Shown here: piece after piece, positions 1 to 64,000 of the stretch
How the letters are laid out: each line of letters begins with the position of its first letter
How positions within the stretch are numbered: the first letter of the stretch is position 1
Origin: Solicoccozyma terricola
Lineage: Eukaryota; Basidiomycota; Tremellomycetes; Filobasidiales; Piskurozymaceae
Assembly: GCA_001600875.1 (NCBI GenBank)
Contig: BCLD01000027.1
Coordinates: forward strand, 158,640 to 222,639
Direction: 5' to 3'
DNA: 64,000 nt
Translations under genes and position numbers: made by a program
The notes under the pieces: generated by a model
The model's database searches: none
Told to the model about the DNA's origin: nothing
What the model saw: only the letters and a program-made list of their open reading frames with translations

Positions 1-3000
1 GCGTTCCCATCAATCACTTTGCCTCCAAGATTGTCATCACTGCCCAAGACAACCTTATGAAAGCAAGGGATGAGAGGGTTGGTTTGATGGCGGAGGTGCT
101 AAAGGGAATCCGCATGCTCAAGTTCAATGCGTGGGAGAGGAAAGTTGAGCAGAGAATCCACCAAGTCAGGGAAAAAGAACTAATATGGTGTGTCGCCTTG
201 GATTCAGAGAAGCAGTGATAACTTGAGCTAACTAAACTGTTGCAGGATCCGTCAAAGCTACATGATTGAAGTTCTCTTCACCTTTTTGTGGTCCTTGACT
301 CCTATCCTAGTCACTGTCACCGCCTTTTTGCACTTTGTCCTTGTGGCCAAGAAGCCTCTGTCTCCATCGGTTGCCTTTACTGCTGTCGCTGTCTTCGATG
401 AGCTGAGATATGCATTGAGGTGAGTTTTTCGAGGAATTCGAAATGTTGGCAAAAACACTCAAGAATCACCTACTGTGCAGTGTCCTCCCAGAAACTTTCA
501 TTCAGACTCTCCAGAGCTTCATCTCTGTCCGCCGCATAGAAAAATATATGGCACTTGCAGAGATTGACCCTGTTGCTCCTACTGAATCTGGTCTCATTGC
601 AATGAAATCTGCAACCATCTCTTGGCCACAGGACAAGGCTCCAAAGGCTGCTTCCCTCGCAGCCACTCCAGATGGATGTCGCTTCACTCTGTCAAATGTC
701 AATGTCAATTTCCCTGAAGGTCAGCTATCGCTTATCTGTGGCAAGATGGGCGCAGGAAAATCTCTGTTGTTACTGGGACTCCTTGGAGAGGCAGACTGCT
801 TGGCTGGAAAAGTCATATGTCCCAGATCACCTCCTAATGCTATAAACAGCCTTGTTGGGATGATTTCTCCCAAAGACTGGATTGTCCGGAATTTGGTAGC
901 TTATTGTCCTCAGACCGCATACCTGCAGAATGCTAGCATCAAGGTCAACATCTGCTTTGGATGCCCGTTGGATGAAAAGAGATATCAGCAAGTGCTCAAG
1001 GCTTGTTCTCTGTTGTCGGACTTGAGCATCTTGGAAGATGGTGATGAAACTGGTGAGCTAGGCGGTGCAAACGCTCACTATTGAATTTGCTCATGTCAAA
1101 TTGTCCTTTGCTCAGAGGTTGGTGAGCGGGGCCTGAACCTCAGTGGAGGCCAGAAAGCCCGAGTGCAGCTTGCAAGGGCAGTTTACTCTAGGGCTTCCAT
1201 TCTTTTATTGGACGATGTCCTCAGTGCTGTAGATTCCCACACCAGTCATGCCATCATGTCTGAATGTTTTCAAGGGGAACTCTTGCAAGGCCGGACTGTG
1301 ATCCTAGTCTCACATCACATTCGACTGGTCAGTCCAGCAGCTACTTATCTAGTTTCGTTGGACAATGGAGACATCACCTATGCTGGCAACGTTACCGGAT
1401 TTGTTGATAGCGGCTTCATGACAGACATGGATAAAAATGTAGAGGATACGGCATTGGACCTGCTCCAAACTGATTCCAAGCAGAAAGCTGTCCAGGCTCG
1501 GGCGACTGCTGGGGAATCGGAACCTCGATCAGAAATGGGTTCAATCATCCTCACCAATGGATCCGAGACCAACATCATTCTAGCCTCCTCGGAGTCATCT
1601 CAGGCTACCATGGTCAAGAAGCAGGGACCCCCTCGGAAGCTTGTTGAGGATGAAAAGAGGGCATGGACAAGTTTCTTGGCTTGTCTGGAAGAAATACTTG
1701 AAGTCACAAGGATCATGGATGTACTGCGTTGCTTTTGTGGTGTCTGCTCTGGCTTCTGCAGCTGTGCCTGTCTATGAGAATGGGTGGATGCAGGCTTGGT
1801 CTGGGTCGTACAGCAAGAAGCACCCTACACACACACCAACATACTATTTGGTTGTATACATCATCGTCACGCTGTCTGGATCTCTGCTTGTCACCATCCG
1901 CGCTTTCATTCTGTACCGTGGCTCTATCACCTCATCTCAAATTATCCACAATGCAATGCTCAACAGGATCTTGCACGCAACAGTCCGGTTTCATGACACT
2001 GCTGTGCAAGGGAGAGTGCTAAATCGATTTGGCCAGGACATGGCGGAACTGGATTCGGAAGTTGCGGACCGCTTTGGCAGCTGTGTGTATGATCTCCTCA
2101 GCATCATAGTCTCAATCTTTTCAATTGTGTATGTTGGAGGTCTGAAATTTGCCATGGCAGCTGCCATCCTCTTTGTGGTCTACATCAAGGCCGGAATGGC
2201 GTATAGAGTGACCGCTAGGGAAGTGAAACGTCTGACAAGCACTACCAGGTCCCCACTGTACACCATGTACTCTGAGGTGGTCTCTGGTGCTCAGGTGTGG
2301 CGTGCATATGGGGCATCAACTCAATGTCTCCGTGACATGTTGTCAATTGCCAACACAAAAACCGCTGCCACCTTCTGGTCCAGTTGTCTCAGAGAATGGA
2401 TCAGTATCCGCCTCAACATAATTTCAAGTGTGCTTATTGGATTGGCCGGAGTCGCTATCCTCCTTAGTGATGTCAGTCCAGCTGAAGCCGGATTTGCTCT
2501 TGCTTTTGCATCCTCCATAACCAGCCAGCTGCGGCTTGTTGTGCGAAAAGGTGTTTCACTTGAGCAGAGCATGGTGGCCATTGAGCGGATCAAGGAGTAT
2601 ACGGAGGTTCCCATTGAGGGGCCAGAGATTATAGAGCCACGTCCCCCAGCATCTTGGCCAGCTGCAGGAGAGCTTACATTCAAGGACCTTGTTGTCAAAT
2701 ATGCACCCGAGTTGCCAAGTATCCTTCACAAGATTAGCTTTCATGTCAGACCTTGTGAGAAGGTTGGCATTGTTGGAGCAACTGGATGTGGTAAATCAAC
2801 ACTCGCTCTCTCTTTGTTACGCTTTGTGGAGCCTGCTGAAGGTAGTATCAGCGTCGATGGAATAAGTGAGGTGATATCGATACAACCAATGACTGCTCAA
2901 ACTTACAAACTCTCAAAACACATCTACAGACATATCCAACATTGGTCTTGCTGACCTCAGATCACGGATAACAATCATTCCACAAGATCCTACAATACTT

Positions 3001-3876
3001 TCCGGCACATTGCGCTCAACTTTGGATGTCTTCAATGAATATGAGGACAACTACATCTATGACGCTCTCCGGCGTGTGCACCTGCTCAGCGCAGACGAAG
3101 GAGAAGCGTCCACTGTGAACGGTAACTCCAACAACCGCAATGAGAATGTCTTCAAAGACCTGGACAGCGTTGTGATCGAGGGCGGTCAAAACTTCTCGTG
3201 AGTGCCTTGAAGAGTGTTGATGGAGTTATATTGCTGATCCATGTCCTTTGATAGCCAAGGAGAAAGGCAACTCATCTGCATGGCAAGGGCAATTCTAAAG
3301 CGAAACAAGGTGATAAGTCTTCTTGCCAAGCGATACTCCAACAACCATTGACAATGCATATTTGCCAGATCTTGATCATGGATGAAGCAACTGCTAGTAT
3401 CGACTATGAAACCGACGAACTTGGTGAGCGTGAATATGCTCTTCCAGAGGTGCACGAAGCTGCGCTAACTTTAAGGCAATTGCTGTAGTCTCCAAGACAA
3501 TTCGAGAGGAGTTTTCCAATTCTACTTTGCTTACCATCGCCCACCGACTCGCCACTATAGTAGGTATTTTGCCCATTGCCACCTGCTGCTGGCTGATCTG
3601 AATCCCTCTCCTCAGATTGACTACGACAGAGTTCTTGTCATGGACAAGGGTCACATCATGGAATTTTCAAGTCCTGCTGCACTGCTGCGGGACCACAAGT
3701 CTTGGTTTTATGCGGTATGCTGCCTCGCATTTAGAGAGGTAAAACGGCAGGCTCATTGTCCGATCACCTTTGCCATACTACTCCCACAGCTCTGCAAAGC
3801 GACAGGACCATTGGAATTCGATTCTCTTTGCCACCTGGCAAAGGAGGCGGAACGCAGACGCCAAGGTGAAGAATGA
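1..3876 (+). CDS. ABCC-family (MRP-type) ABC transporter, 5' end missing
   Basis: An ATP-driven exporter of the multidrug-resistance-associated type, expected in the plasma or vacuolar membrane. The window opens inside transmembrane domain 1 (residues reading ...KGIRMLKFNAWE..., a classic ABCC motif). NBD1 follows with Walker A GKMGAGKS (about 745-770), signature LSGGQKAR and Walker B ILLLDDVLSAVD (about 1140-1250), where D replaces the catalytic Glu as is usual in ABCC NBD1. Transmembrane domain 2 lies at about 1640-2560. NBD2 has Walker A GATGCGKS (about 2780), signature FSQGERQ, Walker B ILIMDEATASID and H-loop AHRLATI. The reading frame is broken by short GT-AG introns, e.g. about 189-245, 420-480, 1051-1117, 2866-2933, 3199-3254 and 3310-3367. 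It ends ...RRRQGEE at a TGA. The substrate cannot be told from sequence. The family assignment is firm; individual splice sites are inferred. Confidence 0.93.
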
Positions 3877-5503
3877 GAGTACTCGGAGCGGGAGATTTGA
3901 GGGTAGGAAAGTACTTTGAGTTCAGTGGTAGAGGTTGTGTTTGCCCTCCATGTATACTTGATCGAGTATCCCTCTTTTGATCCTCCATCTCCGTCGTTGC
4001 CATGGCGGCACAATCCTTTGCAATCACCAAAAACCATCAACATTTGCCTTGCTGGATCAGCGAACAAGCATGCAACCAGCGACAACCTTTCTGATGAACA
4101 GAATGCCTGCATTCAGCTTTATTTTTGTCGGGGGTCAAGGATGTCTTTGTGACAACCAGAATACGCAGGATTCGCCACCCAAACCGGGATCTGGATACGG
4201 TCGATGTGTGTGGACACCGACTCGGACAGAACGACATCCTAAGCGGAGATTGATAGTGAAGAGGTTCAGGTGGGGCTGGAAGGAACCCAGAGAACGTACC
4301 ATTCAATTGGGGGAGAGCGACCATTACAGACACAAAACTGCGAGATGGGTGTCGGCGCTATGACAACCAGGAAAGGAGAAAGGGAGAACTCGACCCTAGG
4401 AGTAAATGTGGATGTATCTCATTGGGGAAGAGTTTGAAGCCGTTGTACATATGTAGCACAAAGTACAAGGATGCATTGGTCCTACGACCGTTCATCATCT
4501 AATGATACAACTATGATTGCAAAGCTGGACTTGGTACAAGACGCCGAGCGGTGGCGACGAAGGTTTATCCGCGGCACGTTCCAACTACGCAGGTCTCTAG
4601 CATGGCGTTTGGTTCTATAAGAACTGAGGTCGCTCCATGACAGACACCATCAACTGTATCCCCTATAGATCGAGAAAGGTGGCATCATTCCACCCAGGCT
4701 GCGACATTCCTCCGTAACTAGGATCGTCAAACAAAAACGATAACAAGAGCATCGACCTAGGGCGATTCTCGCTGGGGAGGGTCCCTCATTGACATTCTCG
4801 CAGTCATGACTGGCGATCAAATACCGAGCAGTCCACCTGAAGCTGCGACCCTGGGAGCATGAACTCCCGTCGTCGGAAGTCTGGAGGAAGTTCGCAAAAC
4901 ATAGAGGAGAGTGAGCACGGCGAGGGAAGATTGCGGATATACTGTCGGCGAAGGTAGCGGCGACCCAGCCTTGCATGTTGACGTGATCCGAAAAGGCCGA
5001 GTGCCTGGCGCAGGCGTTACCACCGTCCACGACATGCTCGTCGTGGGATCAAAACTCAGCAGCAGTGAGTCGCCGACGAACCGGGCCGGAGTTGCATGCC
5101 AATATGTACGTTTTGCGTTCCTGCTATCGCTGCCGGCGGATAAGGCTCGGCTAAACTAGTGAAACAACGGGAGTAGACTTGCCCCTCTTGCTTTCGTCGT
5201 ATCTTTGTCGTAGCTCTGCGGTATTGGTCATACGCTGCCCTTCGTCTCCTACTCGCTTGGCCCTGTGATAGGGTGGGACGAGGACGGGACTGGGCACGGC
5301 GTACCTCCGCCCCGATATTCGCTCTGATATCGCTGAAACTCGGTGCTCCTCGGAGCTCCTCAGTCCCACTCCGTCCCATTCGGTGGCCCGCTGCTCTCCG
5401 GCGGGACAGCAATGCAGGCTAAGATGTATAAAGACGCTGACACCGTTGGAGACCCCATAGTTGGGCTCCACATCTCTCGTTTCCATTCATCCACCTATCC
5501 GTC
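3877..5503. other. Intergenic region, ABC transporter to sugar permease
   Basis: About 1.6 kb between two plus-strand genes. Open frames of up to 128 codons occur on both strands, but none carries a recognisable motif or a consistent chain of splice sites, and they overlap one another in several frames as expected by chance in GC-balanced DNA. The last 300 bases are GC-rich with several CGG/CCG triplets and should hold the permease promoter. I see no RNA gene or mobile element here. Confidence 0.55.
5427..5432 (+). promoter_or_regulatory. TATA-like box of the sugar permease
   Basis: A TATAAA hexamer lies 71 bases upstream of the permease ATG, a plausible distance for a fungal core promoter. 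It is a short motif and can occur by chance. Confidence 0.35.
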
Positions 5504-7918
5504 ATGTCACAGGCACACGAGTTCGAAGGTGGCGACGCCATCGTCAAGGCAGACAATCACCGTCTCGCAGCAACTATTACCGGGTACAATGATCTCATCT
5601 TGGACGCTTCCAAAGCCGACAAGAAGGAGCATGAGATGACCGCAAAGCAGGCATTCGTCACATACAGGAAAGCGGTCATGTGGAGTGCGATTCTTTCTGC
5701 CGCGTTGATTATGGAAGGTTAGTTTTTCGGCCCACAGATCGCCATATTCAGCGAGTTCCGAAGCTTACAATTTATAATATTGCAAACGTATTAAGGTTAT
5801 GATGTGGTTGTAGTGAGTCCATCTGAGAATGCCATGTTTAACTGACCGCGAGGCTCACGACCGATTTTACAGATTGCCTCATTCTACGGACAACCAGCAT
5901 TTCTCGAACGATTCGGTGTCCCTGGTCCCGATGGTACCAACATCATACCCGCTCCCTGGCAGTCAGGTTTAGGAAACGGTTCCAGCGTAGGAGGAATCAT
6001 AGGCTTGTTGATCAACGGTTGGGCTAGTGAAAGATTCGGCTCAAAGAAAACCTACCTCGTGCGTCGAATCCATCGCGTGCACTAATTCCTACTGAATTCT
6101 GAACCATCCTTTCTCATTCTCGCAGGCCGGAATGGTGTTAATGATGGCTGCGATCTTTATCCCATTCTTTTCAAACTCTTTAGGCATGTTGGTTGCCGGA
6201 GAAGTGATCTGCGGGTGAGCACCCAGTCTTCAACTTGCCCCTCCGAACCGCATCTGATCGATGTCGAGGCTATCTTCCTTCGCCAGCATCCCATGGGGTA
6301 TCTTCCAAACCTTGACCACACAATATGCCTCAGAGGTATGCCCTATTCAACTCAGACACTACCTTACCGCCTACATCAACATGTGCTGGGGAATCGGTAG
6401 GCCCAAAATTATTTTTGTCCATTCATCCTTCTATCGCTTACGCTGTAACGTCACTTCTCCAGGCATTTTCCTGTCTTCCGGAGTCGTCAGGGCAACCTTG
6501 AACATCGACGGAAACCTCAGTGAGTCAGCAATCAAGATCTGCGTAATGCTTCCCAACTGACAAGTCACGTTCCCACCCCGCAGGTTGGAGACTTCCATTC
6601 GCCTTGCAATGGATCTGGCCACCCTTCCTCTTCGCTGCCGTATGGTTCTGCCCAGTCTCCCCTTGGTGGCTCGTTCGTCAGGGCAAACTCGACGAGGCAG
6701 AGGAAAATGTCATGCGTCTCACCAACCCTGCACTGTTCTCTCGTGAGGATGCGAAGCGCACGGTTGCTATGATGGTTCACACTACCGAGCTCGAGAAACA
6801 AGCCGAGGTTGGAACTAGCTACATCGACTGCTTCAAGGGCATTGACCGCAGGCGTACAGAGATTGTGAGCAGAGGTTGATTACAATTTGCCGGGAGGACC
6901 TTGCTAATCATGCCGTGCTCGCTAGGCCATGATGGTGTTCTTCATCCAGCTCGGGTCAGGTCAGAACCTCATTGGTCAGGGTGTGCAATTGTGAGTAGAA
7001 ACGGGTCGAACATTAACTTGTCAATAGGAACTGACGGTGAAACCTATCATCTTAGCTTCCAGCGTGCCGGTATCGATTCAACCACCTCCTTCAATCTCAA
7101 CATGGCGCTCAACTCCATGTTTATCATCGGCACCGTCGCGTCTTGGTTCCGTAAGTCGACCTGGCCATTTAGTTTAACGTCTGCGTCACTTATCTTGCAC
7201 TGTCACCCTAGTCCTTCGCTATTTTGGACGACGAACACTATATGTCGCCGGTCTCATCCTTATGGATGTCGTGTTGATCATTGTCGGTGGTATGGCATTC
7301 TCCAACTCCAAGGCCTCGGCCTGGGTGTCCGGATCCCTGTTGATTTGCCTCAACTTCTGCTACAATGCGACTTTGGGTCCTGGTTAGTCCACACTCGAGT
7401 CGAGTTTAATATTGGTTACCATGCTCACCATCAATCGTTTCCCCTCAGTCTGCTACACTATCATCTCCGAAGTTGGCAGTACCCGTCTTCGAGCAAAGAC
7501 CATCGTTCTAGCGCGATGTGCCTATGCTGTGGCAAACATTATTTGCGGTATCATTGTGCCTAGGATGCTTTCGCCCACCGCTTGGAACTGGGGTGCCAAG
7601 AGTGGACTTTTCTGGGCCGGAAGCTGCTTCTTATGGTGAGTTGTTCGCTCGACTCTGCTGCCTAAATTGAAACCACAACTAACACTCTGTCTATCATGCA
7701 GCCTTGTCTACTGTCTCCTACGCCTTCCCGAAACCCGTGGCAAATCTTACGGAGAGCTTGAGGTTCTCTTTGAAAACCGTGTGCCCGCCTGGAAGTTCGC
7801 CAAGACCAAGGTCGACCAATTCGATTTGGGAGAGGACGCCTCTGCGCCTGTCCAGGCTACGGAAATCAAGGAGGACTTTGGCAAGGTGGAGGATACCGTC
7901 AAGGTTACGTATCGTTAG
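5504..7918 (+). CDS. MFS sugar transporter, alpha-glucoside permease type
   Basis: A twelve-helix sugar:proton symporter of the plasma membrane, closest in motifs to maltose/general alpha-glucoside permeases. After the first exon ([10 protein letters not shown]...) I can chain about ten exons joined by short introns. Diagnostic segments are the [11 protein letters not shown] loop after helix 2, [20 protein letters not shown], the [15 protein letters not shown] motif after helix 6, [12 protein letters not shown] and the [20 protein letters not shown] tail motif followed by a KTKVDQFD C-terminus. The usual PESPWW is PVSPWW here. The ATG at 5504 is chosen because it opens the conserved N-terminal tail, 71 bases below a TATA-like box. 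The next gene is convergent 212 bases away. Whether the sugar is maltose, trehalose or another glucoside is not decided by sequence. Confidence 0.9.
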
Positions 7919-8130
7919 GGTCTCACAGACATGTTACGGGGATTTGTAGTTCATTACTTTTTATAGGGACCCTTTTATATGAGTGGATAATGTTTGATCC
8001 TCAAGCTTCTAATATGAACAGTATGATGAACATCCATTTGTTGTCGAACAATCGTCATATAGTACAATAACCGTTCCGTACAATAAAGCTCAGCATGCGG
8101 GCATTGATACCGGGATCTTCACCGATGTCT

Positions 8131-10999
8131 TCAAGGGGAGGACTGTCAGTTGTGATCCGTGCTGGCGAGAGATACATTGGAACTCACAGCCAATCCGCTC
8201 AGACTCGTCTCCTTGTAGTGACTATGCATATCCCTAGCAGTTTGACGCATGGCGTCGATCACAGCATCTAGGCTGACGACATGCGTTCCCTGGCCTGACA
8301 GAGCCAGCTGCGACGCTGTGACGAGGAAAGGCAATGCTCAATAACGGTAACGCCTAGAATTTAACGACGATATATCGCACCTGTCACCGCCTTCACCGCC
8401 CCCAAGCTATTGCGCTCGATGCAGGGTACTTGCTGTTACAGTTCCAGATGGTAAGGATATGTAGGTGTCCGCGTCGAATTAAAGCATGCTTACGACTAGG
8501 CCATCGACGGGATCACATGTCAAACCTAGAGACTGTTCCATTGCGATTTCGGCCGCTTCCAAGATCTGCTTTGTTGTTCCTGTAGGTGGTGTGGTATGGG
8601 GATCAGCAACACGATGACGTATGAGGCAAGCTCGCCACCCACCTCCCATGCAAGCAGCCAAGGCACCCGCTGCCATTGAACTAGCAACTCCGACCTCAGC
8701 CATACATCCTCCTTCCGCGGCGGATATAGATGCCCCATGCTTGAACAGCATGCCGAGAGCGCTCGCCGTCAAAAGAAACTACAGGAGAAAGCGGTTCGTT
8801 AGCGCTGTCCAGACACTATGAGATTCCATGCTCACCCTCTCCACTTGCTCTTCCTTCTTGTTGTGTTCCCAGTGTTGCAGGAAATACTTGAGGACAGCGG
8901 GAATGACCTATGGGGAAGAGAGTCAATTGATGAGTCCACGCCTTTCCTCGAGAAGGAGACCGTGCACTTACGCCAGCTGCGCCATTGGCTGAGGTTGCAT
9001 AGAGGAATACGATGTCAGATGAGTTGCAACATGAGGCGAATGTCACTCACTCGGTGCGGTCACCACTCGGCCTCCTCCTGCGTTTACCTGGATGAGTCGG
9101 TGATAGGGTTTCAGGATGCCGATTTTCAACGGTCCTCTCAGCGCGCCGGACATACGCACCTCGTTCACAGCAATTGCATAGCAACTCAACTCGTCAATAC
9201 CCGACAAGATTGGGAGAGGGGTCGGCGCAGGCGGCTGCAGACACACACGGTCAGTTCAGTACCGCAGGTGAAAGGCAACGTCGGAAACTCACATTTGTCA
9301 AAGGTTGTTGACCCGCCATGAATCGCTTGTGAAGATAAGGTGCTCGACGTTTCAAACGAAGCCTACCAGGAAGATGGATTTGTTCTGGAGAGACAATCTA
9401 ACCTCAGCAAAGTTTCAAAACCAAGGATTCGCAAAGTCTCTCACCCGAATGTACGCCCTCGTAAATACAGTCGTCCATGACCTTCCAAATCTGAAACATA
9501 CCGGATATCAGTTACCAGGTCGACCTGCAATGTGGGCGAACACTTCGTACGTACAGCTGCCAGTTTCGCCGAAACCTCCTGCGATGTCGCCAGCCTCAAC
9601 TCATTCGTCCGCACTCTAAAGGCACTAACATGTCAGGGAATCTGGGATCTCCTCTGAGGACACTCCATCGCACTTACATGTCTTCGATGGTCATCTTCAG
9701 GCGGATCAAATGTCAGATGGGAGACAATTCCAGCAAATTGACCTTCTTGGACTCACATCTTTCTCCTCGGAAATGCGTTGAAGTGAATGGGCATCATTGA
9801 ATAACAAGGGAAATTCCGGCTGTCGTGGTTCGTGTATTTGTTCCAGTTCCGTAGTTGACGGGCTGAGGTTGGGTTGATCAGGAACGCTTTGCCGATTTTT
9901 CCACAGGGCCATTCACTTACAGCTCCGTAGGATGTCCAGCCATGTCGCCTTCGGTCACAACGAAGCCACCGCCGACCCTAAAATGGGTACACTGTCTGTC
10001 AGTCGCATGAGTCTTGGGATCTGTTGATCGAGCTTCGACATACGAGTAGTATTCCTTTGTCCATAGTATGTCCCCTTGTGCATCAAAGACTGATAGCCTT
10101 AGACCATTAGGGTGAGCTGGCAAGGATTTCATGTTCCAACCCTATAGAGTTGTCCGTTACTTTCAGCGGTCAATACACCAATAGGCATGTCGACATACTT
10201 ACCAAGTCCTTTGCAACGTCGAATTTGACATCCCGTGAACCATTGAGCCGGAGGATCTTGTCAGTCACCATCCGGTTGTATCGAGGTAGCACGGTGGACG
10301 TGCTGTTCAACATGTTTGTCAGCACGTTTGCCCGTCGATCTGAGCCGCCAATGACGCTCACTCGATGGTTTCCGGAGTCGATCCTTCAAGGCCGAGGAGC
10401 AGTGCCTCGGGAGTCATATGTCCCTTGCCTGTCGCCGCCAGCGAGCCATATAAAGTAGCTTTGATTACTTGGACCTGAGGATGATGGCCTTGTTAGTTGT
10501 GTGGGGCCACATATCCGCACTATATCCTGGGCTCACCTTATCCACCAGATTCATACTCTCAAGCTCCTGTTGTTGATCAAGTCAGTGGAGCCCGCTCTAG
10601 ACTGAATGCTTTACTCGGCGCACCGTCAAGAACATCTTTGAGGCCCTCTGTTATTTGGGAACGACCGCATTCGGTGTCAGTGTCTCTGCCATGCTGTCCT
10701 TCCTGCTCTGCTTACCATCGGCCCAACAGTGTGGGAGGATGAGGGTCCTATGCCGACACTGAAAAGATCTAAGAGGTACATGTAGCCGGTCGGTGAGAAT
10801 ACGTGAGCGATACACACCCCTCTCTTTCGAACTCACCAAATACGCTGATCACAGCATGATCTGGCTTTGCCAAGGTGGATGACGATGGGATTGGAGGTAC
10901 GACTGTTGCCAGTGTCCGAGTCTGCGGCAGGGGGTGGTGATAGACTGCGGGCCTCCATACTCGACTCGAGCGGAGGAGATGACGAGTTATATGAGCCAT
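8131..10999 (-). CDS. L-serine dehydratase, iron-sulfur type, probably mitochondrial
   Basis: Single-chain Fe-S L-serine ammonia-lyase converting serine to pyruvate and ammonia. Exon 1 (ATG at 10997-10999) begins [17 protein letters not shown], basic and Ser/Thr-rich without acids, a likely mitochondrial presequence. After one intron comes [18 protein letters not shown], the family hallmark of the beta domain. Later exons give [85 protein letters not shown] (read across three exons), then [29 protein letters not shown] and [18 protein letters not shown]. The three cysteines expected to hold the 4Fe-4S cluster (GCMAEVG, TCDPV, VPC) are all present. At least sixteen short introns, some flanking exons under 30 bases. 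The last splice is uncertain: the stop is at 8131 if the final intron is removed, at 8146 if it is retained. The consensus CDPVGG reads CDPVDG. Confidence 0.88.
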
Positions 11000-11621
11000 T
11001 TGAACGCAGGAGGATCTTCGAACACTTGTTAGCCTAGTTTTGTCTACGACAGGGTCGAGCGAGGCCCTCCCCGGAACACTGTCAGGCCGGGCAATATATA
11101 TCTACAAGCTGCATCTCCGGGATTCTCAAGATACGTCCCAGATATGTCCAATCTTGGACTGCCCAATATTGGAAAACAACGCTCCGAGCCGAACGCCACC
11201 AGGGCCGAGAGTCAACAATCCACGTGATGGGGGCGGGGTGATGACGGCGACAAGCGATGGTTAGCAGGCAGGGAGCCGGCAGGGAGCCATGCAGGGACCA
11301 GTGGTTGATGGGGTGGGTATGTGCTGCCCGATAAGTACTCGCACCATGCCAAGCGGGGATCGCGGGGATCGCTGGGAGATCATCAACCCGGTACTTGCTC
11401 CGATAGCGGACGGCTGACCATGACACTTAATCTCCCTGGAGAGGCTTCTCCCCGAGTCACAAGGCACTTTTGCCCTGGATTGGCCAATATGACACACCTG
11501 CCATTCCCCTTTCTTGATATTATACAACACACCCATGCCCGCGTCACATCCCACCTCCAGCTTATCCTGCAACATTTCTTCGACCTCTTTCCCAACGCTT
11601 ACAACTCCGTTTCAAAAGTCA
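11000..11621. other. Intergenic region with serine dehydratase promoter
   Basis: About 620 bases between the start of the serine dehydratase and the stop of Asterix, both on the minus strand. A TATATATTG run on the minus strand (about 11093-11101) sits about 95 bases above the dehydratase ATG and could be its TATA element. Overlapping open frames on both strands show no family motif. No repeat or RNA gene seen. Confidence 0.5.
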
Positions 11622-12567
11622 TCACGTGGTCAACGGAACAGCTCCACCGGTCGTAGTCGCAGCTGCTGCAGCGGCAGCGGCAGCTCCTGGGTTGTTGGGT
11701 TGGAGGAGCATGGATGGGATGTAGACGCCTATGAGACAAAGCGTTGACATGCTGGATGACGGTAACGGTGAAGGAATGCGATGAATTCGGTTGCAGGATG
11801 TTTGTTGATGAGGTGTTGGCAATCGAAAGAGCAATGCCATGAATTTTGTTTGTCGTTGATCAAAGAACAGTGCGGGCGATTGGGACATGACGGATGTCGC
11901 AAAGTGAGAATGAATTAGTTTACATTCACGAAGACGACGTTGACATCGACGTGTGATTCATGCACGACGATGGCGGTGAGATTTCAGATAAAAGAGATGG
12001 TATGGATACGTAACATGAGCCAACAACATCCAATTGACGTCTCGATTCGGAAGACAACAAAGACTCACGCGATGGAAGCCAATGGCGATGATGCACCTTC
12101 CTTCTGTCTAAGGGGTTTCTGGTTGAATAGGGAGAGTACAGCTGCGAAGAGTGCGGCCCATGCCCCGAGACTAAATCGAAAGAATGAAAACATGATGGCC
12201 GCAGGGAGGTGTATTTGTTGCAAAGGGAGAGGAAGAGGGTGGTATCAGGAGAAGTACATCAGCTTTCTATGTGAATCAGACCCAGTCATGGTGCATTTCT
12301 TCCACCACCGCCAAAACCCACGCGTTCTTGAGCATCATCGAACCACCTGCGATTGCCATTGCAGAACTTCCAAATGGATCAGATCCCGACTCTTTCCATG
12401 TTCGTGGGAGGTAGAAGGGGACTACGGGGCTGTTTGTGTGTTTGTATGCAACGATCAGCGAACGCATGCAAGGCGACGTTCCCATATCGTCTCTGTCCCA
12501 CTCACGCTCCCTCGCCTGCCTTTGGGTCTGACTTGTCGAACACTGGGACGGTGATGGTGGATGCCAT
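11622..12567 (-). CDS. Asterix/UPF0139 homologue (PAT complex subunit)
   Basis: Small ER membrane protein. Asterix (human WDR83OS) forms the PAT complex with CCDC47 and chaperones membrane proteins during insertion. Four exons give about 133 residues: MASTITVPVFDKSDP..., then PFYLPRTWKESGSDPFGSSAMAIAGGSMMLKNA, LGAWAALFAAVLSLFNQKPLR...ASIA, and MSTLCLIGVYIPSMLLQP followed by a run of ten alanines broken by one Gly and a Thr/Gly-rich tail. The layout (short cytosolic N-terminus, three hydrophobic segments, Gly-rich first helix) matches the family. Splice phases agree at all three junctions. The gene diverges from the RSC7-like gene over 211 bases. Family identity rests on overall pattern, not on a catalytic motif. 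Confidence 0.72.
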
Positions 12568-12778
12568 GGTGGTGAATGGAGAGTGACTGAGGATGTGGAT
12601 GTGGATGTCGTGGATGTGGATGTCACCGCCGGTGGTGATCTCGCTGGCGACCGACTTGTTTATTCGAGTCACGTGTCTCGCCCAAATGCCCCGACGGCCC
12701 CGTTCAGCAACATTCCATCCCTCGCGGTATACCACAGCTCACACAGCTCACACAGCTCACACAGTCACTCCCCAAGCC
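12568..12778. promoter_or_regulatory. Divergent promoter with two simple-repeat blocks
   Basis: The 211 bases between two divergent ATGs hold a GTGGAT/GGATGT hexamer-like array (about 12593-12627) and, nearer the plus-strand gene, three head-to-tail copies of ACAGCTCAC (about 12733-12764). Both genes should be driven from here. No clear TATA box is seen. Confidence 0.5.
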
Positions 12779-14311
12779 ATGGCCAGTCGATCATCACGCA
12801 GGTCAGCAGCGGTAGCAGCGTCAGCCGCAATCTCAGCAACCGTCGCACACCATCCACCGCCGTCCCCCGTACGGCCTTCTCCACAGAGGCGGGTGCGAGC
12901 AGCGCGGACGTTGGCCAAGAGGGTGTCTTACAAGGAGATTCCCTTCGACGCAGATCTGGTGCAAGATGAGGATGATGATCAAGATGTTCATGCGGAGGAA
13001 GGCAAGGATGAAGAGGAAGTGGCCGTGATCCTGAAGAATGATGAGGAGGATGTTCAGGGTGACGTCGAGGAAGGTCAAGACCAAGGTGAAGAAGGTGAAT
13101 AATTCGTTCTACCTCTGCTTTCAGCCCACCCGCCACGTCCACTGCTGAACAAGTCCCCTTGCGCACGATGTCAGCTCCAGAACCAGCTTCAGACGTTCCA
13201 ACGCCGACCCCCGTAGAGCCGTACAAACGGATGCGCAATCGAAAAGGCGTTTTCCGCAGTCGGGTACGACAACGCCCACGAGCTTCACATTCAGCAACAC
13301 CGGCGGCCCTGGCGGCGAAACGTGGAGAGGGAGAAGAGGTCGATGGTTTGACTGGAACGCCTGATGGTGTTTTGCCGAAGAGAATGACGGGCGAGTAATC
13401 TGATTAGATTGTTGACATACAGTCGGTTTCGAGTTTCCTATCACTGACTGACACTTTGCATACCAACCCTCAGCTGACGCCGCGGCGACCATCGCGTCTC
13501 AGTGGCTCAAATACGACGTCAGTGACGTTCGCTTGGAGAGAATATCCCGGATGATCGTTTTCAAAGATAAGGGCATCAATGTGTACGCGACGGAACATGT
13601 TGGAGATGAACAACCTCCGATCGGAGATGGCAGCGGAGTGACCAGTCGAGCAATGTCCTTGCAACCTAGTGCGGGTACGGCTCCCGTTGGTGTAGAATAC
13701 CCGTTCCCGCAGATCAAGGTGGACGACGACGACTCGATGGAGATCGGCAGGAAACCAGATGGACCGGTAGGAGGCAGTGCAGAAGTCATTGTGGAGAGCG
13801 AGGAGGAAACGTTGAGAAAGAGGGGTGTTAAAAGAAGGAGAAGAGATATAGAACCTGGTGTCGTGAGAGGTGTTTACGAGGTGAGGAGTTCAAGTTGACG
13901 GGTGTGATTGTCCTTGTTCGATGCAGAAGCGTGCTGACGGCTTAAGGTTGCATCACCCTCGACCAGCCGCATACGCACATGCTACACGTCCCACAAGACC
14001 TGCAGCCTACCCATGCGACGACAGAACGACTGAACCCACTGCCACTCGTCACTCGTCCAGGTGAACCACCTGATTCCTTCAGTTGGCCGAACACTACATC
14101 AGGATACACTGCATTCAGCTCCACGCTCGGCGGTGAAAAGGTGGGACGGTACGGCAGAGGAGTGATGAGCATTGAATATGTAATGGAGGATGGGTGGGAC
14201 GAGTGGGTTGATGAGGTCGAGACAAAGAAGCAGATGGTGAAAGAAGCAGAGTTGTGGGCGGAGAGGGAAGGTAGGAGAGCGACGATGGATGGTCTGCCAT
14301 GCGAGACCTAG
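12779..14311 (+). CDS. RSC7/SWP82-like chromatin-remodelling subunit (tentative)
   Basis: Probable nuclear protein. The N-terminus is basic and Ala/Ser/Pro-rich (MASRSSRRSAAVAASAA...), followed by SYKEIPFDADLVQDEDDD and a long acidic stretch. A second exon has RMRNRKGVFRSRVRQRP. A third reads MIVFKDKGINVYATEHVG and ends in KRRRRDIEPGVVRGVYE, and a last exon continues PHTHMLHVPQDLQPTHATTERL. The order basic cluster, GVYE-x-HT, then QPT is what I recognise from the CRC_subunit family (yeast Npl6/Rsc7 and Swp82), components of RSC and SWI/SNF. The GVYE|PHTH splice (acceptor after ...gaccag) keeps phase. The first two introns are less clear. Ends ...GLPCET at a TAG. Without an alignment this remains a motif-level call; otherwise it is an acidic nuclear protein of unknown role. 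Confidence 0.5.
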
Positions 14312-14360
14312 CACGGTGTGGAGATGGTTGTGCTGTGGTGATGAGTTGTATCGACATTAG

Positions 14361-14425
14361 ACCCCCCCCCTCCATACCCATACCCCCATACCCCCTTCCC
14401 CCCCCCTCCCTCCCTTCCCCCGGCG
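14361..14425. repeat. C-rich tract (G-rich on the minus strand)
   Basis: More than six runs of four to ten cytosines separated by TA, TT or single bases, in the otherwise empty 313-base gap (14312-14625) between the RSC7-like gene and POM152. The minus strand has well over four G-runs and could form a quadruplex. It lies just past the upstream gene's stop, so it may also affect 3' end formation. Confidence 0.7.
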
Positions 14426-14625
14426 ACCTATGACGTGTTTAATTTAACTTGTTTTCGTCATTCAAGCGAGAGAGATTCATTCAACTTCAGGTCATGCAAT
14501 TCACCTTCAGGCAGCTCCGCTCGCATCGTCCTACCCCGGCCACACACACCCCGTCCATGTGGAGAGGTTCCATACATTGAAAGCGGCACGTGGATCCACA
14601 CGACAACGAACATCACGAAACAAAA

Positions 14626-17600
14626 ATGTCCAAGGTACAGCCACAGCAGCAAACGACGTCGTCGGCTCAAACGGCTCCGTCCCAACCACCTCGGATACCG
14701 GAAACATGGCTGACTGCAACCGAGCAGAGGCTGTATGCCGTGGCTCTTCTTGGTGGAATGCAGGTGAGGACGGAGGTATGACTGAAGTGGTTGGGACGCT
14801 ATTTGACCACCGTATCCTCCAATAGATCTACAAGCTCTCGGATGTTCTTTTCTACCTCGTTCAAACAACCATCACGTCCTCACCATCCGCTCGACTATCA
14901 CGCCCACTCCGCATCCTACAGCTATTACCATACAACTGGCTGACTCCCTATCTCTCACTGGAGAACCATTATCTACTGAAATGGCTATGGTGGGATGCCG
15001 TGCTAGTGGTGGGCATCGCTTTCTTGAGAATACCTGGATTGAGATATGGTTCAGGTAGGATGGCTGTGTATTTGAGTGTACTATGGCTATTGGACGCAGT
15101 GCTGATGGGGAAGTTCCAGGTGAGTTTGGGAGAAGGGGTGAGGAGGGGCTTATCCCAGTCGAGGTGTTACTGACACGCCCAACCCCTCAAAGATCTGGCC
15201 TGCCGTCCTGCAAATATTGACCATGTGTTTCCATTGTACGTTAATATGGATAGACTGAAGTGGAATCCTCTAACCCTTCAACATACCGACAGTCGCTCTC
15301 AATCCTTTCGGCAAGGTCACAACTCTGTCGGATCACTCAGTTCGACCCAACGACGTTATACGACCGGATAGCCATCTACTAGGTTCTCTGACCTTGAAGA
15401 TGCAGCCAGCTGGGTGCGCAATTTCCGTGGAACTTTCCCTACGCTGAGGGTATGCCACGGTATACCAAAGGCTGACTTTCCTCCACGTCACAGCATCGCT
15501 CACTTCAACCCCACCGGAGCGACCTATTGCATTCCTCCAGATCAAGCGGGACAACCTGTCTTCATTCCCATAGTAGTGAACAGTTCCAATCCGGATATCA
15601 TTCGATACAGCGTGCGGTCTCTCGATAGCAGCACCAGGGATATAACCACTTGGGAGGATTCCATTCCATCATCGCACCTCGTACGACCCAAAGCTTCGAC
15701 TCTGTTGAAGCATCGCCAAGAGACGGCATTTGATGATGATGACGATGATATTCCGATTTCAAATGCAGAACGCATGGTCGAGTACAGGGAAGCCAACCCT
15801 TCAAGTGACGCGGCTAGCGATGGTTTCAACAGGCAATCCTCGGTTAGACCTGGAGATATGATCTCGTCGCTTCCTTTGAACCTGGAACCCACACAACACA
15901 TCTACTTTCTCCCCGTGACCAGGACCGGACATGTGGATCTCGTTAGAATCATTGATGACGACGGCATCGACTTCAAGATACGCAAGACACCTGGCGCTCT
16001 CGTCATCGAATGCCCGAGTGAAGGTGGCGTCATCACCACCATCGAGTCAAGCAAATCCATCATACCAAGTCGCCGTAAGAAGCAAGATGAGAAGATTGAA
16101 CAGCGTTGTGTAGGAAGCGACGATATCGTAGAGATGCAGGTCAAGGGAGTGGGCACACTAAGCGTCGGATGGAGAATCGAGGAGATTGGAGGACGACGAA
16201 CGGTCGAAGAGGGTCTTATCGAAGGCATCGAAAGCCCAGAAGAGGCTAGTCCGATGACGGACGGACTCTCGACCGACCAACAGCTCGTTCTCCGTGATAA
16301 ATCGAGACCGGCGCTGCTGAACCCGCTATCACCCTACATGCACACGGTGTCGCTTCCTATCTCGCATTCCCGGGCCGGAACATATGATGTGGTCCTTCAC
16401 ACCATCGTTGACTCATACAACAACGTCTTCCATCCGCCTAGAGAAACGTCCGTGCGCAGATTCCAGGTTTTCGACCGTCCCCAGATCAATTTTTCGTCCG
16501 CATGCTCCGGTGGTCAACCGTTGCAGCTGCTCGAGGGCGGAGAGGTTTCGTTGTATGTTGTTGCGTCCGGCAAGGCTTCCTCCGAGGAACTCACCGCACA
16601 GTTGTCATACCGGGCAATTGACGCCGGCAAGGAAGATAACTGGGCAAAGGAAATCAAAATATCCGGCAAGGAGACGATCATCAAGGCGTCACAACCCGGT
16701 ATCTACTCATTGGACAACGCCAGGGGCCCAGTCTGCCCTGGTACTGTGGTCGAACCCGCAAGCTGCCTGGTCAAGGTCGTACCGCGCCCTCATGCTGTGG
16801 TTTCCACGACTAGATTGCCTGGCTGGTAGGTGACGAGCTTGTTACTCACATTTGCTGTTCTTCGCTCATTTGTATCCCCGGACAGTAATGGTGACGTTGG
16901 TATGCACGCCACATTCGAAATGACAGGAACGCCACCTTTCACGATCCACTACGAGCGCAAGAAAAAAGAGGATGGGAAGCTTGTTCGAGGAACAAGACAA
17001 TTCAACGGAGTACGAGGGGAGATAGATCTCACACCTGAGACGGCAGGGGAGTACACATATGTGAGTTTTGCTGGACCTGTGATAGGATAATCGGTCTGAC
17101 GTTGCCGCCTGTTCTCCAGACGTTCAACACCATCGACGACAGCAAGTACAAGGGTATTTCTTTGTCTGCCAACCCGTTCACTCAGATCGTCCATCCCGAG
17201 GCCAGTGTCAGAGTTATATCGCCGCCTCGCCGAGAAATATGGAGTTGTGCCACGAATAAGACGGATTTCCATTTCAACATTGACGTAGGTGTGTGCGCTC
17301 GCTCGGCGCACGGTCACCTGACTCATATCGTCGCGATTTTGTCCACAGGGCACTGCACCATTCAGTATCGAGTACTCAATTTCATGGCCAGGTGGAGTAG
17401 AAGTAAAAACGCATTCAGCCACGACATCAGAACGTCAGACGATCGATATCGAGGTCCCTAAAGACCTTTGCGACCAAGCATCCGGAGGCGGCATTTTCAA
17501 CGTGGAAATTCTGAAGGTGCAAGACGGCAATGGCTGTAGCAAAACCTTTATGAACCAGAAGGTGGCGTTTGAGGTGAAATCTACCAGGGTGAGGATGCCG

Positions 17601-19744
17601 GAGGGTCTTCTTGTTGTCCCCCAAGACTGACAAAAGGGCACTCTCCTCCTGTCGTAGCCTACCGTCCGTTTCGGGACGATTTCAGGCAAATCATCGCTGT
17701 CTCTGTCTGAAGGCGCTGGAGCCAAGCTGCCCATACACCTAAGTGGTCAAGGGGTAAGTTTACCTGGAGTCTCACCGTGCGCCGCACTCGTTTACTTTTC
17801 TCTTCGATATGCAGCCATGGAATGCCAGAATACGTGGTCCAGATGGCAAAGTTCGCGACTTACGACTCAGCTCCTTAAATGATGTTGTAGATGTAAAGCA
17901 GGATGGCATTTACGAACTGACAGAGGTGCGTTTACTCGGGACGGATATCGGATGTTGCAATGTTAATTCTGCTTTCCGCGCTCGAAGGTTTCGGACTTGC
18001 ATTGCAAGGGGAGCGTTGTAGCCGGAGAGAACCGCTTCGAGATTGCCTACATTCCTCGTCCCAGGCTCAGTTTGGTCTCCCAGGATTTCAAGGCCAACAA
18101 CGGTCGCGTTTATCAGCGGGAAGACATATGTTCCGGTGTGGAAGATCACCTGGTCTTGTCCGTGCAAGGTATGTACTTCTTGAATTGCGATTCGGTCGAC
18201 ACGACTAACGTTTTTGCTCGCTTACCCTCAGGCCAAGGCCCCTTCCATGTACCGTACCGGCACACTCACAAAGCGATCGATGGGCACAAGGAAACTTCCA
18301 TGCAAACCTTGCGCTTTGCGCAGGATCATGGCGCGTTGCATCTCTCTTCAATCCCCGGCGAGCACACCTATGACGTTATGGCTGTTGGTGATCACGCATA
18401 TCCTCTGTCAGGCGATAAAAAGATCGACAAGACACCGATCTATACATTCACCCAGAAAGTCAACCTTCGACCGAGAGCAACTGTCGAGTCACCGAAGAAA
18501 CCATCGCTGTGTCTGAATGATACTTTGAAAAAAGGGTCCGCCGACAGTAGCGTCGTGCACCTACGAGGAGAGCCTCCATTCGCAATTGACATTGAGATTC
18601 TCCCACCTGGATCTCGAAAACCCGTGGTGCATACCATCAACGACATCCTGAGTCACAAATGGCCCATCTCTCTTCCGGATCACGTCTTTACCGTACCCGG
18701 TACCCATAGATTGAGAGTTGCCGGTATTAGGGACGCGTCTAAATGTGCAGCCGAAGTGTCAGAGGATGACATAGTGTCGATGGACATTGATGTCGTAGAA
18801 CCGGCGTCGATAATGGCAGTTGATCGGCGCAAGCACCATTGCGTCGGAGATATGTTGGACTTTGTCTTGCAAGGTGAGATGCGATGTTAGGCTGTCTTAT
18901 CATACGAGCTGACAACTGGCGCCGTGTTACAAGGCACCTCTCCTTGGACTGTGACGTGAGTGTTTTGCGCGAGAACCCTAAGGCCGGATGTTGACGATTT
19001 GTCAATACAATTCCTCAGTTACGTTTGGAACGGCAAAACCCAAAAGACTGCCGTCAAGACCTCTCAATTTTCCCGTCTCGCAGATAAACCAGGAGTTTTC
19101 TCGATCTCGAGCGTCGCACATCAGCAGAACCAGGTAACTATCACCCCAGAAGGACTGATATATCATCCGCTTAACACTCTATATTGTCATCCAGTGTCTC
19201 GCGGTGGTGACCGACATTGAGCGTACCATACATCCAATACCTATGGCCAAGGTGAAGGAAGGTAACACTCTCGTTCAAAATTTACATGAGGGCAAGTCGA
19301 TTGTGTGCGCGTCACGTCGACCGGATCCTGACTCATGTTTTGGGACACTGCAGGTGATCAAGTCGACATCATCTTCACTTTCAAGGGAACGCCTCCTTTC
19401 ACCTTGTAGGTGGATTCAAAAGGCGCCCGTTTTCACCACTCTACTGACTGTCTAATCCCCTTGACCAGCACATATGTGCGCTCGATGCCAACGGGCAAGA
19501 GGGGCGCAATGATCGCACAAGAGACTCTTGTAAGTCTGTGAGCGCGACTACCGAGCCCCAGCCGGACTGAGATACTCTGTTTCCCATACAGACAATCTCT
19601 GACATCATGGAGAACACGTACACCATTATGGCGTCGACGGAGGGAGAGTATCACGTCACCTACATCGCCGATGCTTTCTGCAGCTTTCCTCCAAAGGCAC
19701 AGGGCAACACGGGCAGCTCAGGACAAAATCTGATCACATTTTGA
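14626..19744 (+). CDS. POM152: Nucleoporin POM152
   Basis: Membrane-ring nucleoporin that anchors the nuclear pore complex in the pore membrane through a short cytosolic/pore-side N-terminus and a long lumenal chain of Ig-like repeats. Exon 1 (14626-14763) begins MSKVQPQQQTTSS and ends in PETWLTATEQRLYAVALLGGMQ. Exon 2 (14826-15119) has hydrophobic segments around DVLFYLVQTT and WWDAVLVVGIAFLRIPG. The next exons give IWPAVLQILTMCFH and SLNPFGKVTTLSDHSVRPNDV. The lumenal domain (from about 15,490) carries FNPTGATYCIPPDQAGQPVFIPIVVNSS and several FxIxYxR/GxYTY-type Ig repeat signatures, e.g. GTPPFTIHYERKK...GEYTYVSF at about 16,930-17,060 and similar strands to the end. About 15-20 short introns; roughly 1,300 residues, as expected for the family. 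Ends ...GQNLITF. Confidence 0.85.
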
Positions 19745-19881
19745 GCGTAAGGGGTTCAAAAAAGACGTAGAAGCCATTTCCATCGGGAGAAAATTGTTTT
19801 GTTACATAACGAGAAACTCTGTCATGACGATATAACGATCCAAAATAAAACTTTGCATTTGTTGGTCGATCAAATCACCTC

Positions 19882-21610
19882 TCACAACGGCTCGACGTTC
19901 TCCTTGGGACCGAGGGGCACGACGCTGGTTGGGTTGATCTGCGTGTGAGACCAGTAGTAGTGCTCCTTGATGTGTTTGAAGTCGGTGGTGTTCTTGAATG
20001 CTGGATTGTTCCAGTAGAGGTTCTTGAGCCAGCGGTTGATTTGTGGGTAGCCGTGACGGACTGTTTGTGGAGGGGCAATAGGGGGCAATGAGGGGCAATT
20101 TAGGGGTACGGGAAGTTACGCATACTCACTCATGTTGATGTTACACTTGAAGTGACCATGGTAGACTGCAACTTGAACACATTAGTCGCGGATCCTTGGC
20201 ACCGTGACGAACATTGTGACTCACCCGGATCAAACCTCACGATCGTGGTGTACAATCTGTTGGCGGGTCGTGAACGATGAGCACCTCGACCTTCCCTGTG
20301 GATGGTTCTCCCCGTCCCTCCACTCACCTGATGTCAGCCTCGGTGAGTTTCCCACCGATAAGATATTCCCTTCCATCGGACAATATCTTCTCAAGACGGT
20401 CCAACGAAGCGAAGAGGGGGACGACGGCGTTCTCGTACGCAGACTGGGTGGTCGCAAAGCCAGCTTTGTATACCTGTGTGTTGTGAAGGTTTTTTTTCCG
20501 TCAGACAATCGTCATGCTGTAGTTGCATTCGGGGTGTATTGCCAAACTCACTCCGTTGTTGACAGTGTCGTAGACCCTGGGGATACAGGTCGGTCTGTCA
20601 ATAAACGCCGTGGTGTGAAATAAAAAGACACGAGGTCTCACCATTCATTAAGCTCATCGATCTCGTTTCTCAATTCCTTGGGATAGAAATCGAGCTTCTG
20701 TTTATCGGCCGGGAGGAGTGAATCGAATCCCGAGTTGAACATTCGGATGATTTCAGACGATTCGTTGTTGACGATGGTTTCTTCTTTGGTGTCCCAGAGG
20801 ATGGGCACTGGGTGGACGATACGCCATCAGCATTGCAAAACGAGTGAGGTTCTACCGGTAGCCCGCTCGCGTACCAGTGAATCGATCAGGGTAATCTATA
20901 ACACGGCTCTCGATCAGCTCTCCCGATCTCGTTCAAGCGGCCGACCATTCCACCACCAACTCACCCTTCTCAGCCTTGAAATACAAATCACGAACATGTT
21001 TACTGCCGTACAACTTGTCTCCTGTTGCATTCTTCATCTCCAAAACTTGATCCGTTTCGTCTTTCTCTGAGGGTGAAGCAAACGCCCAGCCTAGTTTGCC
21101 CATGTGTGGGTGAACGATGGAAACGTCTGAAGACCGAGGTCGAGAAGGCAGGGCGGGGCGGGGCGGGATATGTTGGATTCAGATGATGGATAAGAGATAG
21201 GACGGAGATAACGACTCACCCATGATATCTTGCATTCCCTTGAGTTCACGGACGATAAGAGTTCGATGCGCCCACGGACTAGAGGAGATATTTTGGCCGA
21301 TCAAAGTCAGGGAATAATGCGGTGACATGTATAAACGACCAGGGGATCAACACCTACCAGGCCAGGCTGACGTAGAGATGATATCGACCTGTACGAATGA
21401 TCGGCAATGGTTGGCACCATACTCCTACTCGTCCAAATGAGGGGTGGACATTGTGAACATACCCTTCTCGGGTTCAAACTTGCCCCCCTGCTCGACTTCC
21501 TGCCTGAACTTGCTAACCTGACGCTTGAACTCGCCATCGGTGCTGGCCCACTTGGTGATATCCTTTGCTGCTGTGGATGACATGGTGCGAGATGCGACTC
21601 TAGCAAGCAT
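19882..21610 (-). CDS. Glutathionyl-hydroquinone reductase (xi-class GST, ECM4/GTO type)
   Basis: Reduces glutathionyl-hydroquinones and related conjugates using glutathione. The exon chain reads [28 protein letters not shown]..., then [29 protein letters not shown] with the catalytic Cys in the CPWA motif formed exactly across an intron, then [69 protein letters not shown] and the C-terminal [15 protein letters not shown] motif, ending ...GPKENVEPL. All are hallmarks of the family. Start: either 21610 ([12 protein letters not shown]..., a possible short mitochondrial extension) or 21583 (cytosolic form); alternative use could give two locations. The flavin monooxygenase lies divergent, 168 bases upstream. 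Confidence 0.9.
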
Positions 21611-21623
21611 GTAGTGTTGTTGT

Positions 21624-21653
21624 TGAGAGAGAGAGGGGGGGAGGGGGGGGGGA
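21624..21653. repeat. GA and poly-G tract in the GHR/FMO divergent promoter
   Basis: A short GA repeat followed by G-runs of seven and ten bases, just upstream of the reductase start on the opposite strand. Simple-sequence tract; possible quadruplex-forming strand. Confidence 0.55.
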
Positions 21654-21778
21654 TGGATGATGGTTATATAGGCCGTGCCCGGCCCACATGGCTGCCACGT
21701 GGCACATAGATGGCAGAATATTACGAATCCTTCTCACCACCACCACCACCAGGCCTACGTCCATTATCAATCGGTATC

Positions 21779-23714
21779 ATGGTTCCCTCCATGGCTTCGG
21801 CTTCCCTCCCCGTCAGCCGCATCGCTGTCATTGGCGCAGGAGCGGCCGGTATCACGCAAGCGAAACAGATCGTAGATGCCTGGACTACCGGTGGCGCAGA
21901 GACGGGTTTGCACCTCGACGTCTTTGAAGCGAGGGACAAGGTTGGCGGGGTATGGTGAGCCTGAGCCTCACAGCCAGGGCCGCGCGCACGCGGACCATCT
22001 GCACGAACTGACACTGTTCACGTTGGCGCACAACAGGATAGAAGACCCGCATCCTCCTCCACCGGTTTTGCGAAGAAACAGTGTGGGGAAATTGTTCGCC
22101 ATGTCCTCGGAACCTGGCGTTCAGCCTAGTCCTATATACCCAGGACTACGAACCAATCTGCCCAAGGTGAGCTCGTCCTCTATATGATCTATGGCTCTCG
22201 GTTGTTGCTCACGCCGTTAGGTGCTCTCAGCAACTGATGTCCTACCGCACGGAACCGTTCCCGGAAGATATCCCCATCTTTCCTCACGCTTCGGAAGTTT
22301 GCACATATCTCCAGACTTGCGCTGAGAAATGGGATATCCAGAAATATATCCGGTTCAATACCGCTGTTCGGAGAGTAAGGAAAAGTGCTTTTGGGAATGG
22401 TAAAGCTTGGTCGGTAGACGTCGAGAACTTGCAAGATGGATCGATGGAAAGCAACGAGTATGATTTCGTGTCTGTTGCAAACGGGCATTATGAAAAGGCC
22501 AACCTGCCAGAGATTCCTGGATTGAGGTGAGCTGCTGGACGCCCGTTTGGTGGTATAGGTGTTGGCTTTTTTCTAAATCGAGAAAATCAAGTGGATTCGC
22601 AGGAAGGATTGTCCATTCAAGGTGGTACCGACAGCCAGAGGAATTCGTTGGACAGGTGAATCCAGATGCTATCTTTCTACACCGAGGGTCGTTCTAATGC
22701 CTAATCATCCGCATTACCCCAGCACGTCCTCGTCGTCGGAGCCTTCGCCTCGGGCTCAGACATTGCTCGTGAGCTCGCCATGCTCAATCTGCCAACAAGC
22801 GAACACGCTCTTCCGACACCCGCATCATCACGATCTCAAACCCCTCAGAGACCACGAACGCACGTCTATCAGTCGTCATCAGGGGTAGAAAACCCATACA
22901 ATGCCCCTGGGACCGAACCATGGCGACAATTCGTGCAACTACACGGCTTGATAGACAGAATAGAGGCAGATAAGATCGTTTTTAAAGATGAATTAGAGTT
23001 GACGGGAATCGATACGATCATCTTCGCTACGGGCTACGAATATTACTTCCCCTTCTTCAAAGTGGACGATGAGCCGTGGTTGAGTGAGGAGAGAAAGTTG
23101 GTGGCGGACGTAGTGGGCGATATGGAAAGCGTCCAGCCAGAGTTCGATCAGGGAGGAATGAGAGGGCTTGGGATGCAACATCTGGATGAGTTGATGATGT
23201 TCCTACAAGACGATCGAAGTATGGCTCTGTTGGGTCTGGGTGAGAGGAAAAAAAAGATTGCCCGCGATAAACAACAGGTGCTAACGAAAGTTGCTCCGAC
23301 ACAGTATACCAAGTAGTACCATTCCCTCTATTCGAGATACAATCCCACCTCGTCGCTCTCCTCTGGTCCGGCAGGTTGCCTGATTTTCCGGCCCACCCCA
23401 GTCTCCCACCGCACCCACGCGAGGATCAAGCTGCGTCGCTTCCATCTCCGCCTAACGAGGTTGACGGGTCGCCGCTTGCCCATGCACCACCCTCCCTAGT
23501 GGCGCCTCCCCCTCCCGCCAAGAAAAGATACACCGAGATTATCCGTGGCGCGCTGGTGTTCGGCTTTCCTTACGAATACACCTACAGCAATTATCTCCTC
23601 CATTTATGCGCAGCGGCTGACGGAGGTGAGCAGGGAGGCTGGGGTAAGGTAGAAGATTGGAGATGGGATTGGAGACGGGATACCGGATTAAGGAAGAGGA
23701 CGCTGGGGTACTGA
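21779..23714 (+). CDS. Flavin-containing monooxygenase (FMO family)
   Basis: NADPH- and FAD-dependent oxygenase of soft nucleophiles. The FAD Rossmann motif VIGAGAAGI is at the start of exon 1, ending in DKVGGVW. Then IEDPHPPPPVLRRNSVG, ...LRTNLPK, a long exon with MSYRTEPFPEDIPIFPHASEV, VSVANGHYEKANLPEIPG, the FMO signature region GRIVHSRWYRQP, and the second Rossmann segment HVLVVGAFASGSDIARELA (usual GxGxSG is GAFASG). Later: TGIDTIIFATGYEYYFPFF, the ATGY motif of the family. An intron with donor after TTGGGTCTGG (23240) bridges into YQVVPFPLFEIQSHLVALLWSGRLP, removing an apparent in-frame stop. Ends RKRTLGY at TGA. An upstream in-frame ATG at 21710 would add 23 residues; 21779 is preferred as it starts just before the conserved strand. 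Confidence 0.85.
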
Positions 23715-23787
23715 TCATAGAGCTGGCTGGGTTGTTAATAGAACTGTTGTTATATCCTTTTACGTCGTTCAAATCGCATTTCCAGGT

Positions 23788-24569
23788 TCAAAAGAATGAC
23801 GCCAACCACCTCGCCTCTCTGGCCATCTCCTCATCCGTTCTCGGCTTCCTATCGTCATCGTGGGGTACTTGCAAGGTCGGCATGGGTCCAATCCTCGGCT
23901 GAACGGCGTCGGCCAAATCGCCTGCCAATCCGTATTCATTCTCTTCCAGACGATTGTAAAAATCATCGGAGCCTGCGTACGTGTCGGTGGGGTTTCGTGG
24001 AATTATGTGGACGTGGACGTGAGGCACCGATTGGTTGGCTGACTTGCCATCCTGTTCGCGATATGGAATAAGCCGTGAGGTGCACCTAGCGGGGAAACTT
24101 GACCAGTGGACGTACCTGAACAGCTATAGACAGAGAGTCCGCACCGAATGCCGTCTGAACGACCTTGCCGATCTTCGACACTGACTGAAAGAGATCCGCG
24201 AGCTCGTCATCTTGAAGGTCTCCCAGGCGAGACACACATCGATAGGGTACCACAAGAATGTCTAGCATGGGAAGGTGATGTCAGAAAAGAGGTAATGGCA
24301 AGGAGAGACCGCGGTCATCTTACGGCCAGCTATGAGCGAGAGGGAAGGCAGGTCAGTGAAGTGAACAAAATGATACATGCAGTCCGACTCACGAAGCAGC
24401 GGTTTTAGGTTCACTAGACCGTAGGTTAGAGTACCTCGATAGAAGGCTGTGTGATGCCGGGTATTCAGCTGCAATAACGCATATCCAGGATATACGTACC
24501 ATACTCACCTTGACTGGTAACATCGAACTTGGAGAAAAAAATGAGAGATGTCTTTGAAACGATAGTCAT
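23788..24569 (-). CDS. Fhit/HNT2-type HIT-family dinucleoside polyphosphate hydrolase
   Basis: Histidine-triad hydrolase expected to cleave Ap3A to AMP and ADP. The proposed start at 24567-24569 opens MTIVSKTSLIFFSKFDVTSQ, matching the FSKF...T.QVFY start of fungal homologues, and continues through small exons (VFYRT, LTYGLVNLKPLL, DILVVPYRCVSRLGDLQDDELADLF). The triad PHVHVHIIPR is intact, followed by FYNRLEENEYGL and a C-terminal EMAREARWLASFF. A long upstream in-frame-looking ORF (to 24735) is in a different frame and is not used. Convergent with the monooxygenase, 73 bases between stops. Confidence 0.85.
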
Positions 24570-24849
24570 TTCGGCACGAAAACGCCGAGTGGTTCACAGC
24601 CTCGAGCTGCGCAGGGTTATTGAAGCAAGTGATATCCCGGTCACCGACACAGAGTCCGAACTGACAGCGCATAACACAGTCGAACTGCATTACGTATAGC
24701 AAGATCTGCATTGAGCGAGCGAAATATGACGTCATCGCTGGAAAACCTCCAACGACAACGAACGTGTAAATTGTACAGACTTTGTACAGGCAGTTACAAG
24801 TTGGAACAGGAACCAGTCGGTCTGGACCTCTACGGACGACTGTCTCCTC

Positions 24850-25827
24850 TTAATATGACACGCTCACCACCTTACCCCTGTACTCGTCCCAGTTCGGCGC
24901 TATCCCTTCCACGATAAGGTGTGCTACATCCTTCCGACTGATAGTATATCCGCCGCCGTTCTCATCCTGCACTTTGTAAGGCGGCTTGTTCTTCCTCTCT
25001 TGAGGAGATTTGTCGCCCTGCGCATCACCATCGGTGAACAATGCGGCGCGGATGATTACGACGTCGTGGAGTGACCCCGGCGAAGGTAATCCACTCTGCC
25101 AGTCATCCGGGAGGAAGTTGGCTGGTGGTCCGTCGCTGTCATTCCATGGCAAGCCAGCACAGTATGCCAAAACTTTCTCCATTCCCTCCTTGTCGGCATG
25201 TGGCTGAGCGAGGGCATACGAGTAGAGAGGTTTCCACAGGAGAGGGAGATTGGCATGGGACGCGTGGGTAAGACCAGTCGTGGATACCACGACGATGTGT
25301 ACAGAGGGCGATGGAAGAGTGCGAAGAGTGTTGAGCATACATTTCGTAACGAGGTCGGGTGGGGAGACGAGGAAGCCACGGAGGAGAGAGAAGCCGGGAA
25401 TACCGCCTGGAGGGGACAAGTTGTTTTGTTTAGCATTGGAATTGGGAGTGTGTGCAAAGGCTCATGCACATACCGACAGTGAATAGCAAGACATCGACCT
25501 TCTCTTCCCCTTCCCCCTTCGCAGCTTCCTCCCACGCCCTAGCAACATCCTCCTTGATCAAGGCGTCTCCAGGGATCAAGCGAGCTGTCCCAGCCTTTAC
25601 GTATGATTGTATCGCTGAATCGGCAGCGAAGACGTCGGGTTTGCGGAGGAGGAATGTGACGATGTTGCCTTTGGCTGGAGGGAGGATGAGCGGTGGTCAG
25701 ATTGGTTATCGTCCAGCACAAACAAGCTAGTACCGGCGGCGGCGCAAAGATACCCACCGAGCAGACGAAGCGAGGCATGGTAGCCCACGTTTCGGGAACC
25801 GCCGATGGATAGGACCTTGAGTGGCAT
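24850..25827 (-). CDS. NmrA/NAD-dependent epimerase-like Rossmann protein
   Basis: Atypical short-chain dehydrogenase fold. Exon 1 begins MPLKVLSIGGSRNVGYHASLRLL, where IGGSRNVG corresponds to the GxxGxxG dinucleotide loop. Exon 2 has VTFLLRKPDVFAAD...LIPGDALIKEDVARAWEEA and exon 3 (VDVLLFTVGGIPGFSL...) continues as one long frame to ...IVEGIAPNWDEYRGKVVSVSY. No Ser-Tyr-Lys triad is obvious, so this may bind NAD(P) as a sensor or as an atypical reductase rather than act as a classical SDR. Next gene upstream on the same strand is a true SDR, 272 bases away. Substrate unknown. Confidence 0.7.
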
Positions 25828-26099
25828 TGGATATGGTGTGGACAGCGAGGGTCCCAGGATGTGTATGTGAGAAGGACCACGGTCGGATTGGTGAGTTCTC
25901 CGCGCACCCCCCTGGGGATATATATATTGACCCGTGAGGACGCCAGCCGAAGCCGACCAGCCACGCCACCAGACCGGATGCTTCCACGCGTTATCTCGCT
26001 CGGTCGGGAACTAGGACGTGGAAGCTGTGCTCTTAGCTGTCGCGACTCGGCGGGTCTTCACATGCCGGCATATATGGATAATACAACGCCATGGCCACG

Positions 26100-27397
26100 T
26101 CAAAACGGCACGACGTCGCCCTTCCAATCTCTGAAGCCGCCTCCCCAACCTCTACCCACCACGTCACCGCCCTGTCCTACCTCTCTCGTTGCCCTTGCGA
26201 GCACGGAAACGAGCCTCTGTGCAGCCTCGGATGAGGTGAAGATTCCTTTCGAGGGGTCAGGCGATGGGGAGCCGATGATTGGGCGCGTGAATGAGGTCAG
26301 GCTTGTTCCAGGGTCTAGCGATGGCAGCGGGATTAAGTGAGGGGTTTTCAGCGTAGAAGACATGACTATCTCACGATATGCCATGGCCTTTTCCCGTTGG
26401 CAAGAGGACGGGAGGTCAGCTCCAGTTCCGGTATTATCCCGACGACGAGACATGCTCACCAACGCCGAAGACTTTTTGTTCATGAGCTGGTAAAAAGTAG
26501 AACGGGGTCAACAATAACAGCACGAGGTAGGTCAAACAATAACACCATCAGAATCTGTCCAGTCGACCTACCTCATGGTCCAATGTCCGTATGACTTGAT
26601 TCAAGGCTGCTTTGGACCTTGTTCACCCGTGTCATCCCCAATCCTCCATCAGCAGACTGGGTTATACAATACGCCCCGCGCGACTCTTGCTCACGCTCGA
26701 TAGGAATACCAACCACCTTTTCCATTCTCCTCTATACTGCCAACCCTCGCACTCAAGCTCAAACAGACACTCCCACCATTCCCGACCACGCCTCTGGCCG
26801 GGTCAACTTGCCATTTTGTTGCCAGGGTGGAATACTCACGCTGTGTGGGGACGAGCGGGACAAAGTGCTTGTATAAGAGGAGATGTCCGAGAGTGTTGAG
26901 TTGGAAGGTGTGGAGGAAGGCGGGAGGAGAGATTTGTTGAAGGGATTTCTCAGGGTGTAGCTGGGTGTAGTAACAGAGGAGTGTTGGTAGAGGATCAGGA
27001 GTTGCAAGCCCACTCGCTAGCTCACCTCTCCAGCTAGGCAGACCATCAGCCTTAAATTTTTATCATACCTGTCCTTCACCTGCTCCGCCGCATCTTTCAC
27101 CGTAGACTCTTCCAGCAAGTTGACTTTGGGTATAATGTGGAGTCGATTGGACGATTGCGAGGCTGAATCGGGGTCCATGTCGGACAGGATAATGTCTCGT
27201 GCCTCGGACGATGAAGCTTTAGAAGTCAGAGCAACGATGTTAAGGGTGGAACGTTGCAGCAGGAGACGAGTGAGTGGAGCGCCGATGCCTTGACGGATGT
27301 GGCAGGGTAGTGAGTGGAATGTCAGAGGGTGAGTCTGGTGTGTGACCATGAAAAATGCCTCACCGCCTGTGGCTCCCTGTATGACTGCTGTGGTCAT
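26100..27397 (-). CDS. Short-chain dehydrogenase/reductase (CsgA-like)
   Basis: NAD(P)-dependent oxidoreductase. Exon 1 gives MTTAVIQGATG; an intron removes the following stretch and the next exon reads GIGAPLTRLLLQRSTLNIVALTSKASS, so the TGxxxGIG cofactor motif is formed across the splice. Then ...LRLMVCLAGE (NAG-equivalent strand), AFLHTFQLNTLGHLLLYKHFVPLV, SVCLSLSARVGSIEENGKGGWYSYRASKAALN with catalytic Ser, Tyr and Lys (YxxxK), IRTLDHE, and a C-terminal half with GTSLTSFTRPIIG and GFRDWKGDVVPF. The C-terminal GxxxDWKGxxVPF tail is typical of fungal CsgA-like SDRs. The start is 283 bases from the divergent SRP14 gene. Confidence 0.83.
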
Positions 27398-27680
27398 GGC
27401 TGTGGTGGGTGATTGGCCAGTGCTGTTGGTGTCCCTATCCCTGTCCCTGCCCCTGCCTCTGTGACCTGTGCCAGCCAGTCTGCTGCTGTTCGATGGTGAC
27501 GCTGCCAGTCATGGGCCCGATGACCCGATCTAACGATCTAGTGGTGACTCACCTTTCGCGGGATCAATTCTCACCTTTTCACGTGTCAACACCGTCTCCG
27601 TGCTGGCTGCCACTTAGAACACACATACATCCACTGCCAGTATCCCCCCCCCCAACAACGTCCATTCTCTCATCGTCACC

Positions 27681-28458
27681 ATGCCTCATCCACTCATCGA
27701 CTCGGCGCAGTTCCTCGAGCGGCTCACACAGTGCTTTGCGGAAGCCACCAAGGCAGGCGTCAAGGGCACGGTCTGGTTGACTCACAAGCGGTGTGAGTAG
27801 TGGATGCGGCACAGATTTGATACCACCGTGCAAACAATCTCCTTGGGCCCCTCTACCACAGACACCTATGGCTCGTCAGGAGAGGATGTGGAGATGGCCG
27901 AAGTAGATGACGACGGAAACACAGCTGGTCCATCTAGCAAAGAATTCGATGTTCTCATACGTTGCACCGATGGCAAAGATGTCAATTTCTCAACTCGAGT
28001 AGGTGGCACGGTGCCTTGACATTCCCCGTCGTGGAACCGTATTCAACCTTCCGCATCTTCCGCATCTTACCAGATCCCACCATCCCTCCTCCCGTCATTC
28101 CACGCATCGTACGGGTCCCTCCTCAAAGCATCAATGTCGTCACACATGCGCAAACGAGACAAGAAGAAGGAAAAGGCAAAGGCAGAGTTAAAGGTGAAGA
28201 AAAGAAAGGAGTTGTTTGGGAAGAATGAGGAGGAGGGGAAGGTGTTGGGAGGGAAAAAGCTGGGTCATCGTCAGAGAGTGAGTTATGTGTGTGGGGGCCA
28301 GGTGGGACTTTTTCGTAAATCCATCTCTCAATCCCTCGTCCCTTTCGTCCTACCAGCAACGAAGGGTCACTGCTCTGAAGAAACGAGAAGCAGAGCGCGC
28401 ACGAATAGAAGAGTTGGAGAGGAAACAACAGCGCTCTAAAGTCGTATCCGGGTCGTAG
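27681..28458 (+). CDS. SRP14: Signal recognition particle subunit SRP14
   Basis: Binds the Alu domain of SRP RNA and takes part in elongation arrest. Exon 1 reads MPHPLIDSAQFLERLTQCFAEATKAGVKGTVWLTHKR; after an intron the protein continues YGSSGEDVEMAEVDDDG...KEFDVLIRCTDGKDVNFSTR, then PSLLPSFHASYGSLLKASMSSHMRKRDKKKEKAKAELK, giving the expected order EFL..L / SVWLTLK / LIRATDGKK / F...Y..LLKA...RKRDKK. A lysine-rich tail and a final exon ending SKVVSGS extend beyond the minimal fold, as in other fungi. Divergent from the SDR gene. Confidence 0.85.
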
Positions 28459-28517
28459 AAAGCTCTCATTTAACCGGGTGTCGTTTGTCGTGGTAACTTT
28501 TTTCAACATGGATCTGT

Positions 28518-29625
28518 TTACACATCACGATCTAAGAAACTAGCGCCATTGTCGTACCGTATCTTGGTGAGGAACCCGTCGTACCATCTTTGAAAGACGC
28601 CGAGAGGGATTGGTGTATCTGGTCTGATGAGTGGAACCGAGTCATGCAATGAGCTGGTGGTGGTTGGAAGAGCAGAGGAGGATCACACTCACGTTAATGT
28701 TGCTGGACCACCCTCGAAGGAATGAAGGTAATTGAAAAGCTGTTCGATGAGACGTCCGCATCAGCAAAAAATACCTTTCCCCCGACTCTGACCCTTTGCG
28801 TCGACCAACACCAACATTCTTCACTATCTTCTCCGCCACCACACCGACTGCCACCGGTGGCGCGGATCTGGTGACCATTGTCGTTCCACTTGCTCCCTCA
28901 GCTGTCGTCGCTGTAGCATCCGCAGACGTCGAGCTTACCGCCGGCGAGAAGGCTGCTAATGCATCCAGCGTGGTGATCTGGATACCTAGCATGGCAGTTG
29001 GATTGGTAGTAAACGTCTCAGTCGGACGGAGAGATTTGATGCGATAAATCGAGGAAGGCCGTGCATTGGTCAACCTGGAAGCCGTGGACGGAGGGGTTGG
29101 GGGGGGGGGGGGGAGAATGGAACGAGGTGGGGGAGAAAAGACCTGCAAGACCTGCAAGGTGGATCGACTCACGTTCCGAGAGGTCGGAAATCATGGCCAG
29201 GGAACTGGATGTGAACTGTTGCGCCGTACCCTTCTGGGAAGGGGACTACGGGGAAGAGGGCTCTTGTCAGTTGTCAACGGCCCAAAAAAAAAAAAGAAAG
29301 GTCCTGCCAATCAAGTGCACTGGCCGCGACGCTCACTGGTTCCCAGTAGGAAGACAGTGAGATGATTGATCTGATGGGCATTCTCCAATGCAAAGACGAA
29401 GCTAGTCTCGTTGACCTGTGGACGAGTGGATAGTACCTGTCAGGAGGGGTAGTCCTGCAGGGACATGCTAACGAGAGACGATCGCTCGCTCGCTCGCCGG
29501 CCCACCCACCTGCTGAAGATTCGTTTGACTGGCTAAGCGAGATGCGGGTTGGTAGTGGACAAACAGTCATGGCATGGCAGAGGTGTCACTCACACTAGTC
29601 TGCCGGCTACGATGCATCCAAACAT
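28518..29625 (-). CDS. Hikeshi/OPI10 homologue
   Basis: Hikeshi imports Hsp70 into the nucleus under heat stress; the yeast member OPI10 is linked to phospholipid regulation. Exon 1 is the highly conserved MFGCIVAGRLV (ATG at 29623-29625), followed by QQVNETSFVFALENAHQINHLTVFLLG, FPEGYGATVHFQFPG, KPSSIYRIKSLRPTETFTTNPTAMLGIQITTLDALAAF, KIVKNV and the C-terminal PDTPIPLGVFQRWYDGFLTKIRYD(N)GASFLDRDV. A low-complexity Ser/Thr/Ala insert lies in the middle. Four or more introns; one contains a 15-base poly-G run (29099-29113). Divergent from CWF19 by 211 bases. Confidence 0.88.
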
Positions 29626-29836
29626 GGCTGCTGGTGGTCGGTGGTCGATGGATCGTTGCAGGTACTCGAGGACTCGCTCTCTTTGCTCCTTGAACATGTC
29701 ATCCCGGCTCTTGCTTGCTCGTGCTCGCGTCATCAGCATCCTCCTCCCACCCCACGATGCATTAGTTTCGTAGAATCCAACCACTTCCTCACTTCCTCAT
29801 CTTCAACTCCTCCCTATCACTGCACAACACACCGTC

Positions 29837-32800
29837 ATGGACCCATCTTCATCCTCACACCGTCATCGTCAACGCTCCAGATCACCGTCCTCCCGCGAAG
29901 ACCGGCACCGCAAGCATCGTGAGAGGTCTCGAGACCGAGATCGAGATGCCGACGATCGTCGAGATCACAAGCGGAGGAAGGAGGGTGATGTCGACAAACG
30001 CGAAGTGAAGAAACATAGAAAGGACGAGAAGAAAAGGGAGAATAGGAACAAGGAAAAACCACCTGGTATCCAGGTAGTGGACGACGATGACGAGAATGAA
30101 TGGGTCGAAAAGGACGTCGACGCCAGCGTGAGTCGTCGCCTACCTTGCTCTCTTTTTGGCCATCATCTGCCCATGATTGACGTATATGCATTGTATACGA
30201 AAAAGTCCTCGATCGCAAACATACCAACGTCAGCCGACCTGCTGCTCACCAGCAACCCTAACAAACCTCCACCAAAGACCTCTCTACCACCTGCTATTCC
30301 CTTCGAAACCATCCCAGCCGACAATAAACGAGAAGATTGGATGCTTGATCCTCTCACCCGAGGAACTGTGCCGCCCGCCTCTCTCGTGGACGATGACAGT
30401 GCACCTGCTCCGCATAGCGCTAGCATAAATGAAAATGGACAGGAACATGGGAGAATACAGCGTGAGGAAACGGATTTTTTCAGTGGGATGGGAAGTGAGA
30501 GGGTCAAAAAACAAAGAGAGCAGAAGCCGGATCCCGACAAGGTGAATTCGGAATTCATTACCAGGACTTGTCGAGCTTTTCTCACCCATTTATGACCGCA
30601 GCTCGTCACATACAAGAATGAATTGAACAAACAGCTGCTAGAAGGAAAGAGTGTCGAGGAGTATGCTCCTACTGGTGGGTTCTGGAAAACCCCTCACACT
30701 CCGATCAACATTCTGATGGTGTTCTTGTCATCCTCAGAAAAGAAAGCGATCATCCCTGGTTCCGCTGGTAGCCAATGGCGTATGATGAAACTGCGAAGGA
30801 TCTATGAGCAAGCGGAGGAAGAGTACGTCTGGTTGACTGAACAGAGTTTGCCAATGCAACAACTGATGCGTCCCCCCTTAGAACACGACCCGTGGAAGAC
30901 ATCGCCATGGAGCGCTATGGCAACCTCGAAGACTTCCGAGAGGCTCTCGAAGAGCGTAAAGTCCTCGATGAGCGTGAGCGACGTAGAGGCGAACGCCGCG
31001 CAGGTGGTGGCAACTCCATGCGACATGACAGCAATGGTTCCGGCTCTGGGAGTGGCTACAACACACCCGGACGGGATTCCGACACCGGAACACCAGGTCC
31101 TGGTGGTACGAGACGGTTCATGTTCATGACCGATGAGGCAACTGGTTCGCGGCCGTCATCCCGATCCGGTTTCCGGCGACCTGGCGAGGCGGAAGAAACG
31201 CCTAGGGCTGCCGGCGGCTTTCCTCGAAGCGATAGCTCCACGTCCTTGGCTGGGGTAGGAATGATGGCACCCCCTGGTGGCATGGCAACTCCTCCGGCGC
31301 AACCTCGCGCAACCGGTCGCTTCGATTCAAAGCCATCGACACCGATTCCGTCTGTCTTGACTCCTCATCATCTACTACGCAATCCAATGTCTCAACCAGA
31401 TGTAACGATGGTCACCGATTCGACGTCGTCCGCTCCACCGCTATCAACAGAAGCGCTCAACAAGCTACAGGCTCGAGTGCTACGGGCCAAGCTCATGGAC
31501 GACGAATCTGCTGTAGACCTTGAAAGGGAATACGAGCGACAAGTGGAGAGGGCTCGGAACGGTGGAGGGGGAGATGCTGGCGGTGGCTTGTGGAATGGCA
31601 GTGCATCTGGAGCCGAAGGTCAGCTTGGAAGGACTGAAGAGGTAAAGAACGGCGTGAAGACAGAGGTGCAGGTGCTCCCCACATTGGACGGTCAAGGTCG
31701 ATTGTACGATGTCGGTACGGGTACGGGGGCAGACCAGCCAATTCTGGGCCCAGGGAATCGAAAGCCAAAGGCTGCCAAGGTCAGGCGGGCGTGTTATCGA
31801 AGAGCGTTCTGCAACTTGATGCTGACGTGCTGCATCCTGTCCCACAGTTTGAAACCCGTGATCCCAAGACCGGGGAGCTACTTCGTTACAACGCCGATGA
31901 CGATAGTACCTCCCTTGGAGAGTTGGTGCGACAAGAGCGATTCGGTGGAGGTGCTCGTGATCAGAAAGATATGGACATGGAAATGGCAACCGCCATCATG
32001 GCTGATGGTAAATTCCAGGTGGGGAACAAATTCCTTCATCGCATAGACTTGGACCTGGCCTGATAATTCTTGAGCGCTGTACAGAACGATCTCGATTACA
32101 TGGACGACAACGCCGATCGCTTTGGCCAAAAAAGGGTGAAAACGGATGCGATGAAGCGCGCATTTGCTGTTGGAGGTGTGTGAGACATGTCCACAAACGG
32201 CTTGGCCGTACGCTGATGGTGCTCCGCGCCGAACAGACTTTGCCAAAACCAAGAAAGCGCTGGACACCTGCCCATTCTGCTATCAGGACGGCAATGTGCC
32301 CAGAGCGGCCGTCGTTGCTCTCGGCAACAGGACGTACATTGCCTGCACACAGAACGAAGAGCTCGTCGATGGACACTGCCTGATAGTGCCTATTCAACAC
32401 CACGTTAGCATGCTCGAATTGGACGACGAGGATTGGGATGAGGTCAAGGTGAGGGCGGTGGGGTTATCTTTGTTTGACTGCGCTGACGCCATCACCCACA
32501 GAACCACATGAAATGTCTGATACAGATGTTCGCTGCCGAGAACAAGGGCGTCATATTTTTCGAAACCGTGATGAATGTCCGTCACCACAAACACACCTAC
32601 ATCGAAGCGATCCCACTCCCAGCCGACCTGTTTGCCGACGCTCCCGCATACTTTCGCGAATCCATCATGTCCTCGGAATCCGAATGGTCGCAGCACAAAA
32701 AGTTGATAGACTTTTCTCAGAGACCGGGTGGTTTTAGGAGAGCGATGGTACCGAATCTTCCGTATTTCATGGTACAATGGGATTACAAGGGTGAGAAGGG

Positions 32801-33138
32801 TTATGGGCATGTGATTGAGGGGATGGATAATGCGCCTGGAAAGGGAATGGGCGAGGATGATGAAGGGCAGGTTGACGAGGGTGGGAAAGGTGACGGCGAG
32901 TTCCCGAGGTGAGCACGGTATTCGTCGCTGCAATGACAACTACGCTGACGTAAAAATTTCCTTCAGATACTTTGCCGCAGAAATCGTCGGTGGCATGCTT
33001 GAGCTAGAGCCTCGTAAATGGCGAAAGCCTCGTCGAGTCGACTACAAACGGAACAAGGAGCGTGCATCTCGGTTAGGCAACAAATTCCACAAGTACGACT
33101 GGACATTGCAGTTGAAGGGGCCGGCAGGACCGGCGTGA
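29837..33138 (+). CDS. CWF19-like splicing factor (CWF19L2/Cwf19)
   Basis: Nuclear protein of the late spliceosome, linked to lariat debranching. The first exon is an RS/RD-rich low-complexity segment (MDPSSSSHRHRQRSRSPSSREDRHRKH...) with KKHRKDEKKRENR. The central part has DWMLDPLTRGTVPP, SVEEYAPT, IPGSAGSQWRMMKLRRIYEQAEEE, RPVEDIAMERYGNLEDFREALEERKVLDER, a Gly/Ser-rich linker and LSTEALNKLQARVLRAKLMDDESA. The C-terminal CwfJ domains follow: KKALDTCPFCYQDGNVPRAAVVALGNRTYIACTQNEELVDGHCLIVPIQHH (HIT-like), KGVIFFETVMNVRHHKHTYIEAIPLP, and PYFMVQWDYKGEKGYGHVIEG...YFAAEIVGGMLELEPRKWRKPRR. All are family hallmarks. About eight short introns; ends GPAGPA. Convergent with the proteasome gene over 118 bases. 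Confidence 0.92.
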
Positions 33139-33256
33139 AGAAGTGAAAGGAGAAGAAGTAGTCCAGCGCCATGACATTATCATGTACAGTACCAATCGTC
33201 ACAAAGAAGGTTGAGAAAGGTCATCAATTGAACAGTTCTAGAAAAAGTTGCAAACG

Positions 33257-34645
33257 TTATGCCATGCCCGCGATGATCTCCTTGAGCGCCGCTTCCGATA
33301 AGATCTCGAACTTTGCAGTCGTTCCGTCGGGGATGACCTGGCGGAGACAAGATGAGATGTGAGAAACGGCAATTTGTTGGAAACCGATACCATCCACACG
33401 CTCTCACCTGCGCCAGTTGAACATTCGTCTCGTCCACCTTCTCTTCCATGACTTGCTTGAGTACCTTGAGAGCGAGAACGTAGGCTTCACTCAAGGACAT
33501 TGACTGACGGCGGGAAGCAAGGTCATCGTTAGCCTGTTCGTCATCCGGCCATGAAACCCGGCACTGTGCTCACCTTGTTGTATGCGTCTTGCAGCGCGGT
33601 CTGAGCAGCGTCACTACCGCTTCCGATGGCTTTGGCGTCGTAGCGAACAAAGGTTCCAGAAGGGTCCGTGTGGTATCTGATGGGGTTAGGGTGCTAAGTA
33701 ACACTGATCTCCAGGGGTTTATGACTACCGAAACTCACAGTTGAGGGCCCTTTTCATCGATTCCAGCAATCAGTAAGGCAACACCGAAAGGTCGGGACTA
33801 GTGGGTTTTATGTCAAACGTCATCAGTTCTCGGTTGCCACCTGGGCCACCGGTCAAACCCACCATCATCGCATCTTCGTCCTCGACACTCTCTCCAAACC
33901 TCAGTGCTAGATCGCACACCGCTTGAGTAACACTCTCCACCTTGATTGGCTCATCATAGGTGAAAGCATGCATTTGTCCAGTCATTCGAGCGTGTTCCAC
34001 CATCGTTCGTGCATCAGCCGTCAATCCAGACATGGCGCACCCAACGTGGGAGTCGATCTCCATGATCTTTTCTATGGAGGAGGATTCGAGGAGTGTGGAT
34101 TGGACTCGTTTTTCGACGGCGAGGACGCAGCCGTAAGGGGTCGCGATACCGACGGTGGTTGAGCCGAGCTGTGGGATTTCAGGTTTGTCAGCTTGGGCGT
34201 CCCGAGTTGAGGTGTGGTGTCAGGAAACGCTCACCTTGATAGCTTCCATGGCGTACTCGACTGATACAGGGTAGACACAGGTTTCAGTATATTAGTGACA
34301 GCGGATGAGTCCATGAAACGAGCGAAGCTTACCTTGATACAAACGACCCTGCATGCGGACAAATTATGGGATCAGTTTCACTTCGACACTGTGAACGTGC
34401 AAGCATCCAACTCACCTCTGGGGAGAAGGTGTTGACCCCACGATCGTACTCGTTTCTGTTAGAGAGGTGTGATTGGTTAGTTAGGGGGGGCGGGGAGGGG
34501 GATGCGTGTGGGTAGACAGCCGAGGACGTTGCGACGCACCTGATGAGACGATGGGTATGGAACGACAGACAGCGGGATGAGCATTCAAGTTCCTTACAAA
34601 GACGGCCGCAGCATGAGACAGCGACACTCACCTTGTCATAAACAT
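33257..34645 (-). CDS. PUP2: 20S proteasome subunit alpha type 5
   Basis: Structural alpha-ring subunit of the 20S proteasome. Exon 1 is MFMTR; exon 2 continues [14 protein letters not shown], then [74 protein letters not shown] (the proteasome alpha signature), [92 protein letters not shown] and [26 protein letters not shown]. The N-terminal [20 protein letters not shown] block is specific to alpha-5. About nine introns. A retrotransposon sits 184 bases upstream of the ATG, i.e. in its likely promoter. Confidence 0.93.
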
Positions 34646-34829
34646 GTTGGGGCGAGAGGGAGAACGGTGCTGGTGCTGGTGATGGTGCTGGCGGTGTTCG
34701 ATGGTGATATACTATGTTCCGTTGGTTCAACTGTCAAAGCCTGGCGCGTGCGTGTCGTCATTTTTGACACGTCATCACAGAAAATCATTCGCCACCCGCC
34801 GGTGGCGGCCAGGATCCCATTCGTAGCGT

Positions 34830-34950
34830 TGTGCACGCGGTGCGGTTCTCACGGTGGCCTGATGCACCTTAGCTTTGTTGATCGCTTTGTAGCCTCTTTA
34901 GACTGATGACAGACACACATACATCTCCGTCCCGAGCCCCTGCCTGTTCA
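34830..34950 (+). repeat. 5' LTR of the retrotransposon
   Basis: 121 bases, starts TGTGCACGCGG and ends CCTGTTCA. Base-for-base identical to the 3' copy. Unusually short for a gypsy-type LTR. An ATG at 34906 within it is in frame with gag but is unlikely to be the translation start. Confidence 0.95.
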
Positions 34951-34968
34951 TGGCGACCAGACCGACGA
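34951..34968 (+). other. Primer-binding site of the retrotransposon
   Basis: Starts TGGCGACCAGACC directly after the 5' LTR. TGG pairs with the CCA end of a tRNA. The following bases run on to GATTTGAAC, whose complement GTTCAAATC looks like a tRNA T-loop, suggesting extended tRNA similarity; the tRNA identity is not resolved. Confidence 0.7.
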
Positions 34969-34989
34969 TTTGAACATCCCAAACGTTAC

Positions 34990-35523
34990 ATGTCCATCAC
35001 CCTCCCTCCAAGGCAACAACAACTGTCTTTAGTGGACGTTTGCGAGGCCACGCTCGATCAATCAGCCCCCCGACACGCGATCATCGCGTTCGACCGCAAG
35101 CTCCACCTCTACAAGATCCTCCGTTCCAATCCTCTGGACCGCAACGACCTGATCCTCCTCGCCTTCGAAGGCACCGTCCTTCACACCGCCAACCGCTTTC
35201 TCGGTACCTCATTTGACAATCCTGGGTCGGCGGACGTCATCATCACCCTCCTATCCCAGCACGAGGCCGATATCTGGACCGCCTACCGTGCCGGAATATT
35301 CTCTTCTCACGGTGACCACTCCACTCGTACAACTACATCCGGAAACACGGCTCGCCTGATCGACCGCCTCACCCCGCGAGTTCCTTCCAGTACACCGAGA
35401 CCCACTCTGCTCTCCCGCTTGGGACCCCAAGCCCGCCAATGGATCTCCGACCACGCTCTACAGATCTACAGACCTACGGAAACAGACCCTGCGAGAAGTA
35501 TATGGCCACTAGATCGACCCTAG
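34990..35523 (+). CDS. Retrotransposon gag N-terminal frame (ORF A)
   Basis: 177 codons from the first ATG after the primer-binding site to a TAG. The product starts MSITLPPRQQQLSLVDVCEATLDQ and has no motif I recognise. It overlaps the next gag frame (open from 35316), which is in -1 register. Codon use and protein-like composition continue until about RPTETDP, and the next frame looks protein-like from about KYMATRSTLDLTTIK, so the natural product may be a single Gag made by a shift near 35,500, or this copy may carry a one-base indel. No canonical slippery heptamer is visible in the overlap. Confidence 0.6.
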   Translation: MSITLPPRQQQLSLVDVCEATLDQSAPRHAIIAFDRKLHLYKILRSNPLDRNDLILLAFEGTVLHTANRFLGTSFDNPGSADVIITLLSQHEADIWTAYRAGIFSSHGDHSTRTTTSGNTARLIDRLTPRVPSSTPRPTLLSRLGPQARQWISDHALQIYRPTETDPARSIWPLDRP

Positions 35524-36833
35524 ACCTAACCACGATCAAGCTCCACGAACTAGGTATTCAACCGAAGCGCGCCCGATCTCTTCCCAACAACGGTGATACC
35601 CTCTCGTCCCCGCTCACCCCAACAAATACTACCTCACGATCCCCACCCGCACCTCAACCGAAAGCGATCAACATGTCCCCACAAGCGATCCCGAGATTCA
35701 CGGGAAGGAACGACAAGGACTGGCTTGAATCGTTCGACATCGCCATGATGGACCGAGATCTCGAGGACAAAGACCCTAAGATATGCCGTTACTTCGAAAA
35801 ATCGATGGCTAAGGACACACCCGCTCATGCGTGGTTTACCGCCCTACCCGAAGCTACCAAAAAGAACTACACCGATCTCAAAGCAGCGTGGACAGACCAA
35901 TACGACCGACCCGATCCCAATAAGATCGAACGACACATGATCAATTTCTCTGCTCTCCGCTTGCTCGACGCCGACGTCGGCGCTCATGACCGCACCACTG
36001 GTCGTGCCCGACACATCATCTTCGCGGACTCCGCCGATGACTTGGCAGCGCAAATACCAGAGACACTCCTACCAGCACCAACTAGAGTCAGAGACATCCT
36101 CAGGCAGGTCGGACCCTCTCTTCGCAAGTTCCTCAATCACAAGGACATGAAAGACAAGGAATTCCACGACATCACAAAGACAATCCGCGACTTGACGACT
36201 GAGGATATTGAGGAGATCTTAGAACCGGTTCGCGTGCAGTTGCAGTTACAACAGCTTCGACAAAGCACTCAAGCTCAGCCGTATGCTCCCAACCAAGCTC
36301 TACCGCCGCGACAACCCTTCACACAGCAGCCAGTTCCCCCCAACGTTAACAACGCTCCTGCTCCCGCGCCCGCGCCATACATGTCTCGACCCCCCCAGTA
36401 CATCGCCGACCCCCAGCACAGGGCAGCGATTCAAGCTTGGGACGACAAGTATGGTGCTCACACAGAGCCCACCGTCGAAACCGGCTACCCTCTCACGCCC
36501 AATACCGCGCCACCAGCCACGGGCGAATGCTTTAGGTGTGGCCATCAGGGCCATCGTCGCAAAGACTGTCACGGCACCCCGATCCCGCAAAAAGAAGGCA
36601 ATTATAGGTTCGCCCTTTTCGTCTCCAAGTCCTCCATGTCAAAGCCGCCGGCTCCACCCTCGACCCCGGCGTCCAATTCTAACACGATCGCAATCCCGTT
36701 ACGAATGATACACCACCAGGAAGAGACGCAGGGCCCCCCGGAAAGTCCACAACCCGAAGCAGTCAAGGAAGATTTAAGTTACCTCGATAACCCATTCCTC
36801 TGCCAGGGAAAAGACAACGGGTATCAGCTTTGA
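35439..36833 (+). CDS. Retrotransposon Gag with CCHC zinc knuckle
   Basis: First ATG at 35439; the frame is open from 35316. Capsid-like region around IPRFTGRNDKDWLESFDIAMMDRDLEDKDPK and AWFTALPEATKKNYTDLKAAWTDQY, typical of retrotransposon gag. A Pro/Gln-rich linker is followed by a CX2CX4HX4C knuckle (CFRCGHQGHRRKDC, about 36,528-36,570). Terminates at TGA 36831-36833, inside the frameshift hairpin loop. Pol follows in the -1 frame. Confidence 0.9.
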   Translation: MDLRPRSTDLQTYGNRPCEKYMATRSTLDLTTIKLHELGIQPKRARSLPNNGDTLSSPLTPTNTTSRSPPAPQPKAINMSPQAIPRFTGRNDKDWLESFDIAMMDRDLEDKDPKICRYFEKSMAKDTPAHAWFTALPEATKKNYTDLKAAWTDQYDRPDPNKIERHMINFSALRLLDADVGAHDRTTGRARHIIFADSADDLAAQIPETLLPAPTRVRDILRQVGPSLRKFLNHKDMKDKEFHDITKTIRDLTTEDIEEILEPVRVQLQLQQLRQSTQAQPYAPNQALPPRQPFTQQPVPPNVNNAPAPAPAPYMSRPPQYIADPQHRAAIQAWDDKYGAHTEPTVETGYPLTPNTAPPATGECFRCGHQGHRRKDCHGTPIPQKEGNYRFALFVSKSSMSKPPAPPSTPASNSNTIAIPLRMIHHQEETQGPPESPQPEAVKEDLSYLDNPFLCQGKDNGYQL

Positions 36834-39800
36834 GGATGGCTGATATCCAGACAATCGAACCTCCTCCCAAACCTCCCGACCCGGCCCCCAATCATCCGAC
36901 GACTCCACAATTTACCCACTCAGATCAGAAAATTACCTTTACCGAGCTTTACCCCGAGAATACCTCGTCGCTCCACCTACCCTTCGCTCTTCAGCATAAA
37001 TTGCACAAGAACTCCAAGACATTCGATGCTGGCGAAGCGCTATACGTGGACGACGGAGCGATGATGAACGTCATCGATTGGGCTTTCTACGGCGCATACG
37101 AGCACATCATCGGACCCCTCTCCCCGTCACCCACCGTCGTCCGTTTAGCCGATGGAACTGTCAGACCATCCAAGGGAACCACAACACTCGAGGTCACCCT
37201 CACTCAAGGAACCAACGAAATCCGGTCGATCGCTACGTTTGACGTCCTGCCCTCTGCCGACACCTGGAATATTCTCCTCGGCCTACCTTGGCTCCGACAG
37301 GTGAAAGGCATACACAACTACGACACCAATCGAATTCAGATTAAGTGTGGTGACGAGTGGTGTTCCTTTAAGTCTTTGCTCGACCGTCGTCAAAGGCCCG
37401 AGCGAACTCTCTGGCTCGCCCAAATAGCCGATGACGTCGACCGAGCCTCTCTACCATGCCCCGAACGTATCTGGGACGCGGTCTCCAAGGGCACCTCCAT
37501 CACGGCCCGCCAACGCCGCCAGCTACAGAACTTGGTCATGGAGTACCACCACGTCTGGGCCGAGTCTATGGACGACATTAAGGAAACAACGTGCGGTGTC
37601 CACCGCCTCACTATCGATCCATCCGTCAAACTCAGTACGAACGCTATCACCCGCCGCATGACCCCGCCGATGATTCAGGGCCTCCACGCTCAAGTCGACC
37701 AATTGCAGCACGCTGGCATCATCAGCCCTATCTCCCCTCCAGATGTAAGATGCTGCTCCGCCGTCGTAATGGCGCCAAAGGCCGGCTCCGCGATCCCGGC
37801 TACGAGGGAAGCCGTCGTCGAGTTGGCCAAACAAGCGTTGACACACCCATCGTCCGTCGTTCGAACCACCCCGCCCATAGGCCCGCTCAAGTATCGAATG
37901 TGTCACGATTTTCGACCTCTAAACGCCGCCACTATCGTCCCCGCCTTCCTCCCCGGAAATCTCGAGGCTATTTTGGGACGTCATAGCGGGAAGACTTACC
38001 TTAGTGTCCTCGATCTCATGGGCGCCTTTTACGCCTACCCTCTCGACAAGGCAGCCAGGCCGTATACATCGTTCTTCGTCCCAGGCCGTGGCTTCCTCGC
38101 CTACAATCGTATGCCCATGGGCCTCACGGGGGCCCCCGCCACGGCACAGATCGGTATGGCGACGGCGTTCAAGGACGTCATCCACCCGGGGCCCGTCGAC
38201 TACTGGATGGACGACATGGTACTAAGCTCTAATGAGTTCGACACAGGATTGGACGACCTCCGGCGCTTACTTCATCTCGCGGACAAAGCCAAGCTCATGT
38301 TTTCACCGACGAAGACTAAGCTTTTCGTTTCCGAGGCTGCCTTGGGTGGCCAAGTCGTCGGTGCCAAGGGCGTCTCTCCGGACCCCACGAAAGTCGATGC
38401 TATACTCCGTTGGCCCACGCCGACGAATGCGCTCGAGGTTCTATCGTTCGTGAACACATGCGGATTTTATCGGTCCATGGTCCCGAACTTCAGCATCATC
38501 GCATACCCTCTCACCGAACTCTTTCGCCTTCCCCAGCGGGGCGATCCTTCCAGGGGTGCGTACCGACGAGCGTTAGAACGGAAAGACGTCCGACCCCTTT
38601 GGACAGAAGAACACGCGACCGCCATGGCCACCCTGCAACAAGCCCTCGCCGCTTTCCCAGTGATCCGCGATCCAGTCTACACTATCCCGCCCACTCCCTT
38701 TCATATCGCCATTGACGCTTCTGCGAAGGGATTCGGCGCGGAGCTCTTCCAGGAGGTAGACGACGAGAGGAAGACCATCATGTTCGCGAGCAAGAAGACC
38801 ACCACGGGGGAACGGACCAAACATTCCTATATGTTAGAGCTAGCTGCGTTGAAGTGGTCTCTTGACAAGTTCGACGAGTATACCCATGGCCAGCCCATCA
38901 TCGTGTATACAGACTGCATTGCCGTCAAGGGGCTCCTCAACAAACCGACCATATCCGGAGTCCAGGCGCGCTGGAAAGAGGCCGTCAACGCTCACTACAT
39001 CGTCCATTTGGTCCACAAGCCTGGCAAGGACAACGTCATCGCCGACGCCCTCAGCCGCAACCCAGCCCCGGACCCCGCCGGCGAGCAAGAAACGACCGAT
39101 GACCCAATGCAGTCGAAAGGCCTCCTTGTGGCTTGCCGCCGCCTCGCCTTGGATGAGAACATGGGCCTCCGCACACGCTTCCGAGGAGACACATTCGCAG
39201 CGGTCGTCGATTACCTCACCGGGTTCTTCCCGTCCGACGAAGACGGGGTCGCCCGCAAGTCTTCCTCGTACTGGATCGACGCCGGCAAGTTGTGGACCAT
39301 GTCCAGCGCTACGGGTAAGACCTTGGAGGTTCTCCCGGCGAGGGAGGGCCTACTGTTCGCAAAACACTACCACGAAACTACGGGCCACTTTGGACGAGAC
39401 ATCTGCATTCGCGGCATCACGAGGACCTACATATGGCCAAAGCTCCGTGTTCACGTCGAGAAAGTCATCAAGGAATGCGAACGCTGCTTACCATTCGGCC
39501 CCAAACTACAACGCACCCTCCTCCGCCACGTCACTCGCTTCCGCACGTTCGAAACGATCGCCCTAGATTACTTGTCGATGCCCAAAGCCAACACCGGCGC
39601 GATCTCCATCCTCGTCGCCATCGACATATACTCGAAGTTCATCTGGGCGTGGCCCCTCAACGAGGTCGGTAGTGGCGACACCACCATCGCAGCTCTCGAG
39701 GACCTCCGTCAACTCTACACTCTACCCCGTGCAATCTACGTCGACAACGGCCGTGCATTTGCGAACCACAAAGTCGCCGATTACCTCGATAAGCATCACG

Positions 39801-40366
39801 TCGAAATCATCAACGCCTCCGGATATAGTCACGTGGGCGCCGTCGAATCCGCCAACCATCTCGTTCTCGACCGTTTGCGACACCTCGTTCACGATCCACA
39901 GAGCGAGCAACTTCCGGGAGAGCCAACTGGTCCAAAGACATGGCCCTCGAGGCTCAAGGACGCCGTCGCAGTCCTGAACGACCGTGTCATTCACCACCTG
40001 GCCGAATACACCCCTCGCGAGGTCATGTTCGGAATCCCCCCGACCAAAGTAGCGCAGGCTCCCGAGAATGTACAGCAAACTCAGCTCGAACGCCAACTTC
40101 GCTCCCTCGACATCGGTGCGAGCGGAAAGACGTACACGGAGATCATCCCCCAGCGCTTCAAGATTGGAGACATGGTCATGCGGTATGACGGCACTCTCGA
40201 CAACACGCACTCGGTCAATCGAAAGCTCAAGGTCAAGTGGCAGGGACCTTTCATCGTCACTACCCTCACACGCTCAGCAGCCACTCTTCAGCTCCCCGAC
40301 GGCACACCGATCCGAGGAACCTGCGCCCAACAACGCTTAAAGAAATATGAAGGCTGGTCTTCCTGA
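36791..40366 (+). CDS. Retrotransposon Pol (protease, RT, RNase H, integrase)
   Basis: Open in the -1 frame from 36791 with no stop to 40364-40366; likely made as Gag-Pol by frameshifting (first ATG in frame at 36836). Residues below count from 36830. Protease near residue 75 with YVDDGAMMNVID, so the usual D-S/T-G is D-D-G, and ILLGLPWLR. RT about 270-560: MCHDFRPLNAAT, LSVLDLMGAFYAYPLD, NRMPMGLTGAPATAQ and catalytic YWMDD (about 458). RNase H about 620-760: AIDASAKGFGAE, LELAALKW, YTDCIAVKGL, NVIADALSR. Integrase from about 845: HYHETTGHFGRD...CERC zinc finger, then D (ALDYLS), D (VDNGRAF) and E (GAVESAN) with 33 residues between the last two. GPF-type end: LKVKWQGPFIVTTL. Divergent: the usual YHPQTDGQ(T/S)E integrase motif is absent. 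Confidence 0.92.
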   Translation, partial: PIPLPGKRQRVSALRMADIQTIEPPPKPPDPAPNHPTTPQFTHSDQKITFTELYPENTSSLHLPFALQHKLHKNSKTFDAGEALYVDDGAMMNVIDWAFYGAYEHIIGPLSPSPTVVRLADGTVRPSKGTTTLEVTLTQGTNEIRSIATFDVLPSADTWNILLGLPWLRQVKGIHNYDTNRIQIKCGDEWCSFKSLLDRRQRPERTLWLAQIADDVDRASLPCPERIWDAVSKGTSITARQRRQLQNLVMEYHHVWAESMDDIKETTCGVHRLTIDPSVKLSTNAITRRMTPPMIQGLHAQVDQLQHAGIISPISPPDVRCCSAVVMAPKAGSAIPATREAVVELAKQALTHPSSVVRTTPPIGPLKYRMCHDFRPLNAATIVPAFLPGNLEAILGRHSGKTYLSVLDLMGAFYAYPLDKAARPYTSFFVPGRGFLAYNRMPMGLTGAPATAQIGMATAFKDVIHPGPVDYWMDDMVLSSNEFDTGLDDLRRLLHLADKAKLMFSPTKTKLFVSEAALGGQVVGAKGVSPDPTKVDAILRWPTPTNALEVLSFVNTCGFYRSMVPNFSIIAYPLTELFRLPQRGDPSRGAYRRALERKDVRPLWTEEHATAMATLQQALAAFPVIRDPVYTIPPTPFHIAIDASAKGFGAELFQEVDDERKTIMFASKKTTTGERTKHSYMLELAALKWSLDKFDEYTHGQPIIVYTDCIAVKGLLNKPTISGVQARWKEAVNAHYIVHLVHKPGKDNVIADALSRNPAPDPAGEQETTDDPMQSKGLLVACRRLALDENMGLRTRFRGDTFAAVVDYLTGFFPSDEDGVARKSSSYWIDAGKLWTMSSATGKTLEVLPAREGLLFAKHYHETTGHFGRDICIRGITRTYIWPKLRVHVEKVIKECERCLPFGPKLQRTLLRHVTRFRTFETIALDYLSMPKANTGAISILVAIDIYSKFIWAWPLNEVGSGDTTIAALEDLRQLYTLPRAIYVDNGRAFANHKVADYLDKHHVEIINASGYSHVGAVESANHLVLDRLRHLVHDPQSEQLPGEPTGPKTWPSRLKDAVAVLNDRVIHHLAEYTPREVMFGIPPTKVAQAPENVQQTQLERQLRSLDIGASGKTYTEIIPQRFKIGDMVMRYDGTLDNTHSVNRKLKVKWQGPFIVTTLTRSAATLQLPDGTPIRGTCAQQRLKKYEGWSS
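36806..36848 (+). promoter_or_regulatory. Programmed -1 ribosomal frameshift signal (gag-pol)
   Basis: Heptamer GGGAAAA at 36806-36812, positioned in the gag frame as G GGA AAA, i.e. X XXY YYZ. Six-base spacer GACAAC. Then a 10-base-pair stem: 36819-36828 (GGGTATCAGC) with 36839-36848 (GCTGATATCC), nine Watson-Crick pairs and one G-U, with a 10-base loop containing the gag TGA. The pol frame is open from 36791, so the shift lies inside the 43-base overlap, and decoding after the slip gives ...QGKRQRVSALRMADIQ without a stop. Confidence 0.85.
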
Positions 40367-40502
40367 TTCCGTAACGACCCCATACACTACCAACGACTCC
40401 GTAACGACCCCCACGCCTACCTATAATCTGTGCTTCCCGACTCAACTCTACATACGCCCACCCTTTCCCTTCGTCGCTCCACTACGTTTCGCTCTTTTCA
40501 GC

Positions 40503-40509
40503 GTGGGGG
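40503..40509 (+). other. Polypurine tract of the retrotransposon
   Basis: GTGGGGG directly abuts the TG of the 3' LTR. It is short and contains one T, but its position is exactly that of a plus-strand primer. Confidence 0.55.
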
Positions 40510-40630
40510 TGTGCACGCGGTGCGGTTCTCACGGTGGCCTGATGCACCTTAGCTTTGTTGATCGCTTTGTAGCCTCTTTAGACTGATGACAGACACACAT
40601 ACATCTCCGTCCCGAGCCCCTGCCTGTTCA
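40510..40630 (+). repeat. 3' LTR of the retrotransposon
   Basis: 121 bases, identical to the 5' LTR. Followed by GCGT, repeating the four bases before the 5' LTR. Confidence 0.95.
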
Positions 40631-40986
40631 GCGTCCTCAGTGAGTGTGGTGCAAGGCTCGGCTAAGACCCTGCTAGGCTGATAGGGCTGGTACCGTGTCT
40701 GGAATGCAGCCTTCGAGCAGGTGTCGTCTATAATGCCCATTGTAACCTGTCCGCTTCTCTTCTCTGGAGGCCCATGGGAGTTTACCCTTTCCACCCACAG
40801 TTCAAATTCTCTGCATCCAGAGGTCAAAAACGCAGGTGAGGGTGACTTCCGACGTGAAAAGTTCGCTTCACCTTGCCTCGTCGCAATCGAGGAATCTGCT
40901 CTTATTTTGCGACCAAAGTCACGTTTCCTTGGTGGGGCTCCTCGGCTGTCGACTGGCAGCATCATGATTCACAATGATCGACCAGC
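40631..40986. other. 3' flank of the retrotransposon
   Basis: About 350 bases between the element and the HNH-like remnant. A frame reading ...FSGGPWEFTLSTHSSNSLHPEVKN and a GT-AG candidate after ...AAAACGCAG could be an upstream exon of that remnant, but nothing conserved is seen. Confidence 0.35.
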
Positions 40987-41548
40987 ATGCCCCAGACCAT
41001 CTCATGCATGCTCAAGGTTCTCAATTGGATAGACCGCCCCCGTATGGAGATCCTAAGATTGATCATCCAGCAAGCACGGACAGCTCCTCGGGTCACAGCA
41101 TCCAGGCAAGCTACCTCTATGACGGAATCTCGCGTCGGTCACTCAATGTCGACTGTTCACTCATCTTGCGCTCCTACCCCCTGACAAAGTCCATTCAAGG
41201 TGGCTTTGGTCAATCGCGATGGATGTTTCTGGGTGACGCAAGACCACTACGACGCCTTTGTTGCTGCGCATATCCAACCGGAGAGCAGGGACGACGGGAG
41301 GTCTACCTCTTTGCCCCTACCGGGACCACCATCTTCAAATATCGCCGTGGTTACGGGTCTGGGATCTGTTGCGCCACTATCAGCTCTACAGCGAGCTATT
41401 CGATCGGTACTTTGAAAAAAGTTCAGGGTTTCCTCTGGTCTCCTCCTGCGAGCCGACGTGCATCGACACTTCAATCGGTTCGAATTTTTTATCTACTACA
41501 AGGTCAGAGAGATGGGACAAACGGTGGAACGAAGCTACACGGTCCTAA
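40987..41548 (+). pseudogene. HNH-endonuclease-like gene, broken or spliced
   Basis: One frame contains VALVNRDGCFWVTQDHYDAFVAAHIQPESRDD (41195-41299), then SSGLLLRADVHRHFNRFEFFIYYK (41430-41500), the two halves of the fungal HNH nuclease pattern RDG..C..T...AAHI.P...NGLLLRADLH..FD. The frame has TGA stops at 41182 and 41413. A GT-AG pair (donor at about 41300, acceptor ...gttcag at 41426) would remove the second stop in phase but also about 125 bases, longer than the introns around it. The core Asn of NGLLL is Ser. An overlapping 240-codon frame (40974-41696) lacks any motif and is treated as a shadow. It could be a working gene or a decayed one. Confidence 0.4.
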
Positions 41549-42134
41549 ATCGTTGACCTGCGTGCTGACCTGCACCGTTGAATCTACATACCACCAGGAC
41601 GATGCATACTACATACACATGTTGTTTCTGAGGACTGGCAAAGACGATGAGGTGAGGACCGTCCCAAGCGGCTTGGCCACAACAGGTCTCGGTTGAAGAA
41701 TACCTTGACAAAGGCCCTTCCGGACAAGACGCTGATAGAATGGCACCATCGTTAAGCGGCACAAGCGAAACCTTTCGCATTGGGGATGTTGTCCGACAAG
41801 AGAGCTGGTAGCAGGCGATGGTGTGATGGTGTTGTGCAATGCGCGGAATACCTTGGTTACCAGAGTTTTGATATATCGGCGTGTAGATGATTGCTAACAA
41901 GAGGGGTGTGTGATTGGAAGTGGGGTATTTGCTTGTGGGGTCTACAAATCCTATCACTATACGGAAGTGGAGCCGCGAGATTTTCATAGTTGTGTTCCAA
42001 AAGTGGACGGAAAAAGTGGACGCGATTTGCGGGGGTGATAACCACAGATGCGTTGGTATATAGCCGGCTGCAGCACGAGAACCAACAGGGAAAACTGATC
42101 GTGAACAACAACTATCCACGTCTTTGCAGCAAAC

Positions 42135-44099
42135 ATGTACACAACCCCATTGACATCCGATCCAACCTATTCGAACGTCTTGCCTGCGACCTTTGCTCAT
42201 GGCTTTGCCACCGCAGCCTACCAGATCGAGGGTGGACGGGCCGACCGCGGCACCGCAAACTGGGACGTCTTTCTGAAGGATCAAGACAACGGAGATGTGG
42301 CTGCAGACAGCTATCACCATTGGAAGGAAGATGTAGAGCTTTTGAAGAACTATGGCGTCAACTCCTATAGGTTGAGTGTAGCCTGGTCCAGGGTGAAGCC
42401 GCTGGGGGGAAAGAATGATCCGGTTAGCGAAGAGGGCGTCAAATTCTATTCGGATCTTGTGAGTTCTAGCGGAAGTTAGGTGTGCGCTCGCTGACTGACG
42501 CGATTCCTAATAGATCGATGCACTTCTTGCCGCCAACATCACTCCGTACGTGACACTGTATCATTTCGACCTCCCGCAAGCGTTAGAGGATCGCTACGGC
42601 GGGTTCCTCGCTGTAAACGAGCGGGATATCATGGAGGACTTTGTCAGCTTCGCCGAGCTACTCTTTGACCGATTTGGAGACAGGGTGAAGAATTGGATAA
42701 CTATCAATGAGGCGTGTATCAAGGCGGCGAGGCGGAGGTACAGTTTCTGATGACGCCCTCTTGACAGCCGCACATTCACACGCTGGGGACCTCGATGCTG
42801 AGAAAACCATTCGACCTCCGTCGGGATCCGTGGATGTGAGCTCCTACTGCATGCACTGAATAGCTCGTCCCGACTGATCACAACCGGATGTACGAACAGC
42901 GTGGGACGCCGCCTCATACTCTGTCACGCAGCTGCTGTGGATGTGTACCGACGTCAGTATCAGCCACAACAGGGTGGCAAGATTGGGATCACTCTAGTGA
43001 GCACATTGTCATCGTATCCGGCGAAGGTGCAACTGACTGGACATTCACAGAACTGTGACTGGGTCGAACCAATCGATTCCTCGGCTGAAGCAAATGAGTG
43101 TGCTCAAATCGGATTGGACGTATCGCTGGGATGGGTGAGCATGATACTCTGTTCTTTGACTGGAGGCTAATGTCTTTTGTGATATTTGCATCAGTTTGCG
43201 GACCCCATCTGTAAGTCGGCTTTTCTGGCACGGGAGTCATGCAGTGCACCGGTTGACAGCTCCCGATAGACCTGGGGAAATCCAACCCTTACCTCGCCAA
43301 GGTCTTGGGAGATCGATTTCCTGCCTTTACGACCGAGGAGTTCAAGCTGATCAAGGGGTCATCTGATTTGTGAGTGGCCATCGGCTGCGTGTCAGTCTTC
43401 TCTTTCATGACTCCCCCGCCTTACAGCTTCGGCTTGAATCACTATGGTACAATGTATGCCACCGGGAAACAGGCTGAGTTTGTCGACTTTGAGGACGGCG
43501 TCCTGGGTTGGGATCTTTTGATGGGAAGGGTGGAGAAGACCGCTATTGGACCAGATGGTAAAGTCCTGGGCGTCAAGGGCGAGCACGGGCATCCGTACAC
43601 GGGTGAGTTAGGCGGGATCGGGGCGCTCGATAAACGATGCTGATAGAGGTGGTCCACAGTGCCATGGGGATTCCGGAAGCTCCTTGGATATATCCAAAAC
43701 CGCTACCTCGAGCCAAACTCTATTCCTCTGCTCATCACCGAGAACGGCTTTCCCGTGGATGGAGAGAGTGGTTTCAGTGTGGAGCAAATCATCAATGACG
43801 TCGATAGACAGGCGTACTTTGCCGAGTATATCAAGGAACTCGTGGACGCGATCATTCACGACGGCCTTCAATGTTCAGGTTACTTTGGGTGGTCACTACT
43901 AGAGTGAGTGGCTGTAGGTGGGAATCGCAGGTGCTTTAAGCTGATATAACATCGGCACAGTAACCTGGAATGGGTGTTTGGCTTCAAAATCCGCTTTGGA
44001 GTTACATACGTGGACAAGGAGAATGGGTTCAAGCGGATACCAAAGGATTCCGCCAAGTTGGTGAAGGCGATCTTTGAACATGTGGTGAGGAAGCCTTGA
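42135..44099 (+). CDS. Glycoside hydrolase family 1 beta-glucosidase-like protein
   Basis: Retaining beta-glucosidase fold, no signal peptide, so probably intracellular. Starts [34 protein letters not shown], then [37 protein letters not shown] and NWITINE with the acid/base Glu. After an intron (donor after GAGGC at 42717) comes [113 protein letters not shown] with the nucleophile Glu, [27 protein letters not shown] and a ...VVRKP end. About ten introns. The usual N-E-P at the acid/base and the following G...PGR loop are missing (NEA instead). Nothing upstream suggests an operon-like partner. Confidence 0.85.
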
Positions 44100-44847
44100 G
44101 TGAGTTTGTGCGTGGTGATTCCGTTGTCATTCATCGGGGTTGCCGACGGACTTTGAGATCTTTCCAGGTCGAGGTATCAGGGAGAGCTAGTCATAATATA
44201 CAAGTATAGAATCAGCAATAATTTCTACCACATCGAATCCAGTGCGCCAGAATGTCCTGTTCCTCATCCAGCCACCACCTTGCCGAGGAATAAGTCGTAG
44301 CTACCAGCTGTCATTGTTTCACCTGTCGCACAATATTCCTTGTCCTCTCTTGATTTTCGGGCCGCGGTCCTGCTTGTTTGGCTTTTCCCTACGCGGTCGT
44401 CGATATATCGTCACTTGCGCCGTGCCTCGGAAAGCCTTTCCTTGCCTGCCGATTACCCCGGTGAACCGAGAAAGAACATCGATTACGGATGGTCGGGTGA
44501 CTATAGTAGCTAGGCTGGCGTAATTCAGATCTTCCAGCTCCCCGCTTGGTCTCTCCGGCTGATGCGCACGAGTTACTTATGACTTCCGTTGCGTTTATTT
44601 TGAGCCTAGTCCTCATTTCAAAAGCAAAACTATGTACACCGACCCGACAGGACAGCTCAAGCTCGCCGTACCGGCTTCTATCGCGTCAGGATGGTTGGCA
44701 GTAGTCTCGGTCATGCCGCAGGACACGACAACAGTCCACTCTGGCTACCTCTTGCGGGTTGAAGGTCACGAAGGCGGCCGGTATATCTAATATGTTGCCA
44801 ATGATGCTGCGATCATTCTGGTAGCGGAACAAGCACAGGCAACCCCG
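44100..44847. other. Intergenic region after the beta-glucosidase
   Basis: About 750 bases. A short frame from 44632 (MYTDPTGQLKLAVPASIASGWLAVVSVMP...) ends at 44788 and may be an upstream part of the PLD-like fragment, but I cannot join it convincingly. No other signal seen. Confidence 0.4.
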
Positions 44848-45147
44848 ATGTGCATCATTCGCCACTCGGACGGCTTCTTGACGTTTTGGCACTGCATGTC
44901 AAAGAGTTCTCCGGCGCATCCGCTGGTTGCACTGCCGTCTAGCAGGATGCAGCCAGGAGAAGCGACGAAGGAGCTGCACTCCGGTCACGCCAAGGTCATC
45001 GTGGTGGACAGTCGCGCTGTCAGCATCGGGTCGCAGAACTACTATTCCTCCTCGCCGGCTTCCACGTCTGAATTCATATACATCTTTGAATCGGAATCGG
45101 ATGGGTCGGAGTTGATCAGCAACTACTTTGTGCCGATGGAAGCTTAG
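44848..45147 (+). pseudogene. Phospholipase D-like (HKD) fragment
   Basis: A 99-codon frame contains ELHSGHAKVIVVDSRAVSIGSQNYYSSSP...EFIYIFE, i.e. an HxKx4D motif followed by GSxN and a downstream Glu, the C-terminal half of a PLD-superfamily active site. Members with two such motifs work as one domain; only one is present here. A downstream frame (45263-45460: DSVVQWTPNLAGPADKKFFAMFTGDVANVGVV) is protein-like and in another register, suggesting an exon or decayed continuation. I regard the locus as a truncated or broken gene. Confidence 0.45.
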
Positions 45148-46012
45148 TGTACACAACCACCGCGCGCACCGCCACCGCCCGTCAACTGCCTTTACACGGT
45201 GACGATCACCAGGATTTCATGTCTTGGCGTCCTCGGGCGGCCTATGAATCACGACAGACCATGTGTATCCTGACTCTGTGGTTCAATGGACGCCGAATCT
45301 GGCCGGGCCCGCTGACAAAAAGTTCTTCGCCATGTTTACGGGTGATGTGGCAAACGTTGGCGTTGTCCTCCCAGGCTTCCAATCTCGCGACGACGCCCTC
45401 ACCGTCGGCGTGTACAAATACGACCCCGCTCAAGTGGGACGATCATCTCGGGAATTCTGATTTTGTTGGCCCATTGCTGGAGGGTGAAGCTCCCGCTGAA
45501 GAGTATGGGTTGAACGGGGTGATGGACTGAGCGTCCGGCGATTATGAGATATAATATATGTTCACCAAGACTTGAGTCGTTGATTCACCTCGGTGCGTGC
45601 GTTCCAATAATATCTCACACCTTGAACGTCGACTGGCATGCGTGACATGACATATTTCTCAGATCTGCACAGTGTGGAATTACTAAGGCTGAGTCGCACC
45701 AACTCTATACCGAGGTCTATACGAAATGATAAATCACTCTACAGAGGCCGAATTGATACCCATCCTCCAAGGGATGCAGCTCGTGGACGTCGCCTATAGA
45801 TGATTGCTTCACCACACTAGCAACAAGAGAAATGGCGGCACTGACGGTCCATGACCTCCGCCCCTTCGTCGCATGTGAGGTCGCACGGTGGATATCAAAG
45901 GAAAAGCACAAGTGTACTAACCGGCAAATAAATATAAATACGACACTTTGAAGGCGCTATACGGAGAGAAGTCTTTACAGGGCCGAGCAGGTAGCATAAA
46001 GTGTCACAAATG
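45148..46012. other. Intergenic region
   Basis: Apart from the protein-like frame at 45263-45460 mentioned with the PLD-like fragment, I see no gene, RNA or repeat. AT content rises after 45540. Confidence 0.45.
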
Positions 46013-46465
46013 TCACCTCGGAATCGTCGGCGGTCTTGCAAATGTCAAGCTGATAGTGACGATGATACCAAACGCTGATAGCACGATGATGGTATCCAGG
46101 AAACCCCAGCCCGCTTTGGGAGATACGCTGCGGATCAGTGCCACTCCAATCGCCATAAAGGCACAGAGCGCCATCATGATGGAACCAAACGACATGATCC
46201 AGAGGAAATAGATGACCCTGTTGCTGACTGACGTCCTCCGCTCCTTTGGACGCCTTCCAATGTCAAACGAGCGGATTATGAGGTGGGCAATGATGTCGGG
46301 ATTAGTCAAACAGAGGGAGACGATGGTGCTGAGGGTGAGGGATGCCGCAAAAAAGGTAGACGCTAGCACGTAAACCTCCTTGCTGGAGGTATCTACGACG
46401 GTGACCGCTCCGTTTAGAGTGAAAGCTATCCCGATTGAGCTGACGAATTGAGACGTAGCGGTCAT
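46013..46465 (-). CDS. Small multi-pass membrane protein, unknown
   Basis: 150 codons, MTATSQFVSSIGIAFTLNG... Hydrophobic segments at about residues 8-24, 32-54, 87-110 and 122-143, i.e. three or four helices, separated by a basic, arginine-rich loop (FDIGRRPKERRTSVSN). No motif recognised. Upstream exons are possible because the ATG is followed upstream by an acceptor-like CAG at about 46500. It resembles the small membrane protein at 61152-61563 in layout, but I cannot show homology. Confidence 0.5.
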   Translation of the reverse strand: MTATSQFVSSIGIAFTLNGAVTVVDTSSKEVYVLASTFFAASLTLSTIVSLCLTNPDIIAHLIIRSFDIGRRPKERRTSVSNRVIYFLWIMSFGSIMMALCAFMAIGVALIRSVSPKAGWGFLDTIIVLSAFGIIVTISLTFARPPTIPR

Positions 46466-47054
46466 GTCCTTGAAAGGCAGATTACCTCGGCCTGGTGGTG
46501 GTAAACGGTGTCCACGTTAGTCTCCGAGGTACATGTCGTGCCACCGCCACACACTCTGTTCCCCAATGGCTTGGTAGATCTCTGCGTCGGGCGGCATTGG
46601 AGGCAGTGATGCCTCCTGCCTTGCCTCCTTGTTCTGGACCCTGCTTGGTTTGTACTCTACCATCCAGGATCCGAACAAGGCATACCAGGGGCATGGTCTG
46701 GCGGGAAGGTGGTAATCAGCTCGGGCACGCAGCTGTCCGCATCAAGAGGAGTTCATTGTTTACGCTGCAGGTGTGGCCACTTCATTGTCTGACATCGTGC
46801 GATGTAAAGTATATCGATATCATTGAGGCAACGATCTGCTTTGGCACATTCCGCCGAGGTAATCTGGATGTCTATATATAGTGCAGATTGCCGCAGTGGC
46901 ATGGGAGATCGACGACCCGGTCTGGCCATCGGAGGACAGGACGCAGGACGGCGACCTCTCGTTACGAGGAATAATCTACAACAGTCATCGAGGATCGAAG
47001 AAGAATCCCGGTCACATCGAAGCGTAAGCCGCTGATTTGATCTATTTGCTACCC
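46466..47054. other. Intergenic region
   Basis: About 590 bases. It should hold the promoter of the minus-strand membrane protein and the 3' end of the hydrolase fusion. Overlapping frames on both strands lack motifs. Confidence 0.45.
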
Positions 47055-48542
47055 CTACATCCGTCCCCAGTGCTGGTCCAACCACCGTAAGAGCAATGTG
47101 GTCCACTTTCCCAAATCATCCGACCTGTTCAAGGCCAACCCAGCCCCATGTCCTCCTTTTGAATACTCGTAGAAGGTCACCGGCACATTCATACGTCGAC
47201 AAGACTCTGCGAAAAGACGAGAATGATTCGGTGGTACCAAAGTGTCATCCGAGCATACCCAGAGGAAAGTCGGAGGATGTTGTGCCGTGACGTGTAGCTC
47301 GTTGGAAAACGCTTTTCGTTCAGCTTCGCAGATGTTTGGGCGACCAAAGAAGTTTTCCGTGCTACCGAGGTAAGCTCCAGGCCGATAACCATCGATGAAA
47401 GAGATCAAGGGATAGCCGAGAACGACGAGATCGGCGTGAGCGGAAATTGAGGAAGCCAGATCATCATTAGGATCCCTGTAGAGATCAGGTTGTGTGCTGA
47501 GCAGTGATGCCAAGTGTCCTCCAGCCGAGTACCCCAACAGCACAACACGACCTGGGTCGAGGTTCCAAGCGCTAGCGTTTGCTCGTGCTAGTCGTACAGC
47601 TCGTGCTGCATCAGCATATCCAGCCGGGTAGGAGGAGTGGGTGCTTTGTGTGCGATAGTCCACCTCGATGCCTATGAAGCCATTGGCCGCAGCCCATTGA
47701 GCAGTGCCAGCTCCGCTTCCCATACTTGTTGTGTATGCTCCTCCTCGAAAGATGATGATGGCGGCCGCTGGCTTCATCGTGCGTGTAGAGGTGGGGAAGT
47801 AGACTCGCATGACGGGCGTGGAGAGCCCTGGCCATAACGGTACCACGAGAAGTCCATTCCGATCTGTTTGCCTTTGTGAGAGCCGCTTGCGCTGTTGTTC
47901 GAGAAAGTCCATGACCCCCTTGCGTACGCTTGAAGTACTAGCAATGACATGACCACCGCTGTGCTCCAAAATGACCGGGCTCTTGAATTTTGAGGCGAGG
48001 TCAAACGAGCGCGAGTTGGGAACGATGCCGTCAGAACGGCCGATGATATGCACAGACGGCAGGTTGTAGCTCGCTCGATCACTATACAAGCGTGCCAGCG
48101 CTGGGTCTGGACTTGTAAATCCTCCAACCATGATGGCAAAGTCGAAGACTAGAGGTTTTTCCTGCGTTGGTTTGCCATCGGGAGCTCGCATACCCACCAT
48201 CAAACCCGCCAGTGCGGCACCTTGACTGAAACCGAATATCCCATCGAACGGCCCTTGTCGAGCGAAAAGGTCGACAAGGAAGGCACGAGTCTGCTCCCAT
48301 CCCTTGTAGTATACTGATCCGTTGCTCGCGACACCTGGATTACCGCGAGTCGTAGATTGAGGATTGGAGACCGAATGCCACCATCCAAAGTCGCCGGTGG
48401 TCAAACTGGGAGCATTGACAAAGACGAGTTCAATGGATGGTCCGAAAGCAGAGGAGAGACTATCGAATTGCAGGCGTAAGACATCGGCACTGCCATGGTA
48501 GCCATGTAGACAAAGGATGCGAAGTTTCTTTCCCGGGTTCAT
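47055..48542 (-). CDS. Fusion of an FSH-type serine hydrolase and a BD-FAE-like esterase
   Basis: A single intronless 495-codon frame encoding two complete alpha/beta-hydrolase domains. Domain 1 (about 1-225) is FSH1-like: LRILCLHGYHGSADVLRLQ, nucleophile elbow GFSQGA, Asp in GRSDGIVP, His in HSGGHVI. Domain 2 (about 245-495) resembles BD-FAE/Abhydrolase_3 esterases: PAAAIIIFRGGAY (oxyanion-hole region), GFIGIEVDYRTQS, nucleophile GYSAGGHLAS, Asp in CSDDTLVPP, His in GGHGAGL. Both Ser-Asp-His triads look intact, so it could act at two sites on an ester or lactone. No signal peptide is apparent. Lack of introns is unusual next to the intron-rich left part and may reflect transfer or retroposition. 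The substrate is unknown. Confidence 0.85.
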   Translation of the reverse strand: MNPGKKLRILCLHGYHGSADVLRLQFDSLSSAFGPSIELVFVNAPSLTTGDFGWWHSVSNPQSTTRGNPGVASNGSVYYKGWEQTRAFLVDLFARQGPFDGIFGFSQGAALAGLMVGMRAPDGKPTQEKPLVFDFAIMVGGFTSPDPALARLYSDRASYNLPSVHIIGRSDGIVPNSRSFDLASKFKSPVILEHSGGHVIASTSSVRKGVMDFLEQQRKRLSQRQTDRNGLLVVPLWPGLSTPVMRVYFPTSTRTMKPAAAIIIFRGGAYTTSMGSGAGTAQWAAANGFIGIEVDYRTQSTHSSYPAGYADAARAVRLARANASAWNLDPGRVVLLGYSAGGHLASLLSTQPDLYRDPNDDLASSISAHADLVVLGYPLISFIDGYRPGAYLGSTENFFGRPNICEAERKAFSNELHVTAQHPPTFLWVCSDDTLVPPNHSRLFAESCRRMNVPVTFYEYSKGGHGAGLALNRSDDLGKWTTLLLRWLDQHWGRM

Positions 48543-49659
48543 GATGTGCTGATTTGATTGTTTGGAAGATGGTTGAAATCAATGGGGAGGCTGATGCCAT
48601 GGGTGCCAATTCGAGTACGCCCAAAGGCGTGCCCTATATCTATACCGCAACGTTGTTGTCTACATTATCCATCAGCAACACTGTCTGAAGCGGTGCAGCG
48701 TATTCTTCCAGGCATGGATGGCGCGGTTTGTAACCGGTTCGGTGGCGATGCCGCGCTGTGCGAAATGCTGTGATTTCTGGGCATTGCTATACCTCGCCAT
48801 CTTCCGATCTCTGTCCCCAAGTGATTAAAATACACAAATATGTTCTAGACCCAGGGAGAGGGATTTCTGAATCAGATCTCCCACAGAAGTCCCATGCTGA
48901 AAAAAACCAGCGTGAAAAGTCCATACCCACGGGCTTTTCTCTCAAATATCATCATATCTTCGAAAGTCATTAAGATCTCAATACGAGATTGCTTTACGTA
49001 TTCACCACCTATTTGATCTCATCCTAAACTCCAATGAAACGACTGTTGGTATATGTGTTCGCTGGTGCAGTCGACCGTACCTTGGTCTCAGTCTAGGCGG
49101 CGACGTTTGTTGGGGTGAAGAGCCGTTGCCTTGAGTGTGCTCCAACTTCACTCCTGAACCCGGAGCCATTCGGGAACCAACCGACGAGCGCTTTGCTTTA
49201 GGCACCTTTCTTTTTTACATGCGCATTCGCCGTTACCTTCGCCCTCGGGCCTTGTACCAACCCCGGAAGACCCAATGCCAGCACTGAAGCCAGCAGCACG
49301 TCCAGCACCACTTCCGCTCGCTTCAGCATTCCCACCAACCTCGGAAGACCTTTGACCGAGACTGGAGGACCCAAGGCCGGCTGCAAGCCCTTGATGACCA
49401 AACCATTTGCTTGCATTTCGCTTCTTGCATCTCGAATTCCAGTGAACAACACCAATCTGGTGCCAAGCGGCAGATCATTGAACGAGAAGAACAATTGAGG
49501 GTGCTCGAAGAGAAACTCCGGGCAAGAGAACATATTGTCGAAGCGGAGAAGGCAGCGCTCAATACACAGTTTAGGCCATGCACCGAAGGGTGCCTTCGGT
49601 GTCAGTAGCCCATGCACCGAAGTTGAGAAAGTCCATGACAAGTGATATACGACACCCTT
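48543..49659. other. Intergenic region with a coiled-coil-like frame
   Basis: About 1.1 kb without a convincing gene. A 65-codon plus frame (49411-49608) includes RQIIEREEQLRVLEEKLRAR, a heptad-like charged stretch that may be an exon relic. At 49581-49601 a perfect hairpin (CACCGAAGG, 3-base loop, CCTTCGGTG) is followed by a second copy of CATGCACCGAAG at 49612. Confidence 0.4.
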
Positions 49660-50145
49660 GTCTACAGCATCCTTACTGAAGCATGTGCACTGTTACACCG
49701 GTTAGCTATGCGGCCATTGCTCTTACCACCAAGCGTCAGTTCGAAGTTGGCGGTGCCCTTGAGGTATCGGAGGAGCCGCTTCCATACTCGGAGATGGTCC
49801 TCTGTTGGTATTAACGCTGAATTGACTGGGAAAACCCCCGGCAAATTTGACATCCGATGCATTGATTGAGAGACTCATATCATCGATCCGAAGATCAATA
49901 GGTAAGTTTCTGTCGCCTGGGATCCATTTCGTCTTGACTGACTTGAGGCTTTGCTCTTGAGTGCAGTTCGAAGGATGACGGCTCGATCTATTCGAACACG
50001 AAATAGAATTCGTTCGATGTGGGAACTTCGAGTAAGGTGGATGGTTCGAGTTTCTCGATCGCGGTCCAGCTTTAATCCTAAGACTATGGCCTCGCCCATG
50101 TCGTTCCACTTCCACTTGTTCATGAGAGATGGCTTGATGTTTCAA
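49660..50145 (-). pseudogene. Ty1/copia Pol remnant
   Basis: Minus-strand peptides in three frames match the end of a copia reverse transcriptase and start of RNase H: MGEAIVLGLKLDRDRETRTIHLTRSSHIERIL in one frame, DVKFAGGFPSQFS in another and PTEDHLRVWKRLLRYLKGTANFELTLGGKSNG in a third. At least two frameshifts separate them and no long open frame remains, so this is a dead fragment. Confidence 0.7.
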
Positions 50146-50946
50146 TCCATTCCATCGGTCGATTTTTAATGTTCGTAATCGTCCGACTGATGTACACTGC
50201 CGGGCGATGAGGGGCTCGAAATGTCAGAAACTGATCTTCTTGCTGTCGGAGTCGAGTGAAATGGCAAAGAAATTGCAGAAGTGAGTTGTTTTAAAGCGAT
50301 GTAAGTGTTGAGCAATATGGGCTGAATAACCTGTTTCAATGATTGCTTGTATCGATAGGGTGGTACTGTTTAGTATACAGATCTGTCTACTATACATACC
50401 TGAGCTGGATGGAGTGAAAAGGCTGCTTAGGAAGCGACTGCTGTTATCTTAAATAGACTGCCTATATAGACGGTTCCGCCCCACAGCCTGACCGATTATC
50501 GTGTCAAGCGAGAGCTGTGATTGTGATGTATTATGTGTAAGCGGTGACATGCACTGCACTGAGCGAGAATCATATTTCTACGTATACTCTTGAACATACA
50601 TGATGGCGGAGGGACCAATGCTTCTGGCCAACACGGTGTGGTCGATGCATTCGGAAGCGAGGTCATACATCCGTCGTCTCGCGTTCTCTCCTACGCCTCG
50701 CCACCTGCTAGCAATAGAATATCCGTTACACGCCACTCAGTCATCGCCTCCGCTGCTATGTTCGTGCGCACCCGATAAGGCGCAATGAAGGCTATCTTGA
50801 TTCCGGATGCAGGTACGATAGATGACAGCAACATGTCGGACCCAGCTGTTGCGCCGAATTTTAGAATCATTCCACTTTGCTTCCTCAGATCATCGCTTTC
50901 CTTTCTCCATAGCCGACCACGATTTTGTTAGAAAAACTCCCCATCC
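50146..50946. other. Intergenic region before the 527-residue membrane protein
   Basis: About 800 bases, AT-richer than the left half. It may include more of the decayed copia element (50146-50300) and should hold the promoter of the next gene. Nothing else recognised. Confidence 0.4.
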
Positions 50947-52530
50947 ATGTTGATCAGGTCTTGCGCTACTTTCGCATTCATCATGGCCTGGCCTGACACC
51001 TCTACACCTTCGTCGGAAACTCCACTTTGGACATCATCGTCTCCTAAACGACAGGGCAAGAAATTGGAGAATGGAATTACAGACGTACTCTCTCTCGTGG
51101 CAACGTTCGTCGGCGTCTTCATAGTGCTGCTATTTTATGGTTATACAGTCGTTCATGGGGTGAACGGTGATACCAACACTCTCACGACCATCATCCTGAT
51201 AGCTGGAATCTTCACCAAGATCCTCAGCCTAGTACTTCGTGGGAGTTCAATAGTTGCACTAGAGAGGCACACTACCAAGCTTGCTCTCAAAGGGAACTTG
51301 ACTGCAATAAGGCTTTTTGACCTGGGTTGTTGGACAACATTCCAGTGGAAGGATTCTCGCGCCGGCGTTTGGTTGGGCAATCTGTGGTTACTCGTCCTTA
51401 CAACCGGATTGTCGGCCGTCCTCAAGAAAGCCCTGACCGTCGGTTCGTCCAATACTTCATGGAGCGGATATTTACCTGGAGATACGAAAGCGTTCGGCCT
51501 GGATCCGGGCCAGATGCCTGGGCCGGCAGCCTTTTTCAACTATTCCAGCAGCATTCAAGTCGGCGGCGACTTTGCATGGGGCACCACGCCTATAATGGCT
51601 TGCAGTAGCCCAACAAACAATTCTTCAGTATGCCTCAGGGTGCCAATGAGTTTGGACGGTTATGGCGGAGGGTTTCTGGGACTGGACGTTGAAGCAACGG
51701 TGCGAAATGTCACAATGGTCTCCACGACTTGCGCAACATATGAATCTCCCATTCCGCAGGGTTGGGTGTTGATCATGAATGGTCGGTACAACGTCTCGAC
51801 GGATTTGAATTCTGGTGGTACCTCCTATTACTTCAGCACACATTCTAGGATAGTCGCTTGTCGTCTTTCCCCAGCCAGAGGAGATGCAACGCTGCATCTG
51901 GCTTCCCGAAACCACATCTGGGCCTCAAGCCTAATGCAATACCAGGAATTGGACAAAGTCGCAATCAAACTGAACCCATACAGGACAATCAGCTCAATGT
52001 CCCTATTGCTATCTGACGGAAGTGCTATTGCCGGAGCGCAGTTGGGCTCCGATGCTGTGAGGCTTATTTCCACGACAGGGTACGAGTACGTCCTTGCCGC
52101 CGTAACAGCGGCGGCCTATACAGCCGAGCGAATAGATGATGTTGCCAGTGGGATCTCAGTGCAAGCCAGCGGAACCGCTCGTAACAGCGCTATCGTAATG
52201 AACAACGCTGCAGCTCTCTACATCACTTTGATTCTAGGAGCAGGTGCAGGCTTGACCATAATCGGCTTAGCCTTCAAGGTACTTGGTCCGCGACTCAGCT
52301 TCACACCATTGGCTGTGATTGCCATGTCAGCGACACCGCGATCATACCTTGAAGAGGTGGCAAAGGGGGGATGTGCTGGTGGCAGGCCCCAGGATCCCTT
52401 ACGGTCGATACAGGCCTATGTGAACAATGACCACGACACTGGACACATTTGGATGGATAAACCTGCGTTGGATGCAAACCCTCAGGTTATACGGAAGCGA
52501 CTTAAATATGGTTATGCCGTGCGAACCTAA
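50947..52530 (+). CDS. Predicted membrane protein with a large glycosylated domain, unknown
   Basis: A single-exon 527-codon frame. The N-terminus is Ser/Pro-rich; hydrophobic helices lie at about residues 46-69 (VLSLVATFVGVFIVLLFYGY), 80-98 (TTIILIAGIFTKILSLVL) and 142-160 (LWLLVLTTGLSAVL). A 260-residue hydrophilic region follows with several N-glycosylation sequons (NTS, NYS, NNS, NVT, NVS) and at least four cysteines, probably outside the cell or in a lumen, then one C-terminal helix at about 420-443 (LYITLILGAGAGLTIIGLAF) and a cytosolic tail. A first in-frame ATG at 50947 is used; a second at residue 13 is equally possible. No enzyme motif seen. Confidence 0.7.
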   Translation: MLIRSCATFAFIMAWPDTSTPSSETPLWTSSSPKRQGKKLENGITDVLSLVATFVGVFIVLLFYGYTVVHGVNGDTNTLTTIILIAGIFTKILSLVLRGSSIVALERHTTKLALKGNLTAIRLFDLGCWTTFQWKDSRAGVWLGNLWLLVLTTGLSAVLKKALTVGSSNTSWSGYLPGDTKAFGLDPGQMPGPAAFFNYSSSIQVGGDFAWGTTPIMACSSPTNNSSVCLRVPMSLDGYGGGFLGLDVEATVRNVTMVSTTCATYESPIPQGWVLIMNGRYNVSTDLNSGGTSYYFSTHSRIVACRLSPARGDATLHLASRNHIWASSLMQYQELDKVAIKLNPYRTISSMSLLLSDGSAIAGAQLGSDAVRLISTTGYEYVLAAVTAAAYTAERIDDVASGISVQASGTARNSAIVMNNAAALYITLILGAGAGLTIIGLAFKVLGPRLSFTPLAVIAMSATPRSYLEEVAKGGCAGGRPQDPLRSIQAYVNNDHDTGHIWMDKPALDANPQVIRKRLKYGYAVRT

Positions 52531-53203
52531 TCAGGGAACGAAGGCACCTTTAGGATGCCGCTTGGACGCTCGCATCACCACTTGAAGACTTTCGTACTCA
52601 GTGATTTATCCGATACCATGAGCCCGCAGGTGATAATCGCCAGTTCTCTCAAATCTGGATTGAACTGATATGTATTTATATGCGCAATGTTACACAATAC
52701 TAAATTTATCTCGACTCTGCTCCATATCTCTCTTCTGACCAGTCATTACCCGTCTTTCTGTCGTTTGTTCCTATATTCCCTTTCTCTCTCCCATATCGCT
52801 AGTCTCTATCTCTTTCGTCCGAGCATTCGACCCCGAACTCTGCATAAGGTGAAAGAGCCCAGGTCGTTGTATTCTCGAGAGTTGAATCATTTTACATCTG
52901 TAAAAGACCGCCCCGCTGGAGGTTTCCCCCGCTGCCATGAAGATACACCGTCCCACTGCACCGAATCCACCGGTTTCTACCACGCGGCCTCCCGGTCCCC
53001 AACCTATAGACCTAGTGCCGATTGGTCTGCTCGCTCACTTGGGGAACACCCACAGTTGGATTAATGGTCATGGTTGCGTACGGGCTAATTGAAGATGTCG
53101 ATGACTCGGCCTCGTCTTGGCGAATTCCCGAGGTTGTTGTCCGTGATAGTTGAAGCCGATGGGAACGCTGTTCTGCAGAGATTACAGAGCAACTACAGCA
53201 CCA
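52531..53203. other. Intergenic region
   Basis: About 670 bases with a pyrimidine-rich stretch near 52,700-52,830. A 125-codon frame at 52687-53064 has low-complexity composition and no motif. Nothing else seen. Confidence 0.45.
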
Positions 53204-54022
53204 TCATGACAAGGCCGCATTTCGTTGCGAGCGCTCCATAACCCGCTTCGTCAGCATCTCCCGCTTCCCACCCGACGCCTCCCATGAGCCTCGATATAGG
53301 TGATAGAACACAAGAGCATCGAGGCCCCAAGCGGCGCAATCTTTCTTCTGCGCAGTGGATAGGGCCTCGCTTGGGAGCGGTGTGAGGTCCAAAACGGTCT
53401 CGATCCAGTAGCGAAGGCGGGAGTTACGCTGCGAGGTGCCGAAAGTGATGCGGTCCAAACCGAGGCCGTAAGACGGCGAGACAACGGAAGGGTGGTCCAA
53501 GAACGGACGGAAGCCCAAGTCGAGAACAGCGAGCAAGACCTCGCTGACAAGGCCTTGAGATTGCGCAAAAGTACAGAGAAGGAGGCCAGCCTCACCATGC
53601 CTGAGGCCTGTCGCGGGGTCCACATCGATCCGAGTGAGGCCCGCCATACCGACATAAGTGGGAATTTCGTCGTCATCCTGGCTGGAAAGCCAGAGGGAGA
53701 ACGACAGTCGCGAGGCATCCATGCGGTGAGACTCGAGGAGTGATGCGGCGCTTTCGACACTGATGGGTTGGCTGATGTACGAGCGGAAGGGAGGCAGGTA
53801 CTCAGACGTCCGGGGGTCATTGAGAAGGGAAGCGTACGGCACTGCGTCAGATGGTATCGGCGGGTGAGCGAGGAGTAGTCGAGATGTGGCGCTGGCAAAG
53901 GACATGGAGGGCCAAGCCCCAGGCTCTAGGAGAACGCTTGCCATGTAAGGCCGACGACGTGATAATGGCGATGATGGTGGTGAAAATGATCGGCAGAAAG
54001 CCAGCTCCAGGCGCGACGACAA
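53204..54022 (-). CDS. GNAT-fold N-acetyltransferase (RimJ/RimL-like)
   Basis: 272 codons, no intron. After an N-terminal Arg/Ser-rich stretch come SRLLLAHPPIPSDAVPYASLLNDPRTSEYLPPF, then YVGMAGLTRIDVDPATGLRHGEAGLLLCTFAQSQGLVSEVLLAVLDLGF, which matches the strand-strand-helix core of Acetyltransf_3 domains, then LGLDRITFGTSQRNSRLRYWIE, the usual 'N-x-x-S/R' late strand-helix. It ends with a Trp/Tyr-rich LVFYHLYRGSWEASGGKREM. An internal ATG (residue 27) could be the true start, giving a 246-residue protein. Acceptor substrate unknown. Confidence 0.7.
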   Translation of the reverse strand: MSSRLELAFCRSFSPPSSPLSRRRPYMASVLLEPGAWPSMSFASATSRLLLAHPPIPSDAVPYASLLNDPRTSEYLPPFRSYISQPISVESAASLLESHRMDASRLSFSLWLSSQDDDEIPTYVGMAGLTRIDVDPATGLRHGEAGLLLCTFAQSQGLVSEVLLAVLDLGFRPFLDHPSVVSPSYGLGLDRITFGTSQRNSRLRYWIETVLDLTPLPSEALSTAQKKDCAAWGLDALVFYHLYRGSWEASGGKREMLTKRVMERSQRNAALS

Positions 54023-54139
54023 ACATTAACTGAATATCACAAAAAAAGAAGTGATGAAGAATGACATGTCCAAAGACCCCTTGTGGTTATACCATCAGCA
54101 ACGTGGGGAAACCCTTACTCTAGAGTCTTGCGGAGTTTA

Positions 54140-54412
54140 CATAACATCATAGAGTCTGTGTATTAGAACATGAGGCCAACATGACATACAGTGAGGAAAC
54201 TTGGAACTTGCCAAGTGATCCTACTTCTGTGGCAACTCTTCAGTCCTGCGGTCAATCCTGGTTCATACCAGGATATAGTCTGTGTATTAGTCCATGTGGC
54301 TCACATGCCATACAGTGAGACATACAGGTACCTGATGCAATCCCGGTGGTATGGTTAATTCTACAGTCCTTCCATGGTTCTAGTTCGGAGCAGGATAACG
54401 TCTGCGTATTAG
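54140..54412. repeat. Degenerate tandem repeat, about 123-base period
   Basis: The motif GTCTGTGTATTAG recurs with starts at about 54154, 54278 and 54400 (last copy GTCTGCGTATTAG). Copies one and two also share CATG..GC..ACATG.CATACAGTGAG after it, and copies two and three share AGTCCT...GGTTC and CAGGATA before it. Confidence 0.6.
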
Positions 54413-54683
54413 TATGCATGACTTTGAAAACAACAAGACTTGCAGGTTTTGCGGCAAGAACCCCCGATCGAAAATAATGTCGTGGCATTTTCGCCACCGA
54501 GCGGACATTGTGAACATATATGTCCGAACCCCCAATCCAAAACAATGACATAGGTGTCTGCGAACCTGCGAACCCTCGCAGCACGTTACTTAGGCGTGCT
54601 GCGAACCCGATTGTCTTACCAAACCACTTCCTGGACCTCGACATTCATCTCAAACTTGATACAACTAGGTTTGGGAGAACCTC

Positions 54684-54950
54684 GAGCTTGAGGGGGAGTG
54701 TCGGAAGTGGCGAATACTGTCATATGGTCGATGCCGAAGTATAGCATTACAATGCATGGCAGTGCATGGCACTGCAGCATAGCAAAGGATGCAGGTGGCA
54801 AAGATCTTTGTTCCAATGGGCGGCCACTTCTGGTCAAGCTCGATGTACGATAGAAAGAGAATAGCCAGATATTGATAACAATCAGCAATACGCGTCCCTA
54901 GCTTGGCTTCGTTGCTGAATGCGATTTGGAGGGTTACTCTCATATAAGAC
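54684..54950 (+). mobile_element. Possible copia-type polypurine tract and LTR start
   Basis: CTTGAGGGGGAG at about 54687-54698 is followed by TGTCGGAAG, the arrangement seen at the 3' end of many Ty1/copia elements (purine tract, then an LTR starting TGT). CATATAAGA at 54941-54949 would fit a promoter inside the LTR. The LTR's far end and any coding part are not recognisable, so this is a weak, decayed candidate. Confidence 0.35.
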
Positions 54951-55248
54951 TCCTACCCCATTCGCTGTCGACCCGCATCGTCGCTTTCATGTTGGGCAGG
55001 CTTAGACGCTGCGAACAAGGCATATTCTGTCCTTTAATATTCCTGGTGCAGCCGAAATGCAAGGCAATCGCACGACAGCCTCACTTCGGGAACAGCTCCA
55101 TCATCTGATCTCTCCCATGAAGATGTCGTCCGGTGATATCAACTGACTAAGAAACGAGATCCAGTCGTGGAACTGGGTATTGTGTGGGTCGGCCAGAGCT
55201 TCCAACATCGAACTGCAGTTATCGGACAATAATGTAGTACGATTCATG

Positions 55249-55279
55249 GCCCTAGCCCTAGCCCTAGCCCCAGCCCTAG
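55249..55279. repeat. CCCTAG hexamer array
   Basis: Five consecutive copies of CCCTAG (the fourth CCCCAG) just upstream of a short gap before the GH128 gene's 3' side. Resembles, but is not, the telomere repeat complement. Confidence 0.75.
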
Positions 55280-55512
55280 TCGGAATTGTAAATTCGAAAA
55301 GCAATTGAAATCAACCACGGGCAATACAACCAAGTTCCAGCAGCGCATTCGTCTTCCTCGAGCGTAACTTTCTAAACCATTGTCTGATTCCCCTGTATAC
55401 AAGATGAGACTTTTTCGAATATTTGTCATAAAGAGTTGTCCTTAGTATTAATTAAGACGAGGAGATGTACTGCAGTGGAGAAAGGAAGCAACTCAGCTGT
55501 CGCCGTTCCGTT

Positions 55513-56811
55513 TCAAGCAGCCGTTAGTGGATTGGGCCTTACCCAGCCTCCGAGAGCGGTGATAGCGCCGCCTCCATCCATAAGCGCATTGTGTGGGTTG
55601 ACACCTTGCAGGTTTTGCATGACACCTGATAAAGGAAGGGGGGTGTCAGAGACCATCCAAACGGAAGAGACGAATATCCTTAACGCACCGAATGGAGAAT
55701 ATCGCTTGATGTAAGGTTGAGCGTCGAACCACGGAGCCATGGTTTGATGAAGTGCCCAGGCTATGACGAGAAGCGAGAGTAGTTAGAGACCGCATAGTCA
55801 GGTAAGCAATCTAGGACACTCACTGTCAGACTCTGAGCACTGCGGGCCTCCGTTGAAGTTTTGGCATGCGTATTCGGTTATCTCCACAGCAACGGCAAAC
55901 AACACTGGGGTCAGGATTCGAGTCTCTACTAAATTTGACAGCACGACTCTCAAACTCACCCAGATATCCAAACCAGTCTGGGCGTGAAAATTCTCGACGT
56001 ACGATTGGAAGTTGTCGACCGCGACGTCGTACCAGTGGATAGGAACAAAGTCGACGGTGCATTGCGGGCAGGCACCTACCGATCCAAACCAGATGAGTAA
56101 TTCATTTTCATATTCTCATCATCCGATGCTCACTCATGAAGTCTTTGACCCACTGCAAGCCACTCGGTGCACTAGTAGTAGCAGCCATACCCAGCTGGTA
56201 ACCCTTGGCAGCGAGAGGCTCCATGTAGTCCATCCAGTGAGAGACAGAGTCTAACGCAGCCATGTTGCTTTGGCTTGGCTCGTTGGGTCTGCGGGTGCGT
56301 GACATCGGTCAGTACAGAGGAACGTTAGCGGACAATTGAACACACCCACTCGTTGAAGAAGAGAACGTTCTTGACGCTCGCGGGCCATGAGTTGACTTGA
56401 TCCCACCAAACGCCTTCCTGGTTTGGCCCTGATCAGAGGAGAAGTTTCATCAGCATGCGATATTTGAATGAAACAAGCGTAATCCATCCACCCCATAGCA
56501 TAGGAACAAACTCGAGACCGAGGCTATCAGCACTACCAACGCTGTAAGGGCTCCAAGTATAGTACTGAAACCCATCCCAGGCATCAGCGTTCCCTTGCTA
56601 CTCCGACCCCAAGCCACGCCAAAGCCATACTCACCCAACTAGACCTACTGCCAATGTAATTCCCAACATAATTCGGATCAGATGGACTCGCCCAATTCCC
56701 GTTCGGCCATGCCAATCCAAACGGACTGCTGGCGTTAACTCCAGTTGGGGAAGCCGAAGCAGTGTAGGCCAAGAGAGGGCCGATGGCGGTGAGAGTGGAG
56801 AGGAACTTCAT
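55513..56811 (-). CDS. Secreted GH128 glucanase (Asl1-like)
   Basis: Probable cell-wall beta-1,3-glucanase. The N-terminus MKFLSTLTAIGPLLAYTASASPTG is a good signal peptide with likely cleavage after ASA. Then FGLAWPNGNW, YYTWSPYSVG, LGLEFVPMLWG, SVKNVLFFNEPNEPSQSNMA with the acid/base Glu, MDYMEPLAAKGYQLGMAATTSAPSGLQWVKDFM, CPQCTVDFVPIHWYDVAVDNFQSYVENFH, LDIWVTEYACQN with the nucleophile Glu, and the end AWALHQTMAPWFDAQPYIKRYSPFGVMQNLQGVNPHNALMDGGGAITALGGW. All are GH128/Asl1 family motifs. About eight short introns. The start ATG is at 56809-56811. Confidence 0.87.
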
Positions 56812-58038
56812 GATGGTAGCTCAACGAGGAAAGGGAATTTGACCGCCGCCTTGTTTTGAATGGGATCTCTGATTGGTTGTTTTGATGTATGTTTGGGGGT
56901 TCGTATATCTACGAGCTGGTGCATATTTGTACCAATGAACGGCTCCCTCGATTTGCCTGCGATTAGGACGGGTCGACGAACAGGAATCAACAACGAACAT
57001 TTTCACACAAACGTGGACACCCCAGAATAATAGGATCGCATACGGGAAGCCATTCAGTCGGGACTGACAACGGATGGCTTAACGGGAGAGGTATCGTTTC
57101 CGAAATGTGACAAAACGTGACTGAGGCATGCGGGAAGCGATGTGGAATGCGGGAAGCCATACAGTCGGGTAGTGACCGGCAACAATGCCGCCACCGATTT
57201 GACTAGTGAGATCCCGAGTTGATGTGTTTTGCATCTGACGAGTGTGAAGGACTTTCCCTTCCTGTCAAGAGCTATAAAAACCCTGGAAAGGGGTCTGCCC
57301 AGCGTGCCAGTGTTCTAGAACGATGGCTTTTGGCGGGCCGAAATCGTACGCCATATCTTAGCGGAATGCACATGCATTCTTGGCGACCGTCTGAAGAGGC
57401 GTCACGCCCTGGTGGACAAGCAGTTGGACTGTATATTAGAATGGCCAGGCCGTCTGGCCAGCCTCTGCATAAAATCGTGATCCACGGCAACGAAGGATGC
57501 ACCGCAGGAAGCAAGTCAGCAGGTAAAACGGTCTGATGATGAGGAAATGTGTCCCAATCGCTCTTGATCTGATAGGTAGATTTGCAACAGGGTTTTCCCA
57601 TTGCTTGATTGGTTGTTCCCTGTTCCGCCGTTGCGCGTATTCTCGCGCTACACGATTCTCGTTACTGTTGCTTACGCAGAAGTGAGGGAATAGTGAGCTA
57701 TATACGGGAGTGATGGTCTGGTGACGCGCTGTATCACGATTGACTACAAAAAGGTCGTCTCCACGGGCGATGCCTTCCATTTTTTTCATAAATCCCGAGC
57801 CGATTGACCAGGAACCACAGCCATGAAGGATGCAAAGAAATGGTGGTTGATTGAATGCAGGAAGCATTGAAATCGCAGGTAGCCAGTCAGAGGCAAATCC
57901 GCCCGCCGCTCATATAATGTCTTTCTGCCTCCGCTTCTCCCTCCCTCTTTAGAACCCTTACCAATTACTTAAAGGTCCAATTCCCTTTAGGGCTACATAT
58001 CGTATCGTCGGCAGATATCCAATCCTCTGTTACTCAGC
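56812..58038. other. Intergenic region
   Basis: About 1.2 kb. Two near copies of GCGGGAAGC.AT.CAGTCGG occur at about 57042-57062 and 57147-57167. A minus frame at 57436-57867 is open for 143 codons without motifs. A tRNA or other RNA gene was looked for and not found. Confidence 0.45.
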
Positions 58039-58820
58039 ATGGACCTGTCTTCCATCATCTCACACCCACCGCCAGAGAATAGAGTCACACCGCTCGCAGG
58101 TGATATGGCCACTGTGTTCCGACTTATCTCGGCAGACGGGGCGTTGATTGAGGTACTTCGCCAGCATAACCTACAGGACTTGCGAAGTCTCGTCCCGTCT
58201 ACTCTCCTTGCCTCACTGGGACGAAACGTGGACAATCCGTCAACTTCGAGGACAGGCACGGGAGGCAGTACAGTGATTGGTACATCCGCATCTGTTAACC
58301 GACAGTGTTCGGAGGCAGGCGGCTCATTGCCACAGGTTCAAGAACATCTGAGGGAGCTCTCAACGTCCTCCAAGGTGAGGTCACGAGCATAGAAGACGAG
58401 CCGACGACTGATCCATTCCCCAACGGCATAATTTTTGTTCTGTTTACGTGCACCTTCTTGCAATCTCAGGCACAGGCTCAAGGAACGGTGGAATTTCTAA
58501 GCAAGTTTCAACCTATTTACATTTACGTCAAGAACGACCTCGCCGCAAATGAGCTGGAGGCTCATTTCACCGAAACCCGTCAGATTTTGACGCAGATGGT
58601 ACTCTGGTGGGCGTGGACACGCATAAGAGTGGCTCGGATTCCGGCGGGAGAGGAAGGACTGGACCAACCCTTCGTTGCGTGGTTCAGGCAGGACGTTTCA
58701 ATTTACGAAATTGTTCCTGTCCTCAATCATATAACATTCAAGTACAATGTCCGCGTCAAGGTGTCTACACGCATCAGGGTCGGGAACCAAGATCGTCCCA
58801 CTGAGGAACGACTTACCTAA
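58039..58820 (+). CDS. Hypothetical protein, two or three exons
   Basis: Exon 1 starts MDLSSIISHPPPENRVTPLAGD and runs to ELSTSSK; an intron (58374-58467, ending ...caatctcag) joins it in phase to AQAQGTVEFLSKFQPIYIYVKNDLAANELEAHFTETRQILTQM. It may continue unspliced as VLWWAWTRIRVARIP...EEIVPVLNHITF...TEERLT, or use a donor after CAGATG. Predicted helical, charged, with no motif recognised; no signal peptide or TM helix in the first two exons. The first exon has a Ser/Thr/Gly-rich linker. Near the interstitial telomere-like array; may be a lineage-specific gene. Confidence 0.45.
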
Positions 58821-58870
58821 AGGAACAGGACATCGGAAAGTCACGCGCACCTTTACAAAACATGGAAAGC

Positions 58871-58904
58871 TTAGGGGGTTAGGGGGGTTAGGGGGTTTAG
58901 GAGG
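58871..58904 (+). repeat. Interstitial telomere-like repeat (TTAGGGGG)
   Basis: Reads as TTAGGGGG, TTAGGGGGG, TTAGGGGG, then a degraded TTTAGGAGGG. TTAGGGGG is the telomere unit known from Cryptococcus. Three to four units only, inside otherwise unique sequence. No gene in 58821-59246 is convincing. Confidence 0.8.
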
Positions 58905-59246
58905 GTTCACACCATCCATCGTTCCATGTCCTCTCCCCAAACTATGCGATCTCGAACGATCAGTACATGCATGCATCACACCGTTATCCGACATATCTCG
59001 AGAAGGTAACGAAATTGTCCCTGTCCTGAATCGGAAAACCTTTGAAGATCGCATTAAGCATTACAGGAAGGGCCACTCGCATCGAAGTCATCACCTATTG
59101 TACATACAGCCGAGATTGGGTTTTAAGGGACGATATCAAATATCACAGGAGACTGTGCCGACGCTGGGACTTCGTGGGCGTGTTTATAGCGCTTTCAGGT
59201 GGTGTCAAACTCCCATGACTCGTGCCCCGTCAACTGCAGCATCGAC

Positions 59247-60256
59247 TCACTCAGGGGGTACCTGACCCGGCGGATGTAAAGCGTTGGGTGTTCCGTTTCC
59301 TTGACCGCCCGCATTAACATTCAGTTGATCGTTTGCTCCTGGTTGAATGTCTGCTCCTGGTTGATCGTTTGCTGATGGTTGAGCATTTGCTACTGCGTGA
59401 TTGTTTGCTTGTATCCTATTCCCTACTCCTTGATTTCCTTGTGTAAGAATGTCAGGAAATTTGTTCTCAAGTGCCTGCCGAAGTCGAGAACTCTCAAGTT
59501 GCACTTCATCGCGTTGATTCTCTGCGACCTTTGTCGCTGCTGTGTAGTTTCCAAAGCTGCCACACGAGTGAAAGGTGCTTAGCTGATGCCAGTCGACAAT
59601 AGATAGAAGAATCAGAATGACTCACGCGGTAAATATTTGGGCGGTGACACTCTCCATCTGGTCCAACAGAGCTTCCCAGTCCAGCTTGAGTGTCTTCAAC
59701 GTATTTTCATGTTGCTGATGATCGATGGGTCTCTCTTTTTCAGGGGATTTTTCTTTCATGTGCACTTTCTTATGAAACAGCGGTTTGAAAGTATGTTCCT
59801 TAGATTTGCACAAGTTACACGTCGCTTGTAACATTGCCACGCGGTCAATGAAGCGGTCGATGGCGCGCTCACACCGGTACGCAGAGGTCGGCAAACCCTG
59901 GATGTGATTAGTCAGCCAAGAATGAACTCGAGGGTTTCATCTGGACAACTAACCGTCCCCTTTATCAACGCTGCTGCCCCCGCAAGGATTGTTGAAGTGA
60001 TCGACAGACCTCTGATGACACTTGAAGGTCCACCCGCGAACGAGACTGTCAGAGCTCCCAGTACGATGATGGAGATGGTGATAACAACGTCAAGAGCAAT
60101 CATCGCCCTAGAAAAAGTCGGCCAAAAGTTGTACTGGCGTTGAGCCGTAATTAGGAGGTGATCCACCTCCCGCTGAAATGATAGCTCGGAGCTTGGGTCC
60201 AGAAGAACGTTGTCAGGGGGAAGAGTATCTTTGGGTAGGTTTTCTTGTTCGGTCAT
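59247..60256 (-). CDS. Two-TM SLATT-like membrane protein with C-terminal coiled region
   Basis: Three exons (60256-59954, 59897-59626, 59556-59247) splice in phase to exactly 294 codons. The N-terminal region MTEQENLPKDTLPP...FQREVDHLLITAQRQYNFWPTFSRAM leads into helix 1 (about 52-74, ALDVVITISIIVLGALTVSF) and helix 2 (about 80-98, IRGLSITSTILAGAAALIKG), then GLPTSAYRCERAIDRFIDRVAMLQATC, a charged segment, LKLDWEALLDQMESVTAQIF and a C-terminus with ANDQPGADIQPGANDQ repeats. Two helices followed by a helical cytosolic R..E...I...V...L segment is the layout of SLATT-fold proteins (SLATT_fungal), a family proposed to act as pore-forming effectors in conflict systems in bacteria; the fungal role is unknown. 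Assignment is by pattern only. The start gives the only ATG before the conserved part. Confidence 0.55.
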
Positions 60257-61151
60257 CGTGCTGACAGTGTGGGTCCCGAGATGAAATGACTGCCGGCTGT
60301 TCTTTATATCCACGCAGTGCAGACTGTCCCAGATAACCGAACAGACAGGCCGAATCTCCTGGTGTACCGCAGGGTACGATTCCGTTTGGAGTTCCCGCTC
60401 GTTACGTGCAATATTGTGTGCCCGGGTCAGGAACCCATGAGTGGCGTTTGCGTGCCTGAGAAGCCACCCGCGACCACGCCACATCGTCGCTCTCGGGTGG
60501 ACCATGTAAAGTTAAGGTTCCATCTATAGATTCTTTCGCGCTTTGGCCTTAGCGACGTTCGTACCCATCCTTCCGCCCTTCCCACCTAATCCTTCGCTCC
60601 ATCTCCATCCTCCGACCAACTCTCCATCCATGAGACCATGCCATTCCAATTCCAGCTTTAATACCCGCTCACCGTCCGAACTTCCAACAGCCGTGAGTAC
60701 CCCCCCATACCCTCTCCGCGTGCGAAACTTCTCTAATCCTGTGAATTCTATATATCTCGCGGTCTAAAGAACTCGATGGCATTCTCAACAGGTTCTTCAC
60801 CCCAGGTACGCTTTCTACACCACCATTCCCTTCGTCCTCTCCAGAGACCTTCATCCGTGTTTGTGTGGCTATGAGGAACTGATTGGCTTGGGAATATGTT
60901 TTGGAAATGGTTTAGAATCGGTGAGTCACCCTTCTTTACTGTGGTGGGTGGAGGTAAACGATCGAAGGAGGAGCTGATGATATGGATTGTCTCGCGTTCT
61001 CTTGATATTTCTTTCTCCGAAACTTCTATTCCTCATACCCACCACCGACTCGGACGTCGAGCGATCGGCAACGATTCAAGCTCTCAAGAAGAACTCACAT
61101 AGGAGACCGTGTCTATGATACCCTGCACGCACGTACAATGTCAGCGATTAC
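60257..61151. other. Intergenic region with possible tiny spliced gene
   Basis: 60540-61110 has several short frames with splice-like borders (for instance MRPCHSNSSFNTRSPSELPTA at 60630 and MFWKWFRIG|gtgagt at 60896), as in small intron-rich fungal genes, but I cannot assemble a product. Nothing else is visible; 60257-60540 should hold the promoter of the SLATT-like gene. Confidence 0.35.
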
Positions 61152-61563
61152 TTAACGACCGGGCGAAGTTATCGCATCACAGACCTGTATGTCCTTGATT
61201 TTCATGTCACAGTTGTTGGCTGCAATCGAGATTGGGATGAACGTAAGGATGACAGCCGCGGTTCCGACGGCGGAATAGTAATGGATCGTTGGAAGATACT
61301 TTCCCCTGACTTGAATAAGTAGGGAAGTTCTCTGCAATTCCATCACAGAACCACTGTTGCCGACAAACGACGACATCCCGGCCAGGCTCAGAAGAGCTTG
61401 TGCGTTCCGTGACTTCTGAATCACGATCCTGGACGTTTGCGGTCCGTTCCTTTGCGTTCCTTTGGCTGATAATGTCCAGTCGATACAGTACTGATATCAG
61501 GTATCCTACCGCCCCCTGAAGGACGAGGGCGAAGCACATGTAGAGCGTGTCCTGCGCTCCCAT
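61152..61563 (-). CDS. Small membrane protein, two frames, unknown
   Basis: A frame starting MGAQDTLYMCFALVLQGAVGYLISVLYRLDIISQRN (one helix) and a second ending ...RGKYLPTIHYYSAVGTAAVILTFIPISIAANNCDMKIKDIQVCDAITSPGR (one helix) must be joined by an intron or a frameshift near 61,350. A possible upstream exon (SIGALVVASCAIGVAFAICTCRAYTTTK, 61,600-61,690) adds a further helix. No motif recognised. Situated 888 bases from the SLATT-like gene on the same strand. Confidence 0.4.
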
Positions 61564-62059
61564 AGAGCTCCTATCTGAGCTTGGTCGTGGTGTATGCTCT
61601 ACAGGTGCATATAGCGATGGCGAACGCTACTCCGATTGCACAAGAAGCAACGACAAGTGCGCCAATACTGGAGTGGGGGAGGGAATTGATGTTTGTAATG
61701 TGTTGGAGGTCAATGAATTGTCAAACTCATTCCTTCGAACTTGACTTATATAAAGAGATTATTAAAGGGGTTCTTGATCAAGCAAGTTGGCAATCCAAGA
61801 CTGACAAGGGTGATGAAGAAGGAGAAGGCGGTTGTTGGGAACTTCATGCAATAGCAATAGGGGTCAGCATTCAATTCAGAGCCATCAAAGCAGCTGATCG
61901 ATTGATGGAAACAAGTCAGTTTGGAGGGCGGTTGTTTGGGATCTTAGTTTTTAAACATCGGCTCTGTTTGTCACAGCTCCACCGATACCTGATCTCACGG
62001 CTACATCCATCAATATTTTCAACCTGTTGATTGAGTTGCGAATCCCTATCTATATCCTC

Positions 62060-62083
62060 CGAGCATAATGGCCATTATGCTCG
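62060..62083. repeat. Perfect 24-base palindrome
   Basis: Arms CGAGCATAATGG and CCATTATGCTCG with no spacer, so the sequence equals its own reverse complement over 24 bases. The arm CATTATGCTC also recurs in the tandem repeats that follow (62273-62282 region and later units). Confidence 0.85.
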
Positions 62084-62205
62084 TTTGCAGGCCCCACGCC
62101 TTGCCACCCGGGCCCAAATCCCGCGTCTCACCTTCGCCACCGGCACCTCAGGAGGGGAAAGATGCGATGAAAACGCGCCAAGCCGGATGGTGAGCGAGGC
62201 ATCCT

Positions 62206-62700
62206 ATGGAAGGGTCTTATGCTGAAGCACTGGCAGGTAGCCAGGAGGCAGGGCTACGTTTCCTATTAACGGCTCTGTTCATTATGCTCACGTCTAGGGG
62301 GTCTGCCGGCCGTTTCCAAGTGGAAAAATGCGAAAACGGCCCAAAAAACGTCGGGAGATGGATTCATGCTAACACGACCCTATGCGACCCTCTTATGCTC
62401 GGGTACCCCCAGATAGCTACAACTCAGGGCTACCTTCGCCATTAACAGCTATGTTCATTATGCTCATGTCTAGGGGGTCTGCCAGCGGTTTGAAAGGGTG
62501 AAAACGGCCAAAAAGGTCCAAATGCAGCCAAAACACCTCCCCAGACACGTTCATGCCAACACCACCCTATGCGACCCTCTTATGCTCNGGTATCCCCAGA
62601 TAGCTANAACTCAGGGCTACCTTCGCCATTAACAGCTATGTTCATTACGCTCATGTCTAGGGGGTCTCCTAGCTGTTTGAATGCTGAAAAATCGACATTC
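62206..62700. repeat. Tandem repeat, about 184-base unit, three copies
   Basis: Units at about 62206-62387, 62388-62571 and 62572-62700 (partial). Shared blocks are CTTATGCT, CAGGGCTAC, ATTAACGGCT or ATTAACAGCT, GTTCATTATGCTCA, GTCTAGGGGGTCT, and in the first two AAAACGGCC and GCCAACAC or GCTAACAC ending in GACCCTAT. Copies two and three are the closest. Two ambiguous bases (62588 and 62607) lie in copy three, so the assembly may be collapsed here. Confidence 0.85.
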
Positions 62701-64000
62701 TCACCTCCAAATTTACCCCCGTCGAGATTTGAATTTTTTTCAACGCGTAGGAGGAGAGGCCAGGGTTGGCAGATGGTCTCGACACCATTTGGATCACAGA
62801 TGCCCAGGCTCCTAGGCATCCCACAGCCATGCAGGTGATATGTACAGGTGCACATGGTGATTGTGAACATCCGGTATTAAGACAGCACCGAAATGCCCCG
62901 GGAACCATGGAGATATCAAGGTTTTCCTGTCAGAAAATCGCGTGAAAAATGCTCCAAGTCCTGCTTTTCAATCACTAGAATTATTCCCTGCTCACAACGA
63001 GCTCTTCCCCCACCCACCCATGGTATCCAGTATGTGTATCCCTATCAGACCCACATTCTATCAAATTTTCAGGCTGATTATCCCACTTTTGAATGACTTT
63101 TACTTGGGACATATTCTGCACGGCTGCATCAACCAATTCACACGTGGTTTTTTGGCTGATAATATGTGTACCTTGCAACAGCTGCCCACCGGGCAATATG
63201 CAATATAAATGGCTTTGGGATAGATATTTATATCGCCCCTGTTCTGTACCATCCAGCCAGTACAAAAAGCATGACAATCAGAGAGACCCCACATCCGCCA
63301 TCACCATCCCAAATGGGGGGTGAAAATGACACTCCCTCGGGTTCTGCTACATGAATATTGATGCTAGACCTTCAGGATCACCGCGGACGCATCGGTGCAT
63401 CTGTGCTACCCATATGTTGTTAAAGGCTTTGTAGCAAATGCTCTCATCTGGACTGGTCAGAGCTGATGCAAATGTTTTTGAAAATTTTCATGACGTGTCC
63501 CAAAAAGTCACATCAAGAATTCCTACTACATGGCCAATAATGTATCTACAGCTTGGGTAGTCTGTGTTCCCAGGAGCTATCATCCCCCTCTACAACTTTC
63601 GTTAAGCAGGGATGGTGAAATTCCTAATATTGAGAGACTTTACTGATTCAGCTTTGTTGTCCTCCAGGGATGAGTGATGCTCTCAGCACTTTGCCACAAA
63701 GCTTGGATGACAGATACCATTCGTCTCCAGACATTGTGTTAAGGAGTCAATAGCAAATGCTCTGTTTTGAGCACTCCAGAGCTTATGCTACTTTGGTCGG
63801 GAGATGGTCAGATTGGCCACCGGAATGGAATACATGTCATTAATACACAAACAGACTCAACTTAGAATGGTGATCCCAACGCCTGTAGGGGTTATTTCAC
63901 CGTTTTAAGTACTTGTATGGAGAGCTCCAGAGGTGCCCTATCTTTTACAAAAACAAGTGTGGCAGAATTCCAAAGTAAAAACACGGCTGACCTGACTTAG
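62701..64000. other. AT-richer region without genes
   Basis: 1.3 kb with no frame above 100 codons that shows a motif. TAGCAAATGCTCT occurs at about 63433 and 63751, each following a GTTAA and preceding AGAGCT.ATGC, so a decayed repeat about 318 bases long may be present. The sequence looks like old transposon or satellite DNA. Confidence 0.5.

Follow-up and report, generated by a model that had tools for sequence, protein, structure and literature searches.

A probable -1 frameshift signal, with the gag stop codon in its hairpin loop, at the gag-pol junction of a Ty3/gypsy-type retrotransposon

The window (the whole 64,000-nt stretch of DNA that was analysed) carries a retrotransposon in which pol overlaps the end of gag and lies in the -1 frame relative to it. 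This raises the question of how Pol is made from such an arrangement. The element has the long terminal repeats and target-site duplication of Ty3/gypsy elements (Metaviridae): its two 121-bp LTRs are identical, and GCGT is found on both flanks. Because the LTRs are identical and GCGT stands on both sides, the insertion is probably young, and the sequence probably represents a recently inserted Ty3/gypsy-type LTR retrotransposon. The host assembly comprises 23.9 Mb in 33 contigs and is apparently fungal, judging from the first-pass annotation and the overall character of its genes. The features of the element are as follows.

34830-40630, + strand: Ty3/gypsy-type LTR retrotransposon, recognized by its LTRs and the order of its pol domains
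34830..34950, + strand: 5' LTR, 121 bp, identical to the 3' LTR; GCGT precedes it at 34826-34829
35502..36833, + strand: gag, 443 aa; its MATRST start is also found in C7, a second copy of the family; stop TGA at 36831-36833
36791..36833, + strand: overlap of gag and pol, 43 nt, with pol in -1, from the reading frames
36806..36812, + strand: putative slippery heptamer G GGA AAA in gag phase (gag codons GGA at 36807 and AAA at 36810)
36813..36818, + strand: spacer GACAAC, 6 nt, from the sequence
36819..36848, + strand: predicted hairpin of 11 pairs (36819-36829 with 36838-36848) with an 8-nt loop containing the gag stop
36836..36838, + strand: pol-frame ATG two bases past the gag stop (A at -3, G at +4), a possible start for reinitiation
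36836..40366, + strand: pol frame from that ATG to its end; protease-like region with DDGA, RT, RNase H, integrase zinc finger and integrase core
40510..40630, + strand: 3' LTR, 121 bp; GCGT follows it at 40631-40634

Pfam analysis of pol revealed RVT_1, RT_RNaseH_2/RT_RNaseH, Integrase_H2C2 and rve, which is the Ty3/gypsy order. The protease-like region matched no protease family in Pfam, and its position before RT suggests that it is the protease. The aspartic protease motif rule for Ty3/gypsy elements is D[ST]GA; the motif present was DDGA in the window element, in C7 and in P0002, a related protein. The Ty3/gypsy placement stands on the pol order and the LTRs, and DDGA is one departing motif in one domain. 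The gag sequence contains a CCHC zinc knuckle, CFRCGHQGHRRKDC, as read from the sequence, and was without matches in Pfam at E values up to 0.1. An additional in-frame ATG lies upstream of the gag start, at 35439.

The first-pass annotation had described a complete -1 frameshift signal between gag and pol. Inspection of the junction revealed the in-phase heptamer G GGA AAA and its 6-base spacer at 36806-36818, as claimed. The stem, which had been described as 10 bp with one G-U, has in addition a closing U.G, making 11 pairs; its arms are GGGTATCAGCT (36819-36829) and GGCTGATATCC (36838-36848), and the G-U is internal. The loop, TTGAGGAT (36830-36837), contains the gag stop, TGA at 36831-36833, again as annotated. 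The pol frame was correctly given as open in -1 from 36791: its last upstream stop is a TAA at 36788, and it remains open to a stop ending at 40366. The junction therefore has the parts of a canonical eukaryotic -1 signal, namely a zero-frame X XXY YYZ, a spacer of 6 nt (5 to 9 nt being required), a stem-loop and an open -1 frame. The annotation had overlooked an AUG in the pol frame that stands in a favourable context two bases past the gag stop.

We propose that the 11-bp hairpin would slow ribosomes translating gag once they stand at G GGA AAA, six bases upstream of it, with GGA in the P site and AAA in the A site. A fraction of the ribosomes would then slip back by one base, the tandem pairing shifting from GGA AAA to GGG AAA, and these would bypass the gag stop, which lies in the loop of the hairpin, and continue into pol. 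A Gag-Pol fusion would result, less abundant than Gag. Judged from the nucleotide sequence, -1 ribosomal frameshifting very probably yields Gag-Pol at this junction; that slippage occurs, how efficient it would be and what ratio of Gag to Gag-Pol would result are matters that we infer.

To what extent the signal departs from chance was assessed by counting and by folding. In-phase heptamers, defined as XXX followed by AAA or TTT and finally by A, C or T, occurred eight times among the 7174 codons of nine element reading frames, and three of the eight were junction sites; about 0.01 heptamers would be expected by chance in a 14-codon overlap. Unbroken stems of at least 11 pairs, starting 5 to 9 nt downstream of a position and with loops of 3 to 15, were found at 135 of 127,601 background positions on both strands of the window. 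The product of the heptamer and stem rates, about 1e-5, is a rough guide only, the criteria having been chosen after the site was seen. The 50-nt fold at the junction had an energy of -17.6 kcal/mol (z = -3.7), equalled by none of 200 shuffles; the 80-nt fold was unremarkable (z = -1.0, 28 of 200 shuffles as good). The energy of the hairpin by itself was ordinary, being matched by 147 of 1500 random positions in the window, and was rejected as evidence. Under these post hoc criteria, the combination of features exceeds chance, whereas energy alone does not.

The first-pass annotation had also suggested that the loop could pair with CCTCC-rich sequence downstream to form a pseudoknot, and this part of its reading was not supported. 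The candidate is a 5-bp loop pairing of GAGGA with TCCTC, but shuffling the downstream 30 nt gave pairings as good in 404 of 1000 cases; although possible on paper, the pseudoknot is no better than chance here and lacks support for this element. C7 has a 5-pair match in a different register, equalled by 182 of 1000 shuffles with the loop set one base too long. The corresponding counts for three other gypsy families of the genome, designated B, C and D, were 240 of 1000 for family B, 867 and 610 for family C, and 22 and 22 for family D, the only family that was unusual in this respect. A pseudoknot is frequent in canonical eukaryotic -1 signals but is not required.

C7 is the sole other junction found of the window's own family, and its gag is 53% identical to that of the window element. 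Conservation of heptamer, spacer and stem in other copies, which the first-pass annotation had named as a check, was borne out in C7: the heptamer is the same, spacer and stop keep their length and position, and the stem retains 10 pairs. The C7 junction reads CAG GGA AAA GCC AAC GGG TAT CAG CTC TAA GG ATG GCG GGT ACC C. The 5' arm is also unchanged, and the gag stop is TAA. Of three changes in the 3' arm, two keep a pair (G.U to G-C and U-A to U.G) and one breaks it (an A.G mismatch), which leaves 10 pairs. C7 pol lies in -1 and is open through the end of the fetched stretch; the overlap is 250 nt and includes a second in-phase, less classical heptamer, CCCTTTG. A strict measure that accepts only unbroken stems with loops of up to 15 scored no stem in C7 or in the family B copy C10, and the energy of the C7 hairpin alone was ordinary (400 of 1500 random positions as good).

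The two copies were also compared codon by codon. Among gag codons for the same residue, excluding Met and Trp, seven of eight were identical from 36804 on, compared with 86 of 210 upstream of the overlap (Fisher P = 0.012; two codons in between were not counted). Of the 34 nt that begin with the heptamer, 31 were identical, a level reached by 7 of 3290 windows of that length across gag and the initial 2 kb of pol; five of the seven were the junction site itself, so that only one other 34-nt place in this region is as well conserved. The -1 frame past the heptamer encodes RQRVSALRM in the window and SQRVSALRM in C7. Three bases differ between the heptamer and the ATG. Two of them (CTT TGA in the window, CTC TAA in C7) are silent in the gag frame and the -1 frame alike, which fits two-frame translation upstream of the AUG, albeit in a small sample; the third (GAC in the window, GCC in C7) changes a residue in both frames. 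The evidence for conservation within the family comes from two copies, with one stem pair broken in C7.

A search of the genome with PF17919 gave 15 places, 13 of them above the cut-off. An in-phase gag heptamer with pol in -1 was present in all 11 of the junction copies found, which fall into four families, although some of these copies came from junction queries, which biases the set toward conserved junctions. Family B (C10 and C16) has G GGA AAA, a 5-nt spacer and GGCACTCAGC with GCTGAG(C)TGCC. Over 400 aligned positions of its two copies, one of 42 mismatches fell in the 64-nt signal, taken from the heptamer through a possible second stem (P = 0.004). The minimum-energy fold of family B was a different one and was not better than shuffles (z = 0.01).

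Family C (C1:1236k, C18, C2:253k, C21:238k and C2:142k) has A AAA AAT, a 6-nt spacer and a stem of 11 pairs with one bulge, with the gag stop TAG in the loop; this stem had a z of -2.3, with 4 of 200 shuffles as good. A two-sided change from A-U to G-C was found in the stem of C2:142k, and 234 of 500 runs of a shuffle control equalled it, a control that is unable to judge two distinct rows. The pol frames of C2:253k and C21:238k close 57 and 105 nt after the start of the heptamer, and the gag of C2:142k is split over two frames further upstream, which indicates that these are broken copies. In family D (C1:1640k and C3:388k), A AAA AAA stands immediately before TAG and is followed by a 7-nt spacer and a 9-pair stem. 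A 9-pair match between loop and downstream sequence was equalled by 22 of 1000 shuffles; the nested minimum-energy fold was no better than shuffles (z = -0.46). The claim that Gag-Pol arises by -1 shifting is supported by these copies, since the C7 junction and the three other families share the arrangement, with slippage itself being the inferred step.

Other elements have a single frame through gag: C2a (1893 aa), C22 and C21:38k. C22 and C21:38k change frame inside the RT region, and the fused frame of C22 contains an in-phase GGGAAAA without an unbroken stem at 5 to 9 nt. No junction was seen in C12, C24, C26, C23, C13, C3:351k, C2:150k or C2:566k, which were not counted, and none of nine query pieces matched C2:320k at 1e-5. 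A tree built from 20 rows of RT pieces grouped the window element, C7, P0001 and the more distant P0003 in one clade, apart from all other rows, among them the genome's other families. Families C and D grouped together, so there may be three independent lineages instead of four.

Protein searches extended the comparison beyond this genome. A 750-aa piece of pol matched P0001 to P0014 at E values up to 1e-10, and gag matched P0015 only, in searches that scored roughly 8000 candidates sharing most words and so may have missed relatives. P0015 ends DNPYLMSGNGRGYPQ, which aligns without gaps to DNPFLCQGKDNGYQL of the window; its S-G-N fits G GGA AAC, but also many other codings. Among viral contigs, the pol piece and the junction pattern gave no confirmed relative; the gag alignment gave 48 pattern matches and the pol alignment 37, none of them confirmed, and the same was true of 26 pattern matches in bacterial and archaeal contigs. 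At the DNA level, conservation of the heptamer and stem is known within this genome alone. A presumed primer-binding pattern of 22 bases, allowing up to three mismatches, had no matches besides this element, C7 and a C13 remnant, and the matched loci yielded no tRNA gene.

The AUG beside the gag stop offers another route to Pol, in which ribosomes would stop in the hairpin loop and, by coupled termination-reinitiation, restart at the AUG to make free Pol (MADIQ...). A start close to the stop was found in both copies, two bases after TGA in the window and after TAA in C7, each with A at -3 and G at +4. SART1, a non-LTR element, restarts at an overlapping stop-start with structure downstream (PMC5972666), and the annotated start of P0002 is MAG..., although gene callers tend to choose ATG. 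Termination-reinitiation would, however, leave unexplained the in-phase heptamer and its 6-nt distance to the stem, the conservation of silent codons before the stop and the conserved -1 peptide before the AUG. In C10, C1:1236k, C2:142k, C1:1640k and C3:388k, moreover, the nearest pol-frame AUG is at least 68 nt past the stop and none occurs in the 60 nt before it, yet the heptamer and structure are present. These five copies of families B to D, together with a heptamer conserved at silent positions, favour frameshifting, which would be the plan common to the families, and we regard reinitiation as the sole route to Pol as very unlikely. In the window family, the AUG may add a second route. 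One hairpin could even serve both the -1 slip (Gag-Pol) and a restart (free Pol) at the AUG, which extends from its loop into its 3' arm, on one RNA, an arrangement that we consider conceivable but doubtful. The block AGGATGGC is the same in the window and C7 though the stop immediately before it changes from TGA to TAA, and P0002, which likewise starts MAG, was noted in support of such a double arrangement.

Two further explanations would dispense with recoding. Gag and pol might have been put out of frame by mutation in a dead element, with the motif playing no role, and single-frame elements in this genome such as C2a (1893 aa) make one ancestral frame possible. Against this, the LTRs are identical and both frames are open, the far-diverged C7 has the same -1 arrangement, and a heptamer with a stem has the rough chance of about 1e-5 given above for post hoc criteria; coincidence is accordingly highly improbable. 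Pol might instead come from an mRNA of its own or from splicing over the junction; nothing was found in favour of such a route, it is unneeded because both frames are open through the overlap, and it seems just as remote. Frameshifting remains the reading that we prefer.

The best-studied yeast elements use +1 shifts, and yeast Ty1 and Ty3 do so without such a heptamer and hairpin. The present junction resembles those of animal LTR retrotransposons and retroviruses in its in-phase heptamer, short spacer, downstream structure, short overlap and pol in -1; it differs from them in that the host is apparently a fungus and the structure is a simple hairpin whose loop contains the gag stop. To our knowledge, no in-phase slippery heptamer at a suitable distance has been described for SART1, victoriviruses or hypoviruses. 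They share with this element a stop and a restart codon close together, but here the two are two bases apart and do not overlap. In SART1 and victoriviruses, an RNA structure is described at the restart site (PMC5972666). A review (PMC5009743) gives pol in -1 for 28 of 51 animal elements in a 2003 survey, many with classical heptamers, calls the Ty3 shift mechanistically quite distinct and reports that the use of +1 versus -1 is less skewed in fungi than in animals. It follows from that review (PMC5009743) that -1 fungal elements are already known as a kind; fungal LTR retrotransposons use +1 or -1 shifts, and this element would be among those on the -1 side. Titles and abstract openings in the literature named no such element, from which we do not claim its absence from print.

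The junction adds a compact, clean natural candidate for a -1 signal from an apparently fungal element. Together, the copies described here could readily be used to measure the response of fungal ribosomes to -1 signals, and the AUG adjoining the gag stop provides a testable twist, in that there may be two routes to Pol at one hairpin.

Junctions at which pol lies in the -1 frame relative to gag were seen in the other gypsy families of the same genome (B, C and D), and an in-phase heptamer in an element in which gag and pol share a single frame.

Family B junction, L019 (minus) and L058 (minus): G GGA AAA, 5-nt spacer
Family C junction, L030, L060-L062 and L064/L032: A AAA AAT, 6-nt spacer
Family D junction, L035 and L066: A AAA AAA, followed directly by TAG
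Single-frame gag-pol element, L034 3546: in-phase GGGAAAA close to the gag end

The family B stem comprises 10 pairs and is bulged, and the flanks of this junction are far less conserved than the junction itself. The family B loop has a possible 6-pair match to downstream sequence, which was equalled by 240 of 1,000 shuffles of the downstream 30 nt. The corresponding family D match is unusual (only 22 of 1,000 shuffles were as good), and an H-type pseudoknot is possible at that junction. In family C, the stem carries one two-sided change, and the stop codon lies inside the loop. No unbroken stem was found 5 to 9 nt downstream of the GGGAAAA of the single-frame element. The C-terminal S-G-N of P0015, a related gag protein, aligns with the corresponding place of the window gag end and could be encoded as G GGA AAC, among many other codings.

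Two further regions of the window element's family were inspected.

Post-5'-LTR sequence TGGCGACCAGACCGACGATTTGAAC: window 34951-34980; L069; L070
Protease-like region with DDGA: window 36836-37400; P0002; L028 (minus)

The sequence TGGCGACCAGACCGACGATTTGAAC following the window 5' LTR is mostly common to C7, another copy with a junction, and to the C13 remnant, in which no junction was seen. It looks like a primer-binding site with extended pairing; no tRNA gene matching this region was found in the loci matched (the window element, C7 and the C13 remnant). Retroelement aspartic proteases carry D[ST]GA at the place corresponding to DDGA, which is common to the window element, C7 and the related pol-type protein P0002, and by-eye reading placed it in the C26 fragment also. 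DDGA would give the predicted protease of this family an unusual neighbor of the active site.
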